From NCBI RefSeq assembly GCF_016508255.1, contig NZ_JADVKT010000014.1:1-33908 (forward strand): a DNA stretch of 33,908 bases. Direction: 5' to 3'. Positions 1 to 33,908 of this stretch are shown here, piece after piece; position 1 is the stretch's first letter, and each line of letters begins with the position of its first letter. This DNA is from Acinetobacter calcoaceticus (GTDB lineage Bacteria; Pseudomonadota; Gammaproteobacteria; Pseudomonadales; Moraxellaceae). A program made the translations under genes and the position numbers. The notes under the pieces were generated by a model. That model worked only from the letters and a program-made list of their open reading frames with translations. It was not told the DNA's origin and searched no databases.

Positions 1-185
1 TTAGGCTTAAATTATAGGTGGAAATCGGAAATATTAAGGTTACCCCAGTTTCATTTAATTAATAAAGAAAGATAATCAATAAATAACGTTATTCTGTAGA
101 GAGACTCTTAATAAAAACCCATTTTTTCTTCTAAAAATCTCAAACTGATATATATGATAAATAGAAACTATATGTTATAAATATT

Positions 186-206
186 AAATAGGCATGATTT
201 TTGCTT
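186..206 (+). promoter_or_regulatory. Candidate sigma-54 (-24/-12) promoter of rpoN
   Basis: GG at 191-192 and GC at 203-204 are separated by exactly 10 bases, the diagnostic sigma-54 spacing. The core GGCATGATTTTTGC differs from the family consensus GGCACGRNNNTTGC at one fixed position (T for C), and the T normally before the GG is A. Predicted transcription would start near 215-217, only about 12 bases before the rpoN ATG and overlapping its weak GGA ribosome-binding site. Inference: rpoN may be autoregulated. A sigma-70 promoter may lie further upstream in this AT-rich leader. Confidence 0.5.
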
Positions 207-227
207 GTTTAATGGAATCTAAAATAT

Positions 228-1676
228 ATGAAATTATCTGTTGGGTTGAAAGTTGCGAACTCTCTATCGTTAACACCTCAATTACAGCAGGCGATTCGTT
301 TGTTACAACTTTCTAGTTTAGAGCTTGAACAAGAAATTCAGATCCAACTAGATAGTAACCCTTTACTTGAAAAAGTAGAAGAAGAGTCACTAACAGAAAG
401 TCTGTCTACATTAGAAAGTAAAGACTCAGATGACTTAACAACTGAATTAAATGCAAATCATCTGCCTGATGATTTACCTGTCGATACTGAGTGGGATGAT
501 ATTTATACTCATCAGTCGACGGCTTTGGCTACTCCTGAGTTTGAAGACAGAGAGGATAATCGCCAAGTTCAATTATCTTTAAAAGAACATATTTTAGAAC
601 AAGTTAATCTTCTACACTTTTCTAAAATAGATCAGTTAATTGCTTATTGTATTGTTGATGCACTAGATGATAAAGGATTTCTAGATGCTGAAATAGAAGA
701 AATCATTTTAGCATCACAGCAATTATTGAGTGAAATGGATATTGACGAAGAGATAGAAGAAGATGAGGTTTTGGTTGTTTTAAAGCATATTCAAAGACTT
801 GATCCATTAGGAATTGGGTCACGTAATTTAGCAGAATGTTTAAAAATACAGCTCGAATTTTTATCGAAAGACGTCGAATATTTAAATGAGGCAAAAAGTT
901 TATTGCAATATTATGAACTTTTAATAGCAAATGATCTAAATAAATTGCTCAAGCAGACAGGTCTAACGAAAGATCAATTAAAGTTTGCGATTAATCTTTT
1001 AAAAACATTAAAACCCTATCCTGGTATGGACTTTGATAAACAAGAGTCAGACTATCAAATCCCAGATGTGGTCGTTTCTAAAAAAGATTTACACTGGCAG
1101 GTTCAACTAAATCCAGATGTGCTACCTAAACTAAGAATTAATACGTTTTATTCTAGTATGATTCGCAGAGCAGATCAAAGTGAAGACAATTTATATTTAC
1201 GTAATCAGATGCTTGAGGCAAAAAACTTTATTAAAAGCATTGATGAAAGACATAAGACACTATTAAAAGTAGCATCTTGTATTGTGGAGCATCAAAAAGC
1301 TTTTTTAGAGATAGGTGCTGAAGCAATGAAACCGCTCGTTCTTCGGGATGTTGCTGACGAAGTAGAATTGCATGAATCTACAGTTTCTCGTGTAACCACA
1401 AATAAATATATGCTTACTCCACGTGGTCTTTTCGAGTTGAAATATTTTTTCTCTAGCCATGTTGGTACTACTGCAGGAGGAGAGGCCTCTTCTACTGCAA
1501 TTCGTGCAATGATTAAAAAACTTGTAGCAAGTGAAAATCCGCGTAAACCTTTGTCAGATAATGTAATTGCTACATTATTAAAGGATGAGGGAATTGAAGT
1601 AGCAAGAAGGACTGTCGCAAAATATCGTGAATCGTTACATATTCCTTCATCGTCTGAAAGAAAAGTCTTGATCTGA
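228..1676 (+). CDS. rpoN: RNA polymerase sigma-54 factor RpoN
   Basis: Sigma-54 directs RNA polymerase to -24/-12 promoters and needs AAA+ enhancer-binding activators to open DNA. The 482-residue length fits the family (E. coli about 477). Region I is visible at residues 1-50, rich in Q and L with the repeated LQLSSLELEQEI pattern. An acidic stretch follows at about 55-95, then the core-binding region. The helix-turn-helix is near residues 380-400 (DVADEVELHESTVSR), and the C-terminal RpoN box ARRTVAKYRE near 459-468 reads the -24 element. The ATG at 228 gives the canonical MKLSVGLKV start. The next gene is hpf, a neighbour of rpoN in many Gammaproteobacteria. No full-length gene precedes it in the window. 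Confidence 0.97.
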   Translation: MKLSVGLKVANSLSLTPQLQQAIRLLQLSSLELEQEIQIQLDSNPLLEKVEEESLTESLSTLESKDSDDLTTELNANHLPDDLPVDTEWDDIYTHQSTALATPEFEDREDNRQVQLSLKEHILEQVNLLHFSKIDQLIAYCIVDALDDKGFLDAEIEEIILASQQLLSEMDIDEEIEEDEVLVVLKHIQRLDPLGIGSRNLAECLKIQLEFLSKDVEYLNEAKSLLQYYELLIANDLNKLLKQTGLTKDQLKFAINLLKTLKPYPGMDFDKQESDYQIPDVVVSKKDLHWQVQLNPDVLPKLRINTFYSSMIRRADQSEDNLYLRNQMLEAKNFIKSIDERHKTLLKVASCIVEHQKAFLEIGAEAMKPLVLRDVADEVELHESTVSRVTTNKYMLTPRGLFELKYFFSSHVGTTAGGEASSTAIRAMIKKLVASENPRKPLSDNVIATLLKDEGIEVARRTVAKYRESLHIPSSSERKVLI

Positions 1677-1843
1677 ATTTTGAAGTATGGCTATTCTAGA
1701 GATTCATTATGACGAAATAATGAAATTTCAATTTCACCAAGAGGAGTCGCTAAAATGGTTTAATTGTCCTAAAATTTCTTTTTGATAGCATTAAATCGTT
1801 TTGGTTCTTCTTTAAATAACCTAAAAAGGTGAGGGATAGAATT

Positions 1844-2182
1844 ATGCAAATAACGATTCGTGGACATCATTTAGCAATTACACCAGCTATAGAAGAAAAT
1901 ATTAAATCAAAATTTAATCAGTTAACGAAACACTTAGATCAGGTGAATAGTATGCAGATTAAATTAACGAAAGATCATCAAATTGATAAGCGCTCTCATA
2001 AGGGCAGTTCAAATCATGTTGCAGAGGCTATTGTAAGATTGCCGGGGATTGAGTTATTTGCTCAGGCAACCGCTGATGATATGTATACTTCAATTAAAAA
2101 GTTGACTGAAAAATTAAAAAGACAATTATTAAGATATCGAAAAATGCAATGTACTTATTCGCAAGTTACTGTTTCTGTTTAA
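1844..2182 (+). CDS. hpf: Ribosome hibernation promoting factor (HPF/RaiA family)
   Basis: Small protein that binds the 30S decoding site and promotes inactive ribosomes in stationary phase. The 113-residue product has the family start MQITIRGHH, the beta-alpha-beta pattern with conserved basic residues (LTKHLDQV, TEKLKRQLLRYR) and no long C-terminal dimerisation domain, so it is the short form. An in-frame GTG at 1829 would add five residues, but it lies inside the AGGTGAGGG ribosome-binding site of the ATG at 1844, so the ATG is preferred. It is 167 bp downstream of rpoN and is followed by a strong terminator, so it may be transcribed with rpoN or from its own promoter. Confidence 0.93.
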   Translation: MQITIRGHHLAITPAIEENIKSKFNQLTKHLDQVNSMQIKLTKDHQIDKRSHKGSSNHVAEAIVRLPGIELFAQATADDMYTSIKKLTEKLKRQLLRYRKMQCTYSQVTVSV

Positions 2183-2201
2183 TAAGTTTTATGAAATTAA
2201 G

Positions 2202-2228
2202 AGAGGCTTGAAAGATAGCCTCTTTTTT
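2202..2228 (+). terminator. Rho-independent terminator after hpf
   Basis: A 7-bp stem AGAGGCT (2202-2208) / AGCCTCT (2217-2223) with an 8-nt loop, followed directly by a T run to 2228. It separates rpoN-hpf from ibaG-murA. Confidence 0.85.
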
Positions 2229-2320
2229 ATTGATAAAATATAAACACGTACTGAATTCTTGGAAAAAGTTATAGTAAAATACTCCGTTTTACCCATTAGG
2301 TTGTGTCAGAGGTCTTTGCA

Positions 2321-2572
2321 ATGAATAGTGAACAGCTCACTCAAATTTTAAAAGAAGCTTTCCCTGAAGCGGAAGTAGCGGTGAGCGGACAGGCTGGAAA
2401 ATTTGACCTCCGTATTGTGGATGATCAATTTGAAGGTAAGCGTACAGTGGCACGTCAACAATTAGTTTATGCACCATTAAATACTTATATTGCAAGTGGG
2501 GAAGTTCACGCGGTAACAATTCGTGCAATGACCAAAGATGAATGGCGTAAAGCAAGCCTTTTCGGAGCTTAA
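2321..2572 (+). CDS. ibaG: BolA-family protein IbaG
   Basis: An 83-residue BolA/IbaG-type protein. These bind monothiol glutaredoxins and Fe-S clusters and are linked to envelope and acid-stress responses. The BolA fold is visible: an N-terminal helix (MNSEQLTQILKEAFPEAEV), the strand KFDLRIVDDQFEGK, then RTVARQQLVYAPLNTYI. An in-frame GTG at 2303 would add six residues, but AGAGG at 2308-2312 is well placed for the ATG at 2321. It lies 6 bp before murA, a conserved ibaG-murA arrangement in Gammaproteobacteria, which suggests coupled expression. Confidence 0.9.
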   Translation: MNSEQLTQILKEAFPEAEVAVSGQAGKFDLRIVDDQFEGKRTVARQQLVYAPLNTYIASGEVHAVTIRAMTKDEWRKASLFGA

Positions 2573-4518
<1,946 letters not shown>

Positions 4519-4563
4519 AAGCAATTTCCCATCATGCTTTTGCGATAGTTGCTCTAGATGATG

Positions 4564-4618
4564 CCCACAAGCGACAAGAAAAAGAGTAAACTTGTTTTTT
4601 TCTTTTTCGCCTTGTGGG
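4564..4618 (+). promoter_or_regulatory. Competing hairpins between hisG and hisD (possible attenuator)
   Basis: Outer stem: CCCACAAG (4564-4571) with CTTGTGGG (4611-4618), extended by CG/CG around one bulge. Inner stem: ACAAG (4574-4578) with CTTGT (4591-4595), followed at once by a T run to 4601. The CAAG of either left arm can pair with either CTTG, so the two folds could exchange. The outer right arm covers the GTGGG that is the only Shine-Dalgarno-like sequence before the hisD ATG at 4626. The inner fold looks like a weak terminator. No histidine-rich leader peptide is visible. Confidence 0.45.
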
Positions 4619-4625
4619 TAAATTG

Positions 4626-5915
4626 ATGCGACGTTTATCGACTCAAGATCAGAACTTCAAACAGGTTTTTGCTGAGCTATTGGCATTCGAAACCGTGAAT
4701 GATCTTAATTTAGTGCAAACAGTAGATCAAATTATTGCTGATGTTCGTCAGCATGGTGATGATCATGTTTTAAAGCTTACTCAACAGTTCGATCGACATC
4801 CTGCGCATCAATTTTCAGATTTAGAATTGTCTCAAGAACAACTTAAAACTGCTTTTGATAATTTAAGCCCAGAAGTTCGTGATGCTCTAGAGTTAGCAGC
4901 AAAGCGTATTCGTACATTTCATGAAGCTCAGAAACAAGATAGCTGGACTTATATAGATGACTTGGGCAATACATTAGGGCAAAAAGTTACGCCTTTAGAC
5001 CGTGTCGGTATTTATGTGCCAGGTGGTTTGGCTTCTTATCCATCTTCGGTTCTAATGAATGCTGTACCAGCTCATGTTGCGGGTGTGCCTGAAATTATTA
5101 TGGTTGTTCCGGCACCGAATGGTGAATTAAATCCATTAGTTCTTGCCGCAGCTTATCTTGCGGGAGTCAGCCGAGTGTTTACCATTGGTGGCGCACAGGC
5201 TGTAGCAGCTTTGGCGTATGGAACACAGACCATTCCACCTGTAGATAAAATTACTGGGCCTGGGAATCGTTTTGTAGCAGCTGCTAAACGTGCTGTATTT
5301 GGTCAAGTCGGCATCGATATGATTGCTGGACCTTCTGAAATTTTAGTATATGCAGAAGGTGAGAATAATGCAGATTGGTTGGCTATGGACGTTTTATCAC
5401 AAGCTGAACATGACACAGTTGCTCAAGCTATTTTTATAACTCCAGATGAAGCTTTGCTTAATGCAGTAGAGTTGGCAATTGAAAAGCATTTAAATGAATT
5501 GCCAAAGGCAGATATTGCGCAAACTTCAATTGAAAACCGTGGTGCTTTGGTATTAGTCAAAGACCGTGCAGAAGCAATTGAGTTGATTAACCAGGTTGCA
5601 CCAGAGCATTTAGAGCTGTGCTTAGATGAAGCAGAAGCCATGAGCGAAGATATTCGTCATGCTGGGGCAATTTTCATGGGACGTTATACACCTGAAGCAA
5701 TCGGTGACTATTGTGCGGGTCCAAACCATGTATTGCCGACATCTGGAACTGCTCGTTTTTCTTCTCCATTAGGCGTTTATGATTTTCAAAAACGTTCGAG
5801 CCTGATTATGTGTTCGAAAGATGGAGTTAAAACGTTAGCTAAAACAGCCGACATATTAGCTGTCCAAGAGAACTTGGATGCTCATGCACGCTCAGCTCGC
5901 TATCGTTATCAATAA
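4626..5915 (+). CDS. hisD: Histidinol dehydrogenase HisD
   Basis: Zn-dependent, NAD-linked oxidation of histidinol to histidine, the last two steps of the pathway. The 429-residue product starts MRRLSTQD at ATG 4626; a GTG at 4614 would add four residues but lies in the predicted hairpin. Family residues are present: the zinc/substrate SQAEHD, the catalytic pair in APEHLELC, GDYCAGPNHVLPT, and the C-terminal His in ENLDAHARS. DRVGIYVPGG and GAQAVAALAYGT are NAD-domain signatures. It lies 107 bp downstream of hisG, separated by a structured spacer. Confidence 0.97.
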   Translation: MRRLSTQDQNFKQVFAELLAFETVNDLNLVQTVDQIIADVRQHGDDHVLKLTQQFDRHPAHQFSDLELSQEQLKTAFDNLSPEVRDALELAAKRIRTFHEAQKQDSWTYIDDLGNTLGQKVTPLDRVGIYVPGGLASYPSSVLMNAVPAHVAGVPEIIMVVPAPNGELNPLVLAAAYLAGVSRVFTIGGAQAVAALAYGTQTIPPVDKITGPGNRFVAAAKRAVFGQVGIDMIAGPSEILVYAEGENNADWLAMDVLSQAEHDTVAQAIFITPDEALLNAVELAIEKHLNELPKADIAQTSIENRGALVLVKDRAEAIELINQVAPEHLELCLDEAEAMSEDIRHAGAIFMGRYTPEAIGDYCAGPNHVLPTSGTARFSSPLGVYDFQKRSSLIMCSKDGVKTLAKTADILAVQENLDAHARSARYRYQ

Positions 5916-5950
5916 GCTTATAAACCTTGTAGTTTTTTAATTGTTACTCA

Positions 5951-5973
5951 GGGCTGATTTTCAGCCCTTTTTT
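5951..5973 (+). terminator. Terminator-like hairpin immediately before hisC
   Basis: A perfect 7-bp stem GGGCTGA (5951-5957) / TCAGCCC (5961-5967), loop TTT, and a T6 run to 5973. The hisC ATG follows only 11 bp later, leaving no room for a new promoter. Any hisC transcript from upstream must therefore read through it. Confidence 0.8.
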
Positions 5974-5984
5974 GAGATAAGACC

Positions 5985-7070
5985 ATGACTTTATCTACAG
6001 CACAAATGCGCTTTTGGAGTCCAGAAGTTCGTGAATTAGAGCCTTATGTTCCGGGTGAGCAGCCTAAAATTCAGAATTTATTGAAACTCAATACGAATGA
6101 AAATCCATATCCGCCATCACCCAAAGTAGTTGATGCAGTTCAAGCTGTTTTAACTCAGCAAGCTGATGCATTGCGTTTATATCCAGATCCAGATGCAACA
6201 GCTTTAAAACAAGCAATTGCTAAACAACAGAATGTTGAGGTATCTCAAGTTTTCGTTGGTAATGGCTCAGACGAAGTACTTGCTCATATTTTTAAAGCAT
6301 TTTTCCTTCAAGATGAACCGATTCTTTATCCAGATATTACTTATAGTTTTTATCCGGTTTATAGTCAGTTCTTTGGAACAAAAACTAAAGAAATTCCCCT
6401 CAATGAGAATTTCGAGATAGAAGCTAATGACTATATACAACCAAATGGTGGGATTGTTATTACAAACCCTAATGCACCAACCAGTATTGCAATGGGTTTG
6501 CCAGATATTGAGAGAATCTTAAAAGCAAATCCAGATCGGGTGGTGGTGATCGATGAGGCTTATGTTGATTTTGGAGCAGAATCCGCAGTTGGTCTGGTAA
6601 ATCGCTATGAGAATCTAGTTGTTTGTCAAACAACCTCAAAATCTCGTTCATTAGCTGGTTTACGCGTTGGTTTTGCAATCGCGCAACCTCATTTAATTAC
6701 TGCACTTGAAGCCGTCAAAAATAGTTTTAATTCATATCCTATTGACCGTTTTGCAATTGCAGCGGCGGTAGCTTCTTTTGAAGATCAGGCTTATTTTGAA
6801 GAACACTGTCAGAAAGTTATTTCTAGTCGTGAAAAGCTAGTAGATGACTTAACTGCTTTGGGCTTTAAAGTTTTACCTTCTAAAGCGAACTTTATTTTTG
6901 CTTCACACTCAGTCTATGATGCAGGTAAACTTGCACAGCAATTACGTGAACAAGGTATTATTGTGCGTTATTTCAATAAGCCTCGTATTAATCAATTTTT
7001 GCGTATTACAGTAGGTACTGATGAGCAGAATATGCGTTTAGTGCAAACGTTAAAACAAGATATTCTTTAA
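5985..7070 (+). CDS. hisC: Histidinol-phosphate aminotransferase HisC
   Basis: PLP-dependent class I/II aminotransferase converting imidazole acetol phosphate and glutamate to histidinol phosphate. 361 residues. Visible motifs: [12 protein letters not shown] near 34-45, [12 protein letters not shown] (PLP phosphate region), [17 protein letters not shown], the Schiff-base lysine in [16 protein letters not shown] at about 215-225, and the C-terminal arginine in FLRITVGT. It is the third his gene here and follows hisD by 69 bp with a terminator between. Its stop is 3 bp from the convergent pabB stop, with no intrinsic terminator between them. Confidence 0.97.
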
Positions 7071-7073
7071 GTT

Positions 7074-8432
7074 TTAGTCTGCTGTGTTGTTCATTAAGTT
7101 CAGCATGGCAGAAATTTTATCAAGGCTTTCTTGATATTCTGCTTCTGCATTTGAGGCAATCGTAATACCACCGCCTGCCCATAAAGAGAGCTGATTTTGA
7201 TATTGTTGAAAGCTGCGGATAAGAATATTCCAGCGGCCAGTTCCATCAAAATTGAAGTAACCTAATGTCCCGCAATAAGCACCTCTTGCTTCTTCTTCTA
7301 ATTCTTCAATAATTTGCATTGCCCGAATTTTTGGGGCACCTGTAATTGATCCCCCCGGTAAGGCAGAGAGCAACATTTGCATCGGGTTAATATCATCTTT
7401 AAGTGTCGCAATAATTTCACTGACCATGTGATGAACTTGATTAAAACTTTCAATCTCGAATAATTGTGTTGTTTTTACCGACCCGGTATTGGCATAAATG
7501 CTCAAATCATTACGTAATAAATCAACAATCATGACATTCTCTGCCTGATCTTTTTGCGAGTTTTTTAAAGTTTGTTTTGAAATAAAATCTTTTTCGATAT
7601 TCTCATATCGAGGCATAGTTCCCTTAATAGGTCGGGTCTTAATTTGTTTATTTTGATTGAATTCAATGAAGAGTTCAGGGGAACAACTTAATAACTCAAA
7701 TTGATCTAATTTTAAATAACCTGCATATGGTGCATTAGTAAGGCTCCATAAATCTGATGCTTTATTTAATAAAGACCCTTTGAAATCAGCTTTAAATTCT
7801 TGGGTTAAATTAATTTGATAACAATCCCCAGCTTTAATATATTCTTGTATTTTGTTAAAAGCCTCAAAATATTGTTGTTTAGACCATCTTGGTTGAATAG
7901 TAGTTTTTAATTCAAATATATTTTTAGATTTATTAAGAATAGAGCACTTTAATTTTTTCTCAATGTATTTGAATAGATCGAGTGCATCTGTTTCATCACT
8001 AAAAAAATACCAATCATTATTAATGTATTTTAAAAAAGAACGATATTGACCTAAGAATAAAGATGGTTGCATATGATTTTGAACGTTAATAAATTGATGT
8101 GCAGCGAAATCATAACTAATGAAACCAATATAGCCGCCATTAAAACTTGTTATCGATTCAATATTTTTATTTTCTTCTAAGTTATTTTCTTTAAGTTGAA
8201 TAAAATCTAATAATTGATTCGATTTTGATGTATTTTTATATTCATTAAAAAAATGACGCTGAAAAACTAAATTACTCTTATCTTGAATAAGTATGTATTG
8301 TTGAGGCAGAAAACCAATAATGGGATTGTTATTATCATTTAAATAAATGAGCCCAGTTAATTCTTGTAGATTTTTTAAAATCTCGGCAGTATTTTTACCG
8401 GGTAATGAGATTTTTTTCTTTAACTGAGACAT
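7074..8432 (-). CDS. pabB: Aminodeoxychorismate synthase component I PabB
   Basis: Chorismate-using enzyme that, with PabA, makes 4-amino-4-deoxychorismate for folate. 452 residues. The Lys in RPIKGTMPR is diagnostic of PabB; anthranilate synthase TrpE normally has Ala at this place (PIAGT). Other chorismate-binding signatures are AENVMIVDLLRNDLS, PGGSITGAPKIRAMQIIEELE read in parts, and GGGITIASNAEAEYQE near the C-terminus. The N-terminal third is poorly conserved, very rich in Asn, Lys and AT-ending codons compared with nearby genes. It faces hisC tail to tail, and its start faces the fil cluster. Confidence 0.93.
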   Translation of the reverse strand: MSQLKKKISLPGKNTAEILKNLQELTGLIYLNDNNNPIIGFLPQQYILIQDKSNLVFQRHFFNEYKNTSKSNQLLDFIQLKENNLEENKNIESITSFNGGYIGFISYDFAAHQFINVQNHMQPSLFLGQYRSFLKYINNDWYFFSDETDALDLFKYIEKKLKCSILNKSKNIFELKTTIQPRWSKQQYFEAFNKIQEYIKAGDCYQINLTQEFKADFKGSLLNKASDLWSLTNAPYAGYLKLDQFELLSCSPELFIEFNQNKQIKTRPIKGTMPRYENIEKDFISKQTLKNSQKDQAENVMIVDLLRNDLSIYANTGSVKTTQLFEIESFNQVHHMVSEIIATLKDDINPMQMLLSALPGGSITGAPKIRAMQIIEELEEEARGAYCGTLGYFNFDGTGRWNILIRSFQQYQNQLSLWAGGGITIASNAEAEYQESLDKISAMLNLMNNTAD

Positions 8433-8787
8433 TTTTAAATAAGAGAGTAACTAATAAGGGAAATATTAGTTTACTACAACTTGTGGATCATCAGGGAGAA
8501 GACTTGTGGTGGAGGTATTTTTTGTTGATAAAACATTCAAATTTTAGTGGGGGATCGAGTTGTATTTGGAAGTTAAAAGCGGAATAAATTGACTGTACCG
8601 TTTGTCGGGTAGTTGGCAAAAAATGCACAACACTAGTTGAACAAAAAGTAACGTAGATGTAATTTAGTAATTGCTAAGCAAAACTACTCAAGGATTGGAA
8701 GTTTCGGTTGCTATATAAAGAAAAATGCAATTTGAGACAATGAGAGTGGTTAAATTCAAAAAATAAATGCTCTTGGGAGAGTGCTCA
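8433..8787. other. Intergenic region between pabB and filA
   Basis: About 355 bp between divergent starts, expected to hold both promoters. An imperfect dyad at 8665-8686 has TTGCT (8671-8675) and AGCAA (8677-8681) around one A, flanked by TAGT and ACTA; it could be an operator for filA. TG at 8709-8710 before TATATA (8712-8717) is a possible extended -10 for filA, without a good -35. A 60-codon open frame at 8405-8587 overlaps pabB antisense, has no recognisable features and is not called. Confidence 0.35.
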
Positions 8788-9639
8788 ATGAAAATGTTCA
8801 CTAAACTTGCTTTAGTTTCTTCTTTAGCTATCAGTGCAAATGCAATGGCAATGCAGTCAATGGACGATGCTGCGCTTAGTGCTGCTACAGGTCAAGATGG
8901 TATTAACATTGGTATCGCTTTAGGTTCTGGCGGTATTTCTATCGATAAATTATATATTCATGACAATGATGGTTTAAACCCTACCACAGGAATTACGGGT
9001 GCTGCAGCAACTGCGGGTGCAATTGCAGTAAGTGGAGTAACTGTTAAACAAGTGGATACAACAACGAACCTGTTAGATCTTAAAATTGATAGCGTTGGTG
9101 CGTCAGGTACAAATGGAGCATTTTTAAACGTTGCTGCAAATGTAGGCGCTGTTGATGTACATGTAGGTTCTGTAGGTGTTGGTACTTCTGGTACATTAAA
9201 TACGACGACTGCTGTACGTGGGATTACTGAAACCGCTCCAACTGAGATTATCTCTGGTCTAGATTTATCTTTAGGCGCAATTTCAGCGAATGTACAATTA
9301 GGTTCTACTCCACAAGGTGCAATGATTAAAGTGAATTCAGCTTTAAAAGGGGGATTAACTTTATCTAACTTCGGCATTAATGATGCTGCAGGGGGCGGTA
9401 AAATTGTTCTTGATAAAGTTATGGTTCGTGGCGCGGGTAATACAACTGGTGACATGGATGTAAACGCGAATATTTCAGTTGTACCAACTGGTTTGAAAAT
9501 CCAGAATAATAGCACTCAAGGTATGAATGTTTATGTACAAGGTGTACATTTAGGCGCTAGTACTGCGGCTTCAATTGGTGATGTTGAAATCCAAGGTTTA
9601 AATGTAGGTACTTCTACAATTACAATTTCTGGTCATTAA
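8788..9639 (+). CDS. filA: Secreted repetitive protein FilA (putative pilus/surface protein)
   Basis: 283 residues from ATG 8788, which has GGGAG upstream; the ATG at 8767 is in frame but gives no signal peptide at its start. Residues 1-19 (MKMFTKLALVSSLAISANA) form a Sec signal peptide. Next comes SMDDAALSAATGQDG (24-38), a motif seen near the start of several gammaproteobacterial secreted proteins. The rest is Gly/Val/Ala/Asn-rich, with alternating short hydrophobic strands (LLDLKIDSV, GAVDVHVGSVGVG, GLTLSNFGIND) suggesting a beta-solenoid-like fold. There is no Cys. Acinetobacter annotations call this FilA, a putative pilus-assembly protein; it is not a classical pilin, having neither a type IV prepilin motif nor a chaperone-usher pattern. 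A terminator follows. Confidence 0.8.
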   Translation: MKMFTKLALVSSLAISANAMAMQSMDDAALSAATGQDGINIGIALGSGGISIDKLYIHDNDGLNPTTGITGAAATAGAIAVSGVTVKQVDTTTNLLDLKIDSVGASGTNGAFLNVAANVGAVDVHVGSVGVGTSGTLNTTTAVRGITETAPTEIISGLDLSLGAISANVQLGSTPQGAMIKVNSALKGGLTLSNFGINDAAGGGKIVLDKVMVRGAGNTTGDMDVNANISVVPTGLKIQNNSTQGMNVYVQGVHLGASTAASIGDVEIQGLNVGTSTITISGH

Positions 9640-9951
9640 TTCAAAAAATTTAAAATAAAAAAGGCGCGTTTTATACGCGCTTTTTTTATTGAATAAAAAT
9701 TGAATTAATTTTATATAGTTGTTTAATATAAATTATTATATGAATAATAAATGTATTAGAAGTGGCAATATTTAAAAATGAGAGTTAATTAACAGTTTAA
9801 TTAAAGTAGAACTATACATTCATCAAAAAGATTAAAAAAAAGCTGTTTTTTACAGAAAAAAAAGGTATCTTCAACACACAGGGATGTAGAGCTATTGCTC
9901 TAAGAATAAAATGAATAAGGCCAGTTGTGCCACCATTTAGAACAAGTGCTT
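9640..9951. other. Intergenic region between filA and filB
   Basis: After the filA terminator (9664-9687) there is about 260 bp of very AT-rich DNA that could hold a promoter for filB-F, though no single -35/-10 pair stands out. A small hairpin AGAGC (9888-9892) / GCTCT (9897-9901) sits just before an ATG at 9911. That ATG opens a 9-codon frame (MNKASCATI, then TAG) one base out of register with filB. Confidence 0.4.
9664..9687 (+). terminator. Rho-independent terminator after filA
   Basis: Stem GCGCGT (9664-9669) / ACGCGC (9675-9680), 5-nt loop, preceded by an A run and followed by T7. It is likely to cut filA off from filB-F or to reduce read-through. Confidence 0.9.
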
Positions 9952-10785
9952 ATGTTAGAGATTGCTTTAGGCTCAGCATTGATATATTACTTTGCGACAG
10001 AAGCCTTCGAAATAGAAAAAAAGCCACCAGGAACTGTGTATTACACAGAGACTGCCGATTCACGTAATTTATCTTTTCGCCGTAATCATATTGAACCCGT
10101 TAGGATTAAACCCGCTGTAGAAGACCAGTTTCGCGGCATCGTTCGGCAGGCATATGACTATAGCTGTGGTTCCGCCGCGCTTACTACACTTTTAAATGGT
10201 TATGTGGGTACTAGTCTGACTGAACAGCAGACGATGAGTGGCTTGCTACAGTATGGTGAATATCAGCGGATTATTGAGCGTCGAAGCTTCTCGTTACTTG
10301 ATATGAAGCGCTTTGTGACTGCTATCGGTTTGGATAGTGGGGGGTATCGTGGCGAGTTTTCAGATTTAGTCAATCTTAGACAGCCTGCAATTGTTCCAAT
10401 TTCTTATGCTGGATTTAAGCATTTTGTCGTATATAAAGCTTATAAAGATGGACGAGTCTATGTTGCTGATCCTGCATTAGGGAATATCAGTTTTGATGAA
10501 AATCGTTTTAAAGAAGTTTGGGATAATAATACATTATTTGTAATTTCCGTCCCTGAAGCTCAGCGTAAAGATTTACTGGCTTTAAAAGATTCAGATATGC
10601 GTCATGTGGAAGATGCAACTGTTAACCGTTATGCCTTTGTGGATGTTCAATATCCCACATTTAATTATGACCGTTTAGCAAATAAAGCTTCAACCATGCG
10701 AAGGGTGCTAGATAAAGACCCACATTCTGCAACATATAATCAGCCAATAGAAACTTATATGCGTCTCTACTATAAGCGTAAATAA
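9952..10785 (+). CDS. filB: FilB, papain-like C39-family cysteine peptidase
   Basis: 277 residues from ATG 9952. The peptidase C39 fold is clear: catalytic Cys72 in AYDYSCGSAALTTLL, His157 in GFKHFVVYKAY and Asp173 in VYVADPALG (numbering from this ATG). C39 domains usually cleave double-glycine leaders, often fused to ABC exporters; this one stands alone. The gene sits between secreted FilA and outer-membrane FilC, so a periplasmic site is expected. The start is uncertain: the 9952 product has a hydrophobic N-terminus (LEIALGSALIYYF) without positive charge, and TTG 9925 with AAGG upstream would add nine residues. Acinetobacter annotations use the name FilB. Confidence 0.75.
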   Translation: MLEIALGSALIYYFATEAFEIEKKPPGTVYYTETADSRNLSFRRNHIEPVRIKPAVEDQFRGIVRQAYDYSCGSAALTTLLNGYVGTSLTEQQTMSGLLQYGEYQRIIERRSFSLLDMKRFVTAIGLDSGGYRGEFSDLVNLRQPAIVPISYAGFKHFVVYKAYKDGRVYVADPALGNISFDENRFKEVWDNNTLFVISVPEAQRKDLLALKDSDMRHVEDATVNRYAFVDVQYPTFNYDRLANKASTMRRVLDKDPHSATYNQPIETYMRLYYKRK

Positions 10786-10830
10786 TCAAATGTAAATTGA
10801 GTAAAATAAATATATTAGGTGGGAAGAAAC

Positions 10831-12021
10831 ATGAATAATCGATGGATGAATATGAGTGTATTGGCATTAAGTATGAGTGCTATTACAGGGACACTCTATG
10901 CTGATGATCAAGTTGCACAAACAGAAGTACAAAATACTGCGCTTGCATCTGGAGTCAGTACGACTCCGGAAGTAACAGCAAAAACAAATTCAGTTCAAGA
11001 CGGGGGAACAGTTTCGACTACAGAAGCTGTATCTACTGAATCTGCTCCTGCATCAGCGAATCCAGAAGTACACCAAGCTGCTAATGCCTTACAGAAAAAA
11101 GAAGGCGATGCGACACAAGAGACAAATTTACAAGAAGTATTCACATCAAATGAACGTCAATATTCTTTGATTAAACGAGGTGTATTTTCTGCTTATTACG
11201 ATCTTGATTATACCTATTATCGTGATACCAAAATTGATTTAGCTTTAGCAGACAATTCCTCTCAACTGAACCGTTTACGTGTTGAAGAAGATGCTAACCA
11301 TACTTTGACAAATAGTTTTACGGTCCAGTATGGGATCTTGGACAACTTAACTTTATCAGCAACTCTTCCTTTTGTTGCAAAGTCTGAAATTATTCGTAAT
11401 ACGACTACTGCTGGGTTGGGGGATATTTCTCTTGGCGCTCGCTGGGAACCCTTTCCATTGAAACAAGGTCGATTGCCATTGGTGCTTTTTGGTAGTTTAT
11501 CGTCTAAGACCGGCGATAGCCCATATGAAATTGGCTTAGATGAACTTTCAACAGGTAAAGGTTATTACTCTGCTGGGATCGGGGCTAGTACTCGTAAATA
11601 CATTGATCCAGTGGTTTTATTTGCCTCGGCTTCTGCTAATTATGGTTTCAAAGAAACTGGTTTAAATCAAGCGCGTGGTGCTGGGGCTAACGGTCCACGT
11701 TATCTTCAGAGCTTTGATCCTGGGATTAGTGGTGGTTTTGCTTTCGGTTTTGCTTATTCATTTAACTATGATGTGTCATTAACCATGTCATATCAGCAAA
11801 GTTTTAATACAAATGCTGAGTTCCAGTTTAATAATGGTGAATCATATAAATCACCAGACCAAAGTAGTGCAATGTTGTCTTTTGCTTTAGGTGTACGTGT
11901 TTCACCTGAAACGATTGTCAATGGTACGGTTGGTATTGGCTTAACCCAAGATTCACCAGATGTTTCACTTGGTCTATCTTTCCCGCTAGATTTTATAGGT
12001 TTTGGCAAAAAAACCAAATAA
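10831..12021 (+). CDS. filC: FilC, outer-membrane beta-barrel protein
   Basis: 396 residues. ATG 10831 is preferred to GTG 10819 because GGTGGGAAG precedes it correctly. The signal peptide is residues 1-24 (MNNRWMNMSVLALSMSAITG plus TLYA). A low-complexity Thr/Ser/Glu/Ala linker fills about 25-105, then a barrel from about 110: YSLIKRGVFSAYYDLDYTYY, TNSFTVQYGILDNLTLSATLPF, GLGDISLGARW, all alternating amphipathic strands with aromatic girdles. The pattern resembles 'transporter'/MetA-like outer-membrane barrels. It lies 45 bp after filB and 6 bp before filD. A role as export pore or anchor is inference from context. Confidence 0.72.
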   Translation: MNNRWMNMSVLALSMSAITGTLYADDQVAQTEVQNTALASGVSTTPEVTAKTNSVQDGGTVSTTEAVSTESAPASANPEVHQAANALQKKEGDATQETNLQEVFTSNERQYSLIKRGVFSAYYDLDYTYYRDTKIDLALADNSSQLNRLRVEEDANHTLTNSFTVQYGILDNLTLSATLPFVAKSEIIRNTTTAGLGDISLGARWEPFPLKQGRLPLVLFGSLSSKTGDSPYEIGLDELSTGKGYYSAGIGASTRKYIDPVVLFASASANYGFKETGLNQARGAGANGPRYLQSFDPGISGGFAFGFAYSFNYDVSLTMSYQQSFNTNAEFQFNNGESYKSPDQSSAMLSFALGVRVSPETIVNGTVGIGLTQDSPDVSLGLSFPLDFIGFGKKTK

Positions 12022-12027
12022 GGAGAT

Positions 12028-13698
12028 ATGCAGGTGAAATATCCTAAATTATGTCCTTTAACGGCGGCAATTGTTATTTCTGGTGTTTCTAGCTTTGCCA
12101 ATGCTCAATTAGGACAAAACTTAGCAGTTGATATTCGTTCACTATCGATGGGGAATGCTGTAACGGCAGATCCGCCTGGTATTAGTGCAGTTCATTTTAA
12201 CCCCGCAGCTTTAGCGAAAATTGATGGGTTACAGACAGATGTTCAAGGAATTTTAGCTAATTTCGATATTCAGCGTGAGTATTCAGCACCTCCTGGTTAT
12301 AACGTGTTTGGTTATTCAGATGATCCCCTTGTTTGTAATGATGGTCCTGAAGTTACCGCCAATATTTGTACCGATTTTAAGGGTCCTGTACGAGGGGATG
12401 TTGAATACGCCAGCTTATATATACCAATTCTTAAAAAAATGGTTGATTTGGGAGCTGGTTATCCACTGGTTGCACCTACAGCCGGAATTGCCTATAAGCC
12501 ACCAGGTTCAAAAGTAACTTATGCGACAGCAATTTATGCACCTTTAATTGCAGGTTTTGGTGCTGAAAATGGTAATGCTAGCAACTATATGGGGCAGCAG
12601 GTTGCTATAGAGCGTATTACTTATTTGTCTCCATCTTTTGGCTATCAGGTAAATGATCATTTATCTGTGGGTGCATCTGTTGGCATGTCATATAACGCTC
12701 TCGCGATGAAAACAGATTTGCGATTCCCCAATGAGATGATTGGGGTATTGCGTATGGTTGATGACGTAGTATGTGGGCCGTTTAAAGACAATAACGATAT
12801 GATTAGCAATCTATTGTTATTTGGCCTATGTAATACTCAAGAAGGTATGAATCCCTTCAATAAAATGGGATCACTTCAAGTTTCGATGGAGCAGTCTTTA
12901 AGTCCTAGTTATAACTTAGGCTTGCTGTGGGAGCCGACGGAGGATTTTGGCTTTGGTATGGTCTATCAAAGTGCTGCCAAAATGCGTATGAAAGGGAAGT
13001 ACCTGATTAATAATGCTAAAGCACCTCAAGAGTTAATTAAGGGATTAAACTCATCAGCCACAGGTCAGGTTCTAGCAGCTATTCTTGGTCTACCGGGGAA
13101 TGTACCAGATACTGAGTCTGGTTTAGTCGCAATGGATCTTGAATATCCAGCACATTTTCAGGCAGGTATTAAATATAAAATAATACCCGATTTACAAGTT
13201 AACTTTGATGTAGGCTGGACTGACTATGCTGCGTGGAATAAGTTTAAATTTGAATTTGATAGACAGATTACTTTATTAAAGGTTGCCAAACTTTTATCAA
13301 ATGATGTTACTGATAACTCATTGTCATTACCATTGAAATTTACTTCCCCATGGAGTTGGGGTATTGGTTTAGAGTATTCCGCAACGGATCGTTTGAAATT
13401 GCGCGCTGGGTATGAGCCTCGTACTAGCGCTATTCCCAATGATAAACGTAATACAATGATTCCAATTAATAATGCGCAATTATTTGGCTTAGGTGTTGGA
13501 TACCGATTTGATGCAGATACAGATCTGGATCTTTCGATTGGTTTTTTACGCAGTCGAGATAATATTCCCGCCTGTACGAGTAGCCTATCGAACAAGTGTG
13601 GTGTTGATAATATCCTGCTAAATCCTTATGCAGGCTTAGATGTTAAAACCAATACCAAAATTACAGTGCTCGGTTTAAATTATAGAACAAAATGGTAA
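12028..13698 (+). CDS. filD: FilD, FadL/OmpP1-family outer-membrane protein
   Basis: 556 residues, with AGGAG at 12021-12025 ahead of the ATG. Signal peptide about 1-26 (ending SSFANA). The mature start QLGQNLAVDIRSLSMGNA and HFNPAALAKIDGLQ matches the FadL/OmpP1 hatch region, where the NPAAL motif is typical. Beta strands run to the end, finishing with the aromatic-terminated VLGLNYRTKW used for barrel insertion. Six or more Cys residues occur in pairs (VCNDGPEVTANIC, IPACTSSLSNKC), suggesting loop disulfides. Most FadL relatives move hydrophobic molecules, and lipid or substrate export in this cluster is possible. Its stop overlaps filE by 7 bp. Confidence 0.78.
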   Translation: MQVKYPKLCPLTAAIVISGVSSFANAQLGQNLAVDIRSLSMGNAVTADPPGISAVHFNPAALAKIDGLQTDVQGILANFDIQREYSAPPGYNVFGYSDDPLVCNDGPEVTANICTDFKGPVRGDVEYASLYIPILKKMVDLGAGYPLVAPTAGIAYKPPGSKVTYATAIYAPLIAGFGAENGNASNYMGQQVAIERITYLSPSFGYQVNDHLSVGASVGMSYNALAMKTDLRFPNEMIGVLRMVDDVVCGPFKDNNDMISNLLLFGLCNTQEGMNPFNKMGSLQVSMEQSLSPSYNLGLLWEPTEDFGFGMVYQSAAKMRMKGKYLINNAKAPQELIKGLNSSATGQVLAAILGLPGNVPDTESGLVAMDLEYPAHFQAGIKYKIIPDLQVNFDVGWTDYAAWNKFKFEFDRQITLLKVAKLLSNDVTDNSLSLPLKFTSPWSWGIGLEYSATDRLKLRAGYEPRTSAIPNDKRNTMIPINNAQLFGLGVGYRFDADTDLDLSIGFLRSRDNIPACTSSLSNKCGVDNILLNPYAGLDVKTNTKITVLGLNYRTKW

Positions 13699-15008
13699 AT
13701 TTATATTGCGAACGGATGTCTTGGTCTAGACTTGCTATTGCGACGTTTTGTGTTGCAATAGCAGCTAACTCTGCTGTTTATGCAGATGGTTTCTATACGA
13801 TTATTGGGCCAGATGGTCGCCCAATGATTGTGCCGAGCAAAAAAGTAGAACGGGTAACATCCCCCTCTAAAGTATTAACTCGTCCAGATGTAAAGGTAGA
13901 TCATTCAGAAGAAATGGTTTTACCTGAAGCAACTCAAAAATTAACACCATTGCCTAAAACAGTTTCAAAATCGTCTAATACTGCATCAACTGCATCAACT
14001 GCATCAACTGCATCAACTGCATCAACTGCATCAACTGCATCAACTGCATCAACTGCATCAACTGCATCAACTGCATCAACTGCATCAACTGCATCAACTG
14101 CATCAACGAAAACTCAATCTACCGTTCCAGCACAGACAAAAAGAGGTACAGAAAAAGCAGAAGCTGTTGAGCAAAAGTCTAGTTTGGGTGGTAGTAAAGA
14201 AAAAATAATGATCAAGGATTCTGCTCTCAAACAAGCAGCCGAAGAAAAAGTAAAGTCAAATCCAGTTCCATCCTCGACTAAGGGTATGGTTACTTCATCA
14301 GTACCAACACAAAAAAAGGATGAGAAGAATTACATTACAATTGACGGTGTTGAATACGTTAATAATGAGTACTTAGAGAAACAAGAATTTAACCTTGAAG
14401 GTAAAAAACGTTTTTATATTATGCCGGATGGCTTAGGGCGTACGGAATCTATTGAACGTAAAAAAGGTGTCAGTCAGTCAATTCTTGATAATATATTAAA
14501 TCGATCACGAGAAGATCAAGTCTCTACTGTCGTGCTGGCTCCTACTTATCTGCGTTTGTCACATCAAGAGTTGGCGAGTACTTTTGAGAATGATATGTGC
14601 TTTATTAAAGACGATAATAAGTCAATTAAAAAATTAAGCCAGAATAAAGAAATTGGTTTATGGCCAAGAAAACCGCTCAAAGAGAAATTTGAATACGAAG
14701 TTGTAAAAATAGATTCATCTATTAAGAATATACAGGTGGCATCTTATGCTGCATCCAATGAGAAGCCAGTCTATTATTGGCCACTCGCAGTCTTTTTAGA
14801 TGAAAAGGGTTGTGTTTTAGAAGGCGCAAGTGGTTTTAAGAGTAAGGCATATCCTGCGACAATTTTACAACATGCATCGATTTCAGGTGTCTTACAAGTA
14901 CCTGACCATACTTATTATATTATGTTGACGCCTCTATCTTCTGCTGTGGACATGCCAGATCAAGAGTTATCGAATCAGGGACAAATTAAAATTTCAGTAT
15001 TACGTTAA
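13692..15008 (+). CDS. filE: FilE, secreted protein with (Thr-Ala-Ser)14 repeat
   Basis: 438 residues from ATG 13692, which overlaps the filD stop (ATGGTAA), implying coupled translation; ATG 13716 would give a shorter signal peptide. The signal ends near NSAVYA. DGFYTIIGPDGRPMIVPSKK follows and resembles the short DUF4124-type domain found in many secreted proteins. A 14-copy TAS tract comes next (about residues 97-138), then a Lys-rich linker and a globular C-terminal region (about 195-438) with strands and a Cys pair (NDMCFIKDD, KGCVLEG). I recognise no catalytic motif. A periplasmic or surface scaffold role is inferred only from the cluster. Confidence 0.7.
   Translation: MVNLYCERMSWSRLAIATFCVAIAANSAVYADGFYTIIGPDGRPMIVPSKKVERVTSPSKVLTRPDVKVDHSEEMVLPEATQKLTPLPKTVSKSSNTASTASTASTASTASTASTASTASTASTASTASTASTASTASTKTQSTVPAQTKRGTEKAEAVEQKSSLGGSKEKIMIKDSALKQAAEEKVKSNPVPSSTKGMVTSSVPTQKKDEKNYITIDGVEYVNNEYLEKQEFNLEGKKRFYIMPDGLGRTESIERKKGVSQSILDNILNRSREDQVSTVVLAPTYLRLSHQELASTFENDMCFIKDDNKSIKKLSQNKEIGLWPRKPLKEKFEYEVVKIDSSIKNIQVASYAASNEKPVYYWPLAVFLDEKGCVLEGASGFKSKAYPATILQHASISGVLQVPDHTYYIMLTPLSSAVDMPDQELSNQGQIKISVLR
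13980..14105 (+). repeat. 9-bp tandem repeat, 14 copies, in filE
   Basis: Unit ACTGCATCA, 14 exact copies encoding Thr-Ala-Ser. Because the unit is a multiple of three, copy-number change alters linker length without shifting frame. The copies are identical at the DNA level, a sign of recent slippage expansion. Confidence 0.97.
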
Positions 15009-15024
15009 AAATAAAATAGGGATT

Positions 15025-17031
15025 ATGATGAGTAACAAAATTTTATTACCTTTTGCAGTCTCCACACTGGCAATTTTATTAAATGGTTGCGGTGGTGGTA
15101 GTTCAACCATTAACGAAGATCCTACACAAGGAGGAGGTGATATTCCAACCACTAATTTAGCTTGTAAAGCAGCTAGCATTTCAGATGAGTCTTGTTTGAA
15201 CTTTGAACTAGATTATCCAATTGCTGGCCTAAATTTTGATTGTAGTTTATCTCCTAATCAGCATTACATTACAAAACTAGATCGTAACTCGGTTGGAGGT
15301 GCATGTGGTATTAGTAGCAGTCAGTCAGATGAAACGATATCACTTTATTTACAAGGAAGTAATGCACGTAAAATCTCTTTAGGAACGATAAAGCTTGATT
15401 CACTTGGTAAGTATGGGACTGTACATTTAACTGTATTAGATATGGCTACCGCATTAACGGGTCAACCCCCAGCTTCCATGAGTAATACTGATCCAACGAT
15501 TCGAGTTGCAATGGCTTTAATTAAGTTATTTCAGAGTATTGGTATTGAACGTGGCGATAATGTGATTGGGGATTTACAGCCAACCCAATTTACACAAGAT
15601 AAGAAAGACTTACTGAGCAGTTTGACCCAGGATGTAACTGTAGCTGAATGGAAAAGTGGTCAATATGAAACCATCTTAAAACCTTGGTTAGATGTAAGCC
15701 AAGTTTCTGATGAGCAAGCTTACCAATTACTGGTTCAATCAACAAATATCGCTAATGCTGCATTATATCAAGCAAATGAAGCATTATATGCCGGAATTAA
15801 TAATCTGCCAGCAGCTCTTCCACTGGGTTTCTATGGTTGTAATCAGACCTCTTTAACTGGGTGCTTTAGTACCTCTTCAAATAATTTACGTCATATGATG
15901 GGCAACATGTTCTTGCTTACAGACCGCCAAGGCTATGGTTTTGGTTACGGTTTACAATGGCGGGGGGATGCAACTCTTTCCAAAGATGATAAAGGTAATA
16001 TTTTAGGGGTATTACCAGCCATTATTTTATTAACCAAATCAAAACCTGTACAGATGGTTGCCTCAGCACAGAATGGATGGTTGAGTCCAATTACCATGGA
16101 AATTCAGTCTAGTCAGCCACTACGTTTAAGTGTGGACAGTAATGCGAATAATGATTTACAGATTTATCAAGGTAAACTCATTAATGAATATGCTGTAGCT
16201 GGGAACGAAGGTTTTTATAAACAGTTAACACGCACAACTACTGCTGGAAATGCACAACATTATGGTTTGTGGCGTCAAGCGGTGGGTACGGAAAGCTATA
16301 ATGGTTCTTTAGATATTTTAAAAGCAAATCCAGTAAGTTATTTAGGAAAATCTATTTTTAAAACATCGAAAAATGTGAGTTCTGGCCAGCGTTATGTTTT
16401 CCCCTTGTATGCAACTTTAAGTTTTAAGTTTAATACAGCAGGAATTGCTCCAATGGATTTGGGCATTGTAGTTGATGAGTATGGTGATATTCGTACAGAT
16501 ATTAAGCCAAATGCAACTGACACTGATAAATCTGGTCAATGTGCAACAGTCGCAGATAGCAGTCTGATTGATAGTAATGGTATTCAACAATATCGGATCG
16601 GGACTACAGGCGGTACACAATCTTCAGATAATGATAGTTCGATTACAGTTCGCATGATTTTATCAAATCCTCAGTTAGGTAATCTTAATGGGATTATGAT
16701 GGGACTTAATACTGTAGTGAAACAGGACTCGAATATATCGGATAATGTAAATGATTCGATTTCAGTGAGTGGTGCTAAAATTAATATTTACAATCTACTA
16801 GCTGGCCAAAATACAGGTAATAGTATTAATTTGAGTACTTTTGAAAATACGACAGTAAATTGGGTTAACTTATACGCTTATTATCAAGCTGTTTATAATA
16901 ATATTAAGGATATTAGTCCGGCACCAACTGATGCTGAAAAAGCTTTAGCTCAACGCATGATGGGTACCGTAACAATTAAACTAGCGGATCAATCTATTCC
17001 AGCTTGTAATGCGATTAAAACTAAGTCTTAA
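15025..17031 (+). CDS. filF: FilF, large lipoprotein of the fil cluster
   Basis: 668 residues. The N-terminus MMSNKILLPFAVSTLAILLN ends in lipobox LNGC with Cys22, followed by GGGSS, so a lipidated protein is predicted. The residues after Cys (GGG) give no inner-membrane retention signal, consistent with the outer membrane. About ten further Cys occur (NLACKAA, DESCLNFE, NFDCSLS, GGACGIS, YGCNQTSLTGCF, SGQCAT, IPACNA). Beta-rich segments and a mid-region with Gly/Tyr/Asn-rich turns (GYGFGYGLQW) are visible. FilF is described in Acinetobacter as a putative pilus-assembly protein and immunogenic outer-membrane antigen. No enzymatic motif is seen. It is the last gene of the cluster and ends before a bidirectional terminator. 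Confidence 0.75.
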   Translation: MMSNKILLPFAVSTLAILLNGCGGGSSTINEDPTQGGGDIPTTNLACKAASISDESCLNFELDYPIAGLNFDCSLSPNQHYITKLDRNSVGGACGISSSQSDETISLYLQGSNARKISLGTIKLDSLGKYGTVHLTVLDMATALTGQPPASMSNTDPTIRVAMALIKLFQSIGIERGDNVIGDLQPTQFTQDKKDLLSSLTQDVTVAEWKSGQYETILKPWLDVSQVSDEQAYQLLVQSTNIANAALYQANEALYAGINNLPAALPLGFYGCNQTSLTGCFSTSSNNLRHMMGNMFLLTDRQGYGFGYGLQWRGDATLSKDDKGNILGVLPAIILLTKSKPVQMVASAQNGWLSPITMEIQSSQPLRLSVDSNANNDLQIYQGKLINEYAVAGNEGFYKQLTRTTTAGNAQHYGLWRQAVGTESYNGSLDILKANPVSYLGKSIFKTSKNVSSGQRYVFPLYATLSFKFNTAGIAPMDLGIVVDEYGDIRTDIKPNATDTDKSGQCATVADSSLIDSNGIQQYRIGTTGGTQSSDNDSSITVRMILSNPQLGNLNGIMMGLNTVVKQDSNISDNVNDSISVSGAKINIYNLLAGQNTGNSINLSTFENTTVNWVNLYAYYQAVYNNIKDISPAPTDAEKALAQRMMGTVTIKLADQSIPACNAIKTKS

Positions 17032-17045
17032 AATATTAAACAAAT

Positions 17046-17074
17046 AAAAAAAGACCGCTAGGCGGTCTTTTTTA
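17046..17074. terminator. Bidirectional terminator between filF and Nudix gene
   Basis: Stem GACCGC (17053-17058) / GCGGTC (17062-17067), loop TAG, flanked by an A run on the left and a T run on the right. It can end transcripts from both convergent genes. Confidence 0.9.
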
Positions 17075-17086
17075 TTATCTAATTGA

Positions 17087-17635
17087 TTAACCAGTATGGT
17101 CTAAACGAGTACCCAAAGTTTCAAGATGTGTTGGGAACACTTGTTTTTTACGGTCTTCAAAATAATGTCTTAATGTGTGTTCAACACTGGGGAAAGCAAG
17201 TTCACCCCATGGAATTTCATGCTCTTCAAACAAGCGACTCTCGATACTTTCTTCACCTGCACCAAAAATTCCGTCTTTCAGCTGTGCTTTAAACAACACA
17301 TAAATCTGACCAATACGAGGAATATTGTACATGCAATAAAGTTGTTCTATTTCTATCTCGGCTTCAGCTTCTTCACGAGTTTCGCGTGCTGCACCTTGCT
17401 CCATTGTTTCAAACAATTCCATGTAACCAGCAGGCAATGTCCATAGACCATAACGAGGTTCAATCGCACGACGACAGAGTAATACTTTGTCTTCCCATAA
17501 CGCTAAGGCACCACATATTACTTTAGGATTTTCATAATGGATATTGCCACAATGAGTACAAACACGTCGTACTTTATGATCACCTAAAGGAATTTTTTGT
17601 TCGGTTTTATGCCCACACGCTACACAGAAACTCAT
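17087..17635 (-). CDS. Nudix hydrolase with N-terminal zinc ribbon
   Basis: 182 residues from MSFCVACG; an ATG at 17644 would add three. Two CxxC pairs (CVACG, VCTHCG) make a zinc ribbon at residues 4-32 as in the Nudix_N_2 group. The Nudix box follows at about 79-101: GYMELFETMEQGAARETREE plus AEAE, with the metal-binding REXXEE core as RETREEAE. Relatives hydrolyse ADP-ribose, NADH or other nucleotide diphosphates; the exact substrate cannot be read from sequence. It is divergent from a second Nudix gene. Confidence 0.85.
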   Translation of the reverse strand: MSFCVACGHKTEQKIPLGDHKVRRVCTHCGNIHYENPKVICGALALWEDKVLLCRRAIEPRYGLWTLPAGYMELFETMEQGAARETREEAEAEIEIEQLYCMYNIPRIGQIYVLFKAQLKDGIFGAGEESIESRLFEEHEIPWGELAFPSVEHTLRHYFEDRKKQVFPTHLETLGTRLDHTG

Positions 17636-17658
17636 AATTATCATCGAGTATAGAGATG

Positions 17659-17675
17659 ATTCAGCATAACTGAAT
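17659..17675. promoter_or_regulatory. Dyad between the divergent Nudix genes
   Basis: A 17-bp inverted repeat, ATTCAG (17659-17664) and CTGAAT (17670-17675), around CATAA. It lies 24 bp upstream of one gene and about 84 bp upstream of the other, a suitable place for a shared operator, but no known regulator motif is recognised. Confidence 0.25.
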
Positions 17676-17758
17676 TTTTAGACTTACGCATCAACTCTAT
17701 TCCCTAAGTTTATTTTTCAGATATGATGAAAAGAGAGACAGAATAATAGGTGAATGGT

Positions 17759-18379
17759 ATGGAAGAGCACTTGCTAACACAAAAGTTACAGCAAAGATTG
17801 CGCTTTTCCACCCGCATACAAGAAGCACAAGCAGCAGTACTTATTGCTATTACAAATGAAAATAATCCTAAGGTACTGCTTACACGCCGTTCAATACATA
17901 TGAACAACCATGCGGGAGAAGTTTCTTTTCCGGGTGGAAAGCGTGACCCCAGTGATACGAGTAATATTGTGGTGGCCTTAAGAGAGGCTCAGGAAGAGAC
18001 TGCTTTAAACCCGTTTGATGTTCAGTTGTTAGGTGATTTGCCAATGCAACGTGCAAGAAGTGGATTGTCTGTAAAACCGATTGTTGGACTTATTCCGCCA
18101 GAGGTAACTTTAATACCTCAGCCTACTGAAATTGATCGAATTTTTTTTGTACCTTTGCAAGAATTAATCGATACCAGACCCATGCCGTATGAAGTACGTT
18201 ATGCCCATCAATCTTTATACTTTCCGAGTTTACAGATTGATAATGAAATTATTTGGGGTTTAACTGCTCGTATGTTAGTTGCTCTATTTAAATATGGATT
18301 GGGTTATCAAAAAGATTGGCCATTTTTACTCAACTCACCAACCTTTGGAATGCCAAAGTTTTCTCATAAGAATAAATGA
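17759..18379 (+). CDS. Nudix hydrolase, CoA pyrophosphatase (NudL/YeaB) type
   Basis: 206 residues from ATG 17759 with AGG at 17748-17750; the GTG at 17750 lies in that site. The NudL-type signature is present: TRRSIHMNNHAGEVSFPGGK, then REAQEETALNP with the Nudix REXXEE core. NudL enzymes cleave CoA to 4'-phosphopantetheine and 3',5'-ADP. The following PMQRARSGLSVKPIVGLIPP segment also fits. Likely co-transcribed with the gamma-carbonic-anhydrase-like gene 16 bp downstream. Confidence 0.85.
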   Translation: MEEHLLTQKLQQRLRFSTRIQEAQAAVLIAITNENNPKVLLTRRSIHMNNHAGEVSFPGGKRDPSDTSNIVVALREAQEETALNPFDVQLLGDLPMQRARSGLSVKPIVGLIPPEVTLIPQPTEIDRIFFVPLQELIDTRPMPYEVRYAHQSLYFPSLQIDNEIIWGLTARMLVALFKYGLGYQKDWPFLLNSPTFGMPKFSHKNK

Positions 18380-18395
18380 TCAGGATTGATAAATT

Positions 18396-18926
18396 ATGAT
18401 GTATAGCTATCAAGGACAGCACCCAAAAGCCTTACATGAACCATGGGATGGTTGGGTTGCTCCAACAGCAACGCTAATTGGACAAGTAGAGTTGGGGCGT
18501 CAGGTCAGTATTTGGTTTGGAGCTGTAGTACGTGCCGATAACTGCGTAGTTCGAATTGGTGATTTTTCTAATATTCAAGAAAATTCTGTATTGCATACTG
18601 ATGCTGGACTTGAGTTAAATATTGGTGAATATGTCACGGTCGGACATAAAGTCATGCTGCATGGTTGTACGATTGGTGATAATAGTTTGATCGGAATGAA
18701 CGCCGTAATTTTAAATCGAGCTGTGATTGGCAAGAATTGTATTATTGGTGCTAATGCTTTAATTCCTGAAGGGAAGGTGATTCCAGATAATTCGGTGGTT
18801 ATGGGATCGCCCGGCAAAATTGTTAAAACTTTAGATGAAGATGGTGCGGCAAAAATACGCTTGAGTGCATTGCATTATGCTGAACATTTTAAAAGTTATA
18901 GTGATTTAAAAGAATTTAACTTTTAA
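18396..18926 (+). CDS. Gamma carbonic anhydrase-like hexapeptide protein (YrdA/PaaY family)
   Basis: 176 residues forming a left-handed beta-helix trimer of hexapeptide repeats (repeating I/V-G-x-x: LIGQVELGRQVSIWFGAVVR, IGDFSNIQENSVLHTD, IGEYVTVGHKVMLHGCTIGD). Three metal-site histidines are visible in VLHTD and VGHKVMLHGC, as in gamma-class carbonic anhydrases and YrdA/PaaY proteins. Activity in this family is variable and some members are thioesterases, so only the fold and metal site are claimed. ATGs at 18396 and 18399 are both possible. Terminator downstream. Confidence 0.85.
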   Translation: MMYSYQGQHPKALHEPWDGWVAPTATLIGQVELGRQVSIWFGAVVRADNCVVRIGDFSNIQENSVLHTDAGLELNIGEYVTVGHKVMLHGCTIGDNSLIGMNAVILNRAVIGKNCIIGANALIPEGKVIPDNSVVMGSPGKIVKTLDEDGAAKIRLSALHYAEHFKSYSDLKEFNF

Positions 18927-18950
18927 ATCTTTTTTAGCAAAATATTTTTA

Positions 18951-18975
18951 TGCCAAGCACAAGCTTGGCATTTTT
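18951..18975 (+). terminator. Rho-independent terminator after the gamma-CA gene
   Basis: Stem TGCCAAG (18951-18957) / CTTGGCA (18964-18970), 6-nt loop, followed by T5. Confidence 0.85.
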
Positions 18976-19061
18976 ATTTAGAAAGAGAACGACTCGCCTA
19001 TCAGAGCTGAGTGGGGTATCATAACCCTCGTTTTTAATCTGATTTAATACTAAGGTTGTGC

Positions 19062-19727
19062 ATGAAATTGCTGGCGTTGGAAACTGCAAATGAGCAGTGT
19101 TCTATTTCATTAGTCGATGAAACCCAAGAACTGTTTTTTCAACTCGATACGCGGGCGAAAGCACAAACCCAGACCATTTTGCCCATGATTGAGCAGGGGC
19201 TACAACAAACAGGTCTTGAGGTTGCTGGTCTAGATGCGATTGCCTTTAGTCGTGGGCCGGGTTCTTTTAGTGGTGTTCGAATTAATGCAGCTGTGACTCA
19301 GGCATTGGCATGGTCACAAGATTTACCCGTTATTCCTGTTTCGAGTTTGCAAGCTTTAGCTCAAGCGGCATACCGACTTGAAGGTTTGAAACAAGTGACT
19401 GCGGTACTCGATGCACGTATGAACGAAGTTTACATTGCAAGTTATGTTCTAGATGAGCATGGAACTATGCAATGTATTGATGAAGAAAAATTAATGGGCT
19501 ACGAGCCAGCTGCTGCTTACGCAAAACATTGCTTAATTGGTTCGGGCGCCAAGCTACTTCAAGCTGATGCAGATCATCAAACAATTATTGCAACTGCACA
19601 AGATATTGCTTCTATTGCACGTGTTTATGCAGCGCAAAAGCAGTGGGTTGATGCTGAACATGCTTTGCCAGTTTATTTACGTGATGATGCATGGAAAAAA
19701 ATAGCAGATCAGGGTAAAGCAAAATAA
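19062..19727 (+). CDS. tsaB: tRNA threonylcarbamoyladenosine biosynthesis protein TsaB
   Basis: 221 residues. TsaB pairs with TsaD and TsaE in making t6A at position 37 of ANN-reading tRNAs. ASKHA-type starts are visible: MKLLALETANEQCSISLVDE and AFSRGPGSFSGVRIN near residues 60-75, the YeaZ/TsaB signature. A TTG at 19056 would add two residues, but AAGG at 19052-19055 suits the ATG at 19062. rsmJ begins 9 bp after its stop, so the two form an operon of RNA-modification genes. Confidence 0.92.
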   Translation: MKLLALETANEQCSISLVDETQELFFQLDTRAKAQTQTILPMIEQGLQQTGLEVAGLDAIAFSRGPGSFSGVRINAAVTQALAWSQDLPVIPVSSLQALAQAAYRLEGLKQVTAVLDARMNEVYIASYVLDEHGTMQCIDEEKLMGYEPAAAYAKHCLIGSGAKLLQADADHQTIIATAQDIASIARVYAAQKQWVDAEHALPVYLRDDAWKKIADQGKAK

Positions 19728-19736
19728 AGGCTAATC

Positions 19737-20528
19737 ATGCACATATATTTTGAAGTAGATTTTCAAGAACAAGCACAGCACTACCAAGCTGTGCTTTGTT
19801 CTAGAGGCGTGACTGCCGTGTTGCAGTCAGTTGAAAAACTGAATGCACGCTTTTTGCGTTTAAATCCTGAATTGGCACTTTGCGTTGATGAAAACGGGTT
19901 GTGGTTGTCTGCAAATGGCATGAAAATGCAGCCCGACTGGAAAGCTGAAATTTCTCGTTTAAAACGTGCAAGCCTTAAATCAGAAATGATTGCCCGTGCT
20001 TGTCAGCTTGGAGAGAAACCAGTTTTGGTCGATGCTACAGCGGGATTAGGCCATGATAGTTTACTCATGGCTTATTTGGGGGCCGAAATTCAGCTCGTTG
20101 AGCGGCATCCGATTTTATTTACCTTACTTGAAGATGCAAAAGCACACGCTGAGCAAGAGGGTTTTTTAAGCCAGTTTATGGATCGGATTCAACTGGTCTT
20201 TTCCGACTCTGCAAGTTATTTACAACAGTTAGAACAAGAAGCCCAAACGGTTGATGTGGTTTATTTAGACCCGATGTTCCCCCAGCGTGATCAGAATCAT
20301 CAAGCAATCAAAAAGCAAGCTCAAGTTAAAAAACAGATGCAGCTTTTACATCTACTTTTACCCGAAGATGGTGAAATGGATTTAGGCGATAATTTACTGT
20401 TTCTGGCGCAGAAAGTTGCTAAACGTGTGGTGGTTAAACGGCCACGACATGCTATTTTTCTGGCAAATCAAGAACCAGCTCATCAATGGCAAGGAGATGC
20501 TTGTCGTTTTGATGCGTATTTTCAGTAG
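19737..20528 (+). CDS. rsmJ: 16S rRNA (guanine-1516-N2)-methyltransferase RsmJ
   Basis: 263-residue class I SAM-dependent methyltransferase for m2G1516 of 16S rRNA. The SAM motif [19 protein letters not shown] lies at about residues 98-116, the acidic ribose-binding E in LVERHPIL follows, and motif IV is [11 protein letters not shown] near 178-188. This DPMFP form and the C-terminal [11 protein letters not shown] are typical of RsmJ. The N-terminal about 75 residues form the family's small substrate-binding domain. Confidence 0.92.
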
Positions 20529-20598
20529 GCTTATGTAAGGTTAGGTTTTATTGCTTGAATAATGCACAAATATATGTGATATAGTTCAAAAGGATGAT

Positions 20599-20655
20599 TG
20601 CTAAAATTCTTAGCAGGCATACACTTAGAGTGCCTGTCAAAAACGAAATTTTTGA
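20599..20655 (+). promoter_or_regulatory. Three dyads in the leader of the C13 peptidase gene
   Basis: TGCTAA (20599-20604)/TTAGCA (20610-20615); CAGGCA (20614-20619)/TGCCTG (20631-20636), overlapping the first; and a perfect TCAAAAA (20637-20643)/TTTTTGA (20649-20655). The last ends 9 bp before the ATG and would sequester the translation start region. They could be a 3' end of rsmJ transcripts or a structured leader. No known element is recognised. Confidence 0.35.
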
Positions 20656-20664
20656 AAACCTTTT

Positions 20665-22116
20665 ATGATTGATCTTAAACCGTCCATTAACTTTTGGCAT
20701 GATTTTAAAAGCAACCAAATTGCCGGAATGTGGCTGTTTTTGGGATCAAGACGTTCTTTACAAATTGTACATCCATCAATTCTTCAGCTCATTGTCTGGG
20801 GAATTTTAGGAGGATGTACTAACTCTCTTTATAGCTGGCTTGTGGCTGGTCAAAGCGGTGATTTCAATTCACAAGGTTTAATTGGTTACGCACTTTGGCC
20901 GTTTATTGCCTTAATTGTCGGTATTTTCTTATCGCAGCGCACCAACCAACCTCGTTTAATGCTAGTACCTGCTTTACTTTGGTTGGTTCTAGATACAAAT
21001 ATTTTATTAATTCAATGTTTAATTCAGTATTTGGGTTCTAACGGCTATCTCAACTTTATCCCAGATGCTATTTACAACGGAATTTTACCAAGCCTATTTG
21101 TAGCTTTGTTCGTGTGGCAAAGTTTGGCAGTGATTTGGGTTTTCTCACGCGAGCTCAAGTGGCCTTGGTGGGAACGTGCACTTGTCATGGTTGCGACTAT
21201 TGCGACTATGGTGGTCTGGCAACTTTCTGTAAAAGATCAACCGATTTGGAAAGTCGAAGATTCAGCTCCAACATTTGCTGAAGATGCTTTTTACGCACAA
21301 AGTAAGCTGCTGAATGATTCTTTAGAACACGTCCAATATGGTGAGCAGGCAAAAAGTCATTGGTATTTTTTAGGCGTGGCAGGTGATAGCTACCAAGATG
21401 TTTTTAAGTCGGAAGTAGTCCGTATTAAAGAACAGTTTGATACACGTTTTGGTACTGTGGGCCGTTCGATGATGTTGGTCAATAATCCAGACACCCGTAC
21501 AGAAATTCCAATTGCTTCTAAAACAAGTATAGAGTTAGCCCTACGCCGTATGGGGCAGCAAATGAACCGTGATAGCGATGTCCTATTTCTATATATGACT
21601 TCACACGGTGAACAAAATCACTTCGAAATTGAAAATGCACCATTAGATTTAGGGCAAGTCGACCCTAAATGGTTACGTGAAACACTAGATAAATCGGGTA
21701 TTCGCTGGCGTGTAATTGTCATCTCGGCCTGTTATTCAGGAAGCTTTATTCCTGCTTTACAGTCTCCTGATACTTTAATTATTACTGCCTCAGCTGCTGA
21801 TAAAACTTCTTTTGGATGTAATAACGAAGCTGACTATACTTATTTTGGTCGAGCTTTCTTTGATTTAGCAATGCGAGAGCAATCTTCAATGAAAGATTCG
21901 TTTAATACTGCTAAGCAAACGGTAACCAAATGGGAAGTGGCTCAAGGTGTAGATCCTTCAGAGCCTCAGTGGATGATTGGTAAAAATATGGAACTCATGC
22001 TACCTCAATTGGAAAAGTATCTATTTCCTCAGCAAAATACGGGTAGTGTAGATATTGCTCAAACAAAAACAGAGGCTAAAAACGATGCAACTCCTGCAAA
22101 AAAACCGCTGCTTTGA
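20665..22116 (+). CDS. Membrane-anchored C13 (legumain-like) peptidase
   Basis: 483 residues. The first about 190 hold four to five hydrophobic segments (about 40-60, 74-92, 98-121, 135-160, 170-187). The soluble domain then has the caspase-like C13 dyad: His314 in FLYMTSHGEQNH and Cys356 in VIVISACYSGSF, followed by ITASAADKTSFGC and YTYFGRAFFDLAM. Family members cleave after Asn in eukaryotes; the bacterial ones are mostly uncharacterised. A periplasmic catalytic domain is inferred. The final 32 bp overlap the fghA start. Leader dyads and a weak ribosome-binding site precede the ATG. Confidence 0.85.
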   Translation: MIDLKPSINFWHDFKSNQIAGMWLFLGSRRSLQIVHPSILQLIVWGILGGCTNSLYSWLVAGQSGDFNSQGLIGYALWPFIALIVGIFLSQRTNQPRLMLVPALLWLVLDTNILLIQCLIQYLGSNGYLNFIPDAIYNGILPSLFVALFVWQSLAVIWVFSRELKWPWWERALVMVATIATMVVWQLSVKDQPIWKVEDSAPTFAEDAFYAQSKLLNDSLEHVQYGEQAKSHWYFLGVAGDSYQDVFKSEVVRIKEQFDTRFGTVGRSMMLVNNPDTRTEIPIASKTSIELALRRMGQQMNRDSDVLFLYMTSHGEQNHFEIENAPLDLGQVDPKWLRETLDKSGIRWRVIVISACYSGSFIPALQSPDTLIITASAADKTSFGCNNEADYTYFGRAFFDLAMREQSSMKDSFNTAKQTVTKWEVAQGVDPSEPQWMIGKNMELMLPQLEKYLFPQQNTGSVDIAQTKTEAKNDATPAKKPLL

Positions 22117-22930
22117 GGGTGAGCAGCGTATATACCAATTTGAATCTCAGTTGTTAAAAGGACCAGCTAAGTTTGGTGTTTATTTGCCACCGGCTGCATT
22201 GGAAGGTAAAGCTTGTTCAACATTGTTTTACCTTGCTGGGTTAACGTGTACTGAAGAAACCTTTGCCATAAAAGCACATGCACAGCATATGGCAGCACAA
22301 CTCAGTCTCATATTGATTACACCTGACACTTCTCCTCGTGGAGAGCAAGTCGCAGCAGGGGATCATTGGGATTTAGGTCAAGGTGCAGGCTTTTATATTA
22401 ATGCCACACAAGCGCCTTGGTCTGAGCATTATCAAATGGAAAGCTATTTAATTGATGAGTTATATCCACTCATTTTGAAAAGTTTTTCTGTAAATGCTCA
22501 ACAAGTTGGTATCTTTGGGCACTCAATGGGTGGCCACGGTGCACTAACTTTAGCGTTTAAATATCCTGAGAAGTTTAAGTCTGTATCTGCTTTTGCTCCG
22601 ATCTGCGCACCAACTGAATGTGCATGGGGAGACAAAGCTTTTAGTCATTACTTAGGGAATGACCGCGATAGCTGGTTGGCTCATGATGCCACAGCTTTAG
22701 TCTCAAAAAATGGTGCAGTATTTAACGAAATTTTGGTTGATCAGGGCTTAGATGACCAATTTTATGAACAGCTTCACCCTGAAAAATTTAAGCAAGCATG
22801 TTTAAAAGCGGGACAGCCTTTAACTTTAAGACAACATGCTGGCTATGATCATGGCTATTACTTTATTCAAACCTTTATGGATGAGCATTTACAGTTTCAT
22901 GCAATCCAGTTAGAAAAGGTAAATGGCTAA
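22085..22930 (+). CDS. fghA: S-formylglutathione hydrolase
   Basis: 281-residue esterase D-type alpha/beta hydrolase that finishes glutathione-dependent formaldehyde oxidation by splitting S-formylglutathione. Nucleophile Ser in FGHSMGGHGAL (about residue 148), Asp in DQGLDDQFY and His in AGYDHGYYF complete the triad; FYLAGLTCTEETF near 50-62 is the oxyanion region. AGAGG at 22069-22074 supports ATG 22085 over TTG 22055. It starts inside the C13 peptidase gene. The usual partner, glutathione-dependent alcohol dehydrogenase, is not in the window. Its stop abuts the convergent DUF2218 stop with no gap. Confidence 0.92.
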   Translation: MQLLQKNRCFEGEQRIYQFESQLLKGPAKFGVYLPPAALEGKACSTLFYLAGLTCTEETFAIKAHAQHMAAQLSLILITPDTSPRGEQVAAGDHWDLGQGAGFYINATQAPWSEHYQMESYLIDELYPLILKSFSVNAQQVGIFGHSMGGHGALTLAFKYPEKFKSVSAFAPICAPTECAWGDKAFSHYLGNDRDSWLAHDATALVSKNGAVFNEILVDQGLDDQFYEQLHPEKFKQACLKAGQPLTLRQHAGYDHGYYFIQTFMDEHLQFHAIQLEKVNG

Positions 22931-23203
22931 TTAATGCTGCCATTCCACCTGAAATTCTTGTTGAGCCATACGGTTTAGATGATCAAGGACAACTTTTTCT
23001 AAGTGGTCGTGGTCATCTAATTGGCTATCGATAGCAACGTTTAATTGCTCTGTTGCAGGTGCCAGCATAATGGTTGCTGTAGGCATTAAAATTTTGAAAT
23101 CTTGTTCAGTTTCTTGTACTTCAAATTTATGTTTCCAATGATTAACTAGACGTTTTGCAATACGTTTACCATCGTTTGTTAATAGATGAGTTGTGCTTTT
23201 CAT
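22931..23203 (-). CDS. DUF2218 family protein
   Basis: 90 residues from ATG 23203, with GAGGA seven bases upstream; longer in-frame starts up to 23239 lack this. The pattern (TNDGKRIAKRLVNHWKHKF, ILMPTATIMLAP, LDDHDHLEKVVLDHLNRMA) matches small DUF2218 proteins of unknown function, here with several His residues. It converges on fghA without a terminator and diverges from rpe. Confidence 0.8.
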   Translation of the reverse strand: MKSTTHLLTNDGKRIAKRLVNHWKHKFEVQETEQDFKILMPTATIMLAPATEQLNVAIDSQLDDHDHLEKVVLDHLNRMAQQEFQVEWQH

Positions 23204-23338
23204 TATAAATCCTCGCATTGGTTTAATGTACCTTAACAAATTCGTTTAGCGCTTAGCATCCTATTGTTGCAACATTACGTTGCAAGTTTGAAATGTTGCC
23301 ATTTGAGCAAGGAAGAGCGGCCCAATTAGGTGGTTTTT

Positions 23339-23347
23339 TGTTATAAT
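23339..23347 (+). promoter_or_regulatory. Extended -10 promoter element for rpe
   Basis: TG at 23339-23340, one base, then a perfect TATAAT at 23342-23347. There is no good -35, which extended -10 promoters can lack. Expected start near 23354, about 33 bases before the rpe ATG. Confidence 0.55.
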
Positions 23348-23386
23348 TTAAGTCTCTCCTTAAATTTTTAGCCAGGTCATCCACCT

Positions 23387-24073
23387 ATGTCCAAGCCTTA
23401 TTTGATTGCTCCTTCTATTTTATCTGCAGACTTTGCTCGTTTAGGGGAAGATGTAGACAAAGTTTTAGCCGCAGGTGCAGATGTAGTGCATTTTGATGTG
23501 ATGGATAATCACTACGTTCCAAATTTAACTTTTGGTGCCGGTGTGTGTAAGGCTTTAAAAAAATATGGAATTAAAGCTCCTGTTGATGTGCACTTAATGG
23601 TATCTCCAGTTGATCGTATCATTGGAGACTTTTTGGAAGCTGGTGCTGATATTATTACCTTCCACCCCGAAGCATCTCATCACATTGATCGTTCATTACA
23701 GTTGATTAAGTCAGGTGGTGCTAAAGCTGGTTTAGTCTTTAACCCAGCAACGCCATTACATTATTTAGATTATGTACTTGATAAAGTTGACCAAATTTTA
23801 TTAATGAGCGTAAACCCGGGTTTTGGTGGGCAAAAGTTCATTCCGATGACTTTAGAAAAATTACGTGAAGCTCGTAAAATCATTGATGCGAGTGGCCGTG
23901 ATATTCGCTTAGAAGTTGATGGTGGCGTTGGTCCTGCAAATATTCGTGAAATTGCGGAAGCGGGCGCGGATATGTTTGTTGCTGGTTCAGCAATTTTTGG
24001 TCAGCCAGATTATAAAGTAGTGATTGATCAAATGCGTGCGGAGCTTGCAAAAGTTGGTAGCGTTGACGCTTAA
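23387..24073 (+). CDS. rpe: Ribulose-phosphate 3-epimerase
   Basis: 228-residue TIM-barrel enzyme interconverting ribulose 5-phosphate and xylulose 5-phosphate in the pentose phosphate pathway. Signatures: [17 protein letters not shown] (6-22), [18 protein letters not shown] with metal-binding His and Asp, [26 protein letters not shown] and the C-terminal VDGGV and FVAGSAIFG phosphate site. Gene symbol and start are canonical. A 12-bp repeat array starts 26 bp after its stop. Confidence 0.96.
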
Positions 24074-24099
24074 AAACAAGTATTAAACAGAGAGTAATC

Positions 24100-24159
24100 T
24101 TGTGGATAACTTTGTTTATAACTGTATGGATAACTGTGTTGATAACCATATGGATAAGA
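24100..24159 (+). repeat. 12-bp imperfect tandem repeat containing DnaA-box-like sequences
   Basis: Five consecutive 12-bp units: TTGTGGATAACT, TTGTTTATAACT, GTATGGATAACT, GTGTTGATAACC and ATATGGATAAGA. The first holds TGTGGATAA, the exact complement of the DnaA box TTATCCACA. The others differ from the box at one or more positions. The reverse strand is open through it, but the encoded VINTVIHTVINKVIHK is a by-product of the repeat. Confidence 0.75.
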
Positions 24160-24213
24160 TGTTGGTAAAATAAACAAAATTAGATCAACCGTTTATTCGT
24201 TAAGCTAAATACT

Positions 24214-24244
24214 TAAAAAAAGAACGTTTTGGCGTTCTTTTTTT
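24214..24244 (+). terminator. Rho-independent terminator downstream of rpe
   Basis: Core GAACG (24222-24226) / CGTTC (24233-24237), extended by an A run pairing with the T7 run to 24244. It lies 140 bp beyond rpe, so the repeat array would be in the rpe mRNA 3' end. The A and T runs allow function in both directions. Confidence 0.75.
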
Positions 24245-24430
24245 ATACCAATTGAATATTTTATCATCTGATTTTTTATTAAGCTTAACTAAAAAACAAC
24301 CTGTGCAAAAAACGATAGGGCTCTGTGTAAAAATCTTTTAGGAATAGATAAGTATAAAACTGTAAAAGTGTCATGAAAAATAAAGCTAAATTTGCTTTAA
24401 TAAGATTTTAGTAAGAGATTTAGATAATTA

Positions 24431-25252
24431 ATGACGATAAAAATTTTAGCGGTAGATATGGATGGGACTTTTCTTAATTCTAAGAAGCAGTACAACAAAG
24501 CACGTTTTTTAAAACAGTACGAACAACTTAAACAAAATAATATTCATTTCGTCGTTGCCAGTGGTAACCAATTAGCAAAGCTTGTTACTTATTTTCCAGA
24601 AATTAGTCATGAAATTGCTTTTATTGCAGAAAATGGCGCGCACGTTGTAGATGCAGGGCAAGAAATAGCTTTTGCTCATTTAAGCCACGAACAATTTACT
24701 GAAATTTTAAAAGCAATTGACTCAGTATATATATCTAAAATGGTCATCTGCGGGAAACAGAGCGCATATGTACATCGCAGTATGAACGCCGAGGACTATG
24801 CCAAAGTTGCTCATTATTTTGAGAAGTTAACAGTTATAGATGATTTTTATGCACTAAATGATCTGGTATGCAAAATCACTTTTACTGCTGATGAAAATGG
24901 GAGTTTTACTGTTTTTGAACATTTCCAACAGCAAAATTTTGTTGCAGATAAAATCTTGGTTCCTGTCTCAAGTGGCTTTGGCTTCATCGATTTGATACTT
25001 CCAGATCAGCATAAAGCACATGGTTTAAAGCTTTTACAGCAGAAATGGAATGTTGAATCAAAAGAAATTGCTGCGATTGGTGATAACAATAATGATATTC
25101 AGATGATTAGAGCGGTGGACTATGGATTTGCAGTTGAAAATGCCATAGATGCTTTAAAAGCAGTAGCACCTTACACAACCGGAAGTAATGAACAAGAAGG
25201 TGCATTGCAGGTTATAGATCTGCTACTTCAGCACCAAGCTCCATTTTCTTAA
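24431..25252 (+). CDS. Cof-type HAD-IIB family hydrolase
   Basis: 273 residues. HAD motif I is at VDMDGTFLN (nucleophile Asp9 and Asp11), motif II at VVASGNQ, a Lys for motif III in the 190-200 region, and motif IV in IAAIGDNNNDIQMI near 211-224. The large insert between II and III is the type IIB cap that selects substrates, often sugar phosphates or cofactors such as FMN or pyridoxal phosphate. The substrate cannot be told from sequence. A short Shine-Dalgarno-like GAGA is rather far from the ATG. Confidence 0.88.
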   Translation: MTIKILAVDMDGTFLNSKKQYNKARFLKQYEQLKQNNIHFVVASGNQLAKLVTYFPEISHEIAFIAENGAHVVDAGQEIAFAHLSHEQFTEILKAIDSVYISKMVICGKQSAYVHRSMNAEDYAKVAHYFEKLTVIDDFYALNDLVCKITFTADENGSFTVFEHFQQQNFVADKILVPVSSGFGFIDLILPDQHKAHGLKLLQQKWNVESKEIAAIGDNNNDIQMIRAVDYGFAVENAIDALKAVAPYTTGSNEQEGALQVIDLLLQHQAPFS

Positions 25253-25265
25253 CTGAAAAAGATCC

Positions 25266-25347
25266 ATCGCTTAGAGCTGAAAATTGTATATCTACAAAAA
25301 CTTGGTTATGCTAATCGGGTTAAGATCATCCATCGGCTCTAGGCGAT
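25266..25347 (+). promoter_or_regulatory. Long-range inverted repeat upstream of the copper genes
   Basis: ATCGCTTAGAGC (25266-25277) pairs with GCTCTAGGCGAT (25336-25347) over 12 positions with one G-U pair, enclosing 58 nt. The right arm ends 8 bp before the ATG at 25356 and contains its likely GGCGA ribosome-binding site. Whether it is a leader RNA fold or a DNA operator pair cannot be decided here. Confidence 0.4.
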
Positions 25348-25355
25348 AACCCCCA

Positions 25356-25751
25356 ATGGCACTACAACACTTACGCAAGTATGCTTGGTTTGTGTTCCTA
25401 ATGGCTTTAGTCATTGGGTGGAGTGGCGTGTCTATTGCTCAGACACCTATGCAGCATGATCTTCACACTATGCCATGTTATAGTGAAAAAATTTCGCATG
25501 AAAATATGCATGGTCATGCTAGTGATCAAGCCATATGCCATCAATCTATGGATCAGATCTCTCACCAGCATGGTGAGCATTGTAAGGACTGTAACCCTGT
25601 ACATTGTCAGATTGTGAATCTGGCATTACAGCAAGTCGTGCCAGATGTTGAATCACAATTTATTCACATCCCATCTCAATTTAGCAGTGTTTATCAGGCT
25701 CAGCATTTAGCTGGATACTGGCAAGAGATTTTACGTCCACCTAAAGCTTAA
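25356..25751 (+). CDS. Small His/Cys/Met-rich exported protein of the copper cluster
   Basis: 131 residues. The N-terminal hydrophobic segment (LRKYAWFVFLMALVIGWSGVS) ends at IAQ/A, a signal peptide or anchor. The next about 60 residues hold 10 His and 5 Cys, with CHQSM, HGEHCKDC and VHCQ clusters able to bind Cu(I) or Cu(II). The C-terminus ILRPPKA resembles DUF2946-like proteins found upstream of copper genes. It is 40 bp before copA and likely heads the operon. A periplasmic copper-binding or sensing role is inference. Confidence 0.7.
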   Translation: MALQHLRKYAWFVFLMALVIGWSGVSIAQTPMQHDLHTMPCYSEKISHENMHGHASDQAICHQSMDQISHQHGEHCKDCNPVHCQIVNLALQQVVPDVESQFIHIPSQFSSVYQAQHLAGYWQEILRPPKA

Positions 25752-25791
25752 TCCTTTCTTACTTATTTTTTAATTAAAAAGGATTACAGCA

Positions 25792-27801
25792 ATGTCTCAT
25801 AAAACACTTAGCAGCTTAGTCGCTGTATTTGGTCTATTGGTTTCACCATGGACTCTGGCAGCAATTAAGGAATATCACCTGAATATTAATGAACAACAGG
25901 TGAATATTACTGGTCAACCGCTAAAGCGAATTACCGTAAATGGAAAGTTTACAGCACCTCTCCTTGAGTTTGAGGAAGGGGATGAAGCTGTTATTCATGT
26001 TCATAATCAATTAAAAAATCAGGATACATCTTTGCATTGGCATGGGTTATTGTTGCCGGGGTTAATGGATGGCGTACCGGGTTTTAATAATTTTAAAGGA
26101 ATCGCGCCAAACGGAGATTTTGTTTACCGCTTTAAGGTGAAACAAAACGGCACCTATTGGTATCACGCACATAGTAAAGGCCAAGAGCAAGACGGCTTAT
26201 ATGGTCCGCTTGTGATTTATCCTAAAGGAAAAGTTCCGGTTGCAGCTCATGAAAAAACTGACCGTGATTACGTGGTGATGCTGTCTGATTTTCATAATTC
26301 TTCTAGCGATAGCATTATGAAGAATTTGAAAAAATCTGCTGAGTATTATCAAAACCGTCGTGAAACCGTATCTGACGTTTGGAAACAAGTTAAAACGCAA
26401 GGCTTAAAAGCAACTTGGCAAGATCGTTCGATGTGGAACCAGATGCGAATGTTAAAAACCGATATGTCCGATGTGACTGGTTATACTTTCTTAGTGAATG
26501 GGAAAACGCCACAGCAAAACTGGACAGGTGATTTTAAGGCAGGCGATAAAGTTCGATTACGATTTATTAATGCATCTGCAATGTCATTTTTTGATGTCCG
26601 AATTCCAAATTTGAAAATGACAGTCGTGAGTGCAGATGGGCAGCCAGTAAAACCTGTTGCAATTGATGAGTTTCGTATTGGTACAGCCGAAACCTATGAT
26701 GTAATTGTTGAACCTAAACAGCCAAACTATCAGATTGAAGCAGAGTCTATTGACCGTAGTGGTTTTGCTATCGGTACTTTGCATGATGAAAATACTCAAG
26801 CGGTTGGTCCAATTAAAATGCCAAAGCCACGTCCGCGCTCTTTATTGACCATGGATGATATGGGCATGAATCATGGTGATGGGGGCGGTGATGAACATGC
26901 TAGCCATCAAATGAATATGAGCCATGACATGTCGGTGATGTCGGAAATGAAAAAAGAGCCGAGCCATGCTAATCATGATCATGCAATGATGAACATGGAC
27001 CATGACATGAAAAATATGTCATCTGGCCAACAAGATCACTCCATGATGCAAATGAAGCACGACATGTCAACAATGCCTGAAATGAAGCATGATATGCAGG
27101 CAATGCCGTCTAGTGAACAGGACCATTCAATGATGGGAATGAAGCATGATATGTCTGCTATGCCTAAGATGAAGGCAATGCCGTCTAGCGAGCAGGACCA
27201 TTCTATGATGCAGATGAATCATGAAATGCCAGCTCAATCTGAGAGTACCAATAAAAAAGATAAGCCAGTTTATGGCTGGGCAAATGCTTCGACACCTGTT
27301 GGTATGAAAGCGTTGCAGTATAGTGATTTGCAGTCTTTAACCCCTCAACCAGATACACGTGCGCCAGAACGAGAGTTAGTCATTCGATTAGGTGGCAATA
27401 TGGAGCGTTATATCTGGACCATTAATGGCAAGAAGTTTAGCGAAGCTGAACCATTACAGGTTAAATATGGCGAACGTATTCGCTTGAAGTTTGTGAATGA
27501 CAGCATGATGGCGCATCCAATGCATTTACACGGCATGTTTATGCAATTAGAAAATGGTCAGCAAGCAGAAAACTTACCAAATAAACATACCGTTATTGTT
27601 CCGCCAGGAAAGACAGTTACTGCGTTATTGACAGCCGATGCATTAGGCGAGTGGGCGATTCATTGTCATCTGCTTTATCACATGAGTGCAGGTATGATGA
27701 ATAAGTTGATTGTGGCTCAAGTGAATGATGGACAATCTACTCAATCTCAAGCACCTGTTCAATCTGATGATGAGAAAGGAGCTAGTCATGCGCATCACTA
27801 A
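25792..27801 (+). CDS. copA: Multicopper oxidase CopA (PcoA-like) with Met/His-rich domain
   Basis: 669 residues. The copper ligands are all visible: SLHWHGLLLPG near 82, YWYHAHSKGQEQDGLYGP near 124, HPMHLHGMF near 574 and WAIHCHLLYHMSAGMM near 623. These make the T1 site and T2/T3 cluster used to oxidise Cu(I) in the periplasm. Residues about 353-480 are a Met/His domain of MxMxHDM-type repeats. The signal peptide (MSHKTLSSLVAVFGLLVSPW) has no twin arginine, unlike most CopA/PcoA/CueO proteins, so Sec export is predicted. AAAGGA precedes the ATG. copB starts inside its 3' end. Confidence 0.93.
   Translation: MSHKTLSSLVAVFGLLVSPWTLAAIKEYHLNINEQQVNITGQPLKRITVNGKFTAPLLEFEEGDEAVIHVHNQLKNQDTSLHWHGLLLPGLMDGVPGFNNFKGIAPNGDFVYRFKVKQNGTYWYHAHSKGQEQDGLYGPLVIYPKGKVPVAAHEKTDRDYVVMLSDFHNSSSDSIMKNLKKSAEYYQNRRETVSDVWKQVKTQGLKATWQDRSMWNQMRMLKTDMSDVTGYTFLVNGKTPQQNWTGDFKAGDKVRLRFINASAMSFFDVRIPNLKMTVVSADGQPVKPVAIDEFRIGTAETYDVIVEPKQPNYQIEAESIDRSGFAIGTLHDENTQAVGPIKMPKPRPRSLLTMDDMGMNHGDGGGDEHASHQMNMSHDMSVMSEMKKEPSHANHDHAMMNMDHDMKNMSSGQQDHSMMQMKHDMSTMPEMKHDMQAMPSSEQDHSMMGMKHDMSAMPKMKAMPSSEQDHSMMQMNHEMPAQSESTNKKDKPVYGWANASTPVGMKALQYSDLQSLTPQPDTRAPERELVIRLGGNMERYIWTINGKKFSEAEPLQVKYGERIRLKFVNDSMMAHPMHLHGMFMQLENGQQAENLPNKHTVIVPPGKTVTALLTADALGEWAIHCHLLYHMSAGMMNKLIVAQVNDGQSTQSQAPVQSDDEKGASHAHH
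27011..27213 (+). repeat. Degenerate 75-bp repeats in the copA Met-rich region
   Basis: Two near-identical blocks begin at 27099 and 27174 (GGCAATGCCGTCTAG start, 75 bp = 25 codons apart), and a more diverged copy precedes them near 27011. They encode Met/His copper-binding blocks ending in DHSMM. In-frame expansion or loss would change the number of metal sites. Confidence 0.75.
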
Positions 27802-28543
27802 GCTGTTTTCTCAAATGATATTCTGTGGGGCTTTCGCTAGCGTATCTGTATTTAGTTTTGCTCAAGAACCCTTAACGCATGATCATTTACGTGAACATGG
27901 TGGACAGATCTATCAAGCGACAACCATTGATACTGCCTGGACTAAAAAGGAAGGAGGAGAAGGTGGTTTTTCTTCTGAATTAGAAAGTTGGGTAGGAACT
28001 GATGAAAATAAATTATTCATCAAAGCACACGTTGAAAAGGCCGAGTCGGAAGATGCCAATTATGGTGGTTCAGTGTTTTATAGTCGAAATATAGCTGACT
28101 ATTGGGATGTGCAGGCTGGAGTGAACTATGAACGTTCGCAAAGGGAAGACATTAAAGACGACCGCTGGGCTGGTGTAGTTGGTTTACATGGTTTAGCACC
28201 TTACTTCTTTGAAACAGATGCGTATTTGTACGCAGGTGAAGATCAGTTATGGAAGCTAAGCTTAGAAACAGAAAGAGACTTACTCTTTACTCAAAAACTT
28301 ATTGGTAAACCTTATCTAAAAGCTAATGTGGTTTTACAAGATGAATCTCGTTATGCGAGTAAAACCGGTTTATCTAGCGTACAAGCAGGTTTTCAAACCC
28401 GTTATGAAATCAATAAAAAAGTAATGCCATTTGTTGATCTCGGTTATGGTTATGAAAAGGGTTTAAAACAAACCGAATGGCAAGTTGGAACTAACTCTGA
28501 ACATGGCTGGTATTATGGAGCAGGGTTAACACTAAAATTCTAA
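27788..28543 (+). CDS. copB: Copper resistance outer-membrane protein CopB
   Basis: 251 residues from ATG 27788, preceded by GAAAGGAG; the longer upstream frame inside copA is rejected because it pushes the signal peptide inward. Signal residues 1-24 end at SFA. The mature barrel has CopB signatures DYWDVQAGVNYERS, WAGVVGLHGLAPYFFETDAYLY and a C-terminal GYGYEKG...WYYGAGLTLKF ending in Phe. Typical CopB proteins carry an N-terminal Met/His-rich segment, which is almost absent here; the long Met/His region is in CopA instead. It overlaps copA by 14 bp, implying coupled translation. Confidence 0.92.
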   Translation: MRITKLFSQMIFCGAFASVSVFSFAQEPLTHDHLREHGGQIYQATTIDTAWTKKEGGEGGFSSELESWVGTDENKLFIKAHVEKAESEDANYGGSVFYSRNIADYWDVQAGVNYERSQREDIKDDRWAGVVGLHGLAPYFFETDAYLYAGEDQLWKLSLETERDLLFTQKLIGKPYLKANVVLQDESRYASKTGLSSVQAGFQTRYEINKKVMPFVDLGYGYEKGLKQTEWQVGTNSEHGWYYGAGLTLKF

Positions 28544-28571
28544 TTGCCGAACAAAAAATAAGCTTAAACAC

Positions 28572-28603
28572 ATGCCATTGGTTTATACTGATGGCATTGT
28601 TTT
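28572..28603 (+). terminator. Terminator hairpin after copB
   Basis: Stem ATGCCAT (28572-28578) / ATGGCAT (28591-28597), 12-nt loop, then a TGTTTTTT run. Its left arm starts with an ATG that would otherwise look like the start of the next gene, so that start is rejected. Confidence 0.7.
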
Positions 28604-28625
28604 TTGTGTCAGTTATGGTGCAAAG

Positions 28626-29567
28626 ATGGCTTTAGAAAAACAAGAGAATCAAATACATTTAAATAAAAGTAGTGCTAGCTGCGGTTGCTCAAGCATATCG
28701 CCGCAGGAGTATTCTACGCCTAGTGAATCTACGGCTAACAAGAGCCAATGGGTGAGTTATTATCATATTCCTAAAATGGATTGTGCAGCAGAAGAGCAAA
28801 TGGTAAGGATGGCTTTAGGCCCTTACGCTGAAAATATTCAAGAACTTTACTTTGACTTACCTGCACGTCATTTAGCCATTTACCATAGTGCTCAAGCGGA
28901 GTTGATTACTCAAAGTTTACAACGCTTAGGTTTAGGTGCTGAATTACAGCAGACACAACCTCATTATGAGTATGTTGAAAAACCTAAACGAGAACAACGG
29001 AGATCTTCGAAAAATACCTCGCAAAAACAGGTCTTACAGTGGCTGTTGCTCATTAATGCAGTCATGTTTGTCATTGAGTTTATGGCAGGCATTATTGCTT
29101 CATCGACAGGGTTAATCGCCGATTCACTGGATATGTTTGCGGATGCTGCGATTTATGGTATTGCTTTATTTGTGGTGGGTAAAAACCTCAATGCTCAATT
29201 AAAGGCTGCACATATTTCCGGATGGTTTCAGTTTGGCTTAGCCATGATTGTGTTAGTTGATGTATTGCGTCGTTTTATATATGGCAGTGAACCTGTTTCA
29301 ATTCTCATGATTTTAATTGGCGGATTAGCTCTTGCAGCCAATATTACTTGTCTTTATTTAATGAGAGACCATAAAGAGAGTGGGGCACATATGAAGGCCA
29401 GTTATATCTTTTCTGCCAATGATGTCATTGTTAATTTGGGAGTCATTGTTGCAGGTATTTTAGTGGCTCTTACAGGTTCTCATTATCCGGACCTAATTAT
29501 TGGATTGATTGTCGTATTATTCGTTTTAAATGGTGCCCGAAAAATTCTACTATTAAAAAATGATTAG
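28626..29567 (+). CDS. Cation diffusion facilitator with N-terminal HMA domain
   Basis: 313 residues from ATG 28626; the ATG at 28572 lies inside the copB terminator. A CGC motif (SASCGCSS) near residue 20 and an HMA-like domain at about 50-115 (IPKMDCAAEEQMVRMAL) precede a CDF core of about six membrane segments (about 140-310). TM2 has IADSLDMFADAAIYG with the Asp ligands, and TM5 has SYIFSANDVIVN, where most CDF Zn transporters have His/Asp. The metal may therefore be other than zinc. It follows copB but is separated by a terminator, and its own terminator follows. Confidence 0.83.
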   Translation: MALEKQENQIHLNKSSASCGCSSISPQEYSTPSESTANKSQWVSYYHIPKMDCAAEEQMVRMALGPYAENIQELYFDLPARHLAIYHSAQAELITQSLQRLGLGAELQQTQPHYEYVEKPKREQRRSSKNTSQKQVLQWLLLINAVMFVIEFMAGIIASSTGLIADSLDMFADAAIYGIALFVVGKNLNAQLKAAHISGWFQFGLAMIVLVDVLRRFIYGSEPVSILMILIGGLALAANITCLYLMRDHKESGAHMKASYIFSANDVIVNLGVIVAGILVALTGSHYPDLIIGLIVVLFVLNGARKILLLKND

Positions 29568-29623
29568 TTTTAGATTCTAAGTTGTTTAAATATATAAGAA
29601 ATTTGATTTAAAAATTCGGTAAT

Positions 29624-29667
29624 TGAAGGCAGTGTGATTGATATCAATTGCCTTCATTTTTTATTTT
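29624..29667 (+). terminator. Rho-independent terminator after the CDF gene
   Basis: Stem TGAAGGCA (29624-29631) / TGCCTTCA (29649-29656), with the inner palindrome ATTGATATCAAT in the loop, followed by T6 and another T run. Confidence 0.85.
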
Positions 29668-29693
29668 AAAGTAAACTCATGATTCAATAGAAA

Positions 29694-29743
29694 GGAGGAA
29701 CGACCTCCCCCAGACTGGGTAATCATGTCGGGACGACCTGACA
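29694..29743 (+). promoter_or_regulatory. Guanidine-II (mini-ykkC) riboswitch
   Basis: Two hairpins with the diagnostic ACGA loops. First: GGAGG (29694-29698) / CCTCC (29704-29708), loop AACGA. Second: TGTCGGG (29726-29732) / CCTGACA (29737-29743), loop ACGA, including one G-U pair. The class binds guanidinium and regulates guanidine exporters; the gdx ATG follows 22 bases after the second hairpin. The extra A in loop 1 deviates slightly from the ACGR tetraloop consensus. The downstream exporter gene independently supports the call. Confidence 0.85.
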
Positions 29744-29764
29744 CTATAAAAATTAGTGAATGTT

Positions 29765-30085
29765 ATGGCTTGGGCTATTTTAATTTTAGCAGGTGTATTT
29801 GAAATCATTTGGGCGTATTCAATGAAAATGTCCGAAGGTTTTACACGCTTAACCCCTAGTATTATTACCGTAGTTTTTATGATTTTGAGCGTAATTCTAC
29901 TTTCAATTTCAATGAAGACTTTACCCCTTGGCACTGCCTATACGGTTTGGACTGGGATTGGCGCAATCGGGTCATTTCTAGTTGGTATTTTCTTTCTTCA
30001 TGAGCCTGTTGGCGCTATGCGAATGATTGCCGCTGTATTGATTGTGTCAGGTTTGGTTTTAATGAAAATTTCATCGCCATCTTAA
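29765..30085 (+). CDS. gdx: Guanidinium exporter Gdx (SugE), SMR family
   Basis: 106-residue, four-helix small multidrug resistance protein that works as an antiparallel dimer. ATG 29765 gives the typical MAWAILILAGVFEIIWA start with the proton/substrate Glu13 and Trp16 of Gdx; the in-frame GTG at 29756 would add three residues. KTLPLGTAYTVWTGIGAIG is the SugE-subtype signature, and LVMKISSP is close to the end. It lies directly downstream of a guanidine-II riboswitch, which argues for guanidinium rather than quaternary ammonium export. ogt starts 11 bp later. Confidence 0.92.
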   Translation: MAWAILILAGVFEIIWAYSMKMSEGFTRLTPSIITVVFMILSVILLSISMKTLPLGTAYTVWTGIGAIGSFLVGIFFLHEPVGAMRMIAAVLIVSGLVLMKISSPS

Positions 30086-30096
30086 GAGAATAAACT

Positions 30097-30576
30097 ATGT
30101 TGCTGTCTTATAAGTATATCAATTCGCCTGTTGGGCAATTGAAGCTTGTTGCGAATGAAAATGCTTTGGTGGCAGTACTCTGGGACAATGAAAATCCAAA
30201 ACGTGTTCGGCTGGCTGAGCTGGTCGAACAAACTGATCATCCAGTTTTATTAAAAACTCAGCAGCAACTAGAAGAATATTTTGAAGGCAAGCGCCGTGAA
30301 TTTACATTGCCACTAGATTTTGAAGGAACCTTATTTCAAAAACAGGTGTGGGGTGCTTTACTGACCATTCCCTATGGTGAAACAAGAAGTTATAAACAAA
30401 TCGCAATTCAAATTGGCAATGAAAAATCAGTGAGAGCAGTGGGTGCTGCGAATGGTAAAAACCCGATTTCAATTATTGCACCTTGTCATCGAGTTATTGG
30501 TGCAGGCGGTGCCTTAGTAGGTTTCGCTGGTGGTCTTGATAAGAAAGATATTTTATTAAAGTTAGAGCAAAAATAA
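30097..30576 (+). CDS. ogt: Methylated-DNA--protein-cysteine S-methyltransferase (Ogt)
   Basis: 159 residues. A suicide repair protein that takes methyl groups from O6-methylguanine. The acceptor Cys is in IIAPCHRVIGAGG (about residue 128), followed by LVGFAGGLDKK; the upstream FQKQVWGALLTIPYGET and SYKQIA is the DNA-binding helix-turn-helix with its Arg finger region (SVRAVGAANGKNP). The N-terminal half (about 1-75) is the Ogt-type domain. Likely co-transcribed with gdx. Confidence 0.93.
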   Translation: MLLSYKYINSPVGQLKLVANENALVAVLWDNENPKRVRLAELVEQTDHPVLLKTQQQLEEYFEGKRREFTLPLDFEGTLFQKQVWGALLTIPYGETRSYKQIAIQIGNEKSVRAVGAANGKNPISIIAPCHRVIGAGGALVGFAGGLDKKDILLKLEQK

Positions 30577-30711
30577 GCTATTTTTAGCGCTCGATTTTTT
30601 TAGGCTTTTCTAATAAGCTGTCAACAATGATATTTCATATAAAGCGGGTTTTATTGCATCGCTATTTTGAAATATTGATCTTATTCATAACAAACTCTGG
30701 ATGTTCTAAAA

Positions 30712-31932
30712 ATGGCTGTCGGTGACGTAACAATGCCACAAATGCATGTGGTAAAAGGTGTAAAAATTGGCTCAACAGAAGCATATGTACGTTACCCGAA
30801 CCGACGAGATTTAGTCATTTTTGAGTTTGCAGAAGGTTCAAATGTTGCAGGTGTATTTACTCAAAATGCATTTTGTGCCGCACCTGTTCATGTGTCGAAA
30901 GCTCATCTTGCCGAAGGCAACCCTCGCTATTTAGTGATTAATACAGGTAATGCCAATGCGGGTACTGGACCTAAAGGCTTAAAAAATGCCCAAGATACCT
31001 GTGCAAAGTTGGCTGAGCTTGCAGGCGTGAGCAGTTTTGAAGTACTGCCATTTTCTACAGGTGTGATTGGTGAACAGCTTCCAATGGAGCGTTTACTTGC
31101 AGGCCTTCAGCCTGCATTAAATAGCGTACAAGAGGCTGCTTGGAATGATGCTGCAACTGGCATTATGACCACAGATACAGTGCCTAAAGGTGCATCTGAA
31201 CAATTTGAACTTGATGGCATCACTTATACCATGACAGGTATTAGTAAAGGTGCAGGCATGATTCGTCCAAACATGGCAACCATGCTGAGCTTTGTGGCTA
31301 CAGATGCACCTATTAGCCGCGATTTAGTACAAAAGCTGTTAAAGACAACGGTCGATCATTCATTTAACCGTATTACCATTGATGGCGATACTTCAACAAA
31401 TGACTCTTGTATTTTTGTAGCAACTGGTCAGGCTGGTGGCGCTGAAATTACATCAGACAGCGATGCACGCTATGCTCAGGTGTTAGAAGTGCTTGCTCGT
31501 GTAATGAATCGCTTGGCACAATTAATTATCCGTGATGGCGAAGGCGCAACGAAGTTTATTACTGTTGTTGTAGAGGGTGGTGGTAACATTCAGGAGTGTT
31601 GTGACATTGCATATAGCATTGCTCATTCACCACTCGTCAAAACTGCACTTTTTGCGTCAGACCCGAACTGGGGACGTATTTTAGCGGCAATTGGCTATGC
31701 GGGAGTGAAAGACTTAGATGTGTCTAAAATTCAAGTGTGGTTAGACGACGTACAAATCTGTAAAGATGGTGGCGCAGCTGAGGACTATACCGAAGAAGCC
31801 GGTGCACGAGTTATGGCACAAACCGAAATTACCATTCGTGTTGATTTAGGGCGTGGTCAGGCCAAAGACACGGTATATACCTGTGACTTATCTTATGACT
31901 ATGTCAAAATTAATGCTGATTACCGTTCGTAA
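30712..31932 (+). CDS. argJ: Bifunctional glutamate N-acetyltransferase/ornithine acetyltransferase ArgJ
   Basis: 406 residues. Recycles the acetyl group in arginine biosynthesis and can also make N-acetylglutamate. The self-cleavage site is [16 protein letters not shown] (about 180-195), where the Thr of ATM becomes the nucleophile of the beta chain. Other signatures: NTGNANAGTG (about 79-88), DGDTSTNDS and [16 protein letters not shown]. The bifunctional form is usual for this gene order but not proven by sequence. It lies 135 bp after ogt, with its own promoter likely, and ends before a terminator. Confidence 0.94.
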
Positions 31933-31948
31933 ATATTCAGTTATAATC

Positions 31949-31974
31949 AAGCCTCGACAAAGAGGCTTTTTTAT
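31949..31974 (+). terminator. Rho-independent terminator after argJ
   Basis: AAGCCTC (31949-31955) pairs with GAGGCTT (31962-31968), 6-nt loop, followed by T run to 31972. Confidence 0.9.
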
Positions 31975-32078
31975 TAGCCCCATCTTTTGATATTAAATGA
32001 TCCAGTCTGGTAAATCATTTAAGCAGTAACGTTATATGCGAGCAGGTATGCCAGCATGAAGGATAGAGAAGACGTTTT

Positions 32079-33143
32079 ATGAGTGATGCGACTTTAATTG
32101 CCAACGATGCAAAAAACATTGTACAAGCGCATTTAGACCGTTTAGGTGAGCCAAAAGACAACCGCCTAAGTGAAGAAGCAAAACAACAAAAGTTTGCACA
32201 GATCGAAGCAGAGCTCAAAAAACGTGATGCTGTCCTTGTGGCTCACTATTATTGTGACCCCGAAGTGCAAGAGCTTGCTGAAAAAACAGGTGGTTGTGTT
32301 TCTGACTCTTTAGAAATGGCCCGTTTCGGACGAGATCATGCTGCTTCTACACTTGTTGTCGCAGGTGTAAAATTTATGGGGGAAACAGCAAAAATTCTGT
32401 CTCCTGAAAAAACCATTTTAATGCCAACACTCGAGGCGACGTGTTCACTCGATTTAGGCTGCCCAGTTGATGAATTCACAGCATTTTGTGACCAACATCC
32501 AGATCACACGGTAGTGGTTTATGCAAATACATCAGCCGCAGTGAAAGCACGTGCAGATTGGGTGGTGACCTCAAGCTGTGCTGTTGAAATTGTTGAGCAC
32601 CTAGATAGCTTGGGTGAAAAAATTATTTGGGCACCCGATCAGCACTTAGGTCGTTATATTCAAAAGAAAACTGGTGCAGATATGTTGCTTTGGGATGGCG
32701 CATGTATTGTGCATGAAGAATTCCGTGCACGTGGCATCGCCAACATGAAAGCATTGTATCCAGACGCTGCTGTATTGGTACATCCAGAATCGCCAGAGTC
32801 GGTGGTAGACATTGCAGATGCAGTAGGTAGTACCTCTCAACTCATTAAAGCTGCGCAGACTTTGCCAAATGAAAGACTCATTGTGGCAACTGACCGTGGT
32901 ATTTTCTACAAAATGCAGCAAGCGGTACCAAATAAGATTTTAGTTGAAGCTCCAACTGCAGGTGAGGGGGCAACTTGTCGTTCATGTGCTCACTGTCCTT
33001 GGATGGCTATGAATGAACTTGACGGAATTTTAGAGGTTTTACAAAAGGGCGATCAAGAAATACACGTAGAACCAGCACTTGCTGAACGTGCCAAAATGCC
33101 TTTAGATCGAATGTTAGCCTTTAGTGCATCGTTAAAGCGTTAA
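32079..33143 (+). CDS. nadA: Quinolinate synthase NadA
   Basis: 354 residues. Condenses iminoaspartate and dihydroxyacetone phosphate to quinolinate in NAD synthesis, using a [4Fe-4S] cluster. The three cluster Cys are recognisable by context: [12 protein letters not shown] (near 122), [12 protein letters not shown] (near 210) and [14 protein letters not shown] (near 307). [17 protein letters not shown] and [19 protein letters not shown] fit the three-lobed fold. It stands alone, separated from argJ by a terminator; nadB is not here. Confidence 0.96.
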
Positions 33144-33147
33144 AAAA

Positions 33148-33197
33148 CATCAAAATGCTTGTTAAATATACATTTGATAAGGATTTTTAACTTTTTT
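33148..33197 (+). terminator. Weak terminator candidate after nadA
   Basis: ATCAAAATG (33149-33157) can pair with CATTTGAT (33170-33177) around one bulge, followed by two T runs. The stem is AU-rich and the T run not adjacent, so confidence is low. Confidence 0.35.
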
Positions 33198-33209
33198 TGA
33201 CAATAGGTG

Positions 33210-33238
33210 TTGACGTCTGAGGGCGTCGCGCCTAGAAT
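33210..33238 (+). promoter_or_regulatory. Sigma-70 promoter of the tRNA operon
   Basis: -35 TTGACG (33210-33215), exactly 17 bp, then -10 TAGAAT (33233-33238). The start is expected near 33245, about 41 bases before the first tRNA. A second TTGACA lies 13 bp further upstream (33197-33202), too far to pair with this -10. Confidence 0.85.
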
Positions 33239-33285
33239 GCACACCGTACCGCACGATGTGCGATACAGCAAAAGCTGAGATAGAT

Positions 33286-33362
33286 CGGAGCATAGCACAG
33301 CCTGGTAGTGCACCTGGTTTGGGACCAGGGGGTCGTAGGTTCGAATCCTACTGCTCCGACCA
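33286..33362 (+). tRNA. tRNA-Pro (anticodon TGG), copy 1
   Basis: 77 nt with encoded CCA. Acceptor CGGAGCA pairs with TGCTCCG; anticodon stem-loop CCTGG-TTTGGGA-CCAGG places TGG in the loop; the T arm has GTTCGAATC. Identical to the fourth tRNA in the array. Confidence 0.97.
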
Positions 33363-33418
33363 CTTAAAATAATATTTTAAGATCGGCGAAGTATCGCATG
33401 ATAAGCATCATCGGTTAA

Positions 33419-33495
33419 GCGCCTGTAGCTCAGTTGGATAGAGCATCCGCCTTCTAAGCGGATGGTCACAGGTTCGAATCCTGTCAGGCGCGCCA
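33419..33495 (+). tRNA. tRNA-Arg (anticodon TCT)
   Basis: 77 nt with encoded CCA. Acceptor GCGCCTG pairs with CAGGCGC; anticodon stem CCGC / GCGG region encloses CTTCTAA, giving TCT, which reads AGA. T loop GTTCGAATC. Second gene of the array. Confidence 0.97.
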
Positions 33496-33527
33496 TCCGG
33501 TAGCTTGGTACATAGAACTTATTTGAT

Positions 33528-33604
33528 GGTGGATGTAGCTCAGTTGGTAGAGCCCTGGATTGTGATTCCAGTTGTCGCGGGTTCGAATCCCGTCATTCAC
33601 CCCA
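33528..33604 (+). tRNA. tRNA-His (anticodon GTG)
   Basis: 77 nt including the encoded G at position -1 (33528), which pairs with C73 as required by histidyl-tRNA synthetase. Acceptor GTGGATG pairs with CATTCAC; anticodon loop TTGTGAT between CTGGA and TCCAG. CCA is encoded. Confidence 0.97.
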
Positions 33605-33608
33605 ATTT

Positions 33609-33685
33609 CGGAGCATAGCACAGCCTGGTAGTGCACCTGGTTTGGGACCAGGGGGTCGTAGGTTCGAATCCTACTGCTCCGACCA
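33609..33685 (+). tRNA. tRNA-Pro (anticodon TGG), copy 2
   Basis: Identical over all 77 nt to the copy at 33286. It begins four bases after tRNA-His. Its CCA end runs directly into a 12-bp palindrome. Confidence 0.97.
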
Positions 33686-33714
33686 TATTTTAAAGCTTTA
33701 ACGCTTTAAAATAT
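33685..33714 (+). other. Perfect 12-bp palindrome abutting tRNA-Pro copy 2
   Basis: ATATTTTAAAGC (33685-33696) pairs with GCTTTAAAATAT (33703-33714), loop TTTAAC. The first base is the terminal A of CCA. It may guide 3' processing of the precursor or stabilise the operon RNA; a terminator follows. Confidence 0.6.
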
Positions 33715-33730
33715 CCCAAAGATTAAAAAG

Positions 33731-33767
33731 AATTTCTTCTTATCTTATCGATAGAAGGAATTTTTTT
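33731..33767 (+). terminator. Terminator of the tRNA operon
   Basis: A 13-bp stem, with left arm 33731-33744 and right arm 33750-33762, one bulged T and one G-U pair, 5-nt loop, leading into T7. Confidence 0.85.
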
Positions 33768-33827
33768 GTTTTCTACTTCAAAATTTTAATTCAAACGTAC
33801 TCCAATATTTAAACGTGTATATATAAG

Positions 33828-33908
33828 CTCTGTTCTCTGTTCTCTGTTCTCTGTTCTCTGTTCTCTGTTCTCTGTTCTCTGTTCTCTGTTCTCTGTTCTC
33901 TGTTCTCT
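33828..33908 (+). repeat. Heptamer tandem repeat (TGTTCTC)n running off the window
   Basis: TGTTCTC repeats without a mismatch from 33831 to the window end (about 11.1 copies visible), preceded by CTC. The full number is unknown. TATATAAG just before it resembles a -10. A 7-bp unit would shift reading frame if transcribed into a coding region. Confidence 0.97.

Follow-up and report, generated by a model that had tools for sequence, protein, structure and literature searches.

The fil cluster of Acinetobacter calcoaceticus very probably encodes a system for pilus assembly and the secretion of surface proteins, with a FapD/FapF-type core, in which a leader is cut from the substrate, FilC serves export, and FilA polymerises. 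In the proposed mechanism, FilA would leave the cytoplasm via Sec and be cleaved by signal peptidase, and FilB in the periplasm would then recognise a double-glycine-like leader, the DUF6160 motif, and cut after its Gly-Gln end. Mature FilA would cross the FapF-like barrel FilC and polymerise outside the cell into a thin curved fibre, with FilD, FilE, and FilF in accessory roles. Other DUF6160 proteins, often encoded remotely, would take the same route. A sequence-only reading of this DNA had proposed a dedicated outer-membrane export or display machine, and that proposal is supported, with co-occurring homologues in distant strains.

The window, the whole stretch of 33,908 nucleotides analysed, contains six consecutive open reading frames on the forward strand, filA to filF, which occupy positions 8788-17031 in its ORF list. 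The six-gene run described in the sequence-only reading is real: all genes lie on the + strand and each protein matches its own NCBIfam Fil model above cut-off (6/6). The first gene, filA (8788..9639), encodes a secreted pilus subunit with a DUF6160 N-terminus (PF19657, E 2.4e-9; NCBIfam pilus_FilA, 1.5e-99). Residues 1-21 (8788..8850) read as a Sec-type signal peptide, with a hydrophobic stretch ending in Ala-Met-Ala, and residues 22-36 (8851..8895) form the double-glycine-like leader with its Gly-Gln end, the proposed cut falling after 8895. A C-terminal motif ending in Ser-Gly-His (9571..9636) is common to FilA-type proteins when their C-termini are compared. FilA had been described as a secreted repetitive protein; secretion stands, but repetitiveness is not established, because the only tandem array found lies in filE. 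The 5′ neighbour of filA in the window is pabB-like by eye, and such a gene adjoins the fil locus in several other families.

Approximately 310 bases separate filA from filBCDEF, and this gap includes a hairpin and T-run read from the sequence 3′ of filA (9664..9687, + strand), a likely terminator or attenuator; a terminator scan placed the stem of this hairpin on the - strand and found 8 terminator-like sites compared with 5.3 expected. The arrangement would suit high production of the subunit and weaker expression of the machinery genes behind it. The start of filB (9952..10785) is probably the ATG at 9952, and for filC (10831..12021) the ATG at 10831 is likelier than the GTG at 10819. These are followed on the same strand by filD (12028..13698), filE (13692..15008), and filF (15025..17031).

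Searches of the six fil proteins returned no usher, chaperone, or assembly ATPase (Pfam at E <= 1, NCBIfam), no chaperone-usher pilus domain (Pfam, E <= 1), and no type IV pilin N-terminal helix (Pfam, NCBIfam); some ABC-exporter models match FilB, through their C39 part alone. The earlier statement that the cluster has no pilin signature, chaperone, usher, ATPase, or ABC transporter therefore holds for the usher, chaperone, and ATPase, but not for the pilin, as Pseudomonas relatives of FilA match a filament of known structure that is described as pilus-like. The database label 'putative pilus system' might suggest a chaperone-usher or type IV pilus with its missing parts elsewhere in the genome, yet the absence of any such domain from these six proteins, to which the search was confined, and the FapD/FapF-like nature of the conserved partners make this extremely improbable.

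The core of the system is formed by FilB and FilC. FilB is, as first described, a stand-alone C39 peptidase (Peptidase_C39, 3.6e-16) with an N-terminal hydrophobic anchor, and the catalytic Cys, His, and Asp of the family, together with the oxyanion Gln, are invariant in 11/11 aligned FilB rows. It matches the FapD model at 4.9e-32 and 111 bits, against a curated cut-off of 330. The cluster had also been credited with two outer-membrane barrels, one of them FadL-like, and both were confirmed, FilC as a match to FapF and FilD as a FadL/Toluene_X barrel. FilC has no Pfam match at E <= 1, and it matches the FapF model at 8.2e-14 (51 bits, curated cut-off 700) and the FapF crystal sequence at 2.1e-7. 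In a profile-profile comparison of 10 FilC rows with 7 FapF-type proteins, the probability was 99.9% (E 4.5e-35, 283 columns), the match beginning at FilC residue 105; the N-terminus of FapF is a trimer coiled coil. On sequence evidence, FilB and FilC are thus homologous to FapD and FapF, the peptidase and pore of Fap amyloid secretion in Pseudomonas, and in the proposed scheme FilB would make the cut and FilC would be the export pore.

This relationship raises the question of whether fil is a plain Fap functional-amyloid system with FilA as a cross-beta amyloid like FapC, as the FapD- and FapF-related core and the long, curved appearance of the deduced Fil fibres (PMC3498257) would allow. The two systems share a stand-alone C39 peptidase with a FapF-type barrel, and in Fap-type loci the neighbour of the peptidase gene codes for a protein with a double-glycine-like leader. 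They differ in that Fil has its leader, with a Gly-Gln end, on the fibre subunit as well as on a broad range of proteins, and in that fil adds a FadL barrel, FilE, and FilF. FapD and FapF were also the only Fap models matched by the six fil proteins, in a library confirmed to hold FapD, FapE, and FapF models, and FapE was matched by none of the six at E <= 1. In a C39 tree of 38 proteins, 26 FilB rows and a sister pair from genomes G017 and G059 split from 10 FapD-type proteins with support of 100/100; the pair itself is split from the 26 rows at just 87/69, and the tool flags long branches. FilB-type and FapD-type peptidases are both present in 8 genomes, so Fil is a paralogous system and not a renamed Fap. 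FilA, moreover, is predicted to adopt a beta-rich fold (pLDDT 84, pTM 0.70), and the related solved filament is termed pilus-like. Taken with these differences, the plain Fap amyloid is a poor candidate, and the paralogous pilus system is the reading followed below.

That filament is PDB entry 9xfv, titled 'bacteria pilus (like)' and 'Pilus-like-alpha', from a karst cave. It was matched by Pseudomonas FilA proteins at 3.1e-8 and 2.3e-7 and by a profile at 5.9e-14, and is homologous to Pseudomonas FilA in its N- and C-terminal parts, with a C-terminal end similar to that of FilA-type proteins. The window FilA alone and FilA profile A2 gave no sequence match to 9xfv; the window protein is larger and is linked to the structure through the Pseudomonas family members, and the evidence taken from 9xfv consists of its title, sequence alignment, and numbering. 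The 9xfv chain is numbered 38-210 and, in the alignment with Pseudomonas FilA, begins directly after the Gly-Gln of the DUF6160 motif, while the residues 1-37 absent by numbering correspond to the span of signal and leader. No paper on 9xfv was found in the open-licence literature.

Fibres bearing this name are also known from the same genus. FilA is the identified component of the deduced Fil fimbriae of Acinetobacter sp. Tol 5, its band having been assigned by Edman degradation, and long, curved deduced Fil fibres cover Tol 5 cells grown on triacylglycerol (PMC3498257). The Tol 5 fimbriae, seen by electron microscopy (PMC3498257, PMC11784438), resemble the present case by the name of FilA and by genus, and the parts of these two papers considered here give no assembly mechanism. 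The sequence-only reading had set the cluster apart from a pilus, a contrast not borne out by the place of FilA in the deduced Tol 5 fimbriae or by the relationship of Pseudomonas FilA to the subunit of a filament with known structure. The pilus label is correct; it is the machinery of assembly that stands out, rather than the fibre it makes.

The DUF6160 motif sits right behind the Sec signal, and its register was read from 129 distinct rows, which were themselves collected with a profile of the same motif. Position -12 is Met, Leu, Ile, Val, or Phe in 99% of 119 rows, -7 is Leu or Met in 100% of 121, -4 is hydrophobic in 69% of 124, and -2 is Gly in 97% of 127; position -15 is also hydrophobic among the 129. 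Position -1 is Gln in 88% of 124 rows, as opposed to the Gly, Ala, or Ser usual there in double-glycine leaders. The window FilA has Ala at -4, and one protein of locus L158 has Gly at -1. In a C39 structure with bound leader, Val-4, Leu-7, and Leu-12 lie in a hydrophobic groove and positions -4 to -11 form a helix (PMC6363468). Judged by these residue positions, the DUF6160 motif is in register with the double-glycine leaders of C39 peptidases. In the AlphaFold2 model of FilA, residues 24-35 are a helix, predicted with low to middling confidence, and strands come after it. The C39 domain and the -12, -7, -4 register are shared with the PCAT/AMS peptidase-ABC exporters of bacteriocins, whereas the fil cluster is without an ABC transporter, its peptidase and substrate are thought to be periplasmic, and Gln occupies P1.

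The unusual Gln at P1 and the predicted leader helix could also mean that the leader is bound by FilB for chaperoning or targeting and left uncut, as happens with the C39-like domains of some type I systems, with signal peptidase setting the mature end. This is unlikely given the invariance of the catalytic Cys, His, and Asp in the 11 aligned FilB rows, and given that 9xfv lacks, by its numbering, the residues 1-37 that make up signal and leader. Cleavage by FilB after Gly-Gln remains the preferred reading.

Among 11 FapD-type regions (L060-L070), three (L065, L067, L068) were unreadable with the ORF calling used, and the other 8/11 have a readable protein beside the peptidase gene, all 8 of them leader-bearing. 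These leaders end in Gly-Gly in 6 cases, Gly-Arg in 1, and Gly-Lys in 1; a strict leader pattern caught 3/8, the rest being spotted by eye. Of four leader proteins scanned from these loci, 2 gave a weak match to the FapE model, located at the start of the model. The scanned FapD-type and FapF-type proteins of L060-L070 fall under the curated cut-offs, which places true Fap operons outside the sample. A score matrix built from the 8 FapE-like leaders alone, with the best window taken from the first 200 residues, picked the Gly-Gln site in 105/122 DUF6160 proteins, and at least 3 of the 17 exceptions represent the same site, which the pattern had failed to catch. Scores were modest, with 29/122 DUF6160 proteins exceeding the 99th percentile of shuffles versus 4/483 other Fil proteins.

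Proteins with this leader are numerous. DUF6160 matches reach 10 per genome in a sample of 293 genomes of the order and 15 in one genome (G430) of a class sample of 229 genomes; G001 and G036 belong to both samples. Many are encoded far from fil, and their bodies differ greatly, with sizes between about 105 and about 2060 residues. In G001, the nearest genome examined, five leader-bearing genes stand in a row approximately 130 kb from fil, three of the five above the DUF6160 cut-off. The remote proteins would then be secreted as well, and if proteins of such varied size use the same route, as proposed, the leader defines a secretome.

Co-occurring homologues far beyond close strains, a check suggested with the original reading, were found in both samples, with the filBCDE order kept. 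A FilB search of the 293 genomes matched 65 at E <= 0.001, of which 36 lie at E <= 1e-77 and 29 are weaker (4.9e-51 or worse), FapD-type and ABC-type peptidases among them. FilD has orthologues (E <= 1e-145) in 37/293 genomes, namely the 36 FilB genomes and the incomplete G003, the next FilD-like group beginning at 6.6e-128; both orthologue thresholds were set by eye at score gaps. DUF6160 was found in 39/293 genomes, 38 of them above cut-off: it is present, together with FilD, in all 36 FilB-orthologue genomes, versus 3 of the 257 others. Those three are G003, which is 75% complete and has FilD, G017, with a sister FilB at 4.9e-51 and no FilD orthologue, and G058, with one match at 5.6e-5.

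In the class sample, DUF6160 occurs in 5/5 FilB genomes versus 0/224 others, with FilB at E <= 1.4e-62 in the same five and the next best at 8e-38. Since G001 and G036 are shared with the order sample, just three of these genomes are new positives, and one (G302) falls under the DUF6160 cut-off. Fisher values for co-occurrence of 5e-43 and 2e-10 overstate independence, because the counts ignore shared ancestry. Of 80 named loci, 75 have filBCDE contiguous on a single strand, no gap exceeding 129 bases; the five others are L085, L096, L105, and L147, which are at contig ends, and L102. A FilA-type gene lies upstream in 46/80, and a filF-like gene follows filBCDE in 26/80, all within the Alcanivoracaceae, Moraxellaceae, and unplaced-bacteria part of the list. 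The named entries among the best 120 FilB matches belong to Acinetobacter and share 94-96% identity with the window protein. Carriers include Pseudomonas (including P. aeruginosa PA7), Bermanella, Hahella, and Kistimonas, as well as Alcanivorax, Marinobacter, and Oleispira, three genera of hydrocarbon habit.

The remaining three proteins appear to be accessory, because some distant relatives have FilB, FilC, and leader proteins but lack a FilD orthologue. FilD belongs to the FadL/OmpP1 family (PF03349, 1.3e-62). Both FilB and FilC homologues are present without it in G430, G302, G017, and G059 (no match, or one weak match of 2.8e-5 in G302), and G501 has FilD at 2.1e-140. The protein first described as a secreted repeat-linker protein is FilE, with a C-terminal FilE_C domain (PF22881, 2.6e-72) and a Ser-Thr-Ala linker encoded by a 9-bp tandem array of 14.2 perfect copies (13980..14107, + strand); it aligns by profile with proteins in the same position of other loci, and DUF4124 and MalM domains are present in one of these proteins. 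The Cys-rich lipoprotein is likewise confirmed as FilF (NCBIfam pilus_FilF, 7.4e-243), in which 36 aligned rows show the Cys of a lipobox and four more Cys that are invariant or nearly so, and its model has a confident (AF2 mean pLDDT 86) but unassigned fold. As a guess, FilF may anchor or cap the fibre, and FilD and FilE may serve the channel or else some lipid-related task.

The membership of FilD in the FadL family, the covering of triacylglycerol-grown cells by deduced Fil fibres (PMC3498257), and the many Alcanivorax, Marinobacter, and Oleispira among the named carriers would also suit a locus for uptake of hydrophobic substrates, in which lipid or hydrocarbon would enter through FilD, and FilA and FilF would bind lipid at the surface and be fibrous in looks only. 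The four genomes with FilB and FilC homologues and no FilD orthologue, and the match of Pseudomonas FilA to a filament subunit, argue against this reading, and it is considered improbable; a pilus and secretion system with accessory FilD accounts for the locus better in our judgement.

Taken more broadly, we lean towards a distinct Gram-negative pathway of pilus biogenesis and general secretion, combining Sec export, periplasmic leader sorting, C39 maturation, and a Fap-type barrel to yield folded non-amyloid pili and a secretome, defined by the leader, that reaches 15 proteins per genome, with the same leader logic naming FapE-like proteins as the target of FapD. No paper linking Fil to Fap, to DUF6160, or to the leader was found in the open-licence literature; the logic of assembly, the leader on the substrates, and the secretome look new, and the pilus name itself was already right. 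Fap secretion needs peptidase-active FapD in the periplasm, and the target of FapD was left open, with FapE suspected, in the portion of PMC5557850 considered, so the leader finding bears on Fap too.

Should the proposed mechanism hold, there would be an assembly route for a pilus that has no usher, motor, or pilin peptidase, DUF6160 would gain a function as an export leader, and the solved environmental filament (9xfv) would gain a candidate gene cluster. The leader common to FapE-like and DUF6160 proteins makes the question of the FapD target testable. Sequence alone would also suffice to predict the secretome of this pathway in Acinetobacter, in Pseudomonas, and in marine bacteria, Alcanivorax and Marinobacter among them.

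Proteins that carry the DUF6160-type leader, the double-glycine-like motif behind a Sec signal at which FilB is proposed to cut, are also encoded away from the fil cluster. In the genome nearest to that of the window among those compared (G001), five genes for such DUF6160-like proteins lie in a row about 130 kb from fil (locus L171, 5570-13481), and sets of three or four leader-bearing genes occur in other genomes (loci L172-L175, L178 and L197). Two sampled genomes, G430 and G302, encode numerous short proteins that share this leader and are about 105 to 140 residues long (loci L194, L195, L196 and L201), some of their genes in tandem, and G430 has 15 DUF6160 matches.

Between filD and the filE-like gene, locus L047 encodes a 1541-residue protein (5665-10290) and locus L053 a 953-residue protein (4523-7384), the latter with no Pfam match at E <= 0.1; farther along, both loci encode a protein of 1032 to 1093 residues. 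The FapD-type locus L066 contains a direct duplication (7524-11970) whose repeated block comprises four genes: one small, one FapD-type, one FapE-like and one resembling a subunit gene. The FilB copy of locus L019 (genome G232) contains one internal stop codon.

Elsewhere in the window, the gene at 25792-27801 encodes a protein that, judged by eye only, resembles a multicopper oxidase and contains a long stretch rich in Met and His. Within filE, a perfect 9-bp tandem array of 14.2 copies (window 13980-14107) encodes Ser-Thr-Ala. Its length may vary: the FilE protein in the nearest genome has 21 fewer residues than that of the window.
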